From Rubripirellula reticaptiva (lineage in GTDB: Bacteria; Planctomycetota; Planctomycetia; Pirellulales; Pirellulaceae): a DNA stretch of 64,000 nt. Positions 1-64,000 of the stretch are shown here, piece by piece (the first letter of the stretch is position 1; each line of letters opens with the position of its first letter). The position numbers were made by a program, and so were the translations under genes. Under the pieces are notes generated by a model. It made no database searches, was not told the origin of the DNA, and saw only the letters and a program-made list of their open reading frames with translations. The stretch lies in NCBI RefSeq assembly GCF_007860175.1, contig NZ_SJPX01000006.1, positions 622,074-686,073 of the forward strand, given 5' to 3'.

Positions 1-413
1 ACACAAAACCCGAGTACGGTTCTCATCGGACGTCTCCGTTTTCCGCGCGTGCAAGAGAAGCTCGCCAGTTTCCTTGTTCCGGTCCTTGTCGGTACGATCT
101 TTGTATTTAACAAAATCGAACAGTTGCTCAATCTCTACGAACAAGTCATATCAAACGATGCTCGGATGGTCGTCTGCATCAAGTTCAGAAGCGATCACCG
201 TACGCGAATCAGTACCCATCAGCGTCGTAATCAAACGCCGCTCGTACTCGAACAGGACGAGCCAGTCGCAGGGGAGGGCTCCACCTACTGATCGTGAGCC
301 TGGACGATGAAATAATCATGATTTTCCGCATGGCGACTGAGCCCAGGCAATTCAAGACAATTCACAGACTCCTCCGCATCCACCGACGACAAAAAATTGC
401 CTGCGACCGACAA
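1..413 (-). pseudogene. Possible decayed minus-strand gene at the left edge
   Basis: No intact gene is visible here, but the minus strand reads like former coding sequence. One frame is open from 413 down to a TAG at 285-287 and ends in a natural-looking segment (HAENHDYFIVQAHDQ). An overlapping frame is open from 315 to 151 (contains WLVLFEYERRLITTLMG), stops at TGA 151-153, then stays open to base 1 with a charged, lysine/glutamate-rich translation. A frameshift near 285-315 and one stop would join them. I recognise no family. It could be a remnant of a gene continuing beyond the window, or chance. Bases 414-643 hold only overlapping short frames without a start, and I call nothing there. 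Confidence 0.27.
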
Positions 414-643
414 TCACGACTGTGGCTCATCGCGTTGGGCCCGATCGTTTCTCATCTAACACCGCCAAGCACTCGACCAGGCGATTCAAGCCCTGGCGTC
501 TTAAATAAGCACGGACGGTAGGTGACTTTAACGATTCCCGGTGCAATCGCCTCGCCGCACTGCGAAAATTTTTCGTATGCATGACGTTGTGGAATGTTAC
601 GATCTGAGTATTCAACTTCGAGCCCATAGGATAACACGAAGCG

Positions 644-808
644 ATGAAGAAAGATTCCGGCAATCGCCCGAAAAATGAAAGTCCAACAATGACCTCCGAC
701 CCGGCTTGTCCCGTTTGCGGAGGGAAACTTTTCGACATCCGTGGCAAGCTGCAATGCGCGGCCTGTCATCGGATTTGCGAGACTTGTTGTGAAGGTGGTC
801 GCGGGTAG
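644..808 (+). CDS. Zinc-ribbon microprotein (54 aa)
   Basis: A 54-residue protein starting at ATG 644 with two CxxC knuckles: CPVC at residues 22-25 and CAAC at 38-41. A further cysteine cluster (CETCC) follows at 45-49, just before the stop. This spacing is typical of a small treble-clef or zinc-ribbon fold that would bind one or two Zn2+ ions. The upstream GAAG is only a weak ribosome site. It ends 17 bases before the rhodanese gene on the same strand, so the two are probably co-transcribed. A cysteine-rich mini-protein beside a sulfurtransferase hints at sulfur or metal handling, but that is inference. Its low complexity argues for caution; the regular CxxC pattern and the neighbour argue that it is real. 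Confidence 0.6.
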   Translation: MKKDSGNRPKNESPTMTSDPACPVCGGKLFDIRGKLQCAACHRICETCCEGGRG

Positions 809-825
809 CGGCGAGGCGAATCAAA

Positions 826-1293
826 ATGTCACTTGGCGACCTAATTATTCGACTTTGCGATTTCAGCTTCGGAGCGATCGAGGCGGTGCGTCGATCGTTT
901 GGCCGGCCGAAGGTTGGCTCGATCTCGACTTCAGAGCTTCACACCTTGATGAACACGGGTGATTCGTCACTTTTATTGGTCGACGTTCGCAGTGATTCGG
1001 AAAGAGCCATTTCTCGAATTCCTGGTGCGATCACGCAACTGGAATACGAAGCCAACACAGAAAAGTTTGCGGGCCGGCGGGTTGTGGCCTATTGCACCGT
1101 GGGTGGACGTAGTTACCTGTACGCACGAAAGTTGGTTGCCAGCGGCGTCGATGCATCGAACTATCGCGACAGCATTCTGGGTTGGTGCCGGGCAAGCCTG
1201 CCACTGGAATCGCCTGACGGGCGAGCCACGAGTGCCGTGCATCCTTACTGGCGGATTTTTCATGTGCCCGATATGTACGCCGTGAAGACTTGA
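826..1293 (+). CDS. Rhodanese-like sulfurtransferase
   Basis: A single-domain rhodanese of 155 residues. The N-terminal hallmark LLVDVRSDSE is at residues 50-59, followed by RIPGA at 64-68. The active-site loop CTVGGRS starts with the predicted catalytic cysteine at residue 90, which would carry the persulfide during transfer of sulfane sulfur to a thiol or cyanide acceptor. There is no signal peptide, so it should be cytoplasmic, although the first 25 residues are hydrophobic enough for a peripheral helix. A GAGGCG ribosome site lies about eight bases before ATG 826. It follows the zinc-ribbon microprotein by 17 bases and is probably in the same transcript. The loop has six residues after the cysteine, as in sulfurtransferases rather than Cdc25-type phosphatases. 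Confidence 0.85.
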   Translation: MSLGDLIIRLCDFSFGAIEAVRRSFGRPKVGSISTSELHTLMNTGDSSLLLVDVRSDSERAISRIPGAITQLEYEANTEKFAGRRVVAYCTVGGRSYLYARKLVASGVDASNYRDSILGWCRASLPLESPDGRATSAVHPYWRIFHVPDMYAVKT

Positions 1294-1446
1294 CTGGTCA
1301 TTGCGAAACAACAACAGCTTCTCAAAACATTCTTAATGGTGCGAACCAAAATCCGCACTTTCGTGCCGCTGGCAGCGAGCAGGCGATGAGGCATTTAGTC
1401 CATAACACACGATTAGACGGTGACGCCACGGCGATCAAAGTCGGAA

Positions 1447-1620
1447 TCAGGCGATGGGAAACCGTACAGGAGCGTTGAACTGATCGTGGGAAACCGCAAC
1501 GGAGGCGAGTAAGTAACCGTCGTTGAACTTGACACGATAAGCAAGCGTGCGATCGAACGGCGAACGCACGATGACGCCTACTGCACCGGCCGGATGAGCA
1601 ATGCGATCATCCGACGCCAT
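1447..1620 (-). CDS. Small unknown ORF or gene fragment (57 aa)
   Basis: Minus-strand frame starting at ATG 1620 (GTG at 1623 is also possible) and ending at TGA 1447-1449. The translation is clearly protein-like: a segment HPAGAVGVIVRSP is followed by YRVKFNDGYLLASVAV. This recalls small beta-barrel modules found alone or beside nucleotidyltransferase genes in other bacteria; the comparison is from memory and tentative. The frame is closed five codons above the GTG by a TAG at 1642-1644, so it may be a complete small gene or the tail of a decayed one. Another minus frame across 1645-1755 also reads plausibly (GGWSERFYGGQAP), which favours decay. Bases 1294-1446 show nothing. Confidence 0.38.
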   Translation of the reverse strand: MASDDRIAHPAGAVGVIVRSPFDRTLAYRVKFNDGYLLASVAVSHDQFNAPVRFPIA

Positions 1621-1775
1621 CACGACTTTCGGGGTGACGACCTAAGGCAAACCAGGCTGATTCCTGGCGAGAACACTTCCTTTTGTCTTTGAATGTGCTG
1701 GGGAGCTTGCCCGCCATAGAATCGCTCGGACCAGCCTCCCAGCGATTCGTCATTGATCGATCGAAAATTTATTCG

Positions 1776-3272
1776 CTATTCCAACTGCAAGACTCGCTTT
1801 GCAAGTGAGGTCGTCTCTTCGCCCTCGCCGTGCAGCAAGTATGAACAGCCTGCCAGATAGCGGGATCTCCATATCGGATCGATTTGGTAGTAGTCTTCTA
1901 GAGTAGCCGAACTGAACTTGTAATCGTGAGCATCGTTTCCCTTAAGAAATACAAACTCGCGTGCTCGCCCAATCAACCGATTGGCAACCGACGATTGCTG
2001 CGCCAAATTCAACACCGATTCAGCGGCAGCCTTTCGATCCGTTCCGATCAGATCAAACAAATTCTCAATGCCTACGCTATCGTCTGCGGCCGGATCTAAC
2101 TGAAGTAGATCAACGTCGCTCAAACGACCACGCGCTTCGGCAGACTCTCGAAAATGCGGAATCATCGCCGCGTTTTGCAACAACATCCATTGGCGAGTTC
2201 GATCGTCGTACACATTTCGATACAGAAACCGCATCGCGTTCGAAGTCGTGACCGCATGAAGCGGCACAATCTCCGCCTGTCGCGACACCATCTCAGCCGC
2301 AGCGATCATGATTCCGTCGTAGACGCTTTCCGGATGGCAGCCCGAGTTGATCATCTGCACCACAAAGTCAGCAGCTTGATCTGGTGTCGCCGTTCGTAAC
2401 TCTTTGGCAACCGTGGCCGACTCGGTCGGTTTTCGAGTCATCGACAACCAATCTTTAGACATTTTATTCACGCGTTCCCAATTCGACCGACCGACTCGAT
2501 CGACTTTCAGATCCGAATTGGCCGGGTTTGGATCGCCCGTATGATTCAAGATCGCGTAGCACAGCGATCGCACCACTGGTTCGCAGTGTTGCCAGCCGAT
2601 GACGCCGAGCGTACGGTACGCGTTAGCCAAGTAAATGGATTTGTGACCGATACTCCGGTAGTCGCGAGCTGCGTGCTTCGCCAGCAGATTCAAAATCTGG
2701 CCGGCGGACGCGGTTCGCGCAACGATCGTCGCGGCGGCGTCTGCCGCTTCCACATCCCAACGAGTCAGTGCTTGATCGAGCGAATGCAAGGCCTTCGTTG
2801 GCTCGGGCAATTTCGACGAAGGCGCTGTCGACATCGTCCAGTCACCTTCACGGACATCCGATTCCTGCGCACTTTTAAAGTAGTCGATACTCCACAAGAG
2901 CGGAGTCCAGCGGTGCTGGTCAACAGCGGCCAAGGAAGCTTGGTGGGCCGAATGAACCACCAAGACGCTGTGAAACTTGAATCCAACCGACGGCCGAGGC
3001 TGAACATTGCGAATCCCGGCCAAGAAAAGAGCAGCAAGTAGTTCTTGGTAGCTTCGGCCGGTCCGGATCTCTTCAAGCACACCATCAATGATCTTGTTTC
3101 GCGGCGTGTTCTCCAGAAACTGCACGAGCGGCTCGATGTCGTTACTAAAACGAACATGCCCCGGTGCAACATCCAACTCTCCTGCCTTCAGTTTCGGCAG
3201 CCAGGACAGCCCGGTCATCCCGCCTGCAGCAACTGCAATCGAACTTCGAACAAACTGTCTTCGATCTTGCAT
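1776..3272 (-). CDS. Tat-exported conserved unknown protein
   Basis: About 498 residues beginning MQDRRQFVRSS, a twin-arginine signal (RRQFV) followed by a hydrophobic stretch, so the protein is probably exported folded, likely with a cofactor or metal. I choose ATG 3272 because a GGAG ribosome site (3279-3282) precedes it; an upstream in-frame start at 3356 would put the Tat motif 28 residues in. The mature part is rich in alpha helix with alanine/leucine repeats and no motif I can name; it contains HSVLVVHSAHQASLA near residue 100 and a histidine-rich context that could bind metal. It lies downstream of a DUF1592/DUF1552 pair on the same strand, 388 bases away, so it may belong to the same exported system. 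Function unknown. Confidence 0.75.
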   Translation of the reverse strand: MQDRRQFVRSSIAVAAGGMTGLSWLPKLKAGELDVAPGHVRFSNDIEPLVQFLENTPRNKIIDGVLEEIRTGRSYQELLAALFLAGIRNVQPRPSVGFKFHSVLVVHSAHQASLAAVDQHRWTPLLWSIDYFKSAQESDVREGDWTMSTAPSSKLPEPTKALHSLDQALTRWDVEAADAAATIVARTASAGQILNLLAKHAARDYRSIGHKSIYLANAYRTLGVIGWQHCEPVVRSLCYAILNHTGDPNPANSDLKVDRVGRSNWERVNKMSKDWLSMTRKPTESATVAKELRTATPDQAADFVVQMINSGCHPESVYDGIMIAAAEMVSRQAEIVPLHAVTTSNAMRFLYRNVYDDRTRQWMLLQNAAMIPHFRESAEARGRLSDVDLLQLDPAADDSVGIENLFDLIGTDRKAAAESVLNLAQQSSVANRLIGRAREFVFLKGNDAHDYKFSSATLEDYYQIDPIWRSRYLAGCSYLLHGEGEETTSLAKRVLQLE

Positions 3273-3660
3273 AGCTATCTCCGGGGCCGATGAGTCATCG
3301 TGTTCGATAGGCCAACGCGTAAAGCCTGTTTTCATTGTAGGGCTCGAACCAGCCACTTTCAGGCAACAAAGTACGCAACTTCAAAATTCCTTCGCGAATC
3401 ACGAACCCGTTCGGACTCGCTAGCTGCTGAACTCCGCGGGGGGAACCGCACAGGGTCGTTGCATTTTGCTTGGCGTTTGTCTCCGCGAAATGCCCCAACG
3501 GAAAACTGACCGATCTCGACACACGACAGCAACAACTCGTACGGCTTGATCGCCACCAAGGGCGCTCGGTTTGGAAACAAATGCGAAAAGCGGCGACGAG
3601 GTAATACCAGTTGCGAGTGGATGTGAAACCGCTTGGGGTCTGATTCGGCACTGGACCGAT
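3273..3660. other. Intergenic stretch, stop-poor in all minus frames
   Basis: The stretch lies between the DUF1552 gene and the Tat protein gene. No product is recognised. From about 3420 to 3651 all three minus-strand frames lack stop codons, which is improbable for random sequence of this composition. None of the three translations looks like a normal protein. This suggests a conserved non-coding or dispersed repeated element rather than a gene. The 3' part (3273-3300) carries the ribosome site of the Tat gene. Confidence 0.4.
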
Positions 3661-5064
3661 TCAAACGTTCTCGATAATTCCAGTGCTGTCTGCAAAGGAA
3701 TCGGTTTCTACGCCCAGACGCTGAAGCATTGTCACATAGAGATTGGAAAGCGGCAGGTCTTCGCCTTTCGCTTCGTCTTGCCACGGTTCACCTTTTCCTA
3801 ACCACGGACCACCTTGGAAATTTAAGCCAGCGTGGTTGAAGTATTGTCCGTGCTTGAACCCCATCTGCTTACCGCCAGCCAAAATGAGCGGGTAGTTGCG
3901 AGACAGATGAAATGCGCTGGATGCAGAGCCGAATAACAGCAGCGTGTTGTCTAACATGCTGCCGGTTCCAGCCGGTTCGGGTGTGGCCTTCAACTTGCTG
4001 AGGAACAGTCCGTACTCTTCGTTAAGAAAACGACAGTAGATACCAAAATCTCTCCAACCATCGGGGTTTTTAGTTTCGTGTGACAACTGATGAGCCGTGT
4101 TAAACCCTACCGCCCGAGCCAAATGATCGCTACGGCCGACTCCATTTTCGCGGCCGATCTGGTACGTAGCTACTCGCGTTGAATCGGTCTTGAACGCCAA
4201 GTAGATCAACTCGAACATCGTTTGCAGATACTCGCGTGGTTCGTCGGTCGTCAATTCCAAATTCAACTCACCCCCGTCAACGCTGGGCAACGGCGCCCCC
4301 AACCAACGTTTTGCCTTTTCCACCTTGATTTCGGCCTGGCGAACCGAATCAAGGTATTCGTCCAAGTTACGTTGATCGGCGGCCGACAAGGACTGCCGCA
4401 GTCGCTGTGCATCATCCAGCATTTCATCCAATGCGCTGCGACTACGCGCTAGCTTGCGAGCCGAATCTGCATCGCTCTTAACGAACAGTTGGTCAAAGAT
4501 TTGTTTAGGTCGATGCTCGGCTGGAATCGGTCTGCCGTGTCGATCAAATGAAATCGTGTGCGTACCGCGCGCCGTTCCGGTTCCACCGTCTGTCGACATC
4601 ACCAACGATGAAAAGCGTGTCTGGTCGCCAGCATACTTGGCGTATTCTTGATCCAGCGAAATCGTGTTCTCGTAGGCTCTGTCACCACCACCTGTGAGCG
4701 CGGCGGTCAAAAACTGGTCCGCGTTGTTATGCCCGTGAACACTTCGCGACTTGGGATGCGAAAATCCCGATAGCACTGTCAGTTCATCTCTTACGGACTC
4801 CAACGGCTCCATGCACTTGGTGAACGTAAACTCGTTGCCGTTGCCAATTGGAAACCAAGACCAATCCTTGTAAGCGGGATCTTCCGGCAACGGCATCGGT
4901 ACACCGTCAGGAAAGTAGAAGCAACCAAGGCGTTTTGGGTTCGGATTGGACTGAGCACCACGTGCAATTTGGCCCAACAAGGAACCGAACATCGGCAGCG
5001 ATAATGCGACGCCACTGCCACGCAGGAATCGGCGACGATCGATCGTATTCATTGTCCATGTCAT
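3661..5064 (-). CDS. DUF1552 Tat-exported protein
   Basis: A 467-residue member of the DUF1552 family, common in Planctomycetota and Verrucomicrobiota. It opens with a twin-arginine signal, DRRRFLRGSG, and hydrophobic stretch LSLPMFGSLL, so it is exported folded. Family features visible are FYFPDGVPMP, a VLSGFSHP segment, HNNADQFLTAA and a helical VRQAEIKVEKAKR region. The biochemical role of DUF1552 is not established; it is nearly always next to DUF1592-type cytochromes, as here, where the cytochrome gene ends 56 bases upstream. It is therefore probably a periplasmic partner of that cytochrome. ATG 5064 has GAGGAACCAGG upstream; a second ATG at 5052 is possible and keeps the signal. Confidence 0.9.
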   Translation of the reverse strand: MTWTMNTIDRRRFLRGSGVALSLPMFGSLLGQIARGAQSNPNPKRLGCFYFPDGVPMPLPEDPAYKDWSWFPIGNGNEFTFTKCMEPLESVRDELTVLSGFSHPKSRSVHGHNNADQFLTAALTGGGDRAYENTISLDQEYAKYAGDQTRFSSLVMSTDGGTGTARGTHTISFDRHGRPIPAEHRPKQIFDQLFVKSDADSARKLARSRSALDEMLDDAQRLRQSLSAADQRNLDEYLDSVRQAEIKVEKAKRWLGAPLPSVDGGELNLELTTDEPREYLQTMFELIYLAFKTDSTRVATYQIGRENGVGRSDHLARAVGFNTAHQLSHETKNPDGWRDFGIYCRFLNEEYGLFLSKLKATPEPAGTGSMLDNTLLLFGSASSAFHLSRNYPLILAGGKQMGFKHGQYFNHAGLNFQGGPWLGKGEPWQDEAKGEDLPLSNLYVTMLQRLGVETDSFADSTGIIENV

Positions 5065-5120
5065 AGCCTGGTTCCTCGATGAGTGATTACGCTACTTTGC
5101 AGCGAGATGTGGACTGGATG

Positions 5121-7907
5121 CTAATTGGAAAGAAATAGTTGACTATTGACGATCGCTTCTATGATCGTTTTTACCCCATCGCCATCGCGTCGAACGTTGG
5201 CGGTGATCGCATCGATGTCGGCGCGATCGGCAAAGGATAGCGGGCGACCTAAGGCATAGATGGCTAACTTCGACACCGTCGCTTGGACGAATTGATCTTG
5301 GCGATTAAGTAACAGGAATCGCTTCAAGCCTTCCATGCCGTCGAGCGATTGGTGACTGAACAATTCACTTGACGCGTCAACCGGTTTGCCTTTGATCTCA
5401 TCACGCCATCTTCCTAAAGCGTCATAGTTCTCAAATGCGATACCCCAAGGATCTATCTTGCTGTGGCAGGACATGCAAGCAGCATGATTGCGATGATCCT
5501 CGATGCGTTCCTTCAGCGTCATCTTTGCGATCTCTGGATCGGCCAAATCAATCTGTGGCACGGCGGGCGGAGGCGGTGGTGGCGGATCAGACAGGATACT
5601 TTCAAGCAGCCAGATCGCACGCTTGAGTGGATGAGAATCCGGCCAATCGGAATTCATCGCCAAAATTCCCGCTTGGGTAAGCAATCCACCCCGGCGGAAA
5701 CCATCTTCCAACGGAACCTTCCGAAAATGATTTCCGTTGACATTTGGCACCCCGTAGTGCTGGGCCAAGCGTTCGTTGACCAGGGCATACTCACAGTGGA
5801 TGAAATCCAAGATGCTGGTGTTATTGTCCAGCATCTCGCGGAACAGAGCAGCCGGTTCATGCAGCATGGCCTCCTTCAACAAAGGATCAAATCCGGGAAC
5901 GTTTTGTCCAAAGTTTTGAAAATCGAGCAACTGCAAGTCAAGCCACTGATGCACAAACCGTTCGACAAACCTATCGCTGCGCGGATCATCCAGCATCCGC
6001 TGAACCTGCGACGCAAGCTCGGCTGGATCAGAAAGCTGCCCGCGGTCAGCCAGCGTCAGCAGTTCTTGATCAGGAATGCTGCACCAAAGAAACAGTGCTA
6101 ATCGATCGGCCAAAGCATGGTTACTCGACGGTGATCGAGTAACCGATTTACTCTTCGCGTGGTTCGCAATCGCACTGACGCTGTGGGATGGGTTGCCAAC
6201 GTATAGAAACTGAGGCGACGATAACACCGTCGCAAGAACTTCAACCACCGCTTCTTCAAACGTATCACACAGTGGACGCATCGTGACCAAGAGGTCAATC
6301 TTGGCTTGGATTTTATCGTCGCTGATTGGCCGTCGCCAAGCACGCGTCATAAACTTGGTGATCGTCTCGCGGGCGTAACTCTCTTCGTCCGTAGCATCCT
6401 CCCGTTCGGAAAAAATTCGACGATGCGATTCCGGTGGCCAATCGTCGTAGACGGGAGCCGCGACTTGCACATAGTCGATTTGAATCCCAGATTCCGATGC
6501 CGAATTGTTGATCAAACGAATGTACTCCGATGGGCTTGGAGTCGATCCCATCGGCGACGTTTTTCGGACGGAGTTACGAGGATAGATCTCGCCAAGCGGC
6601 ACGTCCCATTGAATCAGTTGTGGTTGATCGGGTCCCGCAGAAACGAGCGTGTCTTCCTTACTGACCGGCAGCAATGCACGTCCCTCGTTACTGGCTTGCC
6701 ATCCAAAGAGCAACTGCAAACTGGGGAAATAGTCGCTTTTGGTGTTCACTCGCGACGCTCGAACCGTCACTCTCATGGTTCCCCTATCAGGCAAATGATT
6801 GCCCAGTTCGAAAATCAGCCGCGGGTTGCGTCCGTTTGGCAATATCGCGACACAGTCGTATTCATCGGGGATCTCGGCAGATTGGTCTTGCGGTGCAAAA
6901 GCAAAGCGAGCGCCTTGGTATTGCCACTCGGCCTTTGCTGAACGGTCAGCCGTTAGATCTTTGAAGTAGGCAAATTGCTTCGGCACACGAAAACGATCTT
7001 GCAGTTGCTCGAGTTCAACGGCAAGCTTTTCTGGATCGTCCTTCAGTTTCGTCTTCAGCTCGTCGACTTCCTTGTCTTGCCTGGTCCATTCACGCTGTGC
7101 GGCGTCTTCCATCGAGATGTCCCAATACAACGTGGGCGGCTTCTCGCCGGCGACAGTTGCCCGCAGCAAGGCGGTGCGGGAAATCCGGTGGTAGGTCTCG
7201 AACTGCGAAACCGACAAGTGCAAGAGGTCAGAACTGTTTTGGAACCCGTCGGCAGAGTGCGCTTCGGGTGGTAAGTCATCGGCAAAGTTCCAAGGCAAGC
7301 CCAGCAAGTCCTGTAACGCGTAATTGTATTCGTAACGTGTCATCCGCCGGAATGCAGAACGCCCACCAGAATTTCGACGTACAATCGATGCGTTATGCAG
7401 TTCGCTCGACAGCCAATCGACCAGTTGATGCCGATCATCATCATCTAACTCGCCGTCTTCAGGCGGCGGCATTTCTCCGTTCGTGATCACTGCAAAAATC
7501 TCGGACCACCAATCTGAATCTGCTCCTGTCACCAGATTGGGATCAAGCGTATCGATGCGGAGCTGACCCTCGGCGGTGTCGGGTCCGTGACAGCTGATGC
7601 AATTTTGTTCCAACAGCGGTTTGATCGTTGATTCAAATGCAGCCAAATTGGCTTTCAGCGTTTCAGTCTCTACCGAGTCGTTGTTTTGCTGATCACTCCA
7701 CGCCAAAAAATCATTGAACCTCGAACGTTCCAGTCCGGTGGCTTTCAATGCGGCTAGAGTCGGTATTGGGTCGGTGTCCGCCTTTTTCTCCTCCTGTTGC
7801 TCTACCGCCTCCTGATCCTTGGGATGCACAGCAAATGTAAAAGGGGAAAAAGCGATTGCGCAAAGCAACAGCGACAGTCGAATCGCAATTCGCAGAGTCA
7901 GTGGCAT
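5121..7907 (-). CDS. Planctomycete c-type cytochrome (DUF1587/1592/1588/1585)
   Basis: A 928-residue exported protein. A Sec signal covers residues 1-27. The first heme-binding motif, CISCH, is at 103-107, followed by the classic GPDTAEGQLRID. The order then matches the family: DUF1587 (about 180-245), a beta-rich region (about 330-490) that could bind ligand or carbohydrate, DUF1595 (about 505-575), DUF1592 (about 600-720), DUF1588 with a second heme motif CMSCH and KIDPWG (about 735-850), and DUF1585 at the end. A run of seven prolines precedes the last part. The protein should carry two c-type hemes in the periplasm; its substrate is not known. It heads a unit with the DUF1552 gene. An inverted repeat (CCTAAA, two bases, TTTAGG) sits at 7920-7933, 13 bases before the start. 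Confidence 0.9.
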   Translation of the reverse strand: MPLTLRIAIRLSLLLCAIAFSPFTFAVHPKDQEAVEQQEEKKADTDPIPTLAALKATGLERSRFNDFLAWSDQQNNDSVETETLKANLAAFESTIKPLLEQNCISCHGPDTAEGQLRIDTLDPNLVTGADSDWWSEIFAVITNGEMPPPEDGELDDDDRHQLVDWLSSELHNASIVRRNSGGRSAFRRMTRYEYNYALQDLLGLPWNFADDLPPEAHSADGFQNSSDLLHLSVSQFETYHRISRTALLRATVAGEKPPTLYWDISMEDAAQREWTRQDKEVDELKTKLKDDPEKLAVELEQLQDRFRVPKQFAYFKDLTADRSAKAEWQYQGARFAFAPQDQSAEIPDEYDCVAILPNGRNPRLIFELGNHLPDRGTMRVTVRASRVNTKSDYFPSLQLLFGWQASNEGRALLPVSKEDTLVSAGPDQPQLIQWDVPLGEIYPRNSVRKTSPMGSTPSPSEYIRLINNSASESGIQIDYVQVAAPVYDDWPPESHRRIFSEREDATDEESYARETITKFMTRAWRRPISDDKIQAKIDLLVTMRPLCDTFEEAVVEVLATVLSSPQFLYVGNPSHSVSAIANHAKSKSVTRSPSSNHALADRLALFLWCSIPDQELLTLADRGQLSDPAELASQVQRMLDDPRSDRFVERFVHQWLDLQLLDFQNFGQNVPGFDPLLKEAMLHEPAALFREMLDNNTSILDFIHCEYALVNERLAQHYGVPNVNGNHFRKVPLEDGFRRGGLLTQAGILAMNSDWPDSHPLKRAIWLLESILSDPPPPPPPAVPQIDLADPEIAKMTLKERIEDHRNHAACMSCHSKIDPWGIAFENYDALGRWRDEIKGKPVDASSELFSHQSLDGMEGLKRFLLLNRQDQFVQATVSKLAIYALGRPLSFADRADIDAITANVRRDGDGVKTIIEAIVNSQLFLSN

Positions 7908-8489
7908 TGGGTGGGGCTACCTAAAGGTTTAGGTCAGTCTTCATGCAGGTGGGATCCAAACGACAAACGTTACAATGCATCGGGACGAAAACCGCTGCAT
8001 TTGCGAATGCTGCTTGAACGAATTCATTTTAGCATATCGCACAAACTTTCATGCAACCTTTTGCGGATCTTGGAATTGGAACAGGGAAACCGCACCTTGA
8101 CGGCCCCAAAACCCACGAAACACGGACTGTCGTTGGCGTATCGATCGTGAACAACGGACGTCAATCCGAGATTAAATTTCCCCTCTAAATTCGATCACCT
8201 CGTCGACGCAGACAGACGCAAGTCTGAAATGGATCGATTGATTCAACTCGCCAGCTCCAGACGTTTGGCTAGAAACGGAATGGACATCGATCAACGGTCA
8301 ACGATCAACGATCAACGATCAACGAAGTGATTCGGGGGGGGCGTTGCATTCCAAGCATAAACTCGAAAACAAGAGTCACGACTTTCACTTACCATGTCGC
8401 AAAGAATCACGCGACATCTTGGATCCGCTCTGGTGTCTAATGAACTCAATCTTTTGTTGTTTTGTCACTACTTAGAAGTTGCTGCTCTG
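7908..8489. other. Divergent intergenic region
   Basis: A region of about 580 bases between the minus-strand cytochrome gene and the plus-strand peptidase gene; it must hold both promoters. Seen in it are the inverted repeat at 7920-7933 next to the cytochrome start, a short hairpin with a GCAA tetraloop (CAGAC/GTCTG, 8213-8226), a heptamer tandem repeat at 8291-8325 and a run of eight G at about 8335-8342. An in-frame ATG at 8394 would extend the peptidase by 32 residues, but the signal peptide favours 8490. No other gene seen. Confidence 0.5.
8291..8325 (+). repeat. Five-copy heptamer tandem repeat
   Basis: Five consecutive 7-base units: one TCAACGG followed by four identical TCAACGA. They sit about 165-200 bases before the chosen start of the prolyl oligopeptidase. 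Such arrays can change length by slippage and could be a variable operator or simply neutral. Confidence 0.85.
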
Positions 8490-10661
8490 ATGCCTCACCG
8501 ATTCACCCGCCGTTGCGCTGCGGTTCTGTTGATGGTTCTCGTATCGCAAACCCAAATGCTTCATGCTCAACCGCCATCCACACCAACTTCGCCGACCGCG
8601 GACTCCTATCACGGCGTTAAGGTTCAAGACAACTACCGCTGGCTAGAAGACTGGAGTGATCCGAAGGTCAAAGCTTGGAGTGAGGCCCAAAACGCGTACG
8701 CCAGACAAACGCTCGATGCTCTGCCGAACGTCGAAGCGATTCGCGAGCGTGTTACTGAGATCATGTCGGACGAATCAATCTCGTACGGCGATCTTCATTT
8801 CGCGAGCGGAAAGTACTTTGCGATTAAAAAGCAGCCTCCAAAGGAGCAATCATTCCTGATCACGTTTGGTGATTTACAGTCGCCTGATCAAGCCACCGTG
8901 CTGTTTGATCCGAACGTAATCGATACCAAAGGCACGACTTCGATCGATTGGTACGAGCCGTCACCTGATGGCAAGCTTGTGGCGATTTCAATTTCGACTG
9001 GTGGCAGTGAAGTGGGGAATGTGTCGATCCTTGACACTTCCAGTGGCAAACAGGTTTTTGAAGTGGTACCGCGAGTGAACACGGGTACCGCCGGAGGCGA
9101 TCTGGCTTGGACACCGAGCAGCGACGGTTTTTACTACACCCACCATCCGCGACCAGGTGAACGCGACGAATCGGATTTGAATTTCTATCAGCAACTATTC
9201 TTTCACAAGTTAGGGACCGATAGTGCGACCGACCGATTCGAACTTGGAAAGGACTTCCCTCGGATCGCCGAGATCGAAGTGGAGGTCAATCATTCAACCG
9301 GCCTGGTGCTTTGCAATGTCCAGGACGGCGACGGCGGACAGTTCAGCCACTTCATTCGGTCGCCATCAGGTTCCTGGGTGAAGTTGAGCCACTTCGGCGA
9401 CAAACTCGTGCAAGCTACTTTCGAACCCAACGGCAGTGTTTTGGCGATCACCCGCGAGAACGCCGCGAAGGGTAGGGTCATTCGACTGCCTGATCCGGTG
9501 AATGAACCCAACAAACAATTGCCGGTCATCGGTGAAAACAACGATACGGTCGTGACGAGCTTCTATCGTGCACCGCCTAGTTTGCTGGCAACGCAGGACC
9601 GGATTTACGTGACTTACCAATTGGGCGGTCCGTCGGAGATTCGCGTCTTTGATCATGATGGGCAACAGCTCGCGGCACCGAAACAGCTGCCCATTTCCAG
9701 CGTTGGCGGGCTCGAGCACTTGACTGACAATGACGTCCTATTCAGCAATGCGTCCTATGTTCAACCCACTCAGTGGTTGCGTTTTGATGCATCCAATAAC
9801 AAAACCATTCGCACAGCGCTTTCAAGCCAATCTAAAGTTGGCTTCAGCGATGTTGCAGTCAGTCGCGAGTTTGCCACGTCAAAGGATGGCACTCAAATTC
9901 CCGTCAACATCATTCGCCCCAAATCAACGACAAACGCGGGACCTTTGGTGCTGTACGGCTACGGTGGCTATGGCATCAACTTGACGCCCGGCTTCAACGC
10001 CGCCAACAAAGTGCTTTTGGAACAAGGGGTGACTTACGTCGTCGCCAATATTCGTGGTGGCGGGGAGTACGGCGAGCAGTGGCACTTGGATGGCAACTTG
10101 ACCAACAAGCAAAACGTGTTCGATGACTTTCACGCCGCAGCAAAGTACTTGATCGAAAAGGGTTACACGACATCCGAGCAATTGGCGATCATGGGCGGAT
10201 CCAACGGCGGACTGCTGATGGGTGCTATGCTTACCCAACATCCAGATCTTGCCAAATGCGTTGTTTCGTCGGTTGGCATCTACGACATGCTTCGCGTTGA
10301 ATTGTCGCCAAATGGGTCGTTCAACATCCCTGAGTTCGGGACAGTAAAAGACCCTAAACATTTCAACGCGCTTCGTGCCTACTCGCCGTTTCACAATGTC
10401 CGCGACGGCGTCGAATATCCAGCCACGATCTTTTTCACGGGAGCCAATGACCCGCGTGTTGATCCGATGCAATCACGAAAAATGACGGCGCGAATGCAAG
10501 CGGCCAATCCAGGTGGCGCACCGGTGCTGTTGCGAACCAGTGCTAATTCGGGACACGGCGGGGACACGGGCTTGTCCCAACGAATCGAAGAATCCGTTGA
10601 TCGAAATGCGTTTCTTTTCTATCACCTCGGCGTGGAATCTGAGCGACATAGTCCACATTGA
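8490..10661 (+). CDS. Prolyl oligopeptidase, S9A family, exported
   Basis: About 723 residues. A Sec signal (MPHRFTRRCAAVLLMVLVSQ, cleavage near Ala-Gln) favours ATG 8490; ATG 8394 would add a non-signal-like 32-residue extension. The N-terminal beta-propeller begins with the family hallmark YRWLEDW and filters substrates. The C-terminal alpha/beta hydrolase holds the triad: serine in GGSNGGLLMG (about residue 570), aspartate in NDPRVDP (about 653) and histidine in SGHGGD (about 686). The enzyme cleaves short peptides after proline, probably in the periplasm. It stands alone on the plus strand between two cytochrome modules and converges with the next DUF1552 gene. All key residues are present. 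Confidence 0.93.
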   Translation: MPHRFTRRCAAVLLMVLVSQTQMLHAQPPSTPTSPTADSYHGVKVQDNYRWLEDWSDPKVKAWSEAQNAYARQTLDALPNVEAIRERVTEIMSDESISYGDLHFASGKYFAIKKQPPKEQSFLITFGDLQSPDQATVLFDPNVIDTKGTTSIDWYEPSPDGKLVAISISTGGSEVGNVSILDTSSGKQVFEVVPRVNTGTAGGDLAWTPSSDGFYYTHHPRPGERDESDLNFYQQLFFHKLGTDSATDRFELGKDFPRIAEIEVEVNHSTGLVLCNVQDGDGGQFSHFIRSPSGSWVKLSHFGDKLVQATFEPNGSVLAITRENAAKGRVIRLPDPVNEPNKQLPVIGENNDTVVTSFYRAPPSLLATQDRIYVTYQLGGPSEIRVFDHDGQQLAAPKQLPISSVGGLEHLTDNDVLFSNASYVQPTQWLRFDASNNKTIRTALSSQSKVGFSDVAVSREFATSKDGTQIPVNIIRPKSTTNAGPLVLYGYGGYGINLTPGFNAANKVLLEQGVTYVVANIRGGGEYGEQWHLDGNLTNKQNVFDDFHAAAKYLIEKGYTTSEQLAIMGGSNGGLLMGAMLTQHPDLAKCVVSSVGIYDMLRVELSPNGSFNIPEFGTVKDPKHFNALRAYSPFHNVRDGVEYPATIFFTGANDPRVDPMQSRKMTARMQAANPGGAPVLLRTSANSGHGGDTGLSQRIEESVDRNAFLFYHLGVESERHSPH

Positions 10662-10798
10662 TCACGGATGCCGTCACGTTCGTAACGGGATTCAGGCTTC
10701 TTGCTTCAGACTTGAAGAATCTCGATTTAACGGCATTTGGCTCGTGCGGTACCGCTAAATCGTAAGACCAATCGCCCAAGCGTTGGCAGTACCGGGCC

Positions 10799-12136
10799 TC
10801 ACAATCCGGCAAGTTGCTTTTCAGCGTCGCCGAAGCGATCCCGTTTGACGCCCATCCGATCCATGATCGACAGATACATACTGCACAGTTTTCGGTCGTC
10901 ATCGTCTTTGCCGACATAATCCAGCACGCGCCCCGTTTCGAATTGGCCCGACAAACCGCCGGTCAGCAGAACGGGCACCTTGCTGGAATCATGCGCGTTG
11001 CCTGACCACATGCTCGATATGAAAAGCAAACACGAATGATCAAGCACCGTTGCATCGCCTTCCGGCATCGAATCGAGTCGCTTCGCCAAATAAGCATATT
11101 GATCACAGTAGTAACGTGAGATCCGTTCGTACTCGTCTGAACGATCACTGTGCGACGCTGAGTGGTGAGTGCTAGCGACGTCTAAGAATGGATAAAACAG
11201 ACCTGATAAATCTCGGTTCAACAGCAGTGTCGCCACACGTGACTTATCAGTTTGGAAACCAATCGCGACCAGATCGCACATCAATCGCATGTGCTCGCGA
11301 ATGTCTTCCGGCAGTCCGTCATCGGGACGCTTCATCGCGGCAATGGGTTTGCCGTGGTCTTTGGCACGCGTCGCCGCCTTGGCGTGAGCGGCACGCATCG
11401 ACGCTGCCCGCTTTTCCACTTCGCGAACGCTATTCAGATACTCGTCCAACTTGGCGCGATCGGATTGGCTGACTCGACGACTGAGCGAAAGTGCATCTTC
11501 ATGGACGCGGTCCAGAATGCTTTCGTCGCGTCGACTGCCTTGATTATCAAACAACGCGTCAAAGGCCAGAGACGGATAAACTTCCATGGGCACCGGCGAT
11601 GTCGCGTTCTGCCACGAGATGTGCGAGCTGTAGGCCATCGAAAAGTTGGTCTCGTGATAGCCGGTCACCGGTTGTTCGCAGCCGAGCACTAGACTGGGAA
11701 CGGCCGTTTGGTTTTCGAAATGATTGGCGAGGACTTGATCCATGCTGATGTCGCCACGCAACTCAGAACCCTTCTGCAACGACGCACCGGACAAGATGTT
11801 GCCGGTTTGTCCGGGATGAATCCCAACCTCCGTTGCGTTCTCGTTGAACAAGCCCGTGATGAAATTTAACTTGTGTTTGATCGGTTCCATCGGTGCAAGG
11901 CTCTTGCCGAGTTCCATCTCCTTGCCGCTGCCCTTGGCCCACCAGTGATCTTGGTTGATGCCGCAGCCCATGAACAAGGCTGCAAACCGATTCGGCGAAG
12001 GCGCGGCATCGTTGCCGACGACCGTTTCGGTTCCCCAAACGGGAATCGATTCCAGCCACGGCAGTGCCATCGCAACCCCGGTACCACGTAAAAGTGTGCG
12101 TCGAGAAATCAGACGAGTCGGCATAGGACGGTTCAC
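10799..12136 (-). CDS. DUF1552 Tat-exported protein (second copy)
   Basis: A 445-residue DUF1552 protein with Tat motif SRRTLLRGTG followed by ALPWLESIP. Landmarks shared with the family include FMGCGINQDHWW, LGKSLAPMEP, HPGQTGNILSG and VREVEKRAASMRAAH. Its start overlaps the stop of the DUF1592-type gene by four bases (ATGA, 12133-12136), a translational coupling that links the two products. It differs clearly from the copy at 3661-5064, so the two modules are paralogous rather than recent duplicates. The molecular function of DUF1552 is unknown; an exported partner of the cytochrome is the reasonable inference. Confidence 0.9.
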   Translation of the reverse strand: MNRPMPTRLISRRTLLRGTGVAMALPWLESIPVWGTETVVGNDAAPSPNRFAALFMGCGINQDHWWAKGSGKEMELGKSLAPMEPIKHKLNFITGLFNENATEVGIHPGQTGNILSGASLQKGSELRGDISMDQVLANHFENQTAVPSLVLGCEQPVTGYHETNFSMAYSSHISWQNATSPVPMEVYPSLAFDALFDNQGSRRDESILDRVHEDALSLSRRVSQSDRAKLDEYLNSVREVEKRAASMRAAHAKAATRAKDHGKPIAAMKRPDDGLPEDIREHMRLMCDLVAIGFQTDKSRVATLLLNRDLSGLFYPFLDVASTHHSASHSDRSDEYERISRYYCDQYAYLAKRLDSMPEGDATVLDHSCLLFISSMWSGNAHDSSKVPVLLTGGLSGQFETGRVLDYVGKDDDDRKLCSMYLSIMDRMGVKRDRFGDAEKQLAGL

Positions 12137-15100
12137 GGATTCACCACGGATGCTTGCAGAGGGATACGGACGCGTTTGTTCAAAAAAGCCGGACTCGTCA
12201 CGATCACTTCCATCATTGAAGAGATTCGATAGTCGTTCGCTGCCAATCGATCTTTCATCATTTCAATGGTCATCTCGTCGGATAGCTGAAGCGTTCGACC
12301 GAGCCCAAATGCCAACAGTTTACGACAAAGGTTATCAACAAAATCATCTTCGCGTTCTTGTCGAATGTAGTCACGTAGCCCGTTTAGCCCACGGCCCGCA
12401 GTGTCATCAGGGAATACAGCGGAATCGTCAATCAAGCGGCCGCCGAGATCCTGCTCACGAAGCTCACCGACGGGGCCATAACCTTCGAACACCAGTCCCA
12501 TTGAATCGATGCGGTTGTGGCACCCAGCGCAAGCAACGTCTTGTCGATGGCGAGCCAGTGTTTCGCGTAACGTCAGTTCGCCCAATTGAGATTCATCGGC
12601 GGGAAGTTCTGGTACCGTTGCAGGAGGCGCGGGAACCTGTTCGCCCAACATTCGTTTGATCAACCAATTGCCGCGCTTGACGGGGCTCGTTCGTAGGCCT
12701 GGTGAATTGTTCGTCAGGAAAACCGCCATGGGCAATAGTCCACCTCGACCAAAGCGGTCCGCTTGGTCGATGCGAACCCAATCCTGATCCGATTCCTTGA
12801 AAAGATCTGTCGGCTCGACTGACTCAGTCATGCCGTAGTGATCCGCCAAAACCTGATTGACGAACGTGTGGTCGGCATAGAGACATTCCAGAACGGAACC
12901 ATCGCGTGCGATCAAGTCGCTTAAGAAATGAAGCGGCTCATCAGACATCGCTTGACGAAGTTCGTCGGTAAATGTCGGAAAACGATTGCGGTCAACACCG
13001 TTGTGCTCCGTGAATCGACGGAAGTCCAGCCAATTGCCGGCGAACTCGATCATGAATCCGCTGGCACGATCATCATCAAGCATGCGTCGCATCTGCTGGA
13101 CCATCATATCAGGATCGTGCAAGCGGCCTTGCTTTGCCAGATCCAGCAACGCATCATCAGGCATGCTAGACCACAAAAAATAGCTTAGCCGACTGGCCAA
13201 CGCGTAGTCTCCCAGCGGTCGCACGGCCGCGTCGCCAACATCAGTTTTATTCTCTGTCTCGTCCGGCAAATCGATTCGGTAACAGAAATGCGGCGACATC
13301 AAGACGCTGACCACGCTGTCGCGAATCGCATCCTCGTGGCTCAGTCCATCATCGTCGCGCATCGCATGATAGAACGACCGGATCGAGTCTGCTTCCCCTT
13401 TGGATAGCGGCCGACGAAAGGCTCGCTCGGCAAATTGAACAACCGCCGCGAGTTGCACTGGCCCTGCTTCGGCACTCAACGATTCGAGCCGGCGAAACGT
13501 TTTCGACATGTCCGTGAAATAAGTTCGAATCGCTTGGAGTGCTTCGTCGCTTGCTCCCACGCGCTTGGCCTTGTCACAATAAGCATCCGACAAACCAGCA
13601 ACCTTATCTGCCGAAATACAATCTTTGTCCTCTGCTCGATATCGGTCAAACACACGGTCTCGCATGAACTGAGAATCCGTGCGATCGAACCAGATGAATC
13701 CGGCATACTGACGCATCGGCGCCGACGCCACAAAATCGAGTTCCAACCACAATCGATCCAACTCTCGTTTTTCGGAATCATCGAGCATCAGGTCATACAA
13801 CGGCGCGTCGTCGCGAAAATATCCCATTTGGCTATGGAACCCGGCGCTCAAGTATCGCCCCGTCAGCTTCTTCTCGCTCTTCTTATCCAAGTACACACGA
13901 GCTCGTTCGGAAACGAAAAACTGGTCGGGAAACAAGTCGCAGAATCGTTCCAACGATTTCGTGTAGGCAACCTGGTCAGTATTGTCGGAAACGCGAAACG
14001 CTTTCGCGGCACTGGAACCAACCGCTAAACCGAAGGTGTCATCGGGCAAGTTACCTTCGACGTAACGTCGTCGATTCGCAACGAACTGTTTGTTCTTCCA
14101 CAACACGAGTGGCTGTGATCCATTATTGATTTGCGGCGCGGTTAAGTTGGCAACATCGGGAACTAATGATGTTCGCAGATTTGAAAGGAACGTCGCTATC
14201 GCCTGACATCCCAAACGAGCGGTCGGCCGGTCATCGGGATCGGTCGTTTCCGGTAGCTCATTGAACAGAAGCTTCAAAGTTGCAATTGGACCGACAGCAT
14301 TTTCTACAATCGGTTCACTGAGCAGTTCCCAGAGCGTCTCGCAGTACCGCGTGCTAAGCCCATCGCCGACGGCCATTTCAGAAAGCGACACGTCGCCTTG
14401 CCCAAGCGCGACACGATTCTTGAATTTCCAAAGCACAAAGAAGTAATCGGCATAGTCTATATTTTGCCGCCGATAGAAATCGATGATTCGATTGACACAA
14501 AACTTGTCACGATCGGTATCAGTGATGACGGCATGCGGTGCGAATTCCAAACCACTTGGCGTCAAAGCCATGTGCTCGGAAACCTTGCGTGCCGCTTCGA
14601 GATACTTTTTCAACAGGGCAGGGGACATCGCCAGCGACTCGCCGGAGTTGTCGAAGCCGGCCTCGTTGGCTGGGTCCACCGGAAACGATTCGGCGGGTCG
14701 AATGTCGGCGCCGGTAAGATCGCGAATTGTGTAATTGTATTCACTACTGCTAAGACGCCGTGCCAGCACGATCCCAGGGTCACCGCTGGTCCGTTTCGCC
14801 TCTGCGTCTTTTACCTGTTCGATCCAGTCGATCACCGCGTTTCTTTCTGCATCGTCTGGATAGAGCTCGGCGCCTTCGGGCGGCATGTCACCAGCTTGCA
14901 AGCGTTCAAGAACGAGCGACCAACGGCGAAAGTTTTTCACGACCGCTGCCGTGTCCGTGTCGGCGCTTAAGTCCAGGTCGCCTTCAGCGGTTTCGTCGTT
15001 ATGGCACGATAAACAGTTCGATCGCAGCATCGGCTCAACGGTATCACGAAACGCAAATTGCATCGCGTCATCGGCTTTAGAGATACCAACAAATAACCCG

Positions 15101-15144
15101 ATCAAAACCGTAGCGGTGAAACGCGTCAGAAACATTGAGTGCAC
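12133..15144 (-). CDS. Planctomycete c-type cytochrome, large form
   Basis: A 1003-residue exported protein with signal sequence at residues 1-24 and heme motif CLSCH at 44-48 (then NDETAEGDLDL). DUF1587 follows at about 115-185 (RLSSSEYNYTIRDL). A long region of about 350 residues (190-540) has no domain I recognise. DUF1595, DUF1592, DUF1588 and DUF1585 fill the rest, with the second heme motif CAGCH and the following NRIDSMGLVFEGYG near residue 880. Two covalently bound hemes are expected. It is the upstream partner of the coupled DUF1552 gene (ATGA overlap). ATG 15135 is an alternative start nine bases downstream. The 190-540 region distinguishes it from the 928-residue copy and may set substrate specificity. 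Confidence 0.9.
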   Translation of the reverse strand: MHSMFLTRFTATVLIGLFVGISKADDAMQFAFRDTVEPMLRSNCLSCHNDETAEGDLDLSADTDTAAVVKNFRRWSLVLERLQAGDMPPEGAELYPDDAERNAVIDWIEQVKDAEAKRTSGDPGIVLARRLSSSEYNYTIRDLTGADIRPAESFPVDPANEAGFDNSGESLAMSPALLKKYLEAARKVSEHMALTPSGLEFAPHAVITDTDRDKFCVNRIIDFYRRQNIDYADYFFVLWKFKNRVALGQGDVSLSEMAVGDGLSTRYCETLWELLSEPIVENAVGPIATLKLLFNELPETTDPDDRPTARLGCQAIATFLSNLRTSLVPDVANLTAPQINNGSQPLVLWKNKQFVANRRRYVEGNLPDDTFGLAVGSSAAKAFRVSDNTDQVAYTKSLERFCDLFPDQFFVSERARVYLDKKSEKKLTGRYLSAGFHSQMGYFRDDAPLYDLMLDDSEKRELDRLWLELDFVASAPMRQYAGFIWFDRTDSQFMRDRVFDRYRAEDKDCISADKVAGLSDAYCDKAKRVGASDEALQAIRTYFTDMSKTFRRLESLSAEAGPVQLAAVVQFAERAFRRPLSKGEADSIRSFYHAMRDDDGLSHEDAIRDSVVSVLMSPHFCYRIDLPDETENKTDVGDAAVRPLGDYALASRLSYFLWSSMPDDALLDLAKQGRLHDPDMMVQQMRRMLDDDRASGFMIEFAGNWLDFRRFTEHNGVDRNRFPTFTDELRQAMSDEPLHFLSDLIARDGSVLECLYADHTFVNQVLADHYGMTESVEPTDLFKESDQDWVRIDQADRFGRGGLLPMAVFLTNNSPGLRTSPVKRGNWLIKRMLGEQVPAPPATVPELPADESQLGELTLRETLARHRQDVACAGCHNRIDSMGLVFEGYGPVGELREQDLGGRLIDDSAVFPDDTAGRGLNGLRDYIRQEREDDFVDNLCRKLLAFGLGRTLQLSDEMTIEMMKDRLAANDYRISSMMEVIVTSPAFLNKRVRIPLQASVVNP

Positions 15145-15243
15145 CGGAAGATCGGGCGGCGGGAGGAAAGCCGGTTAATTCGGCGGCGGGACCTCCATCC
15201 TATACCAATACCGAACTGCAAACTAGCGAATTAGCCACTCGAA

Positions 15244-16863
15244 TCATTCTTCCCAATCGACTTGGTGTTGCAATTGCGTTTCGCCTGACAGATCACGGAT
15301 TTCCAGCATTGCGGAGGGCTCTACTGCATCCCAGTCAATCCGAATGACGCCGTAGTTCGCCTGGTGAAAGGTATTGGGTAGATGGCGAAAACGATTCTCG
15401 GTGGGGGTACCGCGTCCATGCAATTGGTTGAAACTGCTGGAGGTAAAATCGTAAATCGGATACGGCACGCCTTGCGAAAGCGAAGACAATTCGGACCAAT
15501 GCCGATCGCCGCTGATGAAGATCACTCCGTTGGCGTTCGTTGACTTCAACAGGTCTAGCATTCGATGTCTCTCGCGTGGCAGGTTGGACCAGGTTTCCTG
15601 CCCAACTGCTTCGGCGAGGAACTGGATGCTGCTAGCGATGATGCGAACATTGGCGGGTTTTGACAACTGTTCTTCCAACCATGTCCACTGATCTTCGCCG
15701 AGCATCGTTTTTGACGGATCACTGTCCGGCAACCAAGATCCGCCGATACGTTTATCCCCCTGCTTTAGTGGTGAACGAAAGTAGCGAGTGTCAAGCATGA
15801 TCACCTGCAACCGCTTCTCCGGCGGCCCGAAGAACTTCGCGTCATAAACGCCAGGACGCGAGCGAGCTTCTACGCTTAAATCGTTAAACCAGAAGTCTTC
15901 AAAAATCCGTTCCGATTCCAATCGCTTCGAGTAGTCGGCTCCTCCATCGTTGACACCAAAGTCGTGGTCATCCCAGGTTGCCAGCGTTGGACATGACTGT
16001 CGAAGTCTTTGAAACCCACGATCTGAACTAAGCACAGCGTACTTTGCTCGCAGCACATCCATGTCTTCCGTGTCGCCGTAGATATTGTCGCCCAGAAAGA
16101 TCATTAGGTCAGGCGACAAGTCGGCCATCTTCGCGAGCAGAGGCATCGGTTGTTCCTGCTTGATGCACGACCCGAAAAACACTTGGCTGACAGTTCTTGC
16201 ACCTTCCTCGCCGCGTTGCAGTGCCGATCGAATGGACTCGGATACCTGAACAGCGAGTTGCTGATAACCTTCGGCCGTAAAATGGACGTCGCCAGGTTTC
16301 TTAAACATCTCGGTTGAAAACTTGCGTGACAGCTTGTTCAAGTCGTTGACCACGACGCCATGTTTCTGCATCACACGTGCGGCAACTGCGTTGTACTTCA
16401 AGTCATCATCAACTCGTCGGCCAGCTTCAAGCTGGGGGACCACAGTTGTGTTGGCCCAAATCAAAGTCGCATTTGTTTTACGCAGTCGCTGGACGAGTTG
16501 ATTCAGATTCTGCTCGTATTGCTCGAGCGAAGTGGTCAGTGTTCCCCTTTCTTTGTCTCGTTGACCCTGGACCTTCGATTCCGGATGCCGATAACAAAGA
16601 TCCCACAGGCCCCAATTGAAATGGATGACGTCCCACTCCGTATCGCCGAGCCACGCATCAATCTTCGCAAGGCCGGTGCCAGTGTGCTGGGCGTTGCCCT
16701 TGTGGTGAACAACGTTCGCTTCATCATGCATCATTGCGATGACGTTAGGAGTGTATCCCAACGAAATGGAATCACCGATGACCAGCACGTCCGGTATGTC
16801 CGCCGAATTGGCGTTCGAAATGCAGAATAAGACGAAAAACGACAGCAGAAATATTTTGTTCAT
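15244..16863 (-). CDS. SGNH hydrolase-PhoD phosphatase fusion
   Basis: A 539-residue exported protein with two catalytic domains. After a Sec signal (1-20) comes an SGNH/GDSL domain: block I VIGDSISLGY with nucleophile Ser32, NWGLWD near 83-88, and block V GDVHFTAEGY with Asp192/His194. From about 226 a PhoD-like metallophosphatase follows: GSCI (231-234), LGDNIYGD (257-264), TWDDHDFGVND (about residue 300) and GDRHWSE in the last third, which are the expected metal ligands. The protein could remove both an acyl and a phosphate group from one periplasmic substrate such as a phospholipid or decorated polymer; the substrate is unknown. The start lies within a leftover of a PQQ-like gene (see 16865-16990). 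Confidence 0.88.
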   Translation of the reverse strand: MNKIFLLSFFVLFCISNANSADIPDVLVIGDSISLGYTPNVIAMMHDEANVVHHKGNAQHTGTGLAKIDAWLGDTEWDVIHFNWGLWDLCYRHPESKVQGQRDKERGTLTTSLEQYEQNLNQLVQRLRKTNATLIWANTTVVPQLEAGRRVDDDLKYNAVAARVMQKHGVVVNDLNKLSRKFSTEMFKKPGDVHFTAEGYQQLAVQVSESIRSALQRGEEGARTVSQVFFGSCIKQEQPMPLLAKMADLSPDLMIFLGDNIYGDTEDMDVLRAKYAVLSSDRGFQRLRQSCPTLATWDDHDFGVNDGGADYSKRLESERIFEDFWFNDLSVEARSRPGVYDAKFFGPPEKRLQVIMLDTRYFRSPLKQGDKRIGGSWLPDSDPSKTMLGEDQWTWLEEQLSKPANVRIIASSIQFLAEAVGQETWSNLPRERHRMLDLLKSTNANGVIFISGDRHWSELSSLSQGVPYPIYDFTSSSFNQLHGRGTPTENRFRHLPNTFHQANYGVIRIDWDAVEPSAMLEIRDLSGETQLQHQVDWEE

Positions 16864-16864
16864 C

Positions 16865-16990
16865 TAAGTGGGCACGCAGGTCAAAGCAGAGCAGGATGTC
16901 TTGTTCACGCATGCAGATCTTACCACCGGCGATGTTGGGTGTGGGCGGAAAGGTTGCCAAGCTAAACGCAGTCGCTGACGTTATCGCCCA
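16865..16990 (-). pseudogene. Remnant of the 3' end of a PQQ-like gene
   Basis: The minus strand just before the SGNH-PhoD gene reads GGKICMREQDILLCFDLRA. The intact PQQ-like gene nearby ends GKLYLRDQDILLCFDLRA followed by Lys and stop. The bases match closely as well (compare 16865-16925 with 18570-18630). In the remnant the frame runs on past the expected end (His-Leu-Asp-Glu) into the start of the next gene, and nothing upstream of about 16990 continues the propeller. I read it as the leftover C-terminus of a paralogous or duplicated gene. Bases 16991-17036 show nothing. Confidence 0.7.
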
Positions 16991-17036
16991 AAAGATAACG
17001 AAGAGTTTCTACAAACGTAACGTGCACACAGCAGAC

Positions 17037-18140
17037 TCACGACGTCGATGAGCCTCGGTAAAGCATCTCAGGTTTCTTTAGCTGCGTTGCGCGGGTGAGA
17101 GAGACGCGGTCGCTGCGGTTGGTGACGATGAACAACCTGTCACCCGATTGGATCGTCTGGTTTGGCTTTGGGTTTTTCAGCAAGCTTTGATCGGCGTGCC
17201 GGATCGCGACGACCATCATTCCACCTTCACAGGTTGATTGAAGATCGCCCAGCGAGCTTCCGATGATTTTGCTGGTTGATTCGATCGGGTACTCGTGAAT
17301 CGATAGACCCAGACTTTGCAGGTCTGATCGCAATCGTTCGCTCTGTTTCGGATCCGATAGCAACGATGCCGCGTTGGGGCACGAGATCATATTGGCGATT
17401 TTTGTCGCGCCGATCGCGGCAGGTAGGACGACATGGTTGGCACCGCTGCGAATCAGTTTACGCTGTGTCGCAGTCGACTCGCCGCGAGCGATAATTTCAA
17501 TTTCTTCGCTAAGCTCACGTGCTGTTAAGGTTATGAAAACGTTGGCTGCGTCATCCGGCAAGACAGTTGCCAGCACTCTAGCGCGAGCGATACCGGCACG
17601 CATGAGCGTGTCCTCTTCACCCGCGCTGCCGGTTACAACGAGATAACCCAGTTCGTCGGCTTGCGCGATTCGCTCTGGGTTGGAATCAACACAGACAAAC
17701 GGCTCGTCCAGTTCTTTCAACTCGCTAGCAAGCATGCGACCTACGCGACCAAAGCCGCAGATGATCACGTGGCCGTTAGCCTGTTCAATTCCGCGACTCA
17801 TTCGTCTGACTCCCAATACACGTTGAATCTCGCCTTCGGCAACCATTTGTACGAATCCACCCACGACGTAAATCCCTGAGGAACAACCCGCGACGATGAT
17901 CAGCGCAGTGAAGACCTTCAGCCTTGGAGTATCAATAGGCTGTACTTCGCCATAGCCAACTCCGAATATGGTGATCACGACCATGTACAGCGAATCAACC
18001 AGTGACCAGCCTGCGATCGAATATCCGACCACCGCCGCCACACAAGTTGCGCAAAAGAAACCGATGCCGACGATCATTTTGCGAATTGAAGTGCTGTTTT
18101 GCATCACGCGGTTCGAAAGACAAGATCGTTCATTTTCCAT
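17037..18140 (-). CDS. Two-TM potassium channel with RCK domains
   Basis: A 367-residue Kch/MthK-type channel. Two membrane helices (about 22-42 and 73-95) flank a pore loop whose selectivity filter TIFGVGYGE is at 57-65. A TrkA_N (RCK) domain follows with the nucleotide-binding glycine motif IICGFGRVGRML (about 121-132) and the acidic partner CVDSNPERI. The C-terminus is a TrkA_C domain (about 275-345). The channel should conduct K+ across the cytoplasmic membrane, gated by a ligand bound to the RCK ring. GAGG lies just before ATG 18140; a start at residue 13 is possible. It is separated from the PQQ-like gene by about 425 bases and probably has its own promoter. Confidence 0.9.
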   Translation of the reverse strand: MENERSCLSNRVMQNSTSIRKMIVGIGFFCATCVAAVVGYSIAGWSLVDSLYMVVITIFGVGYGEVQPIDTPRLKVFTALIIVAGCSSGIYVVGGFVQMVAEGEIQRVLGVRRMSRGIEQANGHVIICGFGRVGRMLASELKELDEPFVCVDSNPERIAQADELGYLVVTGSAGEEDTLMRAGIARARVLATVLPDDAANVFITLTARELSEEIEIIARGESTATQRKLIRSGANHVVLPAAIGATKIANMISCPNAASLLSDPKQSERLRSDLQSLGLSIHEYPIESTSKIIGSSLGDLQSTCEGGMMVVAIRHADQSLLKNPKPNQTIQSGDRLFIVTNRSDRVSLTRATQLKKPEMLYRGSSTS

Positions 18141-18565
18141 TCACCTCGGCCACACAATCCGGCCTGATCGTTTCCTAACTTTCGTCGCAAAGAATATGAA
18201 AGTCCAGTCACTCGCACTTCGCCCACGATCCCGTTGTTTGCAGACTATCAGGCTAAGTTCAACTTCAGGATCAACGGCACATAACACCACCATGGTGATC
18301 TGACAGCACTATTCATGCCCAGATGAACCTGAGGCGCGAAAAACCGCAAATCCCGCAGTGTGACCTCGAACGATTGCCAAACTTTCGCCGTTCGTGCCAA
18401 TGTTGCATGCACTGGCTTGCGCGAGTTCTGCGCAGTCGATGAGTCACCAAGCTTCGAACTGCTCCGGTTGACCGAATTCTACCCATCGTTTCGGCGATGC
18501 ACCCGCTGCATTTCCTTGCCAGTCAACTATGCCAAAATGCAACGGCCGAGCCACGTCTTTTCGAT
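18141..18565. other. Intergenic region upstream of the K+ channel
   Basis: Between the PQQ-like gene stop and the channel start, about 425 bases. It should contain the promoter of the channel gene. The only regular element seen is a 10-base perfect palindrome CACCATGGTG at 18288-18297, which alone is weak evidence of an operator. No gene-like frame in either strand. Confidence 0.4.
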
Positions 18566-19807
18566 TCATTTGGCTCGCAGGTCAAAGCACAACAGAATAT
18601 CTTGGTCACGAAGGTAGAGTTTGCCGTCGGAGATAACCGGATGGGCCCAGGCCTTTTCGTCACTTCGGTCCGGCTGTTCAAATCGACTTTTTTCACGAAG
18701 ACCTTCGGGCGTGGCTTCGATCAACGCGACGTCACCCGATTCGCCTCGCAAGTAAAGATGTCCGTCGGCATACACAGTGGCTCCCTTTCCGACACTGCGT
18801 CCCTCAAAGGCGAGCTCTCCGTTAGTGACATTGAGACAGCGAAAAACACCCCCGCTGGATCCATAGACGTGGGCGCCAACCAATACGACACCACCATGAT
18901 GATTGGCGATCTCTTGGTTGGCGTAGAGTTCTTCGGTGCTCCATGTTCCGTCGTCATTCTTAATCACGAATGCATTACAGCCGACACCGTAACCCGACGT
19001 CACGAAGACAACATCATCGGCCACGACTGGTGTTGGGACGACGGCGGTCTTGCCTTCACGTTCAGCACGCCAGAGCACTTCGCCAGAATCCGTATCCACG
19101 CCCGCCACACTTTCACCGGTCAATTGCACATACTGTCGTTTTCCACCGATCGTGGCGATGATCACTGAAGAGTAACCGGCAGTATCAGTCCAACTGCTGG
19201 TTTGCCAAATCTTTTCACCGGTTTCACGATTCAGCGCCAGCATCGTTCCGTCACTTCCGCCCGGTGTGCAGATGACTTGACGCCCGTCGACGAGAGGTGA
19301 TTCGCTGTATTTCCAACCCGACATCATCTCACCACCAAACCGCTCCACCAGATTCACGGACCAAAGAGATTCTCCGGTTTTCTCGTTAAGGCAAACCAAA
19401 TCAGAGTGTTGATTGAGCACGAAAACTTGGCCACCATCGACGGTGGGCGTGCTTCGCGGTCCTTTGTACTTTTTGTGACCGCCGGCGTCGCCAATTTTTG
19501 TTTTCCAAACTGGTGAACCGTCCGCCTCGGAAATAGCAACCACGTAATTTCCGTCATCGAAATCGCCGAGTGTGACGATCCGCCCATTGGCAACCGACAC
19601 GCTGGAGAATCCGCCGCCGAGCCCTTCCGCTTTCCACGCCAAGGGTGGACCTGATGCGGGCCACTGCGTCGAAAGGCCAGTTTCTTGCGATTGCGCATCA
19701 CGATTGGGACCACGCCACTGAGCCCAATCGTCGCCGCGAACGGTTGGTGAAGTCAGAAGGAAAAAAATTACGCTCAGTAACCCGCTTCGCGAAAAGTCTG
19801 CGTTCAT
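18566..19807 (-). CDS. Exported PQQ-like beta-propeller protein
   Basis: About 413 residues. ATG 19807 is chosen because AGGG lies six bases upstream; the longer frame begins at a TTG. A Sec signal ends around TVRGDDW. The mature protein opens with WAQWRGPNRDA, a signature of planctomycete PQQ-like propellers, and holds repeated tryptophan-docking blades (for example GDASWKT-like GSPVWKTKIG, GESLWSVNL, GEKIWQTSS, GEVLWRAE). Such proteins may bind PQQ or act only as scaffolds; no dehydrogenase residues are obvious, so enzymatic activity is unproven. It lies 124 bases after the GT4 gene at the end of the carbohydrate operon and might be a distal member. A degenerate copy of its tail is at 16865-16990. 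Confidence 0.85.
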   Translation of the reverse strand: MNADFSRSGLLSVIFFLLTSPTVRGDDWAQWRGPNRDAQSQETGLSTQWPASGPPLAWKAEGLGGGFSSVSVANGRIVTLGDFDDGNYVVAISEADGSPVWKTKIGDAGGHKKYKGPRSTPTVDGGQVFVLNQHSDLVCLNEKTGESLWSVNLVERFGGEMMSGWKYSESPLVDGRQVICTPGGSDGTMLALNRETGEKIWQTSSWTDTAGYSSVIIATIGGKRQYVQLTGESVAGVDTDSGEVLWRAEREGKTAVVPTPVVADDVVFVTSGYGVGCNAFVIKNDDGTWSTEELYANQEIANHHGGVVLVGAHVYGSSGGVFRCLNVTNGELAFEGRSVGKGATVYADGHLYLRGESGDVALIEATPEGLREKSRFEQPDRSDEKAWAHPVISDGKLYLRDQDILLCFDLRAK

Positions 19808-19930
19808 CAGTGACCCTATCAAGTGAGCCGAGGAATCCGTGCTTCCCCGAAAAGTTTACGTCGGAGCCGGTCTCCATCATACCTTCCCGGGACTCACGTG
19901 GAATGACTGAAACCGCCACACGCGGCTTCA

Positions 19931-20944
19931 CTATCGCTGGTCAAAGATGCGTTGATAGAGTGTCAAATACTCATCAGCCATTCGATCGATAGTAAAACGT
20001 TCCGCGACGGCACGGCGCACGGTCGCGCGATCGATCTCGTCAATCCGCTCGATTGCCCGACTTGCTCCGGCGAGGTTGTCGACTAGGAATCCGGTGACGC
20101 CGTCGTCAATCAATTCGGGCATCGATCCACGCCGCGAAGCGATGACGGGCGTTCCGCACGCCATCGCTTCGATCACCGAAAGCCCGAACGGTTCGTCAAA
20201 GTTGATCAGATGCAAAAGTGCGCGGGCCTCGCCGAGGGCGCGTTGCCGCAGCGTTCCACCGACTGCTCCGTGATAGGACACTGTAGCGCCGTCAACGGCT
20301 GGCAAGACTTCTCGTTCGAAATAGTCTGCATCTTGAACGATGCCGTACATATGTAGGTTTCGCCCGCTAGCTTTTGCCGCCGCGATTGCCTCGGACGGGC
20401 CTTTATCAGGATGGATTCGCCCAAAGAAGAGCAAGTCGTCGCTGCCCTTCGGATGGAACGGGAACTCCTCAATTGGAATGCCGTGATGAATCGTCGCGGC
20501 GTAGCGCAGATCCGGATGACGATCGGCATCCGAGATGGCGACGTAATGAACCACGTCTTGAAATTCTGTGTACATCGGCAGGATGCGTTGGGACGAGAAA
20601 CCGTGAATTGTGGTCACGATTGGTGTGTCGGTTAGACGCGAGAAAGCGTGTGCCGGAAAGTCCGCTTGATTGTGTATCAAATCAAACCGATCGGCTTGTT
20701 CAAAGAGGTGGGCAAGGTGCCGGAACTCCCAAACCTTTGCGTCAATCGAAGCGTCTTCTTCATAGGCGGCTGGCACAACACCGTCGAGCGCTGCATCGGT
20801 AATGCTGTCGAGTGTGGCGAAAAGCGTGACGTCAACGCCACGCTCGACGAGTGCTTCGGTCAACATGCTGGTGACAAGTTCCCAAGGGCCGTAGGTTTTT
20901 GGCGGCGTTCGCCAGGCGATCGGAGCCAACATTGCGATACGCAT
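19931..20944 (-). CDS. GT4 glycosyltransferase
   Basis: A 337-residue GT-B fold enzyme of family GT4. The N-terminal acceptor half starts MRIAMLAPIAWRTPP with the glycine-aromatic YGPWE; the C-terminal donor half has LFFGRIHPDKGP and the family motif EPFGLSVIEAMACGTPVIA, whose two glutamates bind the nucleotide-sugar. No membrane segment, so it acts in the cytoplasm or at the inner membrane face. Donor and acceptor cannot be read from sequence. The start follows the GH13 stop by one base with GAGAAG upstream, so it is translationally linked to that gene. It is the last of the seven tightly packed genes of the operon and probably builds the same sugar that the GH130 and GH13 enzymes process. 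Confidence 0.9.
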   Translation of the reverse strand: MRIAMLAPIAWRTPPKTYGPWELVTSMLTEALVERGVDVTLFATLDSITDAALDGVVPAAYEEDASIDAKVWEFRHLAHLFEQADRFDLIHNQADFPAHAFSRLTDTPIVTTIHGFSSQRILPMYTEFQDVVHYVAISDADRHPDLRYAATIHHGIPIEEFPFHPKGSDDLLFFGRIHPDKGPSEAIAAAKASGRNLHMYGIVQDADYFEREVLPAVDGATVSYHGAVGGTLRQRALGEARALLHLINFDEPFGLSVIEAMACGTPVIASRRGSMPELIDDGVTGFLVDNLAGASRAIERIDEIDRATVRRAVAERFTIDRMADEYLTLYQRIFDQR

Positions 20945-20945
20945 T

Positions 20946-22550
20946 TCAACTCTTCTCTTTTAGTTCGAGTACGAGACCTTCGTTCGGATCCAGCGTGCTG
21001 CTGATCGGACGGATCGGCTTTGTCGAACAAAGCACTTTGGCAATGCAGGTGTTTTCGGGCAGCAACAACGGCCGCGGCTCGTCACTGAGATTTAGCGCGA
21101 TCAACAAAATCTCGTTCGCACGTTGCCGTCTGTAAGCAAGCACATCATCGGCCGCGTCCACAAGCGTGAGATCGCCGATCGAGAGCGCATTGTGGGATCG
21201 CCGGAGGGCTAGCAGCGATCGGTAAAGTGACAGAATGGAATTGTCGTCCTGGTCCTGTGCCGCAACGTTGCGTTCTCGCCAGTCTTCGTTGAGCGGAAGC
21301 CAAGGCTCGACCGTGCTAAATCCTGCCTGGGCCGACGAATTCCAGGGGATCGGCGTGCGTGAACGATCGCGACCGATACCAAGATCGGGCTGACGCAGAT
21401 CCTGTGGATCACGCACTCGATTGGGCGGAATTTGTACCTCGCCAATACCGATCTCGTCACCTTGATAGAGCGTCGGTGTCCCACGAAGCGTCAGCAACAG
21501 CATGGCTGCGATTCGTGCTTGTGCCTCGCCAATCTTTGCCGCAATGCGGGGTGCGTCATGACTGCCGATCACCCAGTTGGGCCAACCGAACGAGGGCAGC
21601 GACGCTTCGTAGTCGGAAATTGTTTTCCGAAGTGTGACTGCGTCCCAGGCCGTTTCCATCAGTTGGAAGTTGAACGGCAGATGCACTTGCGGATGATCTT
21701 CGGTTCCGTACCAACAAGCGAGTCGATCGTTGGGCAAACAGATCTCGCCGACTAGGACGCGGTCGCCGTAGCTATCTGCCAACGCACGGAACTCTGCCGT
21801 GATCTCGTGGGCCTCTGGCTGGTCGGTTGAGTACCGCTGAATCAACCGGTCTCGTTCGGTGACGTTTGGCGTCCACATTGGGTTGATTGGATTGTTGCGA
21901 AAGGCAACGTCCTTGACGATATGCCAAAGAACGTCAATTCGGAATCCGTCGACGCCACGATCGAACCAGAATCGCAAAACCGCCATCATCGCTTCACGTA
22001 GATCGGGATTTCGCCAGTTGAGATCGGGTTGCTCTTTGAGAAACGCATGAAGATAGTATTGCCCGGTCGCCGCGTCCCACTGCCATGACGAGCCACCGAA
22101 ATCGCTGATCCAATTGTTGGGCGGTCCCCCACCGGGCAGGGGATCTCGCCAGATGTACCAGTCACGTTTGGGGCTCTCGCGTGACGATCGGCTTTCGATA
22201 AACCATGGATGTTGGTCGGACGAATGATTGGGAACGAAATCAAGCAGAAGTTTCAGACCTCGCGAGTGAACCCCATCAAGCAACCGATCGAAAGCATCCA
22301 AATCGCCAAACATCGGATCGATGTCACAATAATCGGCCACGTCATAGCCGAAGTCTGCCATTGGTGACGGATAGATTGGTGAGAGCCAAATCGCGTCGAT
22401 CCCAAAATTCGCGAGATAATCTAGCCGCGCCTCGATTCCTGCTAGATCACCGACCCCGTCCGCATCGCTATCCTGAAACGAGCGAGGATAGATCTGGTAG
22501 ATGACTCCAATTTTCCACCACGGATGCTTTGTCAGTGTTTGGCGGACCAT
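20946..22550 (-). CDS. GH13 alpha-glucosidase/trehalose-synthase-like enzyme
   Basis: A 534-residue family GH13 enzyme. The start WWKIGVIYQIYPRSF and GIDAIWLSPIYPSP are typical of the oligo-1,6-glucosidase/alpha-glucosidase group. Catalytic residues are all present: nucleophile Asp206 in GFRIDVLW, acid/base Glu269 in LVGEI and transition-state His331-Asp332 in GSHDAPR, where Ala-Pro replaces the usual Asn. The QGDEIG motif is also seen. There is no signal peptide, so it is cytoplasmic. It hydrolyses or transfers alpha-glucosyl units; whether it is a hydrolase, trehalose synthase-like isomerase or a sucrose-type phosphorolytic relative cannot be decided. It lies 56 bases after the GH130 gene and one base before the GT4 gene. 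Confidence 0.9.
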   Translation of the reverse strand: MVRQTLTKHPWWKIGVIYQIYPRSFQDSDADGVGDLAGIEARLDYLANFGIDAIWLSPIYPSPMADFGYDVADYCDIDPMFGDLDAFDRLLDGVHSRGLKLLLDFVPNHSSDQHPWFIESRSSRESPKRDWYIWRDPLPGGGPPNNWISDFGGSSWQWDAATGQYYLHAFLKEQPDLNWRNPDLREAMMAVLRFWFDRGVDGFRIDVLWHIVKDVAFRNNPINPMWTPNVTERDRLIQRYSTDQPEAHEITAEFRALADSYGDRVLVGEICLPNDRLACWYGTEDHPQVHLPFNFQLMETAWDAVTLRKTISDYEASLPSFGWPNWVIGSHDAPRIAAKIGEAQARIAAMLLLTLRGTPTLYQGDEIGIGEVQIPPNRVRDPQDLRQPDLGIGRDRSRTPIPWNSSAQAGFSTVEPWLPLNEDWRERNVAAQDQDDNSILSLYRSLLALRRSHNALSIGDLTLVDAADDVLAYRRQRANEILLIALNLSDEPRPLLLPENTCIAKVLCSTKPIRPISSTLDPNEGLVLELKEKS

Positions 22551-22606
22551 GCCGAATCATCTCAGATCGTTGGACTAGGGATCGACGTCATCGTCAAGTG
22601 ATGCCG

Positions 22607-24052
22607 CTAAGACATCGACGAAAGCAACTCGTCGATTGCGATGGTCGCAAACGTTGTAGCGTAATCCGACATCGCGTATGGAATAACAAGGTGTTGTTCG
22701 TGCACGATCGCACCACAGGAATATACAACGTTCGGAACATAGCCTTCGCGTTCGACTTCGTTGGGCGTAATTAACGGTTCATGCAAGCGTGCCAGAATCT
22801 TGGATGGATCATCCAGATCCAACAACATCGCGCCGATGCAGTACTTTCGCATCGGGCCGACGCCGTGGGTAAGGACGAGCCAACCTGATTCCGTTTCAAT
22901 TGGCGAGCCACAGTTGCCCATCTGAACGTACTCCCATGGATTGGCCGGCTTGATAATCAATTCGCTTGTGTGCCAAAAATACAACATGTCCGAGTACATC
23001 AAGAACAAATGCTCGCCATCTTGGCGGCCTAGCATCGCGTAGTGACCGTTGATTTTCCGAGGAAACAACGCCATGCCTTTGTTGGAAACGGCGGGACCGT
23101 TGAGAGTGTGCATTTTGAACCGCAGGAAATCCGACGTCTCTAGCAGTTGTGGCAATACCAATTGACCATCGTAGGCGCTGTAGGTGGCATAGTACCGACT
23201 GCTACCATCATCTTCCTGGAAGTGCACAAACCGGGCGTCTTCAATTCCGTTGCTTTCCGATGGACTGAAGGGAAAAATCAAACGCTCGGACAGTTCATGA
23301 TCCGGCGTGTACTGGATCTCGTAGTTCGATTTTGCCAGCATGACAACTCGCTCGACCAATGGCGCAAGCTCGTCATGACGGGATCGGTGTTCCCGCAGCG
23401 AAGCCTTCAAACGGCCCTCCAGATCACTGAGCGTGAATGCCGCTGGGAGCGCAGCCAGGACCTCGTAGGTGAACGCAGTTCCGAGACCTAGTTCAATCAG
23501 TTTGCGTCGAAACAAGTCGTTGTCGTAACACGAATCGGGAACAAATCGCGGAGTTGTAACGAACCGGACAGGTTCGTCAACGATGATCTTCAAATTACTG
23601 TCGATCGTTCCGCTGCGAAAAACGATGGAGGAAATGTGACCTTCGCCAACCGCACGCAGGCTCATTGCAAACCGCCGCGTTCCAGTCGGCAGATTTGTCT
23701 GGTCGGGATGCCATACCAGCGAAGGATTGAACAAGGCCGCGGATTCTAGCGCGTACTCCTGAGTGAAGTACGCCCCCAACAGCATTCGACGGTTCTCACT
23801 AAGCGGAGTGTCGGTGAGCAGATGGTGTTTGATGTCTTGAAATCGTCGCTTAAAAAACGCCTTGGGTTTCTGGTGCCGACCGTGAAATTCTTCCAGCACG
23901 TGAGCAAGTTGCTCGTCAACCTGCTGTTCCGACAACGTGCAAACCCGACCGATTACCCGCAGCACACGGTCGTTGCCAGGCGGCTGGAACGGTCGCAAAA
24001 CGACACGTTGCTTGTTGGGGGAAAGAACGATTCCGGTTCGATTGATTGACAT
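22607..24052 (-). CDS. GH130 mannoside phosphorylase-like enzyme (long form)
   Basis: About 481 residues from ATG 24052 (a TTG nine bases upstream is less likely). Family GH130 phosphorolyses beta-mannosides, releasing alpha-mannose 1-phosphate. Visible landmarks are NPSLVWHPD (about residue 113), FSPSESNGIEDARFVHF with the catalytic-region aspartate, NDKGMALFPRK-like NKGMALFPRKINGHYAML, WLVLTHGVGP and the closing VPNVVYSCGAIVH. An N-terminal segment of about 110 residues (helical, with QPPGNDRVLRVIGRV) is not part of the five-bladed propeller; it may drive oligomerisation. It is one of two GH130 genes in the operon and the two are not close in sequence, so different linkages or chain lengths are likely. 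Gap to the GT4-fusion gene is 66 bases. Confidence 0.87.
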   Translation of the reverse strand: MSINRTGIVLSPNKQRVVLRPFQPPGNDRVLRVIGRVCTLSEQQVDEQLAHVLEEFHGRHQKPKAFFKRRFQDIKHHLLTDTPLSENRRMLLGAYFTQEYALESAALFNPSLVWHPDQTNLPTGTRRFAMSLRAVGEGHISSIVFRSGTIDSNLKIIVDEPVRFVTTPRFVPDSCYDNDLFRRKLIELGLGTAFTYEVLAALPAAFTLSDLEGRLKASLREHRSRHDELAPLVERVVMLAKSNYEIQYTPDHELSERLIFPFSPSESNGIEDARFVHFQEDDGSSRYYATYSAYDGQLVLPQLLETSDFLRFKMHTLNGPAVSNKGMALFPRKINGHYAMLGRQDGEHLFLMYSDMLYFWHTSELIIKPANPWEYVQMGNCGSPIETESGWLVLTHGVGPMRKYCIGAMLLDLDDPSKILARLHEPLITPNEVEREGYVPNVVYSCGAIVHEQHLVIPYAMSDYATTFATIAIDELLSSMS

Positions 24053-24118
24053 GAAATTCAATGAGAATTGAGCAGGCTGCTAACCTGTTGGACGGACAGA
24101 ACGAGCGGGAAGCCTGTA

Positions 24119-26386
24119 CTAAGTGTTTGTGGTCAGAACGCGCATGTTGGCGTTATGGCCACGCATTTCGACAAGTGAGAGCAAGAACGCAAGTGTCGAT
24201 TCAGCGCCCTGGTTTTCGTTAACTTGGTTTTCCATCAAACCGTCGAAACAACCGCCGGTGGAAGCGTCATAGATCGGCTGGCCTAAATCATTACGACCGA
24301 GAAACCAATCAAACGCCAAGTGTGCTTGTTCATTCCAGAAAGAATCTTTGGCGACCGCAAACGCTTCGATCGATGCTGACACCATCGCATGAGCTTCAAT
24401 GGCTTGCTGGTCGTAAACCGCCGCTATCCCGCCATCGCGGCTGAAGCCGTTAGAACCGATCGGGCGAAAACGTCCCTGCGGCGAGAGCTGCTTTTCGCAC
24501 AGCCACCTTAGCGATGTTAAGCCAATTTCCACCGCTCGCTGATCATCAACCAAGCGACCGTGGGTAATCAATGCCTGCGATAGTTTGGCGTTGTTGTATG
24601 TCGTGATGTCTTCGAACCAAGGCCAGTCGTCGGTTGCCGTGACGCGGTACATTTCGACGAGTCGGTCGGCAAGCTGTTGGGCCATCGTCACCGCGGCACG
24701 GTCGCCGCCGTAACGTCGCAAATATTCGTGGATGCCGATGATGCCAAGCGCCCACGTTCTTGGTGAAGTCGTCTGCTCGCACGCGGGCAGTGCGCGATGA
24801 AACAACTCACGAGCCCAAGAAGCCAACCCCGCCCGGCGAGACCTTCCGATGCACGTTCCAAGTGCCCACATCGCTCGGCCTTGCGAGTCATCGGAACCGT
24901 CCTCCTCTAACCACCGCCGGTCAAAGCTCATGAAATTGCGAAAGCGTCCTGTATCTCGATTGAACGCACCATTTAAGAAGGCAGCGTAACGAGACGAAAG
25001 CGAATTGACGTCCGTCTTGTCGTTACCTTGCTCTTCCAACAAGACGGTTAGGATCAATCCCCTGGCGTTGTCATCGGTACAGTAACCATGGGTATGATCA
25101 GGAATCGAATAGATTGCGTGCTGGATAATTCCGGTCGAGTCACTGAGGTTTCGCAGATGAGCAAGTTGCAATTGCGGCAGTGCAAGCGGCTGCTCGTCGA
25201 GCGTCCGAACGGCAAGAGGTTTTAACGAGGGGCTGCGTTGATTTCGTGCTCGATCGAAAGAGTCAATGTAAAGCTGCGAAACGTGGTCCCAAGTCATGCA
25301 TCGCCCTAATTCGTGGGCCCGAGCTCGCATGGCAAGACGTTGATCGTCGTCACCAAGCAACCCGATCACTTCGCGAGCGATTGCAGACGAGTCGGCAAAA
25401 GGAACCAGCACCCCACGACCATCGGCAAGCAGTTCCTCGGCGTGCCAATACGGAGTGGAGATTACAGCCTGGCCACAGCCAAAAGCGTAGGCCAACGTCC
25501 CCGATACAGCTTGCTGTACGTTCAGATAGGGAGTGATATACAGGTCGGCAGCACCGATGAATTCGGTTAACTCTTCCAGCTCGACAAAGCGATTGTAAAA
25601 ACTGACGTTCTTTGTGATACCAAGTTCTTTAGCCATGCGTTCCAGGCTGATCCGATAGCGTTCGCCTTGTTCGCGAATCAAACTTGGGTGCGTCGCCCCT
25701 AGAACGATATAGATTAAATCGGGAAACTTGGCAACGATCTCGGGGATCGCTTGCAACACATGCTCAATGCCTTTGCCGGGCGAAAGCAGACCAAACGTCA
25801 GCGCAACTAGCTTGTTCTCGACATTGAATTGCTCTTTCAAGACGCGTTGGTCCGCATCAGGAGCATTGGGGATTCCGTGCGCGATCAAGTCAACTTGGTC
25901 ACGATCGACTGCATAGGTGTTCATTAACGTTTGACGACAACGATCGGTCATCACAACCAACCGAGTCGACAATCGAATGAGCTGCATCATCACAGCCCGC
26001 TGCGTCTGACTCGGCTCCGACAAGACGGTGTGCAAAGTTGTGACGACCGGCATTCGCAGATCATGCAGCAGCGCCAAAATGTGACTGCCGCAGGGCCCAC
26101 CGTAGATTCCGAATTCGTGCTGAAGCGAAACGACGTCGACGTCGCTGAAGTTCAAAAAGTCGGCTGCAGCCCGGTACTCGTCCAGATCTTGTTCGGCAAC
26201 TTGAAACTGAACTTCATCCTCATACGCGTAACCGCCCGCGATATCGTCCATCGCGACAACGACGCACTCTGCATGCGACTCTTTGGCTACCGCAATTCGC
26301 AAATCATGAGTGAATGTCGCGATACCACATTTGCGAGGCAAATAGTCACCAACAAAAGCGATCTTGCATAAGGCGGGGGTAGTCAT
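24119..26386 (-). CDS. GT4 glycosyltransferase with C-terminal helical toroid-like domain
   Basis: A 755-residue two-domain protein. Residues 1-390 form a GT4 enzyme beginning GDYLPRKCGIATFTHDLR, with SLQHEFGIYGG, TFGLLSPGKGIEHVLQAI and a donor-site region GADLYITPYLN and VSGTLAYAFGCGQAVIST. Residues 415-745 are a helical domain with aromatic repeats (TDDNARGLI, FNRDTGRFRNFMSFDRRW, EDITTYNNAKLSQALI, DPTTGGCFDGL-like STGGCFDGL), resembling an (alpha/alpha)6 toroid. The second part could be a hydrolase, epimerase or lyase-like module acting on the glycan made by the first. No signal peptide. It sits between the two GH130 genes with 20 and 66 base gaps, so transfer and phosphorolysis are encoded together. 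Confidence 0.85.
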   Translation of the reverse strand: MTTPALCKIAFVGDYLPRKCGIATFTHDLRIAVAKESHAECVVVAMDDIAGGYAYEDEVQFQVAEQDLDEYRAAADFLNFSDVDVVSLQHEFGIYGGPCGSHILALLHDLRMPVVTTLHTVLSEPSQTQRAVMMQLIRLSTRLVVMTDRCRQTLMNTYAVDRDQVDLIAHGIPNAPDADQRVLKEQFNVENKLVALTFGLLSPGKGIEHVLQAIPEIVAKFPDLIYIVLGATHPSLIREQGERYRISLERMAKELGITKNVSFYNRFVELEELTEFIGAADLYITPYLNVQQAVSGTLAYAFGCGQAVISTPYWHAEELLADGRGVLVPFADSSAIAREVIGLLGDDDQRLAMRARAHELGRCMTWDHVSQLYIDSFDRARNQRSPSLKPLAVRTLDEQPLALPQLQLAHLRNLSDSTGIIQHAIYSIPDHTHGYCTDDNARGLILTVLLEEQGNDKTDVNSLSSRYAAFLNGAFNRDTGRFRNFMSFDRRWLEEDGSDDSQGRAMWALGTCIGRSRRAGLASWARELFHRALPACEQTTSPRTWALGIIGIHEYLRRYGGDRAAVTMAQQLADRLVEMYRVTATDDWPWFEDITTYNNAKLSQALITHGRLVDDQRAVEIGLTSLRWLCEKQLSPQGRFRPIGSNGFSRDGGIAAVYDQQAIEAHAMVSASIEAFAVAKDSFWNEQAHLAFDWFLGRNDLGQPIYDASTGGCFDGLMENQVNENQGAESTLAFLLSLVEMRGHNANMRVLTTNT

Positions 26387-26406
26387 TGTTGTGAAGTACT
26401 TTGGTT

Positions 26407-27465
26407 TTATAATTCAAGCGAATCCAGCAAGGATTGCTTCGAGAAACGCGACGATGCGACAGTCGTGTCGGCAGCTCCGTAGAAAACCTCCAACTCGTCG
26501 CCTCGATCAAGCATTGCAGTCGGAAACACGACATTGGGCACGAACCCACTCGTTTCGAAATCGGTGGTTGGCTGCATGATCGGCTTGCTTGAACGAGCTA
26601 AAACACGCTGGGGTCGATCTCGATCGAGCAGCAGAGCGCCGGCGCAGTAGCGGCCCACGGTACCTGGGACGTTGGTAGGCGTGCTGCCGTGATAGAGCGT
26701 CAGCCAGCCTTCATCGCACAAAATCGGTGGCGTTCCACTGCCAACGCGATCACCTTCCCAAGCCTGGACGCCGCCAAGGACAAATTCGTGGCGCCCCCAG
26801 TGAATGAGGTCGGGCGAACGAGCGAGCCAGATCTGGGGAGGGCTAAAGTGCGAGTGCGGATTTGGCCGATGCAGCGCAACAAAGTCACCCTCGATACGAC
26901 GGGGAAAGAGCACGACATCTTTGTTTTCGCTTGGAAAAACAATCCCGTGTCGCTGGAAGGTTGCCAGGTCCGGCGAAGACATCAGTGCCGTCGCCGCGCC
27001 GAACCGAGAGACCGCGACGTAGGTGATCCAGTAGGTGTTGTCGATCTTGGTGATCCGAGGATCCTCGATGCCAAACTCTTCCCAAGGTCCTTCGGGCAGT
27101 ATCGCACCAGATCGCTGCCATGTGCGTTCGCCGGACACGCCGCTGCGAAAGATTTGCAAGTGCGATACGGACGTCAAACGCAGGTTGCCGCCGTTCTTTA
27201 TCGCAACAACACGTGCGTCCGTGTGGCTCACATCCCCATCACGAACCCAATCCACTTCCGCAGTGCCTGTCGAAGACCAATGGGGAAGCGGAGTCCAACC
27301 CGTACGTTGCTCACTTGTACGCTCAGCGACTCTCGCCAGCATGACCGTTTCGTCAGCCACCATCGCAACGGCTGGATTGAATACGCCGATAACTTCCCAG
27401 TCACCACACGATGCTTGAACATCGCAAGGCCCCAGCAAGAGGGTACTAGCGGCGACTGGCAACAT
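26407..27465 (-). CDS. GH130 phosphorylase-like enzyme (short form)
   Basis: About 352 residues with the complete GH130 core and no long N-terminal extension. Landmarks: GVFNPAV (about residue 26), FGIEDPRITKID with the presumed proton-donor aspartate, DVVLFPRRIEGDFVALHRP, SGTPPILCDEGWLTLYHGS and VPNVVFPTAML near the end. The family phosphorolyses beta-1,4- or 1,2-mannosides; a purely hydrolytic role is known for some members. ATG 27465 is used; a GTG two codons earlier is possible. The start overlaps the end of the CsbD-like gene (stop 27446) by about 20 bases, so the genes are coupled. The second GH130 of the operon (22607-24052) is a distant paralog. Confidence 0.88.
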   Translation of the reverse strand: MLPVAASTLLLGPCDVQASCGDWEVIGVFNPAVAMVADETVMLARVAERTSEQRTGWTPLPHWSSTGTAEVDWVRDGDVSHTDARVVAIKNGGNLRLTSVSHLQIFRSGVSGERTWQRSGAILPEGPWEEFGIEDPRITKIDNTYWITYVAVSRFGAATALMSSPDLATFQRHGIVFPSENKDVVLFPRRIEGDFVALHRPNPHSHFSPPQIWLARSPDLIHWGRHEFVLGGVQAWEGDRVGSGTPPILCDEGWLTLYHGSTPTNVPGTVGRYCAGALLLDRDRPQRVLARSSKPIMQPTTDFETSGFVPNVVFPTAMLDRGDELEVFYGAADTTVASSRFSKQSLLDSLEL

Positions 27466-27733
27466 GAACACGCCCCCGCACTTTTTCCAGCAGTCGTGCG
27501 AGCCAGCCTAGCCTGTTCCGCTTTTTACTTTCGACTTGAAGTCCGTCGACAAAGGCGTCCACTTTTTGCTGGGCAAGCGCATCCGGGTAGCTGTACCTTT
27601 GCGAGAGAACTCGCACAAACGAATCACGCTCGCCGTGGATCATCGCCAAGTCGGCCTCGTCGATTCTTCCCCAAGTTCGTTTGACAACTGCCTGAACGGT
27701 CGGCCACTGTTGTTTGACTTGTTTCCAATTCAC
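27446..27733 (-). CDS. CsbD-like stress protein
   Basis: A 95-residue protein starting at GTG 27733 that overlaps the TGA of the preceding gene (GTGA), so it is translated by coupling. It resembles the CsbD family: MNWKQVKQQW at the start, WGRIDEADLAMIHGERDSFVRVLSQRYS in the middle and a basic helical end. The family is induced by general stress in other bacteria (SigB regulon in Bacillus), and its molecular function is not known. Here it is longer than the usual 60-70 residues because of a basic C-terminal tail (KKRNRLGWLARLLEK). Its place inside a carbohydrate operon suggests that the operon is stress controlled, which is inference. Confidence 0.75.
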   Translation of the reverse strand: MNWKQVKQQWPTVQAVVKRTWGRIDEADLAMIHGERDSFVRVLSQRYSYPDALAQQKVDAFVDGLQVESKKRNRLGWLARLLEKVRGRVHVASRR

Positions 27734-28155
27734 GGCGTTATCTTTGGAAGTGCGTAAGCCGAAGCGGCCTCAATCCGGTACTCATGCGTCGACTCGTCCA
27801 GAATGAGCCGGTGCGAGATCGCCACGTTTTCCGAACTACTCTGAAACGATTCCAACACCGATTGCAATGTCGCGGCGAAAAGAATCGGTTCTGTCGAAGA
27901 AACTGCGTCGAGCACAACCAATTTCAGAGAATCAATATCTTGCTCGATCTGATTCTTTAAGAAACCCTTCACCAACGGATACGGCGTCAAACTGAGTTCA
28001 CTCGACGATAGAAATTCGTCGTATTCGGGTTTGTCAGAAAAACCAAAGATAACCGTCGCGGGAACGTCCGATGATGCCTGCGAAACACAAGGACAAGTCG
28101 GATTCGATCCCTCGCGTAAGACATAACGCGGTGTCTTGGCAAAACCGTCCACCAT
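27730..28155 (-). CDS. Unknown protein, first gene of the carbohydrate operon
   Basis: A 141-residue protein. ATG 28155 is preceded by a perfect AAGGAGG site at 28161-28167, which decides the start; a longer frame up to 28329 lacks support. The protein has no signal peptide or membrane helix. It contains TCPCVSQASS near residue 20 and a mixed alpha/beta pattern (VIFGFSDKPEYDEF, LKLVVLDAV). I recognise no family. Its stop overlaps the start of the CsbD-like gene by four bases. As first gene of the transcript it may be regulatory or an accessory subunit, but nothing in the sequence shows which. Confidence 0.7.
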   Translation of the reverse strand: MVDGFAKTPRYVLREGSNPTCPCVSQASSDVPATVIFGFSDKPEYDEFLSSSELSLTPYPLVKGFLKNQIEQDIDSLKLVVLDAVSSTEPILFAATLQSVLESFQSSSENVAISHRLILDESTHEYRIEAASAYALPKITP

Positions 28156-28492
28156 GATCGCCTCCTTGGGCCATCGCGAGGCCTGCTGCGGTTCGTCTGC
28201 CAAAGAGAATCCTCGACAAAACAAAACAGCGAATTGCGAAAAGCAAACTTCCAAACGTTGAGGCAATGGAAACTTGCTGGCGTCACCTCTGTGAAGTGTT
28301 TCGCGCAGGCCGATATTGCAACATACCACGATTCAGAACCAACACAATCGCAAAGCGATCGACAAGTAGCTGAAACTCGCTCACCACATCCGGAACCAGG
28401 ACGGTTTCGGCACCAGAAATTCTTTTTTTACTAAGCAACGATTTATAGACTCGAATATCAACATCGCCGCAAAATCGCCTGAGCTGACGGCA
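28156..28492. other. Region upstream of the carbohydrate operon
   Basis: About 340 bases between a GNAT gene stop and the operon start; it should contain the operon promoter. A minus-strand frame of 51 residues (TTG 28438 to stop 28283) reads in a protein-like way (VSEFQLLVDRFAIVLVLNRG), but no good ribosome site precedes it. It could be a leader peptide, a small gene or chance. An A/T-rich patch lies near 28425-28450. Confidence 0.3.
28161..28167 (-). promoter_or_regulatory. Consensus ribosome binding site
   Basis: AAGGAGG on the minus strand, five bases before ATG 28155. It is the strongest ribosome site in the operon and fixes the start of the first gene; strong initiation here would drive the coupled downstream genes. 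Confidence 0.85.
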
Positions 28493-28927
28493 TCAAGACT
28501 CTGCACCACTCTCGTTTTCCTGCGGCGGAATCATCCAGCAAGACTCGTGTTTCTGCATCCCGATATGTGGGTAGTAGCTCACCGCGGCAGGTGCCGCCAA
28601 CAAAATCAAACGCGTGTCGATTCCAGCGTGTCCATGCGTGATGCGAATCAACTCGCGACCGATTCCTTTTCCTTGAAACGACACATCAACGGCCAAGTCT
28701 GACAGATACGTGCAGTACGCATAGTCCGTGATCGCACGTGCTATGCCGACAAGCATCCCGTCGACATCCCTCGCCGTTACGACCACATCGGCATTGGCCA
28801 ACATCTTGGAGATCTTCGCGATGTCATCCACCGGTCGTCGCTCGGCAAGCGTTGACCGCCGAAGAACGTCAACGAACTCGCCGGCCGATAAGCTTGCATC
28901 GATCGCATACTGCATTGGTTGACTCAT
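28493..28927 (-). CDS. GNAT family N-acetyltransferase
   Basis: A 144-residue acetyltransferase. The acetyl-CoA pyrophosphate loop is [13 protein letters not shown] (about 80-92), matching the Q-x-x-G-x-G signature, preceded by strand DLAV. The C-terminal [11 protein letters not shown] is typical of motif B, where the tyrosine can act as general acid. ATG 28927 is preferred; the longer frame begins at TTG. The substrate cannot be predicted, and could be an amino sugar, polyamine or toxin-like amine. It lies 55 bases downstream of the phosphatase gene on the same strand and probably shares its transcript with it. Confidence 0.8.
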
Positions 28928-28981
28928 CGGGAACCGTTTCAAATTTCGCTGGCAATTCCAAAGCAACTCGCCGCAGTCGCG

Positions 28982-29899
28982 CTACATGTAGTTGAAATAA
29001 CTCAACCGGTCCTGACAAACCGGATCCAACCTTGGCACTCGCAAGAAGCGGAGTTCAGACGGACAACCACTCTCGGGAATCTCTACGGCGGTCAAATGAC
29101 CAGCTTCAAGGAAAACGCCGCTATCCAAATTTAGCGCGCCACTATGAACAACTGATTTAAAAACCAAGTCGTTGTCTCGCCACGGCGTCGTGTCAGGTAG
29201 AAACGAATACAAATAGCAAAGTGGCGTATGACCATGCACCACAAGCTCGGGGAAACCTGGCTGTTGTCCAAGCCATTCTCGACTCCAACAAAGTTCCCTC
29301 GCGTCATCTCGGATCTGCGATTCGACCGCATGCTGCACATTGTCCATTCGCAAATTCTTCGGCGATATTCCCGAATGCACAAACAGACAATTGCGAGCGA
29401 TGTGATGCGTTTTACATCGACTCAGCAAATCAAGGTGATCCTGTGGAAGTTTCCAATCCACTTGTTCAAGTTGCTCCGCCACGCTTTCAAAGTGCCGCGC
29501 AGGATCATCGTATCGAAACGCCCAGAAATCGCTGGTTTCCGCCCCTTCCAGACCATACGATTTCAGTGTCGCCCAGGTCTCGTTGCTTCGCATCAGCGCG
29601 CTAATTTCGGCTCCACGAAAAATGGATTCGGGGAACGCACGAAGATCAACGTTGGCCCCCATCATCCGCTGCATCGCCAGCAACATGACTTCGTGGTTGC
29701 CCAACAACACAATCAGATTGACTCCACGTTCTTCGAGGCTCAGCAATTGCGAGTGAACGCCGCGAGAGTCCTCTCCCTTGGACGACAGATCGCCGACCGA
29801 CAAGAAGGTGTCACCAGGCGTCAAGTCTAGGATCTCGAGCATTTTCGCTAGCGTATTGCTGCATCCATGAATGTCTCCCACTGCTACAAACCGGCTCAT
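28982..29899 (-). CDS. PPP-type metallophosphoesterase (serine/threonine phosphatase-like)
   Basis: About 305 residues from ATG 29899, chosen because the protein then opens at once with the first metal motif, FVAVGDIHGC; an ATG seven codons upstream is possible. Metal-site motifs are GDIHG, then GDLSSKGEDS instead of the usual GDxVDRG, LLGNHEVM, VHSG and HGHTPL. Two metals would be bound and phosphate esters hydrolysed; targets could be phosphoproteins or dinucleotides. Replacement of the second arginine-glycine pair by Lys-Gly suggests a modified active site. No signal peptide. It is flanked by two GNAT genes on the same strand, a possible three-gene unit for reversible modification. Confidence 0.8.
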   Translation of the reverse strand: MSRFVAVGDIHGCSNTLAKMLEILDLTPGDTFLSVGDLSSKGEDSRGVHSQLLSLEERGVNLIVLLGNHEVMLLAMQRMMGANVDLRAFPESIFRGAEISALMRSNETWATLKSYGLEGAETSDFWAFRYDDPARHFESVAEQLEQVDWKLPQDHLDLLSRCKTHHIARNCLFVHSGISPKNLRMDNVQHAVESQIRDDARELCWSREWLGQQPGFPELVVHGHTPLCYLYSFLPDTTPWRDNDLVFKSVVHSGALNLDSGVFLEAGHLTAVEIPESGCPSELRFLRVPRLDPVCQDRLSYFNYM

Positions 29900-30131
29900 C
29901 CGTCGACCACCTCGCTCCATCGAGGCACTCTTCCGCTGGACGTCACGCGATCGGCGGGCTTCGTTGTACTCGTGAATGGCGATTGAATCATCGCCGTAGT
30001 ATACAGACTTCAAGCCATGGGCGAAAAGAAGCGAGCGTCTCAATTTCGAGAACGCGTCCGTCGCAAGCTTCGAATTTACCGGCAATGCCGAACAAAGCTG
30101 CAAATATACCGACGTTGCCGATCTCGTCGCA

Positions 30132-30647
30132 CTATTTGCCAGAGACCTTGGTGGTCAACGACTTTGTCATGAACGCGCCGGTGCCCTTGTAGGACTGGTT
30201 GATCGCGGCCTCGGCGGAACCCGCAAATCCCATTTTGGTCCAGTACCCAGCAGCCTTTTGAACAGCGACAAGCGACATTGTCTGATACCCCATCGATAGG
30301 GCGATTCCGGTGAGATGATTGAACATCGCTCGCGCAACTCCACAACCAGCGGACGCTTCCTGCACAGCGAGATCGTGCAAAAACAAATTGGTAGTCCGTT
30401 CAACGGGGGAAATATCAAGCTCGCCAAGAACGGCTGTTCGGTTTCGTGGAAACGGATGGGCGAGACAATAACCGACGACGGCGGTACACCGGTTAACCGC
30501 GACAAAGGAAGTAAAACGACCACGATCAACCTTGGATCGCATCACAGCTTCCGATTCCGGCGCAAAGTCATAGTAGACTTCACTTTGGATGCAAAGGATC
30601 GACGGCCAGTCGGCTTCAATGATTTCGCGACAATGGAATAGAGTCAT
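30132..30647 (-). CDS. GNAT family N-acetyltransferase (second)
   Basis: A 171-residue GNAT protein. It starts at ATG 30647 (the frame extends to a TTG at 30677). The first helix-strand unit is REIIEADWPSILCIQSEVY; the core has LHDLAVQ and the acetyl-CoA loop EASAGCGVARAMF, a slightly unusual form of Q/R-x-x-G-x-G/A with Ala-Gly-Cys-Gly. YWTKMGF near the C-terminus matches the usual motif B. Substrate unknown. It lies 230 bases before the phosphatase gene on the same strand. Not closely similar to the GNAT at 28493-28927. Confidence 0.78.
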   Translation of the reverse strand: MTLFHCREIIEADWPSILCIQSEVYYDFAPESEAVMRSKVDRGRFTSFVAVNRCTAVVGYCLAHPFPRNRTAVLGELDISPVERTTNLFLHDLAVQEASAGCGVARAMFNHLTGIALSMGYQTMSLVAVQKAAGYWTKMGFAGSAEAAINQSYKGTGAFMTKSLTTKVSGK

Positions 30648-31074
30648 CGGGATGCGGATAGAGGAAGTCCGTTGCAAGATTGGAGCGGCGGAGAAGCAGC
30701 GTTTCGTTATCGTGCCGCTTCCCTACTGGCAGTAGCGAAACAAACGTCACCAACCTAGCTTGCCCGGCTTTCCGGACCTTTCACGCGCCACGACAACCGA
30801 AGTTGTCGACCCCCGAATAAATATCACCTTGCGGCAGCCAACTGGCAACCCAAATTCGAATGTGCGCCGATTCGCTGCTTTCGAGGGCGTAAGTGATGCA
30901 GGTTCAGCACGCCGGTGCCGTTGATGTTTGCCCTGAATGCGGGCTGGAAGTCAAAGCGAACCGGAAAGTGATTTTGCTATTTCCGATGGATCTCTATCCA
31001 AGTCTGAAAGGCACACTAGAATGCACACAGTTTCGACGTCTCTCTGCTTGTCTCGAGGTTATCCTTAACTCTTC
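30648..31074. other. Divergent promoter region with a short hairpin
   Basis: Separates the minus-strand GNAT gene from the plus-strand antiporter and must carry both promoters. A perfect 7-base-pair hairpin with a CGAA loop is seen at 30791-30808 (CGACAAC/GTTGTCG). A plus-strand frame at 30893-31093 with one CPECG motif overlaps the antiporter start and is not called. No other feature. Confidence 0.4.
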
Positions 31075-32169
31075 ATGGTCTACCCTTTTCTGATTCTTGG
31101 ACTGGCAGTCCTTGTGGTTGGTGCTGAGTTGTTGGTTAGGGGAGCAGTCACGCTGGCAGAGATCGCAAGAATCTCGCCGTTGATAGTTGGCTTAACCGTG
31201 GTCGCGTTCGGAACGAGCGCTCCGGAACTCGCCGTTTCGGCAATCGCCAGTCTCAAAGGCGACTCCGCCATCGCACTCGGGAATGTTGTTGGCAGCAATA
31301 TATTCAACTTGTTGCTGATCCTAGGCATCTCGGCATTGATCGTACCCTTGTCGGTCTCGTCCCAGCTGATTCGTTTCGATGTGCCGATCATGATCGCAGT
31401 TTCGGTTCTTACGCTGCTGGCGGCCGTCGACGGCGAAGTTGGACGTGGGGAAGGCTTCTGCATGTTGCTAATGTTCGCGACTTACACCGGATGGTTGATA
31501 CGCGCCGGCCGCCAGGAATCCGCAGCAACCGTGAACGATTCAGTGCGGCCCCTCAAACTGTCAATGCGAAACCTGCTCGTCAACATTGCCATGCTGATGC
31601 TGGGACTCGCCCTGCTCGTTTGGGGCGCCAAGTTGCTTGTTGACTCTGCAACAACGATTGCACGTTCCTTAGGTGTCACCGACACTGTGATCGGACTGAC
31701 AATCGTGGCGGCAGGAACGTCGCTTCCAGAAATGGCCACGTCTGTCGTCGCTGCGATCAGGGGTCAACGCGATATTGCCGTCGGTAACGTCGTGGGCAGC
31801 AATATCTTTAACCTGCTGATGGTTTTGGCGACCGCGTCTATCGTTTCGAAAGGTGGGGTTCCTGTCACGTCGGAGGTCCTCTTGTTCGATGTGGCAGTAA
31901 TGGTGCTAACTGCGTTTCTATGCTTGCCTGTATTCTTTAGCCACGCCTCGGTGAGTCGAGCGGAAGGTGCTCTGATGCTCCTGATGTACGTGACCTACAC
32001 AAGCCTGCTGATTGCCGCGTCGCAGAATGCTCCATGGTCCAGTCTGGCAAAATCGGGTTTCGTGTTTGCTGTCTTCCCGCTGGCTTGCATCGCAGTATCG
32101 GGTCGAGCATGGTTTCATCGAAATGCGGCGAGCGCGTCTGAATCGAAATTGGACGGCGATTCCAAATAA
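31075..32169 (+). CDS. Na+/Ca2+ antiporter, CaCA family (YrbG-like)
   Basis: A 364-residue membrane protein with about ten helices in two inverted halves. The two alpha repeats each contain the family signature: SAPELAVSAIAS with GNVVGSNIFNLL in the first half and SLPEMATSVVAA with GNVVGSNIFNLL in the second. The acidic residues of the P-E-L/M motifs bind Ca2+ and Na+. The protein exchanges Na+ (or H+) for Ca2+ across the inner membrane. The start ATG 31075 follows a GAGG about 16 bases upstream; MVYPFLILGLAVLVVGAELLVRGAV opens the first helix. It lies 72 bases before a second antiporter gene in the same direction. Confidence 0.9.
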   Translation: MVYPFLILGLAVLVVGAELLVRGAVTLAEIARISPLIVGLTVVAFGTSAPELAVSAIASLKGDSAIALGNVVGSNIFNLLLILGISALIVPLSVSSQLIRFDVPIMIAVSVLTLLAAVDGEVGRGEGFCMLLMFATYTGWLIRAGRQESAATVNDSVRPLKLSMRNLLVNIAMLMLGLALLVWGAKLLVDSATTIARSLGVTDTVIGLTIVAAGTSLPEMATSVVAAIRGQRDIAVGNVVGSNIFNLLMVLATASIVSKGGVPVTSEVLLFDVAVMVLTAFLCLPVFFSHASVSRAEGALMLLMYVTYTSLLIAASQNAPWSSLAKSGFVFAVFPLACIAVSGRAWFHRNAASASESKLDGDSK

Positions 32170-32241
32170 AAATTGGCAACTCGCAAGACGTAGAACCGAG
32201 CAAGCTATGTCGTATCATACCCACAGAAGAACGTTCAAGAA

Positions 32242-33507
32242 ATGTTGATGGCTTCCCTCAGTAGCGAAGCGATGTTGCTGCAAGTCATTTTGCAGTTAAT
32301 CGTCATTATTTCCGCCGCGCGCATCGGTGGTTGGATTTTTCACAAACTTGGGCAACCGCAAGTTGTTGGTGAAATCGCGACGGGCTTGCTGCTTGGACCG
32401 TCATGCTTTGGACGACTTAGCCCAGGCTTTTCCGCCCAACTGTTCCCGGATGAGACCAGTGACATTTTTATGACCTTGGGACAGTTGGGGCTGATCTTCC
32501 TGATGTTCATCGTTGGCCTTGAATTCGACTTTGGGCATTTGCGAGGGATCGGCCGCACTGCGGGAGGCGTTGCAATGGCCGGCATGGCGTTGCCATTCGC
32601 GATGGGGGCGGGTCTGGCGTACTGCGTTCATTCGGAAGTCGCCGCAGAATATAGTCGCCCCGGATTCGTGTTGTTCGTGGCGACGGCGCTCTCAATCACA
32701 GCGATTCCCATTCTTGGGCGGATCATGATGGAATTCGGGATTACCCGAACGCCACTTGGTGTATTGACGATTTCAGCAGCGGCTGTCGATGATGCAATCG
32801 GCTGGATTTTGTTGGCGACGGTCAGTGCAGCCGTTCATGGTTCTTTTTCGCTGGTTCCAGTTCTCCAGATGCTGGCTTGCACTGCCGCCTTTATTGGAAC
32901 AGTGTTTTTTTTAATACGACCAGTTGTCTGTCACTGGAGCCATCGAGTCCTAACCGCCAACGACGGCGCACTTCCGCTGGCTCCGTTCTCCATGATGCTG
33001 TTGCTCGTTTTAGCTTCGGCTGCCTTCACAAACTGGATTGGAATTTTTTCCATCTTTGGTCCGTTCGTGCTCGGAGCCTCGTTATGCGACCAGCAGTCGT
33101 TGCAGAAAGCGATTCGTGTAAGGCTTGAAGAATTCGTGACCGCGTTTTTGCTGCCGGTATTCTTTACCTACACGGGACTGCGAACCAATATCGGAACTTT
33201 GGATTCTGTATATCTGTGGATCGTATGTGGACTTGTCGTCACCGTTGCTATCGCGGGAAAGGTCATTGGTTGCGGTACCGCGGCCCGACTAGGTGGGCTG
33301 TCTTGGCATGACAGCGCCAGTGTTGCAATCATGATGAACACTCGAGCCTTGATGGGTCTGATCGCTGTAAACATCGGTCGCGACCTAGGAGTCATTCCCG
33401 ATGCTGTCTTCTGCATGATGGTGGTCATGGCGATCGTAACAACACTGATCACTGCACCTGTACTGCGGCGACTGTTGCGTCTCGGAAATTCCAAAGCTGT
33501 GAGCTGA
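32242..33507 (+). CDS. Cation:proton antiporter, CPA2 family
   Basis: A 421-residue membrane protein of the Na+(K+)/H+ exchanger family related to KefB/NapA. Twelve to thirteen helices are visible. Key landmarks are LGQPQVVGEIATGLLLGPS, GLIFLMFIVGLEFD, TALSITAIPILGRI and SAAAVDDAIGWILLA with the paired aspartates (DD) of the CPA2 ion site. The protein ends after the membrane domain and lacks the RCK domains of KefB. It should exchange Na+ or K+ for protons. It lies 72 bases after the Na+/Ca2+ antiporter in the same direction and is probably co-transcribed. It converges with the TPR gene. Confidence 0.9.
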   Translation: MLMASLSSEAMLLQVILQLIVIISAARIGGWIFHKLGQPQVVGEIATGLLLGPSCFGRLSPGFSAQLFPDETSDIFMTLGQLGLIFLMFIVGLEFDFGHLRGIGRTAGGVAMAGMALPFAMGAGLAYCVHSEVAAEYSRPGFVLFVATALSITAIPILGRIMMEFGITRTPLGVLTISAAAVDDAIGWILLATVSAAVHGSFSLVPVLQMLACTAAFIGTVFFLIRPVVCHWSHRVLTANDGALPLAPFSMMLLLVLASAAFTNWIGIFSIFGPFVLGASLCDQQSLQKAIRVRLEEFVTAFLLPVFFTYTGLRTNIGTLDSVYLWIVCGLVVTVAIAGKVIGCGTAARLGGLSWHDSASVAIMMNTRALMGLIAVNIGRDLGVIPDAVFCMMVVMAIVTTLITAPVLRRLLRLGNSKAVS

Positions 33508-33631
33508 ATCGACTTCGATGCATCTAACGCGGAAAGCCGGACTCAAGAAGAACGCGAGAGCAATCGTATCGACAGTGAGTCAAGAGCTGAGCGATTCAAA
33601 TTGCCTCGCGTTCGTTGCGACCAACATTCGG

Positions 33632-34261
33632 CTACGCCGACAAAGCCGCGTTTTTCAAGGAAGCGTTTCCAGAATCGTCTGGCAGACCAGGACGCTTGAT
33701 TTGGACGTCAAAGTCAAATTCACCTGGCTCGAAATCTAACACAACTTGGCAATTGCATGGTTCAATGCTGTTCAGCTTCCAATCGAGCCACCGAAACCAA
33801 GATAACGTTTTCTCCCAACGCCTAATCGCGGCATAGAGTTGTGCGGATCTGGTCGAATCCGGGTCGCGAATGTCAGCAAGCACAGTGATGGCGCCGCTTG
33901 GTAATCCCTTCAACAACAAGGCCGTTGCAAAGTTCCGCTTGGATGCGAAGCTGACTTCCGGGCGTTCAAGGACTGTACCAGGGACTAGGACAAACGACCG
34001 AAATACATCAACAGCTTGATCAACGTGCCCTATCCGCATCAAGCAAACGCCCAAGGCGTTGCGGACGTTCGGATCACGACCCGCCGCAGCCAGAAAATCG
34101 GCGGCCGCGGCAAAGTTCCCTTTTTGGATAAGACCACAAGCTTTCTGAAGTGTTGGATTCAGCGCCCTGGATTCCTTAGCAGCATTCACCGTGCTAAAGG
34201 CTACAGGTGCGGCAGCAGCGACTAGCTTATTCGAATCTTTGTTGTTGGTACGCGCAGACAT
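33632..34261 (-). CDS. TPR-repeat protein of unknown function
   Basis: A 209-residue protein starting at ATG 34261 with GAGAGAG a few bases upstream; the longer frame adds ten residues. The N-terminus is rich in Ala/Asn/Lys and the middle contains TPR-like helices (CGLIQKGNFAAAADFLAAAG, RNALGVCLMRIGHVDQAVDVFRSF, RNFATALLLKGLPSGAI). A tryptophan-rich segment (WEKTLSWFRWLDWKL) follows and the tail is acidic. It lacks a signal peptide. Related proteins are widespread in planctomycetes but have no known role. It is probably a protein-interaction adaptor. It faces the antiporter genes convergently. Confidence 0.65.
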   Translation of the reverse strand: MSARTNNKDSNKLVAAAAPVAFSTVNAAKESRALNPTLQKACGLIQKGNFAAAADFLAAAGRDPNVRNALGVCLMRIGHVDQAVDVFRSFVLVPGTVLERPEVSFASKRNFATALLLKGLPSGAITVLADIRDPDSTRSAQLYAAIRRWEKTLSWFRWLDWKLNSIEPCNCQVVLDFEPGEFDFDVQIKRPGLPDDSGNASLKNAALSA

Positions 34262-34327
34262 TATCGTAACTCTCTCATTTGGTGGAATCACTTATCGGTT
34301 AAAAACAGACTGAAACGCCGGGTGTTT

Positions 34328-34780
34328 CTAAATCTGCAGTCGCACCTTCAGGTCCACGAGAGTTGCTACAACGCGAGAATCGGTATCCGACTTGCAGCGT
34401 TTACAGGCTCGATTCGGGTTACCGAGAAGCGGACCAAGACGGTCCCATCTGATCCAGGAACTCTGCAGCGGCACAGACTCAATCGACTTGCGATTGGCCA
34501 ACTGGACAACGCTCGATGGCGTCGCCATCCAGGGCTCAACGACATGAGTGTTGACCGTCAGGCACTCACTAACGCAACCCGCGTGATCACCATCGTCCGC
34601 AACGTTAGCTCGAAACGGCAAAACTCCCACGGGAACGAATTGCACCAGAGCGGCTAGCACGACAAAGCATGTCAGCAGCCGAGTTGAAACCAAACACCAA
34701 CGATAGGGTATCAACCCGGAAAAAGACGTACGGTGGTTGGAAAGGCTGCGTTCCATGGTTTCGCAATTGATGCGGCGCAT
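34328..34780 (-). CDS. Small membrane or exported unknown protein
   Basis: A 150-residue frame starting at ATG 34780 or ATG 34756. A hydrophobic segment near residues 34-52 (LLTCFVVLAALVQFVPVGVL) could be a signal or an anchor. After it the sequence has scattered cysteines (AGCVSEC and ACKRCK), suggesting an exported disulfide-linked domain. No family recognised. It lies upstream of the TPR gene by 67 bases on the same strand and may be co-transcribed. Other frames in the same place are also open, so this call is uncertain; the signal-like segment and cysteines are the support. Confidence 0.45.
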   Translation of the reverse strand: MRRINCETMERSLSNHRTSFSGLIPYRWCLVSTRLLTCFVVLAALVQFVPVGVLPFRANVADDGDHAGCVSECLTVNTHVVEPWMATPSSVVQLANRKSIESVPLQSSWIRWDRLGPLLGNPNRACKRCKSDTDSRVVATLVDLKVRLQI

Positions 34781-35948
34781 CGTTAAACTGAACGTTAAAC
34801 AAACTGCCGGACTAGCGAATTATCACTTGCCGTCCAACTTAAGCAAGCCCATTGCTAGTGAAGATGTTCAAGTTCCTTTACGCGTTTCCGTTCAGTCGTT
34901 CTTGCCTCCAAGGGTCGCACCAACTGCACGTGTCTGAAACCGACTGGTTTGGCCAAGATGCGAGTCGACAAAACTAAGTCGCGAAAAATTCCGTAAATCG
35001 AGAACCCTGGAACGATCGATGACCTGCATGATGAAACCGGAACGCACATTGAATCTGCGATGTCTCGATTGCGTTGTTAGCGTTGTTTTTGCGTTTGGCC
35101 GATAACGGGACCTGGGATTGCAAAGGACTCAAATTCGGTCGCTCCAATCTCAATTGCTCCGGCGTTGAACTCGACGACACCAGAAACCTGCGCCGTTCCA
35201 TAATCATCAGAGGCCGAAAGCGCCGCAGCGACTGCGATTGCAATAGGCTGGCAAGCTGGCACCAAACCAAAAACAATTATTCCTGGCTTGTCAATTTAGG
35301 ATTACTGATACGCGGCGACGTACTGCGAACTCAAATCACATCGCCTATGTTGTTTAACAAGGACTCCGAAGACGAAAAACAACTCTTCAACGTGATTGCC
35401 ATCTCGGCTGCTTACGATCTCGTTGAGAGTGAAAAGGGTTTAAAAATGTTTCCCCGACTACTCATTTGACAACGCGTTAAAGCTTGACGTCATCGTCGTC
35501 CTCAGCGTGTACGACAGAAGTGCAAGATAGAATAACGACCGTTTCGTAGCGCTCATTCGAAGCCAGACCAAGAACACGACGTTCAAGAAAAGTAACTGCG
35601 GCGGCGTTTCCTTGACCGGCAGATCAGGCATCACGGATGGAGAACAAATCGCGACCTGGATCAACAGCAGGACTAATTTGCAAAGGACTTGCCCGAAGTT
35701 AGGGGTCCAAGAAAATGCAAACGTCAGTCATGTGGACGATCGTTAGTTTCTGTCGTTCAACGTTAAGCTTGCTGCTACGGTTCGACTCTCGGGCTACTTC
35801 AAAAAGATGACGAGCGAAAAGCATGGCAAGTTCGTCGAAATACACTTGTATCCTTAACGGTCACAATACTGAAAACAGATCGAATCGAGCCATCCGCCGG
35901 TCAGCCGAGTCTTCACTTCGGCGAGCGTTCATGATGTTAAGCATGCGT
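34781..35948. other. Long gene-poor stretch
   Basis: Nearly 1.2 kb without a gene I can support. Short frames exist on both strands, including a 62-residue minus frame at 35077-35265 with an ordinary composition (IAIAVAAALSASDDYGTAQV) but no ribosome site, and a plus frame at 35074-35469. None looks like a known protein. The region is more A/T-rich than the neighbouring genes, and is probably old decayed sequence, with the promoter of the TPR side at its left end. Confidence 0.45.
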
Positions 35949-37211
35949 TCACTTGGGAAGCCGAATCACGAACTTCGCGCCCCCCAATTCGCTTTCCGTA
36001 ACTGACACTTCGCCATTGAGACGGCGACAGATACGTCGGACCAAGGCTAACCCCAATCCGGATCCTGGTTCATCGTGTTTTGTTAGCCGAGTGAATGGCT
36101 TGAAGACTTCTTCGCGATCCGCTTTGGCAATCCCAGGACCATCGTCATCGACGGCGACCGTCATCAAATCGCTCTCCCGTGAAACGCTTAAAATGACCTT
36201 AGAACTTGCGTACTTGCCCGCATTGCTGACTAAGTTTCCAATCGCTCGCGAAAGCCCGGCTCGATAGGTCGTCATGTCAACCTCGGGTGAATCGGTTAAC
36301 TGAAATCGGATTTCGGGGTACAGAGGCGCATAAAGCGAGATTGCGTCGGCCGCCAAATCATTGACTTGCACGGTTTCGTAAGCAGCAGTTTCAGATCCCT
36401 CGTCGAGACGCGAGTAATCTAAAAGTTCACCAACCAAATCGTCGAGTCGATCGGTGGCTTCGTCAATCGACTCGAGTCGTTGCTGGCGTTTCGTTTCGCT
36501 GTCGGCAGTACGAACTAACTCAGTTGCAAACTTGATTCGAGCCAGCGGAGTGCGGAGTTCGTGCGATACTGCTTGCAACAATTCCTTTTGCGATCGCAGC
36601 AGCGATTCAACACGCTCGGCCATTTTGTTGAAAGCACCGACAATTGGCAGTGCACGTTTCCGCTTGCCTTCGTTGATCCGCGCCGAAAAGTCGCCGTCCG
36701 TGATCGCGATCGCTGTTTTTTCGACGATTCGGAATTGGCGTGCGATCGGCCGTAACAGAACGGCTATCGCTCCCGCTACCAAAAGAAAGACGCTGCCCAA
36801 ACCTAACAAAACATCGCTATGCGTTGGGCCAGCGAACCGAGGCAACGGACCAAGTTCGACAAGCAACTCGGTTTCCGGTAACGCAACATCGATCTTGTTG
36901 CCGTTTAGAACGGCTTCACCAAGGTCGACTCTCGCCGACATCGCCGAAGTCATGCGACGCTCTGAACGTTTTACGATGTTCACGGGATATGCGAATCGCG
37001 ACCGTACTTCAGCCATTGTCCGCTCAAAATTGTCATTACCCCCTTCGACAATATCGTCGCGAGCCGACAACGCGCCTCCGCTTAGCGCATGTTCAATGAC
37101 GGCAATGTTCTCGGTCTCCGTCGTTCCACGAAACACGTAAGCTTGAATCACCCAGGCGATGAAAAGGATCAGAATCACGCCGAGATAGAAACGGATGAAC
37201 AGTCGCGTCAT
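35949..37211 (-). CDS. Sensor histidine kinase, RstB/CpxA-like
   Basis: A 420-residue inner-membrane sensor kinase. TM1 is at residues 8-27, a periplasmic domain covers 28-130, TM2 is at about 133-153, then HAMP (154-205), the dimerisation helix with phospho-acceptor His217 in VSHELRTPL, and a HATPase domain with N-box NLVSNAGKYA, G1 DDDGPGI and G2 GSGLGLALV. The small periplasmic domain and opening MTRLFIRFYL resemble RstB. Its start overlaps the response-regulator stop by four bases (ATGA, 37208-37211). The signal sensed is unknown; its place between ion and envelope genes suggests an ion or envelope cue. It ends 18 bases before an A/T-rich gene-poor stretch. Confidence 0.92.
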   Translation of the reverse strand: MTRLFIRFYLGVILILFIAWVIQAYVFRGTTETENIAVIEHALSGGALSARDDIVEGGNDNFERTMAEVRSRFAYPVNIVKRSERRMTSAMSARVDLGEAVLNGNKIDVALPETELLVELGPLPRFAGPTHSDVLLGLGSVFLLVAGAIAVLLRPIARQFRIVEKTAIAITDGDFSARINEGKRKRALPIVGAFNKMAERVESLLRSQKELLQAVSHELRTPLARIKFATELVRTADSETKRQQRLESIDEATDRLDDLVGELLDYSRLDEGSETAAYETVQVNDLAADAISLYAPLYPEIRFQLTDSPEVDMTTYRAGLSRAIGNLVSNAGKYASSKVILSVSRESDLMTVAVDDDGPGIAKADREEVFKPFTRLTKHDEPGSGLGLALVRRICRRLNGEVSVTESELGGAKFVIRLPK

Positions 37212-37915
37212 ACCGGTTTTGCCATCAAGTAACCGACGCCGCGAATCGACTTTATCCGAGTCGGCTGATTCGGGTCATCATTGAGCTTACGCCGCAACCG
37301 CGAAATCCGCAGATCAATCGATCGATCCAAGCCGTCATAGGGAAATTCCAACAAGTCGATGTAAACCTGTTTGCGTTGCACGATTGTTCCCGCACGTAAT
37401 GCCAAGTAGTACAACAAGTCATACTCAGCCGTCGTCAGATCGACGTTCTCACCCGCAACAAGGACACTTCGGCTGGCAGGTTCGATCGTCAGATCACCAA
37501 CTTCGATGACACTGTCAGCAGTCACAAGGTCAGAGGATGACGACGACGTGGTATCACCGCGCCGCAGATGGACTTTCAGTCTCGCCAAGAGCGCGCGGGG
37601 TCGAACTGGTTTCGCAACAAAATCGTCAGCGCCGACTTCTAACGCAATTACCTCGTCGATCTCTTCGCCACGAGCGGTTAAGACGATGATCGGCCCGGTA
37701 AACTTTGGACGCACTGATCGGCAGACGTTGAAGCCATCGGTTCCCGGCAAGCCAATGTCCAAGACGACTGCGTCAAATTTTCCACTCTCGATTCTGTTAA
37801 TCGCGGCGTTTCCGTTCGTTTCAACGGTCACGTCGAAGCCATGCTCCGACAAAAACTCGCGCACCATTTCCGCAAGCAGTAGGTCATCTTCGACAAGCAG
37901 CAAATGATGGATCAA
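37208..37915 (-). CDS. OmpR-family response regulator, RstA-like
   Basis: A 235-residue regulator starting at TTG 37915, which is placed directly before the receiver domain and follows an AGAG site by eight bases; the frame is open further up, but upstream residues do not match the family. The receiver domain has acidic pocket Glu9-Asp10-Asp11, phospho-acceptor Asp53 in VVLDIGLPG and the switch lysine in FVAKPVRP. The DNA-binding winged helix has TTAEYDLLYYLA, VYIDLLEFPYDGLDRSIDLRISRLRRKL and GVGYLMA. A serine run (SSSSSD) marks the linker. It is coupled to the kinase gene by ATGA overlap and should receive its phosphate. Confidence 0.92.
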   Translation of the reverse strand: MIHHLLLVEDDLLLAEMVREFLSEHGFDVTVETNGNAAINRIESGKFDAVVLDIGLPGTDGFNVCRSVRPKFTGPIIVLTARGEEIDEVIALEVGADDFVAKPVRPRALLARLKVHLRRGDTTSSSSSDLVTADSVIEVGDLTIEPASRSVLVAGENVDLTTAEYDLLYYLALRAGTIVQRKQVYIDLLEFPYDGLDRSIDLRISRLRRKLNDDPNQPTRIKSIRGVGYLMAKPV

Positions 37916-38102
37916 CGGACGACTCTCTAATTTGTATTCTTGCGGTCTCTGCCATTCTAGCTCAAACCAACACCGACAGCATCTTGCAGTACACCTGGAT
38001 CCAACTGCGTTTCGAAATCGCCAAGAACTATCGAGAGTCGCAGACCACACAGCAAAGATTCAAACGGAGAATCTCGTTTTGTGGACGCGATGATTCATTC
38101 AA

Positions 38103-39761
38103 TTAGCTTGCCAGACTATCGAGGCGACTCTCAGATTCGGCGTCGCCGTTTGCACCAGTATTCGATTCACCACCGAAACGGCCCGCCGTTTCGGTGCGAT
38201 CAAATTCGTTTACTCGACCTGATTTTCTCGCAGCGTGAGGGGGTTTTCCGTTCAACAACCAGCCTATCGGCGTGTGACGAACCAACAACTGGTAGCTCAA
38301 AAGTAGAACGCCGCTCGTGACTACGCAAACCAGCGGGAACTTGATGAAAGGAGAGACGTTCCAGTCACGCACCCAGGCCTGAACGAGGATCACCAAAGGT
38401 AAGTGGACGAGGTACAGCCAATACGACGCATCCGACAAGTAACGCATTGCCTTACTAGGCTTTGAAAGAAAGCGACGAAACACTCCCATCAATGCAAACG
38501 AAAGCATCCAAACGTACGATGCCTGAACAAACACGGAAACGAATCGCCCCAGACCATTGGTTTCTTGGCTCGACATCAGTCCGACTGGAAAAAGCACGAA
38601 CAGACACAGCGGAATCGTCCAAGCCCACCGTCGCCCCATCACCCCCTCATCATCACGTGCGTCAAAGTACATCGCACCAAATCCAAAGAAGATTGCGTAG
38701 TACGCTAGCACGGACGGCATCGGCAACAATCCAATCGATGTATCGGGACCAAAATTCAACTCGCCTCGGCCCATGAACGCTTGCGGAATCATCGTGATCG
38801 GAATCAACCAGAGATAGCTTCCAGTAGAAACCGACATCCAACGGGGCGGTGGAGGCACACCAAGACTTCGTCCCGCACTCAACAGAATGGCGAACCCTAT
38901 GACCAACCAACACAGAAACCACAAGAACCAGAGGTGCCCGAACAGCGGAATGTTAGTCAGCGCCGCAATCACACCAGCACCGCTGGCTGGTCGCTGTGGC
39001 GTCGAGGTCTTAGTGGCCAATCCGTCATCATTAACTTCGGGTAAGAGTTCCGCAATTTCACGTCGGCCAGTCGCCACAGACTTCTGATCAACATCGATTC
39101 CGATCAGTCCGCCGACCCACTTCGTCACACCGTCGGGTGCGGCCAACATATCGCGAACCGATTCGCCGCGATGGTTCCTTGCCAGAACATCCGCACCGTT
39201 TTCGATCAGTAACTCGGCCGCCTCGGCCTCGCCAAAGAGTGCAGCCAACATTAACGGAGTCACTCCGTCTTTGTCGGGAAACTCGACATCTACATCTTCG
39301 CCAAGCAAGGTTTTCATGCGATCGATATCACCATGCGCCGCCGACATGCGCAGATCCGCAGTCGTCGAATCCGCGGCCGCAACCGCGGTTGATTCGTTGT
39401 TGCCGCTGACCATGCTTGAAACGATCCAGGTAGCCGGAATGATCGTGAACATGCCAATCAACATCGGAACGAAGATGCGTTTAAAGCGATGCGCAAGCAG
39501 CGACTGCATCCCCCGCTTGCGAAACAGCATCATCGTGAAGAAGCCGCTAATCAAAAAGAACAACGGCATACGAAACCCGTGAATCGACGCCATCAAAATG
39601 GCGAACACGTCGCTCGACTGAGTGTCCTTGACTGCCCAAAAACCGGGCCCCGGAATAAACGAGATCGATGCATGCAAAGCAATCCCTAACAGCATGGCGA
39701 CCGCACGCAGAGCGTCAAAATCGTGGCGTCGAGAGTCGTTCGCGAGCGTGTTGTTTGACAT
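38103..39761 (-). CDS. Acyltransferase-3 membrane protein with inserted ankyrin repeats
   Basis: A 552-residue membrane protein. The acyltransferase-3/OpgC core begins FDALRAVAMLLGIALHASISF with the catalytic-type His30, then HGFRMPLFFLISGFFTMML and RFKRIFVPMLIGMF. After the third helix an insertion covers residues about 118-270. In it residues 134-215 form ankyrin repeats (MSAAHGDIDRMKTLL, DKDGVTPLMLAALFGEAEAAELLIENGAD, RNHRGESVRDML). The membrane part resumes with HLWFLWFLCWLVIGFAILL and about seven more helices. By helix counting the ankyrin loop lies outside the cytoplasm. The enzyme probably O-acylates a glycan; the ankyrins may bind a partner or the substrate. It ends with a hydrophilic tail. 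It is 52 bases before the RR upstream region. Confidence 0.87.
   Translation of the reverse strand: MSNNTLANDSRRHDFDALRAVAMLLGIALHASISFIPGPGFWAVKDTQSSDVFAILMASIHGFRMPLFFLISGFFTMMLFRKRGMQSLLAHRFKRIFVPMLIGMFTIIPATWIVSSMVSGNNESTAVAAADSTTADLRMSAAHGDIDRMKTLLGEDVDVEFPDKDGVTPLMLAALFGEAEAAELLIENGADVLARNHRGESVRDMLAAPDGVTKWVGGLIGIDVDQKSVATGRREIAELLPEVNDDGLATKTSTPQRPASGAGVIAALTNIPLFGHLWFLWFLCWLVIGFAILLSAGRSLGVPPPPRWMSVSTGSYLWLIPITMIPQAFMGRGELNFGPDTSIGLLPMPSVLAYYAIFFGFGAMYFDARDDEGVMGRRWAWTIPLCLFVLFPVGLMSSQETNGLGRFVSVFVQASYVWMLSFALMGVFRRFLSKPSKAMRYLSDASYWLYLVHLPLVILVQAWVRDWNVSPFIKFPLVCVVTSGVLLLSYQLLVRHTPIGWLLNGKPPHAARKSGRVNEFDRTETAGRFGGESNTGANGDAESESRLDSLAS
38171..38196 (+). repeat. Perfect 11-bp palindrome inside the acyltransferase gene
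   Basis: An 11-base arm CACCGAAACGG at 38171-38181, a four-base CCCG spacer and the exact complement at 38186-38196. It lies in the 3' coding end of the acyltransferase gene, in its hydrophilic tail. No T run follows on either side, so it is not a standard terminator. It may be an mRNA stability hairpin, a protein site or chance. Confidence 0.6.
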
Positions 39762-39880
39762 ACCGGATCAGATTCCAATTTCTTTCAATCTCTCTCGAAC
39801 AGGGCCGAGTTCAATTTATGACTAACAGCAACGAATCCGTCGCTAGCGAGCCGAATTCGGTTTGGCTTCTTGTCATTCTT

Positions 39881-41266
39881 TCATTTTTTCGAGGAACCGA
39901 CAGAGCGGGCTGGCGACTGACCCGCGGTGGTTGGTTCGTCCTGGGTGAGACAGTAGATTTTCGTCAACGTGCGGATCAATAGCTTGCCATCAACGACACT
40001 CGGCGTTGCGATACAAAGCTCGTCGAGTGGGTTCGTGTTTAGGATTTCAAATTCCGGCCCCGCCTTGATCACATAAGTTAGTCCGTCCTCACTTAAACAA
40101 AACACTTTACCGCCATAGGCCCAAGGCGAAGCGGTAAAGGATCCTTTCGGTGAAAAACGTTGCTTGCCGTATATCTCTTTTCCAGTAAGCGCACTGTGAC
40201 AAGTCATAAAGCCTTGATCGTAGACCGTGTACAAGTAATCGCCGTAGACAATTTGCGTCGTGTTGTACGCTGATGCTTGCGGTTGATACCACTGGATGAA
40301 TTCACTGTTCTTAAAATTACCTTCGAGAGCAATTTTTCCGCTCGCCCCTGGACGAATTGCAAACGTGGGACGGTGAGCGTCACCAACATAGCCAGATGAT
40401 AGGTAACACAATCCGTGGGCTGCGAACGGCGATGGGATGACCAGGATCGACATGTCGCCGTCGAAACTCCACAATTCTTCGCCATCGAGTGAATAGCTTC
40501 GATTGACACGTTGCCCCGGGACAACGAGCTCTGTTCGAACGTTGTTTTGCCAGACGAACGGTGTGGCCCAAGACATCGTTTCCGCACGTGCGGTTCGCCA
40601 ACGCTCATTGCCCGTTTTTGAGTCAAAGGAAGCGACCCACGATTCCTCTTTGTTGTCGTAAACGACGATCACTTGGCCATCGTGAACCACAGGCGACGAG
40701 GCCGCACCATAGTCCATGTTTGTTTTCTTTGGTTCGATCGGCTTGGACCAAACCAGCTTGCCATCAAGGCTATAGCAATAAAGACCAAGATCACCAAACA
40801 AGACAAACAACCGCTCGCCGTCTGTCGCCGGAGTCTCGGCTGCGTAAGAACTTTTCGGATGCCGAGGCACAACAGGACGTCCTGTGTGTGCCTCGTGCTG
40901 CCAAAGCTTGGCCCCGCTATTCAGATCAAAGCAATAAACCATCCAGTGGTGAATGCCCTGGGCTGGATCACGCACGCCCTCGCCAAGATACAGCCCGCTC
41001 TGTGGCTTGATGCCCTGCTCGTCGGCTACCACCGACGAAACAAAGACGCGGTGCCCCACCACTATCGGGCTGCCCCAACCTTGACCCGGCACATCAGAAA
41101 TCCACGCGACGTTTTTGCTGTCATTCCATCGTGCGGGTAGGCTCGGATGGTCTGCTGCGACTCCTGTCGCGTCAGCACCGCGAAATCGCGTGAAGTCGTC
41201 GGCGATTAAGCCCGCGAACGGGCACAGCGATGCAAACACAAAGATTTGCAATCCAAGCTTCACCAT
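39881..41266 (-). CDS. Exported PQQ-like beta-propeller protein (second)
   Basis: About 461 residues from ATG 41266, with AGGAA ten bases upstream; the open frame continues to 41476 but the signal peptide (MVKLGLQIFVFASLCPFAGLI) supports the shorter form. The mature protein starts DDFTRFRGADATGVA and has propeller blades with the usual W-docking repeats (GAKLWQHEAHTG, GKLVWSKPIE, GNERWRTARAE, GEELWSFDGD). Such propellers bind PQQ in quinoprotein dehydrogenases, but the catalytic Ca2+/PQQ residues are not evident. Function unknown. It lies alone and is not close to the copy at 18566. A glycine/serine tail ends the protein. Confidence 0.85.
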   Translation of the reverse strand: MVKLGLQIFVFASLCPFAGLIADDFTRFRGADATGVAADHPSLPARWNDSKNVAWISDVPGQGWGSPIVVGHRVFVSSVVADEQGIKPQSGLYLGEGVRDPAQGIHHWMVYCFDLNSGAKLWQHEAHTGRPVVPRHPKSSYAAETPATDGERLFVLFGDLGLYCYSLDGKLVWSKPIEPKKTNMDYGAASSPVVHDGQVIVVYDNKEESWVASFDSKTGNERWRTARAETMSWATPFVWQNNVRTELVVPGQRVNRSYSLDGEELWSFDGDMSILVIPSPFAAHGLCYLSSGYVGDAHRPTFAIRPGASGKIALEGNFKNSEFIQWYQPQASAYNTTQIVYGDYLYTVYDQGFMTCHSALTGKEIYGKQRFSPKGSFTASPWAYGGKVFCLSEDGLTYVIKAGPEFEILNTNPLDELCIATPSVVDGKLLIRTLTKIYCLTQDEPTTAGQSPARSVGSSKK

Positions 41267-41606
41267 AAAAAAGATTCCTTTATTCGGCCTGAGTAACGCG
41301 TAAGTCGATCGAAGCGCACCCTGCGACCTGAACCAACTGTTCCCTATCATCACACGAATGGGCGAACACGAAACAGTACCTTTTTGTATCGCATTGTTTC
41401 GATCGAGTAGACGTCGTAGGACTTGGGCCACGCGAGCGCGTCGACACGGGGGGCCCCATCTTACCCGGAATATCAAAATGGCTCGTATTCCGATGGATCA
41501 GATCACCATGTGCATTGCTGATGCTTGGGAGTCCTGTGTAATATCTGTTTGGTCACGTCAAGACTGACCAATTGGAAGTACGGATGCATTTGGCAGGAGG
41601 CCAAAA
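41267..41606. other. Divergent region before the giant MscS gene
   Basis: About 340 bases between the PQQ-like gene (minus) and the giant MscS gene (plus). It contains the extension of the PQQ frame up to 41476, an A/T-rich part near 41380, a run of five G at about 41450 and the AGGAGG ribosome site (41595-41600). It must hold both promoters. No further gene seen. Confidence 0.4.
41595..41600 (+). promoter_or_regulatory. Ribosome binding site deciding the MscS start
   Basis: AGGAGG six bases before TTG 41607. It is the only strong site in the region and shows that the giant channel begins with a TTG codon. Confidence 0.85.
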
Positions 41607-44600
41607 TTGAAGACTTGGACGCAATCGAAGTGGTTTTTCGCAACGCTATTGGCTTTCGCGTGTGCAGTTGCTAGCGGTAAAAGTCTGGCTGACGGTCCAG
41701 TTGAGCCTCCCACCAGTTCGCCCCAGCCCCCCCAGTCGACCGGCGTGATCACGGTAGAGCAGATCGAGCGGGCGATGGCTGAACTAGAACAGAGTTCCGA
41801 CGTCGCCGCCGACGTGAAGGTGCAATCGCTCGAAAACTATCGTGCCACGCTGAGTAACCTGCATTCGGCTGCCGACAGCGACACTCGCTTGAAAGCTCTG
41901 GTCGCCGAAGCGGAATCCGTATCGACGCGATCCGAACAGTTGAAAAACCAACGGACTGATTTAAAGAACAAGAAACCTGACCTCAGCGAATCGCTGGCGT
42001 TGATGGAACTTGAGCAGTTGTTGCCAACCGCGGAATTGCAACTCTCTGGATTCAGAAAAGCAAAACAGGACGCGGAGGCCGAACTGCAATCTCGCGCCGC
42101 CCGCCGCAAGGAAATCCGGGCTCGCATGGCGATCATTCAAGACAAGATCGCGGTCGCATCGTCGCAACTTAAGGCTTTGCAGGTCGCCGAACCTTCGCCA
42201 CAAAGTCAAGCGTTGGCAGCGAGATTGTTGACGCGACGGATGACGCTTGAGAAAGAGACGCCCGCCTTAGAAGGCGAGCTCGCCAAATACGATGCCGAGG
42301 AAGCTGCAGATCTTGTCCGTTTGCAAATCGAAGTTGCGAACCTGAGCGCGACGCACACGGAAAAAACGATTGCCCTGTTGCAACAACGAATCAATGCGGC
42401 ACGTGAAGCTGCAGCGGCTGAATCTGTTCGGATGGCGCGACGTGAAGCGATCTCTGCCGACCCGGCATTAAAAATCTATGCAGCGGAGAACCAAGCTCTC
42501 GCGGAAACAGCAAAGAACGTTGCCGAGGAACTAGCTCAGACCGACAAATTGCTGTCCGCCGCTACGGATGTCTATGGTGGGTTGGTTCGACAGTTTTCCA
42601 ACACTCGCAAGAAGGTCGACTCCGTTGGTTTGACCAGTTCTGTGGGCGCGTTACTGAGAAAGGAAATGACGACACTGCCGGACGTCGGTGAGCGACGTGC
42701 CGCAGTTGCCGATCGCCAAAAACGGATCAACGACACTCAGTTCGCGATGTTCGAATACGAAGAGGCTCAAGAAGAGCTTTCCAAAATGGACGAAACCATC
42801 GGAAAGATTCTTTACGAAGCCAAAAAGGACTCGTCTAAAAACGTAGTGTTGCTTGAATCAGCCGCTCGCGATTTGATGATGCGCAAACGCGAATATCTAG
42901 TCGACTTGGTCCGAAGCACGGGCCAGTACTTTGACAAGTTGATTGAACTGGACACCGTCGACCAGCAAATTATCAAATTAGAATCCGAATACGAAAAGTA
43001 CATCGACCAACGAGTGCTATGGATCCGAAGTGGGCAACCATTGACCGCGGGAGTTCAGATCGAAGACTCGGCCAAATGGTTGCTTTCGACTGGTAAGTGG
43101 AAAGAAGCCGGGACATTACTACTCGCCGACGCTCGTCGCTATGTGGTATTGTACGTGTTGAGTTTTTCGCTGATCGGACTGCTGTTGGTTCGCGGAAAGT
43201 CTACTCGACGAACCATTCGGCAGATCGGGGAAATGGCTGAAAAGGTCAATTGCCGTTCAATCGCACCGACACTTCGAGGCCTGTGGCTGACCGGGATCGT
43301 GTCGTTGATTTGGCCGCTGACCTGCTACTTTATCGGGTGGCGTCTGAGCCAGCACTTGGGCGAATCAGACTTTACGTCCGCCATTGGGCAAGGTCTAAAA
43401 GCAACCGCGATCATCTGGGCATCGATCGAACTGATTCGGCAAATCACACGTCCTAAAGGCGTCGGCGAATCTCATTTTCGCTGGCCAGTGAAGGTAACCA
43501 ATGCATTGCGGCACGAGGTCAAGATGTGCAGTGTCGTTGTCTTGCCCACCGTCTTTATCACGGCAACGCTGGTTTCTGGTGAAGGCGTTCACGAGCGTGG
43601 CGACGTACAACGTTTAGCCTTCATGTTCGGAATGGCGGTGATTGCGTTTGGTGTCTTTCGTCTGCTGCGGCCAGTCGGCGTTCTGCGTGAACACTTTGCG
43701 GTGAACCCAAACGGCATCGCCGCAAAGATCAAATACCTGTTTCCTCTCGCAGGAATCTCGTTGCCGGTATCGCTCGCTCTGTTAGCCGCAGCAGGATATT
43801 TCTATACCGCCCAGACACTGTTTTGGCGTTTGCTTGCCACCTGCTTGTTTGTGGCCACGTTGGTGGTGATGCGAGCGGTGCTGTACCGGATGCTGTTGCT
43901 TCGACGGCGCCACCTCAGCATGGAACAGTCTCGCGAACGCGCCGCCAATGCCAAGGCAATGGGCGAGGCAGGCGGTGATACTCAAACGGTCGCCGGCATC
44001 GTGACCGGAAACAAACAAGCCGACATCTCGGCTCACAGTCAGCAGTCGCGAAACCTCGTCAGCACCGCCATGACCGCAGCCTCGCTAGTCGGCATGTGGA
44101 TGATTTGGATCGGAGTCCTGCCCGCACTCAGCATGATTGGAAACTACCCGCTGTGGGGAAAATCAAATGTCGTTGCAACTGCCGAAGTCACAACGACACC
44201 AATGTTGCCGATGACGGCAACTGCTGGAACAGGCACCGCCACAGCCGCACCGATCGTTCCCGACGAAGCGAGCAGCGGTTCGGTCACCCTGTCTGACCTG
44301 GCGCTGGCGATCCTAATCATCGTTGTCACCGTGATGATGTTTCGCAACGGCCCCGGCTTGTTAGAAATTTCTGTTTTACAGCAGTTACCCTTAGAGGCCT
44401 CGGTGAGATATGCGATCACAACGCTTGTCAGCTATGTCATCATCATGGTCGGAACGATCGCTGCGTGCTCGACCATTGGATTGCAATGGTCACAGATTCA
44501 GTGGTTGGCCACGGCATTGACGTTCGGGTTGGCATTTGGATTGCAGGAGATGTTTGCCAACTTCGTTGCCGGCCTAATCATCTTGCTGGAACGTCCCATC

Positions 44601-45128
44601 CGTGTCGGTGACGTTGTAACCGTTGATGACGTGAGCGGTGTGGTGTCACGGATCCGCATTCGCGCGACCTCGATTACGAACTGGGATCGTAAAGAGTACG
44701 TCGTCCCCAACAAAGAATTCATTACCGGTCGACTGCTCAACTGGACGTTGTCGGACAAAGTAAACCGAATCGTTGTCGAAGTCGGTCTGGCCTACGGTGC
44801 CGATACTGAACTTGCCCGCGAATTGCTTTTGAAAGCAGCCAATGACCACCCCTTGGTCTTGAAAGATCCTGCGTCCGTCGCTTCTTTCGAAGGCTTTGGT
44901 GACAACTCGCTAAACCTGTTGTTGCGAGCGTTCTTGCCATCGCTAGACAATCGGTTACAAGTCATCACCGAGCTTCATACGGCAATCAATCGCTCATTCC
45001 GCGAAGCCGGATTGGAAATCGCATTCCCTCAACGAGACCTGCATATCCGAACCGTGACGAACGAGGCAAAGCTCATTCTCGATGCCGGAACACGCGACAA
45101 CACGATTGAGATTAGCGAAGCCGCATAG
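41607..45128 (+). CDS. Giant MscK-like mechanosensitive channel
   Basis: A 1173-residue channel beginning at TTG 41607 behind a strong AGGAGG. A Sec signal covers residues 1-28. Residues about 45-500 are a long periplasmic coiled-coil region (QRTDLKNKKPDL, RAARRKEIRARMAI and so on), as in MscK/MscM. Several helices follow from about 510, and the MscS domain starts near 920 with ATALTFGLAFGLQEMFANFV, LIILLERPIRVGDVV, and VPNKEFITGRLLNWTLSD. The last third ends with FPQRDLHIRTVTNEA. The channel opens on membrane tension to release solutes and ions. A linker of Thr/Gly/Ala (about 860-900) precedes the last helices. It converges with the aspartoacylase-like gene 26 bases away. A second MscS is at 59785-62211. 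Confidence 0.92.
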   Translation: MKTWTQSKWFFATLLAFACAVASGKSLADGPVEPPTSSPQPPQSTGVITVEQIERAMAELEQSSDVAADVKVQSLENYRATLSNLHSAADSDTRLKALVAEAESVSTRSEQLKNQRTDLKNKKPDLSESLALMELEQLLPTAELQLSGFRKAKQDAEAELQSRAARRKEIRARMAIIQDKIAVASSQLKALQVAEPSPQSQALAARLLTRRMTLEKETPALEGELAKYDAEEAADLVRLQIEVANLSATHTEKTIALLQQRINAAREAAAAESVRMARREAISADPALKIYAAENQALAETAKNVAEELAQTDKLLSAATDVYGGLVRQFSNTRKKVDSVGLTSSVGALLRKEMTTLPDVGERRAAVADRQKRINDTQFAMFEYEEAQEELSKMDETIGKILYEAKKDSSKNVVLLESAARDLMMRKREYLVDLVRSTGQYFDKLIELDTVDQQIIKLESEYEKYIDQRVLWIRSGQPLTAGVQIEDSAKWLLSTGKWKEAGTLLLADARRYVVLYVLSFSLIGLLLVRGKSTRRTIRQIGEMAEKVNCRSIAPTLRGLWLTGIVSLIWPLTCYFIGWRLSQHLGESDFTSAIGQGLKATAIIWASIELIRQITRPKGVGESHFRWPVKVTNALRHEVKMCSVVVLPTVFITATLVSGEGVHERGDVQRLAFMFGMAVIAFGVFRLLRPVGVLREHFAVNPNGIAAKIKYLFPLAGISLPVSLALLAAAGYFYTAQTLFWRLLATCLFVATLVVMRAVLYRMLLLRRRHLSMEQSRERAANAKAMGEAGGDTQTVAGIVTGNKQADISAHSQQSRNLVSTAMTAASLVGMWMIWIGVLPALSMIGNYPLWGKSNVVATAEVTTTPMLPMTATAGTGTATAAPIVPDEASSGSVTLSDLALAILIIVVTVMMFRNGPGLLEISVLQQLPLEASVRYAITTLVSYVIIMVGTIAACSTIGLQWSQIQWLATALTFGLAFGLQEMFANFVAGLIILLERPIRVGDVVTVDDVSGVVSRIRIRATSITNWDRKEYVVPNKEFITGRLLNWTLSDKVNRIVVEVGLAYGADTELARELLLKAANDHPLVLKDPASVASFEGFGDNSLNLLLRAFLPSLDNRLQVITELHTAINRSFREAGLEIAFPQRDLHIRTVTNEAKLILDAGTRDNTIEISEAA

Positions 45129-45153
45129 AGTATCAATGTCGCCAACCACCAAC

Positions 45154-46236
45154 CTAGTCCGACGACACGTCGGGTTCGGATTCGTCGGGTTCAGTGACTT
45201 GAACGTTGGTAGCCAAGTGCTCTAACGCCGTTCGCTGGATGTCATCGTTGGCAACGTTTTCGTCGTGGCGCTGCGCCGACTTGGGATTCGCCAGTCGGCC
45301 AATGTAAACGACCGGTTCGCCTGGCTGGACGGCCGGCAATGTGGTCATCCCAAGTACGATTCCCGAGAACGGACTTTCAAGACGGTTCTGGTCCTCGGTC
45401 AACAGATTGCTGTTTGAAGCAATCGCTTGCCCTTTGACCACGCTATCGCCCGCCGCCACATGCATCGACATGAAACCGCCGCGCTCGGCACGGATCCATT
45501 TTGTTTCGCGAATGACGGCTTGCCGATTTGGGATGTCAGGTTCGCCATCCATCATCTTCAACATTTTCAAGACATTGAAAACGCCTCTCAGCATGCATTC
45601 AGCCACTGCTGACTCGACCTTCCAAACCTCGCCACCTTCGACCACGATCGTCGGGCATCCGGCGTCCGTTGCTGATCGACGAAACGATCCCTTCGGGCCT
45701 TTGCCGTGCAGAATAATTCCTGACCCGAACGTTTCAGCAAGATTGCGGCAAGCGTCGTTGTCCAAATCAGCGCGAGCATTCGGGAAGTTGGTACGACGGA
45801 CTGCAGCGGTGTGTAGATCAATTCCGAAGTCGCATCGCGGCACGATCGAATCAAAAATAACCTTCGCAAGGCGCGATGCCATGCTGCCCGTCGAGTTACC
45901 AGGAAAGCATCGATTTAAATCTCGACGGTCTGGCAAATATCGCGAGTGACGTTCAAAGCCGAGCACGTTCAAGACTGGAACCATCAACAGCGTGCCCGAC
46001 CGCAACTCCCACGAGTCATCGGAAAGCATACTGCGAATCGCGCCAGTGCCATTTAGTTCATCACCATGCAACGCGGCAGTTACGAAAACCGTCGGCCCGG
46101 ATTCCAATCCGCGACGAACCCGGATGGGAATTGCAACATCACGACTACTATAGCTCTCAGAAATCACCAGTTCGGTACTGACGGCCTCGCCAGCTTTCAC
46201 TTCACAACCGAACCAGCTTTCCACTTTTGAACTCAT
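45154..46236 (-). CDS. Succinylglutamate desuccinylase/aspartoacylase family hydrolase
   Basis: A 360-residue zinc carboxypeptidase-like amidohydrolase of the AstE/AspA group. Zinc ligands are His57 and Glu60 in LHGDELNG and His142 in IDLHTA; RDLNRCFPG (105-113) holds the substrate arginines. The C-terminal beta domain (about 250-340) includes RAERGGFMSMHVAAGDSVVKGQ, similar to a lipoyl-type sandwich. Predicted chemistry is hydrolysis of an N-acyl or isopeptide-like amide; the true substrate is unknown. Its start overlaps the RimK gene stop by four bases (ATGA, 46233-46236), and the two are surely co-translated. In other bacteria AstE-like and RimK-like genes are also neighbours, suggesting reversible addition and removal of amino acids. 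Confidence 0.87.
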   Translation of the reverse strand: MSSKVESWFGCEVKAGEAVSTELVISESYSSRDVAIPIRVRRGLESGPTVFVTAALHGDELNGTGAIRSMLSDDSWELRSGTLLMVPVLNVLGFERHSRYLPDRRDLNRCFPGNSTGSMASRLAKVIFDSIVPRCDFGIDLHTAAVRRTNFPNARADLDNDACRNLAETFGSGIILHGKGPKGSFRRSATDAGCPTIVVEGGEVWKVESAVAECMLRGVFNVLKMLKMMDGEPDIPNRQAVIRETKWIRAERGGFMSMHVAAGDSVVKGQAIASNSNLLTEDQNRLESPFSGIVLGMTTLPAVQPGEPVVYIGRLANPKSAQRHDENVANDDIQRTALEHLATNVQVTEPDESEPDVSSD

Positions 46237-47450
46237 GAGTACACCGGATTCGCAGTTGCGTGCGCGACCATTTCTGGGTCAAGCTCTTTCACTTCGGGTT
46301 CTCGCTGCGCGCGAGTGTTCTTTGGCACCATCGCTTTCATTGCGAGTTGTTTGCCAAAGCAAAGCAACCGATCGCCTGCTTCTAATACACGTGACACTTT
46401 CGGGTTTGGAATCACGGTCTTACCACGGTAAAGTGTCAGGACGTTGATGTCTTGTTCTGCGAACGCCGCTTCGGTGATGGTCATGCCGACAAAGTGAGAG
46501 CCTTCGGGAATGACCAGCTCCGAAACCGTGTATCCTCGGCTTACCGTGAGCTTTTGGCGAACGTCCATTTCAGGAAAGTCGGTGTGAGCCGCACAGTAAT
46601 CAATGATTGCCCCGGCGATGTCACTCTGCGTTGCCGCTTCGATGCCTTCGAGTCCAGGGGAACTGTTCACTTCCATCACCTGTGGCCCGTTCTTGCCCTC
46701 AAGCATGTCGACACCGGCGATACGCAGCCCCATGATCTGAGCGGCACGGATCGCAGTTTCGCGATACTCATCATCCAGTTCCATGTGCTCGACTTTGCCG
46801 CCGCGGTGAACGTTGCTGCGAAACTCGTCACCTTGCGCAACTCGTCGCATCGCACCGATGACTTGGTCACCGATCACAAAAGCGCGAACGTCGCGTCCTT
46901 TGCTTTCCGAAACGAATCCTTGGACCAAAACGTTTTGTTTGGCGGTTTGCAATGTTTCAATGATCGCTTCAGCAATCTTGATGCTGTCGGCAAGGATCAC
47001 GCCCACACCCTGGGTTCCTTCGAGAAGCTTGATGATGACGGGGGCTCCGCCAATTCGCTCGATCGCAGGGATCACGTCTGCACGATCGCGAACGAAGGTA
47101 GTTCGGGGCATGCCGATGTGGTGCCGACTTAGGATCTGCATGCTGCGCAGCTTGTCGCGGCTGTTGGAAATACCACCAGAGGTGTTCGCGACGAAGACAT
47201 TCATTTGTTCAAGTTGACGAACCACCGCCGTACCGAAATACGTAATGCTGGCTCCGATTCGAGGGATCACGGCGTCAAAATCCGCCAGCGGTTTACCTTT
47301 GTAGTACAGGTCTGGTTTGCCCGATTGCAGATCGATCGAACATTTCAGCGTGTTGATCACCGTCGGTTTATGGCCGCGCGACTTCGCAGCATCCACCATT
47401 CGTCGAGTGCTGTAACAACGGGGAGCAGTGGAGAGAATGCCGAGTTTCAT
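46233..47450 (-). CDS. RimK-type ATP-grasp ligase fused to an RCK_C domain
   Basis: A 405-residue protein. Residues 1-300 are a RimK-like glutamate ligase: opening MKLGILSTAPRCYSTRRM, ATP-grasp features GAPVIIKLLEGTQGVGVIL, DVRAFVIGDQVIGAM, RSNVHRGGK and the metal-site motif EVNSSPGLEGIE. RimK adds glutamate to ribosomal protein S6 in E. coli. Residues about 310-385 form a second domain, TVSELVIPEGSHFVGMTITEAAF with DRLLCFGK, matching the TrkA_C/RCK_C ligand-sensing fold. E. coli RimK lacks this part. The fusion suggests that a small ligand controls the ligase. ATGA overlap with the aspartoacylase-like gene downstream links synthesis and hydrolysis. Confidence 0.9.
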   Translation of the reverse strand: MKLGILSTAPRCYSTRRMVDAAKSRGHKPTVINTLKCSIDLQSGKPDLYYKGKPLADFDAVIPRIGASITYFGTAVVRQLEQMNVFVANTSGGISNSRDKLRSMQILSRHHIGMPRTTFVRDRADVIPAIERIGGAPVIIKLLEGTQGVGVILADSIKIAEAIIETLQTAKQNVLVQGFVSESKGRDVRAFVIGDQVIGAMRRVAQGDEFRSNVHRGGKVEHMELDDEYRETAIRAAQIMGLRIAGVDMLEGKNGPQVMEVNSSPGLEGIEAATQSDIAGAIIDYCAAHTDFPEMDVRQKLTVSRGYTVSELVIPEGSHFVGMTITEAAFAEQDINVLTLYRGKTVIPNPKVSRVLEAGDRLLCFGKQLAMKAMVPKNTRAQREPEVKELDPEMVAHATANPVYS

Positions 47451-47501
47451 TTTTTTTACTTAAAGCGAGAGTTCAGAACGGCCCGAGATGAGAACACGAT
47501 T

Positions 47502-47732
47502 TCACAAAGAATTGTACGCAAATGCCAGGCCGAAACTAATTGCGTGTGCTCTAAACACGGTCCAGAGCGCCGAAAACGTCGATTGATCAGTAAATACGGA
47601 CTGAGTTGATCGATCGAAAAAGATGCACGCATTCCCAATGGAAAGAATCTTTCCAGCGGCTCGTTGTCGGTAACTTGCGGCTTGCCGGTGACGACGCATC
47701 AAGTCGCCGAGCGACGTGACGCTTTCGACCAT
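47502..47732 (-). CDS. Uncertain small ORF before rimK
   Basis: A 76-residue minus-strand frame from ATG 47732 to the stop at 47502, filling the space between the MgtE gene and the RimK gene. Its first half is plausibly coding (MVESVTSLGDLMRRHRQAAS), but the rest has no recognisable pattern. No ribosome site is clear. It may be real, a fragment or noise. Confidence 0.2.
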   Translation of the reverse strand: MVESVTSLGDLMRRHRQAASYRQRAAGKILSIGNACIFFDRSTQSVFTDQSTFSALWTVFRAHAISFGLAFAYNSL

Positions 47733-47742
47733 TCCCAACGTT

Positions 47743-49134
47743 TCACACCAACCGACTCAACCAAATCGTTGCCAGGCCCAGTACCAGGAAAAAACCGCAC
47801 ATATCAGTCACTGTGGTAAGCAGCGGTCCGGCTGCGACCGCAGGGTCAAATCCGAAACGCTTCAGAGCCAGTGGCACCACACCGCCGATCGAAACTGCAA
47901 TTACCGTGTTGGCAAACAGCGCTAGCCCAACAACCAACCCCAAGTAAATATTTCCATCAAAGATCACGGCTACCAGAGCAACCAGGAATCCCAGCACGGC
48001 GCCGTTGATCAAACCAACCGAAACCTCTTTCCACCAAACGCGAAAAAGCTCATTGGGACGCACTAGACCCAGCGAAAGCTCTCGCATACTGACCGCCACC
48101 GCCTGATTGCCGCTGCAACCGCTCATGTCACTGATGATCGGCAAAAACACAGCCAACGCGATCACTGCTTGCAATGTGTCCTGAAAGTAAGCGATCACGG
48201 CGGCGGCACCAATGTTCAGCACGATGTTGATGCTTAACCAACTGAGCCGACGTCTTGCCCGCAACCACAACGGCATCGTCCGCAATTCTTCACCACCAAC
48301 GATTCCCTGGCTCTTTAGATAGTCGCTTTCGGCGGCTCGCGTTTCCTCGTAACTAACTGCTTCGCGGTGAACAACACCTTTCAGCCGCCCCAAGTCATCA
48401 ACCACGGGAACGCCGACAAACTGGTGGTCGTCAAAAAACTCAATCAAATCGTCCAAACTGGTGTCGACACGAACCGACAACGGATTGGAAATCATCAAGT
48501 CCGTCAGCCGAGCTGATCGTTTGACGAACAGCAAATTTTGCATCGGAAGGACCCCCAGCAGGGTTCCCGACTCGTCACAGACATAGGCATACCGGACATC
48601 AAAATCGCTATACGTCTCAGAGTTCCGGTTCAGCTCCTCAATCACATCAGCGACCGTCATGTCGCCGGTGAAACGAAGCATTTCTAAAACCATCATGCCA
48701 CCGGCGACGTCATCGTCGTAAGCGGATAGCGCTCGAGCCGACTCGGCCTCGTCGTCCGGCATTGCATCTAGAATCGCCGCGGCATGATGATCGCTAAGGT
48801 CACCCAGCACATCGGCCTGTTCGTCACTTGGCAGTTCGTGAACAATCGCGGCCGCGCTGTCCGGATTCAACAGCTCAATCACGCGTGCCGCTTGCGCCTC
48901 GGACAAGTCTCCGATCAAATCTGCGGCATCTTCCGGCGCAAGCCCTTCCAAGACCTGAATCCGGTGCGCTTCATCAAGCCGGCTTAACGCAAGCGCACGA
49001 TCCGTTGTCGATAGTGTCTCGACATATTCCAATAACAGGTCAGCGCTGCCGACTTCGGCCAGTCGAGCAAGCTGAATCCAGGGGCGTTCGGCTTCGTCGA
49101 CGCTATTGAGAATTTGTTCGGCAGTGTCGGACAT
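47743..49134 (-). CDS. mgtE: Magnesium transporter MgtE
   Basis: A 463-residue MgtE protein. The N-terminal helical domain (about 25-130) has the repeats HRIQVLEGLAPEDAADLIGDLS and DLSDHHAAAILDAMPDDEAE. CBS domains follow at 135-260, and five membrane helices fill residues 285-463, with PIISDMSGCSGNQAVAVSMREL and TTVTDMCGFFLVLGLA marking the pore. The cytosolic parts sense Mg2+ and close the channel. The protein imports Mg2+ down its gradient. The start is ATG 49134. It lies between the CNNM/CorC gene and the RimK gene, all on the minus strand, in a run of divalent-cation genes. No Mg2+-sensing leader was recognised upstream. Confidence 0.93.
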   Translation of the reverse strand: MSDTAEQILNSVDEAERPWIQLARLAEVGSADLLLEYVETLSTTDRALALSRLDEAHRIQVLEGLAPEDAADLIGDLSEAQAARVIELLNPDSAAAIVHELPSDEQADVLGDLSDHHAAAILDAMPDDEAESARALSAYDDDVAGGMMVLEMLRFTGDMTVADVIEELNRNSETYSDFDVRYAYVCDESGTLLGVLPMQNLLFVKRSARLTDLMISNPLSVRVDTSLDDLIEFFDDHQFVGVPVVDDLGRLKGVVHREAVSYEETRAAESDYLKSQGIVGGEELRTMPLWLRARRRLSWLSINIVLNIGAAAVIAYFQDTLQAVIALAVFLPIISDMSGCSGNQAVAVSMRELSLGLVRPNELFRVWWKEVSVGLINGAVLGFLVALVAVIFDGNIYLGLVVGLALFANTVIAVSIGGVVPLALKRFGFDPAVAAGPLLTTVTDMCGFFLVLGLATIWLSRLV

Positions 49135-49271
49135 GAGCAGAGTTTCTTGCGGTGGTTCGTGCGTCGATCGCGGTAACGGTTGGCCGCTAATACGATCGAC
49201 AAACTGAGTTCTTGACTGGCCGGAATTCTTGGCGAATACCGTTAGAACGAGTAACGTGATGGCACGGTTCG

Positions 49272-50585
49272 CTACTCTTCGTGATGGATCCTAAAGCGGA
49301 CCTTCGTGGCGCTGCCGTGCTTGACGTCAAGGATTTCGGCAGTCGCACCAGCGAGTTCAATTCTGTCGCCTTGCGACAAAATGTTTTGATTGCAATCGGT
49401 TAGCAGACCACTGATCGTATCGGCAGCATCGGATTCTAACAGGGGAATGGACATCCGCACCCGAGCTTCGTCAAGCGGAGTCGTGCCGCTGACGATGAAA
49501 TCGCCTTCGGTTTCCGGAACGATGTTGGGATCCGATACGTCAAACTCGTCATCGACTTCGCCAACAATTTTTTCAAGTACATTTTCTAACGTGACCATGC
49601 CTGTGATAGTACCGTACTCGTCAATCACAAACGCCATCAGCTGGTGCGTCGCTTGAAAGTGCCGCAGCACGCGACTGATTGGCATCGTTTCCGGCACCTT
49701 CCGAGGCGGGCGCATGATTGACCGAACGTCAAAGTTAGCGTTCGAATCCGGTACCGCCAACAGATCTTTTATATGGACGACCCCCAACACTTTGTCGAGT
49801 GACCGGTCGCAGACGGGATAACGCGTGTGCTTGGTCGTTCGCACCAATTCTCGAAGAGCCAACACCGGATCGTTGATGTCAAAGAAATCAACGTCACCGC
49901 GGGGAAGCATGACCCGTCGGACGACAAGGTCATCGAACTCGAACACGTTATTGATCAGCGAGTGCTCGTTGCGGGAAAGGTTTCCGTGAATATGCGCTTC
50001 TTGCAAGAGAGCGCGTATTTCCTCTTCCGTATTCACCGTTTCATGGTCCGAAGCACCACTGATGCCGACCAGACGCAATAGAAACGCAGTCACAACGTTC
50101 AAAACGGTCAAGAAGGGAAACAGAATGACATAAAAGAACTTCAGAGGCGCCGCACACCAAAGCAACATCTGCTCGGGTCGTCGAATCGCAAAGATCTTTG
50201 GAAACTGTTCGCCCACAACCAGGTGAAGTCCCGTGATTGACGTGAACGCAAGTGCAAAGCCAAGAATGTGAATGATCCGCGGGTCTGTAATGCCCATCCA
50301 ACCGAGCATGGGTTCGACCAAAGCGGCAAACGCAGGTTCACCAACCCAACCGAGTGCCAACGACGCCATCGTGATACCTAGCTGGCAGGCCGATAGCGAT
50401 TCGTCCAAGCGACTCGCTAACCAGCGAGCGGTCGTCGCAAACGCTTTGCCGTCGGTACGTAATTGCTCGATCCTCGAAATGCGAACTTTGACCAGCGCAA
50501 ATTCGGCGGCAACGAAAAATCCGTTAAGTAAAATCAGCCCGATGGCAATCGAAAGATAGAGAAGCGTCTGTGACAGGTCGTGCAT
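49272..50585 (-). CDS. CNNM/CorC-type membrane protein (DUF21-CBS-CorC)
   Basis: About 437 residues from ATG 50585. A DUF21 membrane domain of three to four helices (residues 1-190: LNGFFVAAEFALVKVRISRIEQL, ASLALGWVGEPAFAALV) is followed by two CBS domains (about 205-330) and a CorC_HlyC domain at the C-terminus. Family members export or sense Mg2+ and Co2+ (CorC/CNNM) and were once named haemolysins. The nucleotide-binding CBS pair probably regulates transport. It lies 137 bases before the MgtE gene and 52 bases after the CorA gene, so three Mg2+ families are contiguous. Its role could be efflux of Mg2+ balancing the import by MgtE and CorA. Confidence 0.9.
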   Translation of the reverse strand: MHDLSQTLLYLSIAIGLILLNGFFVAAEFALVKVRISRIEQLRTDGKAFATTARWLASRLDESLSACQLGITMASLALGWVGEPAFAALVEPMLGWMGITDPRIIHILGFALAFTSITGLHLVVGEQFPKIFAIRRPEQMLLWCAAPLKFFYVILFPFLTVLNVVTAFLLRLVGISGASDHETVNTEEEIRALLQEAHIHGNLSRNEHSLINNVFEFDDLVVRRVMLPRGDVDFFDINDPVLALRELVRTTKHTRYPVCDRSLDKVLGVVHIKDLLAVPDSNANFDVRSIMRPPRKVPETMPISRVLRHFQATHQLMAFVIDEYGTITGMVTLENVLEKIVGEVDDEFDVSDPNIVPETEGDFIVSGTTPLDEARVRMSIPLLESDAADTISGLLTDCNQNILSQGDRIELAGATAEILDVKHGSATKVRFRIHHEE

Positions 50586-50637
50586 TGAATGCTTGCGTAG
50601 AGGGTAGGTAAGAATGATCAATAATGTGAGACAACTG

Positions 50638-51777
50638 CTAACTCAGCCAACCGCGACGGTACAGAAAAAAGGCAAGGGCACCGCCCGTCATGGCCATTAG
50701 CGACAAAGCAAACGGATATCCAAATCCCCAATGAAGTTCTGGCATGTTCATTGAGGAAGCTTGGCTATCAAAATTCATTCCGTAGACTCCGGAAATGAAG
50801 CTCATCGGTATGAAAATCGTCGCGATCAGCGTCAGCACTTTGGAAATGTCGTTGCTCTTTTGGCCCAGCATCGCGAAATGCAGTTCGCGAAGTTCGCCAC
50901 AATACTCTCGCCCTAAATCCGACGCTTCGATCAACTGGCTAATGTGGTCTTGGCAGTCACGGATAAAGTACATGGTGTCGGCGTCAAGGATCTCGCTTCC
51001 ATCGATTGCGAGTCGTTTGAACGCCTCGCGATATTGCGACGTAATTTTTCGCACTTGCAATAGATCATCACGAATGTGGTGCAGTTTGAGCGGCAGGTCA
51101 TGCTGAGACGTGGTTTCGATATTCGATGAGAACTGTCCAAGAATTTCGTCATAGTGTTCCATCGTGACAAAGAACTCGTCAACGATTCGGTCCAAGATGG
51201 CATAGAACAAATAGTCTGCACCGCGCTGACGGACGCGGCCAGTCGACATCGCAATCCGCTCGCGCACTGTATCCAGACAGTCGCCGGAATGTTCCTGGAA
51301 TGTGATCACCACGCCTTTCAACAGGAAGACGCTGACCTGCTCGGAATCGAAAGGACGAGTCCTTTGAGGCATGCGAGCGACGAAAAACATCGCGTCGTCG
51401 TACTTTTCACACTTGACCCGTTGATGGACATTGTTGACGTCTTCGAGCGCAAGCGGGTGCAGACCGAAGACGTCACCGATGATCTTCAACGTCGACGTGT
51501 TTTGCGCCGCATCAACGTTGATCCAGGTGACTCCTTCGAAGTGCTTACTCGACTCGTCGGTGGATTCACTGGTGATACGTGAAAGCAGCCTCGCAAGATC
51601 GTCCGACGTTACCAGCGTGTCGTCTCCGTGATGGTTCGCGTCGTAACGGATCACTCGAATAGAAACGGCTTTGTCGCCCATCGCCTCAGGCAAAACGCCG
51701 GGTGCGCTGACGATTTTAGCAGTCCTCTTGAATAGCCGACGCTTAGGAGGTTGTCCGGCCGCTTTCTCTGTTCGCAT
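50638..51777 (-). CDS. corA: Magnesium/cobalt transporter CorA
   Basis: A 379-residue CorA. The N-terminal cytosolic domain (1-310) holds long helices (KLHHIRDDLLQVRKITSQYREAFKRL), and the two C-terminal helices flank the signature YGMNFD near residue 330, which is the selectivity element. A pentamer would import Mg2+ (also Co2+ or Ni2+). ATG 51777 is chosen: the preceding reading frame ends in TGA that overlaps this ATG (TGATG), a sign of coupling to the small ORF at 51777-52028. A GTG one codon earlier is possible. It forms a run with CNNM and MgtE genes. Confidence 0.93.
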   Translation of the reverse strand: MRTEKAAGQPPKRRLFKRTAKIVSAPGVLPEAMGDKAVSIRVIRYDANHHGDDTLVTSDDLARLLSRITSESTDESSKHFEGVTWINVDAAQNTSTLKIIGDVFGLHPLALEDVNNVHQRVKCEKYDDAMFFVARMPQRTRPFDSEQVSVFLLKGVVITFQEHSGDCLDTVRERIAMSTGRVRQRGADYLFYAILDRIVDEFFVTMEHYDEILGQFSSNIETTSQHDLPLKLHHIRDDLLQVRKITSQYREAFKRLAIDGSEILDADTMYFIRDCQDHISQLIEASDLGREYCGELRELHFAMLGQKSNDISKVLTLIATIFIPMSFISGVYGMNFDSQASSMNMPELHWGFGYPFALSLMAMTGGALAFFLYRRGWLS

Positions 51778-52028
51778 CACAGTACCTTTATCATGAAAAT
51801 CGAAGCAACATCGCCGCGAACCCCGTTGATGACATTCACGACGCAGGACGTCACTCGGAACAGAATCAAAGCCATCAGCTTGTCGTCCAGCGTCTGCGAT
51901 TTAGCGGTGAGCCTGACCTCGCGACGAACTTCAATCGATGCCAGCGTAACATCCGATGCGGTGATCGGTGCATACCCGCGTCGGTCGAGTGAATTCCAAA
52001 CTGGTTGGGCGAGCTCAGCTGAGGCAGT
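51777..52028 (-). CDS. Possible small BON-like protein coupled to corA, 5' end unclear
   Basis: A minus-strand frame of 83 sense codons that stops in TGA overlapping the corA ATG (TGATG, 51775-51779). It opens after a TAA at 52029-52031 with no ATG, GTG or TTG before codon 52, so the 5' end may be broken or use a rare start. The translation is protein-like: ELAQPVWNSLDRRGYAPIT, then VTLASIEVRREVRLTAKSQT and CVVNVINGVRG. The alternation of strands around a valine-rich centre and a final V-N-x-I-N-G resembles a BON domain, a small ligand-binding fold often exported in planctomycetes. The call of BON is tentative. The tight coupling argues that it was, or is, made together with CorA. Confidence 0.4.
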   Translation of the reverse strand, partial: TASAELAQPVWNSLDRRGYAPITASDVTLASIEVRREVRLTAKSQTLDDKLMALILFRVTSCVVNVINGVRGDVASIFMIKVL

Positions 52029-52106
52029 TTATGGTTCATGATGGCCATTTCCGTGCTCGCAGATTGCTTTGGTCGAAGTTGTCCGTCGTAACACCCTAGG
52101 ATCCGA

Positions 52107-54356
52107 TTAGCTTTCAAGTGTCATACCGCCAGCGCTATTGACCAGGATGATTCGAGGCAAATCACCTGCGAGCAATTCCAACGACTCATACATCGCAACC
52201 TCGTGCCCTTCCTCTGGCGTTTGAAATCCCATCAAGACAAGCGAGGCTTCTCGCGAGGTTGATTGAATGACTTGTGCGACGGGATGATCGGATACGACCA
52301 CTTCGGGTTCAAAGTGAATCCGCGACGAGGCCGCTAGTTCCTTCATGTGATTGACGATTTCATCCTTTGCCTGTTCGTTCTGAACCACTCTCAGCACGCG
52401 CACGTGGTTCTCCCGCCACTCGGGGTTGCGGTGCAACAAGTGAGCGAGCAGCAACATCAGTTCACCGTTTTCCATTCCACGCCACCAAACGTCAATCGTT
52501 CCGCTGGGCACAGTCCAGTGGTCGGCAATATCGGTCGCAGTCGCTTTGTCGGTTTCGTCGTCCTCGTCGCGATGCGCAAGAAATCTTGCCGCCAGAATGC
52601 TGCGTTTGGTTCGGGCAATCAATCGAACGGTGGCACCGAACGAATCTGCTCGCGAGTGATCTCGCGGCCAGCCTAGCAGCACCGTATTGGGACGCAGTCC
52701 GCCCAAGCCATGACACTGAATCAATGATTCGATACCGTCCGAGACGTATTGAGCACACGCGACCGCAGGAAACGCATCCAGTTCCTCGCGTTTGATGAAA
52801 CCTCGCAGTTGTTTCTCGTATCGGTCCCGTCGCTCGGAAAGCTCCTCCAAGTCTCCAGTCACAACATGAGCCAGCGACAAAATTCCGTGACCCGACGTCA
52901 GCCAATGGCCGTAGATCGGGATGTGGGGACGCGTCCAACCGCTGCCACTAAGCGCCATCACGATCGGTCGCCAGTTCTTGGGGTGGTAAACTTCGTCCTC
53001 GAGCTTCAACAGTGCTTTGCGTGCCCGTTCAAAGATCACGCCGCTCTGCAAGTCACCCCAGCGAGCCTCGACCTCCTTGGACCGAATGAACCAATAAATC
53101 GCTCCGATGAACAACAATGACATGGTGGCCCATAATCCGTTGATCAAAAACATCACTCCGAAACACCCAATCATCCCCAACAACGACGTGATCCAGTGTG
53201 AATACTTGAACGTTGGTCGATAGCTAGGATTCTTTGTTACCGCTTCGTAGAATGTTGCCAGGTTCAAAAGGCCATACGTAATCATGAAGAACATCGTGAT
53301 GATCGGAGCGATCGCGTTCAGATCGCCAAATACGATACAAACTTGAGCGATCACAAATGTCAGTACCGTGGCCCGGCGTGGTTCGTTGCTAAGACCGCTG
53401 CCCGAACCGAAAAACTTTAGCGACGTAAAAATCTCATCGCGTGCGAATGCTTGCAGAATCCGCGGAGCTCCCATCATGCTGCCCAGTGCCGATGACAACG
53501 TCGCGGCGAATACACCCGCGGTAATCAATATTGGCCAAACCGCGATGTCGCGGATCACCATATTGTTGCCGATCAATTCGGCCGCAGGCCGGGCACAACC
53601 AAGCAGCAGTGCTTGAGATACATAAATCAAACCAGTGATCAACACCGCCGCTAGCGTTCCGGTTGGGATCGACTTCGATGGGTTTGCTAAGTCACCGGAC
53701 ATATTCGCACCGGCCATGATGCCCGTCACTGCGGGAAAGAACAATGCAAACATCGTGAAGGTGCTCTCGCCTTCCAAAAACGAAGGCCGCATGTTGGCTT
53801 GCAAGTACTCAGGATTAAAGTCCGCTATGGCACCGGCATAAAATGAGCCAAGCGCAGCCGCTAGAATCGCAAGAATGAAGTATTGGACTTTGATCGTCCA
53901 ACCGGCGCCAATGTAAACGCAGACGAACGTGATCAAATTCACGAGCGTTGAAATGCCCATCGCGTTGTCAGCCAGCGATGGGAAAGTGGCGGCGAGCGCT
54001 TCGGTGAAACCAATGATGTACATCGCCACCGAAATTGCTTGAGCAGCGAAAAACAAAACTCCAATCGCGCCGCCAAACTCAACTCCGAGCGAACGAGAAA
54101 TCAAATAGTATGCACCACCGCCTTTGACTCGCGTGTTGCTAGCGATTGCGGACAGCGAAAGCGTCGTTAGCGTCGTAATGACCTTGGCCGCCAACACGAT
54201 CATGATGGCCGTGAAGATACCTGACTGTCCAACCACTTGGCCGAACCGCAGAAACATGATGACGCCGAGGATCGTCAGCGTGCAGGGTGTGAACACACCC
54301 CCGAAGGTTCCAAATTTTGTGGAGGTGATTGGCTCGTGCTTAGAACCGCTGGACAT
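52107..54356 (-). CDS. Cation-chloride cotransporter-like permease (APC/SLC12)
   Basis: About 749 residues from ATG 54356 (ATG 54365 is possible; the open frame above it is signal-free). Twelve membrane helices cover residues 20-450: FGGVFTPCTLTILGVIMFLRFG is the first helix, typical of the SLC12 (Na-K-Cl) group, and VKGGGAYYLISRSLGVEFGGAIG follows. The C-terminal 300 residues are cytosolic and include a segment like the SLC12 C-terminal domain (VMALSGSGWTRPH, LLGWPRDHSRADSFGATVRLI, SLVLMGFQTPEEGHE). The protein would move Na+, K+ and Cl- or amino acids together. It lies 330 bases before the corA gene on the same strand and continues the ion-transport run. Confidence 0.88.
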   Translation of the reverse strand: MSSGSKHEPITSTKFGTFGGVFTPCTLTILGVIMFLRFGQVVGQSGIFTAIMIVLAAKVITTLTTLSLSAIASNTRVKGGGAYYLISRSLGVEFGGAIGVLFFAAQAISVAMYIIGFTEALAATFPSLADNAMGISTLVNLITFVCVYIGAGWTIKVQYFILAILAAALGSFYAGAIADFNPEYLQANMRPSFLEGESTFTMFALFFPAVTGIMAGANMSGDLANPSKSIPTGTLAAVLITGLIYVSQALLLGCARPAAELIGNNMVIRDIAVWPILITAGVFAATLSSALGSMMGAPRILQAFARDEIFTSLKFFGSGSGLSNEPRRATVLTFVIAQVCIVFGDLNAIAPIITMFFMITYGLLNLATFYEAVTKNPSYRPTFKYSHWITSLLGMIGCFGVMFLINGLWATMSLLFIGAIYWFIRSKEVEARWGDLQSGVIFERARKALLKLEDEVYHPKNWRPIVMALSGSGWTRPHIPIYGHWLTSGHGILSLAHVVTGDLEELSERRDRYEKQLRGFIKREELDAFPAVACAQYVSDGIESLIQCHGLGGLRPNTVLLGWPRDHSRADSFGATVRLIARTKRSILAARFLAHRDEDDETDKATATDIADHWTVPSGTIDVWWRGMENGELMLLLAHLLHRNPEWRENHVRVLRVVQNEQAKDEIVNHMKELAASSRIHFEPEVVVSDHPVAQVIQSTSREASLVLMGFQTPEEGHEVAMYESLELLAGDLPRIILVNSAGGMTLES

Positions 54357-54866
54357 GAAATGCATCCGTGCTGGATAGGTCCGATCGCGGACTGGGATCA
54401 AAAAAGAGATATCGGATGTCGCCGAGACGTTCGGCAATTCATCGGAGCTGACTGAAACGGTTCGCGAATGCTACGAAGACTTTGTGTCGTCCTATTACGG
54501 CAACACCAAGACGGGAATGTCTGACAATTTCGCCGCGACGTCGATGATCGTATCAAAACATCAACAGCGACCGCCTATGACGATACCGATACGCCAAGTT
54601 TCTCGCCAGCGTCAGCATTCCTATCACAAGGGAACTGGTTATCTTTTTGCGAATCGCCGCCCCGCAAAATTCGATGACCGAGCCGGGGAGCACGGATGTC
54701 TGGCGGAGGCATGGAAAGAACGGAAAGATGCCCAGCTTCGCCGGATACTAACGCCCCAGTGCGTAGCCGAATGCATCGGGCATCACCGATGGCCGAGCGA
54801 TGAGCCTGATGAAGAAAAGGGAAGATGTCAGAAAAAAGACTTCCGACACAATGGCGAGGGTCTAGC
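54357..54866. other. Intergenic stretch between export and cotransporter genes
   Basis: About 510 bases with overlapping short frames on both strands, none convincing. It must hold the promoter of the cotransporter gene, because the gene upstream on the strand ends at 54867. No hairpin with a T run is visible. Confidence 0.4.
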
Positions 54867-55763
54867 CTATTTGCGCCCCGCATACTTCCGACAATGCGGA
54901 CAACTTTGATTGCTGCCAAGCGAGACGCTCTGTTTGACGTCTTCCCAGATCGTCAGGCTAGGAACATAGATACGGTCACCAGGCAACAGTTGATAGTTGG
55001 TTGAAACGTCGCCGAGTTGCAAGATTTGGTGATAGCACACGGGCAAAATGACGCGAGGCTGTCCGTCAAGTTGCGGACGTGTCAGCACCACTTTGTGCGC
55101 GTTGGATCGATCGGAAAGACCGCCTGCGGCGATAATGGCATCAAGTACCGTTTCGCTGCCGACCAGCGGATACGAACTTGGTGCGTTGACCTCGCCCATG
55201 ACATAAATCATTCCGGCTTCTTTATTGACCAGACGAACAGATAGCCCAAAATCGGCAGGCTCCGGCGAGATATCATCGCCATCGCGATGAGAAGCCAAGG
55301 CAATCCGAGTGTTGTGTTTTTCAATTTCACGAGACGCAACTCGGTGCTGAACCTGTTGCTGAATCTCCATCGTCGTCATGCCGGCAACTGAAAATTGCCC
55401 GTAGTCGCCAAGATCAATGGTGCCGTCTTGTTGCACCGTTTGATCGCTTTGAAACCGAACGGGTGAATTAAAGTCATTAGGCTCGATCACCAGCACGTCG
55501 CCTGCCTCGATCCGGTGCGGCGGCAACGCTTGTTTTGCCAACTCAGTAGGAATGCGCTTCGGATGCCCAACGCTTTGCCGGGCGGCGGTCACGTACGGCA
55601 ACAAGACATGCGAACCCGCAGCAACCGGAAACCCCATCGACGCGGCTGTGCGACATCCCGACAACGCAGTCGGCAAAAGCGCCAGTAGAGACAGGAAGCA
55701 CACCGATCTAAATTTGAGATATCGAACGCCTGAAAAACGTTCGGTTCCATTCTTATGATTCAC
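54867..55763 (-). CDS. Polysaccharide export lipoprotein (Wza-like)
   Basis: A 298-residue lipoprotein. GTG 55763 is chosen because CGGAG lies six bases upstream and the signal with lipobox ALSGC then starts 18 residues in; the frame is open further but without support. The polysaccharide export (PES) domain covers about 95-190 (AGDVLVIEPNDFNSP, DGTIDLGDYGQFSVAGMT) and an SLBB domain follows (VMGEVNAPSSYPLVGSETVLDAIIAAGG). The end has CPHC, a possible metal or disulfide site. It would form the outer-membrane part of a capsule or exopolysaccharide export system. No Wzc or glycosyltransferase gene is adjacent; the neighbour upstream is the AsmA-like gene, 40 bases away. Confidence 0.88.
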   Translation of the reverse strand: MNHKNGTERFSGVRYLKFRSVCFLSLLALLPTALSGCRTAASMGFPVAAGSHVLLPYVTAARQSVGHPKRIPTELAKQALPPHRIEAGDVLVIEPNDFNSPVRFQSDQTVQQDGTIDLGDYGQFSVAGMTTMEIQQQVQHRVASREIEKHNTRIALASHRDGDDISPEPADFGLSVRLVNKEAGMIYVMGEVNAPSSYPLVGSETVLDAIIAAGGLSDRSNAHKVVLTRPQLDGQPRVILPVCYHQILQLGDVSTNYQLLPGDRIYVPSLTIWEDVKQSVSLGSNQSCPHCRKYAGRK

Positions 55764-55803
55764 GATAACTCCGTAGTTTGTCTTAAAAATTTTGCGAGGC
55801 TGA

Positions 55804-58800
55804 TCAGCGTCGAGATTGATTGGCCTGCTTGACTTGGTCGCTCGCTCGTGCAACCGAGGAACCAAACTGGCTTTGGATGAAAAATCGCAGTGCATCCTGC
55901 GACAACTGGCGTCCAGGCTGCAATTGAATACTGGGACTGTTGGCGTTGCCACCGACATGAATATTGATCAAACGATTCTTCATCGCTTCGTTAGCCTGTA
56001 CTAGCAGTTTGGCTGGTGCCGGCGCGGCAAGCATCAACGGCGAATCAGTGAGCGACATCAGCCCTTCGGTCGGGCTGTTTGAACCTGTCGCGGCTGTGAC
56101 GTCAAAGTCCAAACGTCCATCGAGCGTTGCACTTCCGGTCATCGTCACCTGAACATTGCTTTGCGCGATGGCCATCGAATCGATCGCCACCAAGCCATTG
56201 CTAAGTCGCCCGCTGACGTGACCTTCGTTGTTCTGCAATCCTCCCTGCGTGGGCATGATCTGAATCATGCTGGGCAGCTGATCCAACACCGGCAGACTTA
56301 AGGAATCAACGTCCGACAACTGCAAATCGAAGCGTCCCGAAAAATCTTTCACGCTTCTCGCTCGTTTAGCCGCTATCGTCACTCGGCCATCAATCAACCC
56401 TGCGCCCGCTGACTTCCCTGCCAACAACTTGGATGTGTCGATCCGCCGGATATCAGCCTGCAGATTCATCGTCAGATTCCGTTGAAACAGTCCATCCGTG
56501 TTAAGGGCAATCGTTCCATCGCCAGCTTCGATGAATCCAGCACGGCAATCCCATCTAGCGGTTGCATTGCTAGTTGCAAACGACCAGTCCAACGGCAGTC
56601 GCGCCGAGTGAACCTTGACCCCTGCGATCGTCACATGATTCATCGAGACTGCCGCGCGTCCGGTAACCGTCCGGTTGATCCGGCCATCAACGCGAATGTT
56701 CGCCGTCCCTGAATAGTCTCGCGCAGCATTGCCTAGCGGCGCAGCCAGATAGCGAAGGTTGACTCGATTGATTCCGAATTGAAAATTACCTGTCGGCGAC
56801 GCTGCCAATCGAACTTCACCCTTGCCACTCAGTTCTCCATCGGCAAACCGACCATCGATTGAATCCAGACGAACTCGATCGGAATGCAAAGTCGTTTTCG
56901 CGGTGATTCGTCGTGACAGGATCGCTCGATTCCAAGCTAAATCTCTCGCCGACACACTGACGCGGGCTAGCGCCCCCGAATGTCGATCCGAACTGTCACG
57001 GCGAATCGCGAACTCCACGCTGCCCTCAAGCGGCTGTAATTCACGACCGAGCTTCGCGGCACGGGTGACTTCGGCAATCGACACGCCGGTGCACTGAATG
57101 TCCGCGTCAATGGGCAGTTCTTCGATGCGACCGTCAGTGGACGCTAGGAATCGTTGCATTGCTTCAATCTGCAAACTTGAGTTGCCCCGAATCTGGCCAG
57201 ACAAGATTCCGCCCTCAACCATTGCGGCAACAGCCCCCTCGGCCACTTCGAGCGAAACAGTCGACAGCTCGATTGGAATATCATCGACTCGCATGCCGAC
57301 CGTTTGCAGCCAAGCGGTTCCTTTCAACGTTTGTAAATCACCAAGATTGGTAAATTGGCATCGACCTTCAAGTTGTCCATCGACCGGAATGGGCGAACCT
57401 GCGATCGCTGCCAAACGATTCGCTTGGATGTCTTGGAAATGAACGACCACTTCCGCGGCAGTCCAGTCAGCTTGATCTGCTTTGGCGGACACTCGGTATC
57501 GCCCACCAAGAAACTGATCAGACGAAGTATCGACTGTCAGTCCCCGTCGATTGAATGTCCAGCCCGACGTCACGTTTCCGATCTTGGCATTTCCATATCG
57601 AATCTGCTGAGCGTTCGCCTTGCCAGTAAATTCAAATTCATGGTCACTCGCCCTGACAAAAAATCGACCGTCAAGATCCGCGTCACCCGATAGCGGTAGC
57701 GGAGTGTTGGAATATCGTGACGCAATGCTTGCCAGGTCGCCAAGGCGAACAGAGCCAGCGTGGAACGTACCAGACAGCCCCTCGCTTCCTTCGATCATTC
57801 CCTTCGCCTGCAGCGTAACCAAATTGTTGCGCCATCGAATCGGAGTTGCCGGTAACGACATGAACCCTTGGCGAACCGTTGCCGTGATAGCAATCGCATC
57901 GAAACGTTCACCAGCCACCGTTAACTCGTTTGACACAGCTGTGGCATCAGCCGACCACGCCTTCAAGTCGGTTAAGTCGGCGATCGGAACGGACAGTCCC
58001 AGTCGTGCATCGATCGCGCCGCCTAGCCCCGTCGACTCGAATCCGGTCAACGCAGCGATGTTCTGCAACGGCGAGAACGAACCGCCGCCACTGACGCGAA
58101 GCGTCCCGTTAGCAAGGTCATCGGCTTCGGCCAAAAATGTAACGTTCGCAAGTGTTTGATCATTTCGGTCAGAGATTCGTCCGCCGAAAAGTTTTACACC
58201 CGCACGCGAATTGGACACTACGACGTCAAACCGAGTCGGATCGAGACTAAAGTCGCTGATCGCGACGTTGTCGAAGCGAACCGAACTGCTAGCAACGACA
58301 TCTGCCACGGTAAACGGAATTCGAATCGGCGAATGAAACTCACCTGACATCGAAACCACGCCGTGTGGCTGAAACGGTTTTCCATCCGTCGTCTGCTCGA
58401 TCGGAACCATCGCCAGATCAAGTCCGGCTGAATCGATTTTGCCATGAATGTTCCCGGCAAGTGTGCTCAATTCGACACCCTGCATCACAACATCCATCGC
58501 TGCAGAAAACACGGTGTCACCGATCGGCACATTGCCAATCTGCGCGCCGCTCACATGGCAATCCATTTGCCCATCCAGGCGAGTCTGGTTTCCATCCCAA
58601 TGAACAGTCGCATTACCAACTAGCTGACTTGCCAGACGACAATCGAGATCAGAGACAAAACCCCCGATGATCTTGCCAAGTTCAGGATGTTGCGCGTCAA
58701 GCTTACAGTCGGCCGACAACGGAAAGTCGCGACAATCCGACGTCACACTTGCGTGTATCACGCCGCCTATGGGATTGCCAAAGATCGTCACGGCGACGCC

Positions 58801-59682
58801 TTCAACATCGCAGCGCGCCGCCATTTCGACTCGCGAATCTTGGCCATCGAATGCGTCGCTATGAATGCCCGATAAGACACAACGAACGTTTGCATCATGT
58901 TGCCACCAATCGGTCACGCCTGGCGGACAAGACAATTCGATTTTCGATGAAGCGGTTGCAACAACCGTGCCCGGTGTTTCGGTTTGCAATAAGTTTGCTA
59001 GGGATAGAGGCCACTCGGAACTATCGAGTCGAATGTTCCTGGTCACGACCTTCGTCGAGCCCATCAGCGTCGTCGCATCCACCTTGCTTGCAAACTCGGC
59101 AGCGCCACCAAGCAAGTTAGTGATCCTTCCAATTACGGCGATTTGGTCATTGATTTGATCCAGGTCCACTTCGAGACCTGAAACCAGGTATCGATCGACT
59201 CCCGTTTGTTCAATCACAAGCGACGCGTTTCGAACGGCAAGAGATCGCAATGGGATTTCAACCGGTTCATCACTCGGTGAAGATTCTGGAAATATCGGGA
59301 ACGAAGAAACAATCGCTCCGTCGTGATCAACGCGAATGCGAACTTCGGCCTCGTCAACCCGAACCGAATCAAGCCAATAGCCACCGATCAGTCCGCTGAA
59401 AAGACTTGATTCAACGGTTAACCGTCCGACCGAGACCAAATCTCGATCATCGCCGCCTGCTTCGTCGACCGTGATCCCGCTAAGCTGAATCCAACCGACG
59501 CCCAGATAGACATCGCGAACATCGACCTTTGTCCGAGCCACTTTGGAACCGATCGAATTGATCGCCCAGCACGCCAGCGGATTACGAAACAGAACCACAA
59601 CGACAACGCACAGCAATACCAGCCACGCCACTCGGCATAGTCTTGGATATCGAGGGCGCTTCGAAGTTACTTCGCGAGTCAT
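55804..59682 (-). CDS. AsmA-like envelope protein (1292 aa)
   Basis: A very large protein with one N-terminal membrane anchor (residues 17-38, CRVAWLVLLCVVVVVLFRNP) and about 1230 residues of repeating beta strands in the periplasm, the pattern of AsmA/TamB-like proteins. The end has LLVQANEAMKNRLINIHVGGNANSPSIQLQPGRQLS. Such proteins are thought to move lipids between the membranes or aid outer-membrane assembly. No specific family can be assigned. The start is ATG 59682. It lies 40 bases upstream of the Wza-like gene, so the two should be co-transcribed, which suggests a joint role in envelope or polymer transport. Confidence 0.8.
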   Translation of the reverse strand: MTREVTSKRPRYPRLCRVAWLVLLCVVVVVLFRNPLACWAINSIGSKVARTKVDVRDVYLGVGWIQLSGITVDEAGGDDRDLVSVGRLTVESSLFSGLIGGYWLDSVRVDEAEVRIRVDHDGAIVSSFPIFPESSPSDEPVEIPLRSLAVRNASLVIEQTGVDRYLVSGLEVDLDQINDQIAVIGRITNLLGGAAEFASKVDATTLMGSTKVVTRNIRLDSSEWPLSLANLLQTETPGTVVATASSKIELSCPPGVTDWWQHDANVRCVLSGIHSDAFDGQDSRVEMAARCDVEGVAVTIFGNPIGGVIHASVTSDCRDFPLSADCKLDAQHPELGKIIGGFVSDLDCRLASQLVGNATVHWDGNQTRLDGQMDCHVSGAQIGNVPIGDTVFSAAMDVVMQGVELSTLAGNIHGKIDSAGLDLAMVPIEQTTDGKPFQPHGVVSMSGEFHSPIRIPFTVADVVASSSVRFDNVAISDFSLDPTRFDVVVSNSRAGVKLFGGRISDRNDQTLANVTFLAEADDLANGTLRVSGGGSFSPLQNIAALTGFESTGLGGAIDARLGLSVPIADLTDLKAWSADATAVSNELTVAGERFDAIAITATVRQGFMSLPATPIRWRNNLVTLQAKGMIEGSEGLSGTFHAGSVRLGDLASIASRYSNTPLPLSGDADLDGRFFVRASDHEFEFTGKANAQQIRYGNAKIGNVTSGWTFNRRGLTVDTSSDQFLGGRYRVSAKADQADWTAAEVVVHFQDIQANRLAAIAGSPIPVDGQLEGRCQFTNLGDLQTLKGTAWLQTVGMRVDDIPIELSTVSLEVAEGAVAAMVEGGILSGQIRGNSSLQIEAMQRFLASTDGRIEELPIDADIQCTGVSIAEVTRAAKLGRELQPLEGSVEFAIRRDSSDRHSGALARVSVSARDLAWNRAILSRRITAKTTLHSDRVRLDSIDGRFADGELSGKGEVRLAASPTGNFQFGINRVNLRYLAAPLGNAARDYSGTANIRVDGRINRTVTGRAAVSMNHVTIAGVKVHSARLPLDWSFATSNATARWDCRAGFIEAGDGTIALNTDGLFQRNLTMNLQADIRRIDTSKLLAGKSAGAGLIDGRVTIAAKRARSVKDFSGRFDLQLSDVDSLSLPVLDQLPSMIQIMPTQGGLQNNEGHVSGRLSNGLVAIDSMAIAQSNVQVTMTGSATLDGRLDFDVTAATGSNSPTEGLMSLTDSPLMLAAPAPAKLLVQANEAMKNRLINIHVGGNANSPSIQLQPGRQLSQDALRFFIQSQFGSSVARASDQVKQANQSRR

Positions 59683-59784
59683 CCGTGATCACAGCGAGGA
59701 TGCGGGTTAAAAGTTCGACATCGGCGCCACTGTCGATAACCGACCGGACGGCAAGCATGGGTAATGGATATTGAGATCGCCGTT

Positions 59785-62211
59785 CTAGGCCACCTTGGAA
59801 TGCGAATCGCAATCGCCGGGGTCGGATGTCACCAAGCGGAATTCAAGCGGCTTGGGCGATTGAATGTGCAAATCCCGCTGTGGGAACGCAATCACAATGT
59901 TGGCTTCCCGGAACATCGCGTCAATCTTCAACCGGACGCCCGTTTCAATCATCCGCATCTGGGTCAGATTCTTGGCTTGAACCCAGAAGTGAACTTGAAA
60001 CACCAGTGCGTTGTCGCCGAAGTCATTAAACCAAACCATTGGCTTGGGCCGTTCCAACACACCGCTTTGCTCTGACGCCGCGCGAGCCAGCAATCGCAGC
60101 ACGGCATCCAAGTCCGACCCGTACGCCACACCGATCGTGATCGACGTTCGTTGCCGATCGTCACGGCGAGTGAGATTGGTGACTTCGTTTTCCAGAAAGC
60201 TGCTGTTGGGAACGATGATATCTTGGTTGTCACCTGTTCGAATCTGAGTGCTTCTCGCTCCGATTTTCATAACGTTGCCGTGAGTGTCACCGATTTTGAT
60301 CAGGTCACCGACCTTGATTGGACGTTCGGCCAAAAGAATTAGACCGCTGATGAAGTTGTTCAGAATGTTTTGGCTACCAAAACCGATTCCGATCGCGATC
60401 GCACCACCAAGGAACGTAAACACGGTCAACGGAACGTTGGCATAACGAAGTGCCGTCAACCCTAGCGTTACCAACAACGCGTAAAAGCTAAGCGACTCGA
60501 TTGCATCGGCGGCCGCTTCATCAACACCCCACTTTGGAAGCCGACGCCCGAGCCACGCACTGATTCCGCGGGCAAGCAAAAACCCAAAAAACAACATCAA
60601 GACGCTGCTGCAGATCTTGCCGACGGTCAACGACGTTTGATCAATTTCGGTGAGTTCGTAATTCCAAATGTTCGTGGCTTGAGTCCAACTGTCTTCTGCG
60701 AGTTCTGCCAACGTGCGACTGGGCTCGCCATCAATCTGCGTCTTCAGTCGGTCCAGAGTTCGTTCGGAACTATCCAGCACCGACAAACTTCGGTTCAACA
60801 TCTCTGATTGCTTATCGAACGCATCACGCTTCAACTGCAACCATCGTTTGACTTGCCCATTCTCGCTGCCAACCGCGTCGATTTTGGCATCCAAAGTTGA
60901 TTGGCTAACTCGAAGTTCGTCGAGCTTGAATTGACGCGACCGGCGATCTTGGATGATTTGATCGATCTGTTGCTCGGTTTCATCGGCCCACTGGTTACGT
61001 TCTTTTCGCTGTGCCTTACCGGCGACGACAAGGAAACGTCGTTCCCACGCTTTTTTTAATACGGGAAGTCGCTGCAGACGAGGATTGATCAGGTCCAATT
61101 CCAATTGAATCGACATCTGCGAAATCTTTAGCGAGTCGACTTTTTCAATCAGTTCCGGACCCGCATTTGGAGTCGAATCGGCTTCCTGGCGAGCGGAAAG
61201 CCAGCGGCGTTCGGCAAACTGCAATTCGTTCTGCAGCCGAACGACCTGCTCCTTCAGTTTGACTTCAAGCAAATCGAGGTCATCAATTTTGTCATCCAGG
61301 TCACCCTTGGTGAACACAACGACGTCGCCGATAATCGCTACTTTCCGCTCGTCGATTTCGACATGCAATTTTGCAATAACCTGATTCGCTTCTTCGACAG
61401 AGAGCTGCTGCCGTTTCAGAACCAGCATTTCTTCGGCCAGCTTCTGCTCCAACTCGGCCAATTCAACAGTGTCGATCTTTGCTGTTCCCGCCTTCTCTTT
61501 CTCTCTTAACTGACGCAGTGTCTTGGCACGCTCATCCGCTGTTTGCTTGGCAGTATCTGCGGCACTACGCGCAGAAATTACCGATGCGTCTACCGATGCA
61601 AGTTTCGTTTTTGCATTGCGAACTGATTCTTTTAGTCCGTCAAGGAAGATGATCGAGTAGGGCGGTTGCTCGTCAAGAACGCCATCGGCCAACCGTGTGA
61701 GCGTCGACTTGAGCGCATCCACCTGAGCGGCATGGTCTTCGCTCGACGACGTTGCCGATTGCTGCTGGGCAATGACGACATCGATCTGTTTCAAAAGATC
61801 TACTCGACTCGCGTCAGCAGTAGGCAGTTTGGATGCTTCGCCGGTTTCCTCGGCTTCGAGCTTTTCTTGCATCATCGCAATTCGCAATTCAGCAGCAACC
61901 TCGACCTGCTTCTCTTCCAGAACCTCGGCGGCGGTTTCGGCAACAATCGACTCTTCGCCTGAAACCAACGCGATTGCGCCGCCGACGTTGTCAGACACAT
62001 CAACGCTCTCGCCGACACGCTTGATATCGGTTTTGGCAGAATTTGATAGTGGCGAAAGATCTGGTTTCTGGGTGACAGCCTGCAATGATCCCGGGTGTCC
62101 TGACGGATCACTTTCATTCGCATGAACAGCTGCTTGGTCAACCGAGCCTGCATGAACAGCTAGCAAGATTGCACAAACCGCGAAAAATCGAGTTGTGATA
62201 TCTGGATTCAT
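59785..62211 (-). CDS. MscS channel with periplasmic coiled-coil domain
   Basis: About 808 residues from ATG 62211 (the TTG start 15 bases upstream is less likely). A Sec signal occupies 1-22. Residues 80-490 are a helical coiled coil (LEEKQVEVAAELRIAMMQEKLEAEE, KEKAGTAKIDTVELAELEQKLAEE). The MscS core starts near residue 540 with membrane helices, FGSQNILNNFISGLILLAERPIKVGDLIKIG and IVPNSSFLENEVTNLTRRDD. The end FPQRDLHIQSPKPLEF matches the end of the giant channel at 41607-45128, so the two are paralogs. The channel should open under hypo-osmotic stress. It lies 102 bases before the AsmA-like gene start. Confidence 0.92.
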   Translation of the reverse strand: MNPDITTRFFAVCAILLAVHAGSVDQAAVHANESDPSGHPGSLQAVTQKPDLSPLSNSAKTDIKRVGESVDVSDNVGGAIALVSGEESIVAETAAEVLEEKQVEVAAELRIAMMQEKLEAEETGEASKLPTADASRVDLLKQIDVVIAQQQSATSSSEDHAAQVDALKSTLTRLADGVLDEQPPYSIIFLDGLKESVRNAKTKLASVDASVISARSAADTAKQTADERAKTLRQLREKEKAGTAKIDTVELAELEQKLAEEMLVLKRQQLSVEEANQVIAKLHVEIDERKVAIIGDVVVFTKGDLDDKIDDLDLLEVKLKEQVVRLQNELQFAERRWLSARQEADSTPNAGPELIEKVDSLKISQMSIQLELDLINPRLQRLPVLKKAWERRFLVVAGKAQRKERNQWADETEQQIDQIIQDRRSRQFKLDELRVSQSTLDAKIDAVGSENGQVKRWLQLKRDAFDKQSEMLNRSLSVLDSSERTLDRLKTQIDGEPSRTLAELAEDSWTQATNIWNYELTEIDQTSLTVGKICSSVLMLFFGFLLARGISAWLGRRLPKWGVDEAAADAIESLSFYALLVTLGLTALRYANVPLTVFTFLGGAIAIGIGFGSQNILNNFISGLILLAERPIKVGDLIKIGDTHGNVMKIGARSTQIRTGDNQDIIVPNSSFLENEVTNLTRRDDRQRTSITIGVAYGSDLDAVLRLLARAASEQSGVLERPKPMVWFNDFGDNALVFQVHFWVQAKNLTQMRMIETGVRLKIDAMFREANIVIAFPQRDLHIQSPKPLEFRLVTSDPGDCDSHSKVA

Positions 62212-62585
62212 ATGCGTGCTTTCCAACGTCAGGATGTTGTTTCATGCAGGAATAAGCATTGTGCAGGCGTGCGGTCAAGGCCGCGAAAAACGCAAGTTCG
62301 AACACGAAGCGAGGCGGCAATGTTTCACAACTTGCAAGTTTTGATGAGGCGATGGATCCGAACCAGAGTTTCGAATCTGCAGACCGAGCTGATACCTTAG
62401 GTACAAACCGCTCAGATCGATTGCTACCTCAACAACAGAACATTTGGACGCAGCAGTCGCGAGCATTCCCCCAAAGGATCCGTGAAACTAGCAGATCGGA
62501 CTTTTTTGCTGAAAATGCGTGACAGCAGCCCTTTCTGGAGATCGACCGGAAAGACTTTTCCCACCTAGGAAAGATGATTGCCGTG
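62212..62585. other. Intergenic region upstream of the MscS gene
   Basis: About 370 bases between the MscS start and the stop of the next gene. It should contain the MscS promoter. Short overlapping frames exist on both strands but none is supported. Nothing else seen. Confidence 0.4.
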
Positions 62586-63017
62586 CTAAACGTCCTGGCG
62601 GATTTCGGCAGGGTTTCGAGTCCCCGCAAACCAACCTTGAAACGCCTCTCGAACCTGTTGATAGCCGTCGAGTTGGCTGTACTTTGCTTCCAAAGCTTCT
62701 GCCTGGCTTAGCAAATCGCTGGCCTCTGTCCAGCAATTCCTTTCAGCTTCGGCAAACGCGCGATCGGCAAACTCAGCCGCCTGGACCGCATCACGCTCGA
62801 CTTCGCCCAACCACTGAACCGCTTGAAACCAACCAACGGACTCTTCCCCCCGAGTTGCCTTGGCCGCCAAAATCGCTTGACGACGGCGAATACCGGCAAG
62901 ATCTAGCTTTTGGGGCCCAAAGCTGGTCTGCCACTCACAACCACGCCATTGATCTCGCGCAGCTTGAATTCGCTGCTTCATGGCTTCTCGATCAAACATG
63001 GAACTATTCAAACCCAA
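62586..63017 (-). CDS. Helical unknown protein (143 aa)
   Basis: A 143-residue protein starting at TTG 63017, which follows a GGGAGG site by five bases; ATG 62999 is an alternative with no site. It has no signal peptide. The sequence is mostly amphipathic helix (FDREAMKQRIQAARDQWRGCEWQ, ERDAVQAAEFADRAFAEAERN, DLLSQAEALEAKYSQL) with one conserved-looking WRGCEWQTSFG. Similar short helical proteins occur in planctomycetes; function unknown. It diverges from the histidine kinase gene. Confidence 0.6.
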   Translation of the reverse strand: MGLNSSMFDREAMKQRIQAARDQWRGCEWQTSFGPQKLDLAGIRRRQAILAAKATRGEESVGWFQAVQWLGEVERDAVQAAEFADRAFAEAERNCWTEASDLLSQAEALEAKYSQLDGYQQVREAFQGWFAGTRNPAEIRQDV

Positions 63018-63022
63018 GTAAA

Positions 63023-63028
63023 CCTCCC
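63023..63028 (-). promoter_or_regulatory. Ribosome binding site for a TTG start
   Basis: GGGAGG on the minus strand, five bases before TTG 63017. It supports the TTG rather than the ATG at 62999. Confidence 0.7.
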
Positions 63029-63101
63029 GCCTGATGCCAGAAGACTAGCGGCATTAGAATGTCTTTCCCTGCAACCAACTCGATTTTCTTACGCAATCCG
63101 C

Positions 63102-64000
63102 GTGCCATCGACAATTTACTGCCACTCGCAAATCCTTCCGCTCAACTCATTCCCCAGCGGCCCCTTGCAGCATTCACACGAAGTACCGGATCAGCCGTGG
63201 CCGAGCGACGACGAGCGGCACGCGCGAAAACTCGCCCAAGCAAGCTCGCACCAACTGGTCGAACGACAACTGATTGAACGACGGCGCCAGAGACTCGAAT
63301 CGCTCGGTACTCTAGCCAGCGGAATCGTCCACGACTTGAACAATCTGCTGACGCCGATCCTGATGAGCAGCCGAATGCTTCAGCGAGAAGGTGCCAACGT
63401 TGACCGTGCCGCACTGCTAGAGACAATCACAAGCAGTGCTTCTCGTGGCGCCGACTTGGTTGGCCAACTACTTACGTTTGCACGTGGCGGCGAGGGACAA
63501 CACGTTCCGTTGCAAGTCGAACTGATTATCCCCGAGGTAATTGCGATCCTACGCCATACTTTGTCTGGTACGGTTGACTTGAAAACAGACGTTGAAACTG
63601 GCTTGCCAACGATGATGGGCGACGAGACTGAAATTAGTCAGGTCGTGATGAACCTTGCCATCAATGCTCGTGACGCGATGATGGACGCGGGAACACTCTC
63701 TGTGCGAGCTCGGTCGATGATCTTAGATTCCGAGCGTTCGTTCTCGTATGTCACATTGCCCGCCGGACATTACCTGGCCATTGAAGTGTCGGATAGCGGC
63801 AGCGGCATCAAGCCCGAAGTTCGCGAACGTATGTTTGATCCATTCTTCACCACGAAGCCACGTGGCCAAGGGACGGGGCTCGGTCTGAGCACGAGCTTGG
63901 GAATCATCCGGTCTCATGGCGGCGCCATTGACGTTCAATCCACACTCGGCAAAGGCACCACCATCACCGTGCTATTCCCCGTCGCGAAATCAGATGACGA
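63102..64000 (+). CDS. Sensor histidine kinase, cut by the window end
   Basis: A partial kinase open to the last base. GTG 63102 is the earliest normal start in the frame and TTG 63165 the next; there is no in-frame ATG, and the frame stays open upstream, so the true start is uncertain. The H-box is SGIVHDLNNLLTPILMSSRM with the phospho-acceptor histidine, preceded by RRRQRLESLGTLA. Then N-box NLAINARDAM, G1 DSGSGI, F-box FDPFFTTKP and G2 GTGLGLSTSLGIIRSHGG. No receiver domain is seen before the end, but hybrid kinases of this kind often carry one, so it may follow. A different frame from ATG 63059 overlaps it, and a frameshift cannot be excluded. Confidence 0.85.
   Translation, partial: MPSTIYCHSQILPLNSFPSGPLQHSHEVPDQPWPSDDERHARKLAQASSHQLVERQLIERRRQRLESLGTLASGIVHDLNNLLTPILMSSRMLQREGANVDRAALLETITSSASRGADLVGQLLTFARGGEGQHVPLQVELIIPEVIAILRHTLSGTVDLKTDVETGLPTMMGDETEISQVVMNLAINARDAMMDAGTLSVRARSMILDSERSFSYVTLPAGHYLAIEVSDSGSGIKPEVRERMFDPFFTTKPRGQGTGLGLSTSLGIIRSHGGAIDVQSTLGKGTTITVLFPVAKSDD

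Follow-up and report, generated by a model that had tools for sequence, protein, structure and literature searches.

The fusion of a GT4-derived glycosyltransferase domain with a TOR domain (GTa-TOR) and a GH130 enzyme form a conserved unit across phyla, whose minimal form is one fusion protein with one GH130. The window, a stretch of 64,000 nucleotides from Rubripirellula reticaptiva, carries this unit within a seven-gene operon. TOR domains were found within 3 kb of a GH130 gene in 113 of 122 cases, one of the 122 being a weak second copy in L112, and in 110 of 119 after three copies present twice were dropped. A random spot would lie that close to a GH130 gene in about 0.4% of cases, given the four such genes of the window's 7.85-Mb genome. 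Among 80 named loci picked out by TOR motifs only, which are the best 80 of at least 498 matching stretches and therefore lean toward the window's type, a GH130 lies within 3 kb in 73 and within 200 bp in 68, and the nearest GH130 is on the same strand as the TOR in 74 of the 76 GH130-bearing loci. The HMM detected no GH130 on the available stretch of the other four of these 80; L087 and L122 had about 7 kb of room, and L082 was scored as GH130-less although a GHb-like fragment is present on it. The core occurs under 13 phylum labels among the matches listed, the labels being those of record titles, mostly metagenome-assembled. The expectation that the genes would be conserved together across phyla is thus borne out for the GT4 fusion and GH130. 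For the full set of seven genes the outcome is divided: the core is widespread and a second GT4 of the GTb type joins it in 15 of the 80 best-matching named loci, but the GH13, CsbD-like and 141-aa genes are lineage-specific extras outside the core. The order GHa-GT fusion-GHb-GH13-GTb was also found in three further genomes of the window's genus, and GH13 belongs to the module only in this genus and one other. The fusion itself is present in 7 of the 22 genomes of the genus and in 46 of the 146 genomes of the order (E 1e-20; some by the GT4 half alone); the order-wide neighbourhood set was hand-chosen and comprises the full-length copies and part of the split ones. A second GTa-TOR stands beside a third GH130 in the window's own genome.

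The sequence-only reading had described seven packed minus-strand genes at 19931-28155, and all seven ORFs were found at this place and on this strand. They encode, in the direction of transcription, U141, a 141-aa protein with a conserved motif around PYPLVKGYLKNQ (27730..28155); a 95-aa protein weakly assigned as CsbD/YjbJ-like (27446..27733); GHa, a GH130 of 354 aa (26407..27471; PF04041, E 2e-48); GTa-TOR, of 755 aa, assigned from Pfam GT4 domains and fold matches of its predicted model (24119..26386); GHb, a GH130 of 481 aa (22607..24052; PF04041, E 4e-30); a GH13 alpha-glucosidase-like enzyme of 534 aa (20946..22550; PF00128, E 1e-139); and GTb, a canonical GT4 of 337 aa (19931..20944). 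The families named for five of them also hold, every Pfam match (PF04041 twice, GT4 domains twice, Alpha-amylase of GH13 once) being over its cut-off. By coordinates, U141 and the 95-aa gene overlap by 4 bases and the 95-aa gene and GHa by 26 (20 when counted from an internal ATG); spacings of 20, 66, 56 and 1 bases follow, from GHa to the fusion, GHb, GH13 and GTb in turn. Wherever it could be computed, dN/dS was 0.02-0.21 across all seven genes, indicating purifying selection, with synonymous sites near saturation; the 95-aa gene and the fusion are represented by one usable comparison each. Scans of both operon ends found no promoter and no clear terminator, a single terminator-like site standing against 0.7 in shuffled sequence. 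Chance clustering of the operon genes was ruled out by the recurring order, the dN/dS values and the GH130 adjacency counts.

U141 has no Pfam or NCBIfam match at 0.01, and its dN/dS is 0.15-0.18 in three comparisons, one covering just 28 codons; homologues lie near the module at 11 loci, window included (12 were aligned), in a count from greedy ORF calling, which lost genes to antisense frames and affects the U141, CsbD-like and PtsI counts alike. The description of the 95-aa protein as CsbD-like stands as a similarity to NCBIfam NF007748 (E 3.3e-8; 33.4 bits against a cut-off of 113), but no CsbD family model was reached over its cut-off: the Pfam CsbD model (PF05532) gave no match at 0.01, and three of seven similar proteins beside other modules matched it, all under cut-off.

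Both GH130s of the window are, as judged from sequence comparison and a predicted model, nearest to beta-1,2-mannoside enzymes, their PF04041 scores being 165 and 106 bits against a curated cut-off of 26. GHa, whose membership in the GH130 fold class was taken from its sequence, is closest to the beta-1,2-mannobiose phosphorylase Lin0857 and the mannoside synthase Uhgb_MS (nearest PDB entries 5b0p, E 1e-62, and 9eqq, E 7e-62). GHb is nearest to the 1,2-beta-oligomannan phosphorylase Teth514_1788 (PDB 9fj8, E 6e-33); helices extend it at the N-terminus, and it also bears a helical insert. Its model (pLDDT 87.5) is a five-bladed beta-propeller which superposes on solved GH130 phosphorylases with Z 28.5-32 over about 280 residues (rmsd 2.3-3.0), VIA-align Z being 31-32 for those of the beta-1,2 type. 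The G-x-E-D motif is invariant in both enzymes (E136 and D137 in 26/26 rows of GHa, E271 and D272 in 32/32 rows of GHb). Basic residues are conserved as well, R202 and H261 in GHa and R343 and H396 in GHb, at places where phosphate-binding residues would be expected; they are candidates for the residues that set a phosphorylase apart from a hydrolase. GHb is probably not a GT108 member, since it is closer to GH130 in fold and sequence; its profile search gave no Leishmania chain up to E 1 among the matches listed. Lys199 of BT3780 has no safe mapping onto GHa or GHb, and an assignment of the linkage by this one lysine was dropped.

The fusion protein comprises a GT4-derived GT-B domain (residues ~1-390) and an AGE-fold (alpha/alpha)6 domain (~396-755), in a predicted model with pLDDT 87.6. 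The GTa domain matches Pfam Glycos_transf_1 with 61 bits against a cut-off of 26.4, and its GT-B fold is supported by VIA-align Z 34-37 to SPS, MshA and PimA. The claim that all catalytic motifs are present is wrong for this protein: EX7E and the donor-site Arg of GRLxxxKG are missing from GTa in all 108 aligned rows (106 distinct). Leu200 occupies the place of this Arg (MshA register) in 108/108 rows, no Glu is conserved at 286-305 in these rows, and in 102 of them Tyr300 takes the place of the second Glu (PimA register), while H119, K205, T232, H233, R245, Q292, S295 and G296 are fixed. The use of a nucleotide sugar by GTa is uncertain because of these losses. The C-terminal half matched no Pfam family, and among 15 relatives no family beyond the GT4 ones appeared in more than two (E 0.1). 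Its model fits YPO2471 (Z 38.5, rmsd 2.7, 335 aligned) and RmCE (Z 31.6, rmsd 3.2, 337 aligned); AGE epimerases give Z ~30-32 over 326-340 residues, and the endoglucanase-related 3h7l is almost as high (Z 29.7). The TOR domain shares its fold with YPO2471 and the AGE superfamily (cellobiose 2-epimerase, N-acylglucosamine 2-epimerase). That it is an ordinary AGE epimerase is doubtful: H410 and H423 are the sole invariant His (55 rows), with many Asp/Glu also fixed, and the pair of catalytic His generally ascribed to AGE enzymes is not evident in the invariant columns.

The suggested link with mannose is borne out for some alphaproteobacterial plasmids. Mannose-activation genes lie close to the module in 7 of the 14 annotated plasmid regions, the other half being without them. 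The gene order in Sphingobium xenophagum is GroEL, ManC, ManA, GTa-TOR, GH130, phosphomannomutase, so that the full route Fru6P -> Man6P -> Man1P -> GDP-mannose is encoded beside the core. One plasmid ManC was confirmed by Pfam, and two annotated isomerases of plasmid regions had no Pfam match at 0.001. A wider mannose link was searched for with plasmid genes as queries on 124 other loci, and almost nothing was found (ManC-like 0, ManA-like 1, on L109, phosphomannomutase-like 1, on L100), in a survey where many loci are short, three are without the module and distant homologues would escape. The link with stress stands in part. Stress genes (GroEL, or DnaK/GrpE/DnaJ/USP/Dps) lie beside the module in 3 of the 14 plasmid regions, two of which (Sphingobium WTD-1 and S. 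paucimobilis) share one plasmid island and are not independent, and a GroEL-like gene is present on 6 of the 124 loci, but the osmotic trigger is unsupported.

We propose that the operon encodes a cytoplasmic mannoside synthesis-and-recycling module, perhaps for a stress-time reserve or a protective solute, a reading whose chances we place slightly short of even. GTa-TOR would build or prime a mannoside from GDP-mannose (or Man1P), and the GH130s would lengthen or shorten a beta-mannose chain via Man1P and phosphate, Man1P being regained without ATP cost; the TOR domain, at a guess, would trim or hold the product. In the window, GTb could plausibly transfer alpha-glucose, its acceptor being a sucrose-like primer or a linked solute; the GH13 enzyme would remove alpha-glucose. 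GTb aligns end to end with the glucosylsucrose synthase TeGSS (PDB 7fg9, E 3e-69), with EX7E and the R/K pair intact (R176, K181, E251 and E259 in 15/15 rows). This agrees with a sucrose-phosphate synthase match over the family cut-off in the window's own genome. The PDB entries nearest to GH13 are the alpha-glucosidase 3wy1 (E 2e-138) and 6aav (E 3e-136). GT4 enzymes are retaining and make alpha-mannosides from GDP-alpha-mannose. GH130 enzymes act on beta-mannosides, so that phosphorolysis could follow transfer only if the GT4 derivative were inverting or an additional step came between. The earlier idea of synthesis by transfer and breakdown by phosphorolysis keeps the joint conservation of fusion and GH130 in its favour, but the normal stereochemistry of a retaining GT4 does not directly suit it. 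It can be hypothesised, as an improbable though specific version, that bacteria of many phyla, in some cases with the genes on conjugative plasmids, have their own mannogen-like cycle. GTa would be a GT4 offshoot turned inverting GDP-mannose beta-mannosyltransferase, with the retaining-type donor site lost and a new AGE-fold domain fused to it, and its product, an intracellular beta-1,2-mannan, would serve under stress as a store of carbon and energy on which the GH130 phosphorylases draw.

The absence of EX7E and the donor-site Arg from GTa, set against eight other positions that remain fixed, speaks for a different division of labour, in which GTa-TOR is no nucleotide-sugar transferase and the GH130s make the beta-mannoside from Man1P by reverse phosphorolysis. 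The part of GTa-TOR would then be to bind, prime or trim this mannoside, or to act on a sugar phosphate. The stereochemistry agrees, and a named mannoside synthase, Uhgb_MS, is among the nearest GH130 relatives; but the gene immediately upstream of GTa-TOR in two regions is that of the GDP-mannose-making ManC, found two genes upstream in S. xenophagum, and phosphorylases usually run toward breakdown in cells with high phosphate and low Man1P. We consider this alternative unlikely. The product might instead be a small glucose/mannose compatible solute (mannosylglucosylglycerate or a glucosylsucrose derivative) and not a polymer. The linkages of mannosylglucosylglycerate are alpha, hence not GH130 substrates, and the fusion, in 7/22 genus and 46/146 order genomes, is absent from most relatives and so an unlikely maker of the family's usual solutes. 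We regard the small solute as rather improbable, even though GTb is nearest to a glucosylsucrose synthase and Rhodopirellula baltica is described as accumulating sucrose, trehalose and mannosylglucosylglycerate, the last in a salt- and nitrogen-dependent manner (PMC3694870).

Another alternative is the salvage of imported beta-mannosides, as proposed for Thermoanaerobacter, with GH130 supplying Man1P for GDP-mannose that a GT4 uses elsewhere. The Teth514 cluster likewise combines two GH130s with a GT4 and a guanylyltransferase (PMC4264767). Salvage is in keeping with a PtsI-like gene (sugar phosphotransferase system enzyme I) near the module at 8 loci, an ABC-transporter ATPase cluster at 4 loci (its ABC type judged by eye from one member) and the cellulase-family and GH18 genes of a Deinococcus region. 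However, the Thermoanaerobacter proposal, as described in that source, depends on an ABC importer within the cluster (PMC4264767), and the annotation of the 14 plasmid regions places no sugar importer right next to the module, the transporters there being some kb off and of other named kinds or unnamed substrate; we therefore hold salvage to be quite unlikely. GT4 genes and ManC also occur within surface polysaccharide pathways, and a Devosia region has epimerase/dehydratase and acyltransferase-like genes about 8 kb away. That the module is part of such a cell-surface pathway is nonetheless highly improbable, since the annotation of the 14 regions includes no flippase, polymerase or polysaccharide exporter and GH130 phosphorylases work with cytoplasmic phosphate (PMC4599007).

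The sequence-only reading knew of no described pathway with such a gene set, and none appeared among the literature matches listed, nor did any test of such a mannoside module. If our proposal of a synthesis-and-recycling module is true, hundreds of proteins labelled just 'glycosyltransferase family 4' or 'glycoside hydrolase family 130' would gain a function. It would also reveal a GT4 lineage whose donor site has been rebuilt and whose fused (alpha/alpha)6 domain matched no Pfam family here. TeGSS is a cyanobacterial glucosylsucrose synthase of salt and heat stress solutes (PMC9909042), whereas the neighbours of GTb are GH130 and GTa-TOR, not sucrose-phosphate synthase. The Thermoanaerobacter cluster Teth514_1786-1796 resembles the module in its two beta-1,2-type GH130s beside a GT4 and in its mannose-1-phosphate guanylyltransferase, found also in some module copies, but differs in having an ABC importer and a GH5, and is explained as salvage (PMC4264767). 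GH130 enzymes are described as inverting and beta-mannoside-specific (PMC8950772, PMC4599007), and in the mannogen cycle of Leishmania five-bladed beta-propeller GT108 enzymes, dual glycosyltransferase-phosphorylases, turn over an intracellular beta-1,2-mannan with Man1P (PMC8950772). GHb has the same fold as GT108 (Z 20.2 against 6q50, 19.5 against 6q4y) but is far closer to GH130 (Z 31-32), and GHa is a GH130 by sequence. To our knowledge, the mannogen enzymes of Leishmania are without a GT4-derived AGE-like fusion, which the module adds. The module may be the bacterial counterpart of the mannogen cycle, and would then provide a mannose reserve or stress solute that is widespread among bacteria and made by a dedicated synthase.

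The operon at 19931-28155 contains a module of a fusion protein and GH130 enzymes that is real and widely conserved. The fusion (24119-26386, minus strand) consists of a GT4-like N-terminal half, GTa, and a C-terminal half of the AGE fold, TOR. The tight packing of seven minus-strand genes described in the sequence-only reading was borne out: the gaps measure 1 to 66 bases and the overlaps 4 and 26. A Pfam search of the seven proteins returned GH130 twice, GT4 domains twice and Alpha-amylase once. The 141-aa protein U141 (27730-28155) had no match in family searches, Pfam included, and the 95-aa protein proposed to be CsbD-like (27446-27733) kept this assignment only as a weak CsbD/YjbJ-type match. 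A PQQ-type beta-propeller protein (PQQ_2; 18566-19822, minus strand) adjoins the operon downstream, 108 bases off, and the second gene downstream (17037-18140, minus strand) is potassium-channel-like (Ion_trans_2, TrkA_N and TrkA_C by Pfam).

Among close relatives, G148, G162 and G146, all of the same genus as the window, share the order GHa (GH130, 26407-27471), GTa-TOR, GHb (GH130, 22607-24052), GH13 (20946-22550) and GTb (GT4, 19931-20944), which is partly seen in G155 and split over contigs in G161. The three genomes with the full order also carry U141, though G146 gave just a short match, and one of them has the CsbD-like gene. In G121, which belongs to another genus of the same family, GH13-GTb lies about 4.5 kb upstream of U141, the CsbD-like gene, PtsI (enzyme I of the sugar phosphotransferase system), GHa, GTa-TOR and GHb. 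Where computable, dN/dS of the operon genes is 0.02-0.21. The fusion is present in 7/22 genomes of the genus and, at E 1e-20, in 46/146 of the order. In some of the latter the match is with the GT4 half alone, and part of the order sample has the fusion split into two adjacent genes. GH13 at E 1e-150 was found in 5/60 relatives, all of one genus, and besides in G121. The narrow spread of GH13, U141 and the CsbD-like gene, compared with the wide one of GTa-TOR and GH130, therefore indicates local additions to a wide core. A further GTa-TOR (49% identical) immediately adjoins another GH130 in the window's own genome (G000:C6:280143-283341; L035:8105-11372). A distant fusion copy, 38% identical, has a TGA within the match (G049:C79:1624-3879), which fits the split two-gene form there (L072).

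A scan of species genomes by TOR motifs alone returned at least 498 related stretches, 80 of which were kept as named loci. GH130 adjacency was evaluated by profile HMMs on every open frame of the window, 40 loci of its genome and order and the 80 named loci; 122 TOR domains were counted, L112 having two. A GH130 lies within 3 kb of 113/122 domains, of which 54 have just the GHb type, 31 just the GHa type and 28 the two types together; with three duplicate copies removed, the count is 110/119. Within the 80 named loci, kept from at least 498, the distance is up to 200 bases in 68, up to 3 kb in 73 and up to 3.5 kb in 76, and the nearest GH130 is on the TOR strand in 74 of these 76. On the stretches examined, the HMMs found no GH130 in L082, L087, L091 and L122, of which L082 and L091 are near a contig end. 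GTb is within 5 kb in 15 of the same 80 loci, and all four core genes are present in 10, as well as on an Ilyobacter plasmid. A tree of 66 fusion proteins carries 13 phylum labels besides plasmid rows. Labels change 18 times on the tree (minimum 12, shuffled mean 31.5, 16 unlabelled rows left out), which is consistent with an old family and some transfer, though it is no proof.

The fusion is the unusual part among the operon proteins. Judged from 108 aligned rows, its GT4 half is not canonical. Leu200 occupies the place of the donor-site Arg in the MshA register (108/108 rows, 106 distinct), and no conserved Glu occurs in residues 286-305, where Q292, S295 and G296 are invariant (108/108). 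The place of the second Glu of EX7E in the PimA register is Tyr300 (Tyr in 102/108 rows). The register of the first Glu could be off by one or two residues, owing to a difference in loop length. GTb, in contrast, retains all four R/K and EX7E residues (15/15 rows). The claim that all catalytic motifs are present is therefore untrue of the fusion.

It is likely that mannose is the sugar of the module, as indicated by GH130 and by plasmid neighbours. Of 72,556 plasmid records searched, 28 carry a fusion relative at E 1e-30, and mannose-activation genes lie near the module in 7 of the 14 annotated regions examined. In Devosia, Neorhizobium and Sinorhizobium the gene immediately upstream encodes mannose-6-phosphate isomerase, which lies some kb off in Croceicoccus, where the GT4 gene lacks TOR; mannose-1-phosphate guanylyltransferase is near the module in Sphingobium WTD-1 and S. 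paucimobilis; and S. xenophagum has GroEL, guanylyltransferase, isomerase, fusion, GH130 and phosphomannomutase in one run. Pfam confirms one plasmid guanylyltransferase; two annotated isomerases had no Pfam match at 0.001. Stress genes flank the module in both Sphingobium WTD-1 and S. paucimobilis, namely those for GrpE, DnaK, a J-domain protein, USP and Dps, and in one of the two also for Hsp20. The other seven regions have none of these mannose-activation genes; in two of them an AGE-family epimerase adjoins GH130, and that of Deinococcus has cellulase-family and GH18 genes. On two rhizobial plasmids a His-Xaa-Ser (Hxs) radical SAM system lies a few kb from the module (L157:14921-17990, L199:20656-22268), and on Neorhizobium galegae pNgVX (L163:9001-12606) the fusion and GH130 are in split reading frames, not annotated as genes, and look broken. 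When the plasmid proteins were used as queries against 124 other loci (window included, three without module, many short), one isomerase-like gene (L109), one phosphomannomutase-like gene (L100), six GroEL-like genes (on the module stretch of L036, L071, L095, L104, L118 and L137) and neither guanylyltransferase-like nor DnaK-like genes were found. Such mannose neighbours therefore characterise alphaproteobacterial plasmids, and in the other loci GH130 is the sole link to mannose.

GT4 enzymes are retaining. GH130 enzymes are inverting and convert beta-mannosides to mannose 1-phosphate, according to PMC8950772 and PMC4599007. The normal GT4 product from GDP-mannose would thus be alpha-linked and no GH130 substrate, so that the proposed scheme of transfer followed by phosphorolysis does not stand in its simple form, but three ways out remain. 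GTa, with a rebuilt donor site, could be inverting; it could make a primer only, the GH130s building the beta chain from mannose 1-phosphate; or it could act without any nucleotide sugar. The plasmid neighbours favour GDP-mannose, and the missing residues argue for caution on its use by GTa. An uptake role also has room, since a PtsI-like gene (PEP-utilising, enzyme I; one member confirmed by Pfam) is near the module in 8 loci, including L036:6001-7773, L078:2814-4688 and L039:6886-8640, and 4 loci have a cluster of ABC ATPases. A family of ~177-aa proteins, with no Pfam match in the one member scanned, is also near the module in 7 loci, including L037:7028-7537, L039:4981-5496 and L041:5260-5775.

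As far as searched, the module is undescribed: in agreement with the sequence-only reading, neither a description of it nor a pathway with this gene set was found in the open-access literature covered, including portions of PMC9909042, PMC4264767, PMC8950772, PMC4599007 and PMC3694870. The closest solved structures help to place its parts. The nearest solved relative of GHb (minus strand) is the 1,2-beta-oligomannan phosphorylase Teth514_1788, and the GHb model (pLDDT 87.5), which has extra helices at residues 27-95 and 178-241, gives its best superpositions (Z 31-32, rmsd 2.3-2.9) with Uhgb_MS, Lin0857, Teth514_1789 and Teth514_1788. GH13 (minus strand) is nearest to solved alpha-glucosidases, and GTb (minus strand) to TeGSS, described in PMC9909042 as a UDP-glucose:sucrose alpha-1,2-glucosyltransferase. 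No Pfam family was found for the TOR half of the window's fusion, and in 15 relatives of the fusion non-GT4 families were isolated weak matches (1 or 2 members each, best E 0.004). The GTa half is closest to PimA and MshA and matches GT-B enzymes by fold (Z 34-37), and YPO2471 is the one PDB protein that the TOR profile matches at E 1 or below (E 1.5e-14); it also leads by fold (Z 38.5), followed by AGE epimerases (Z about 30-32).
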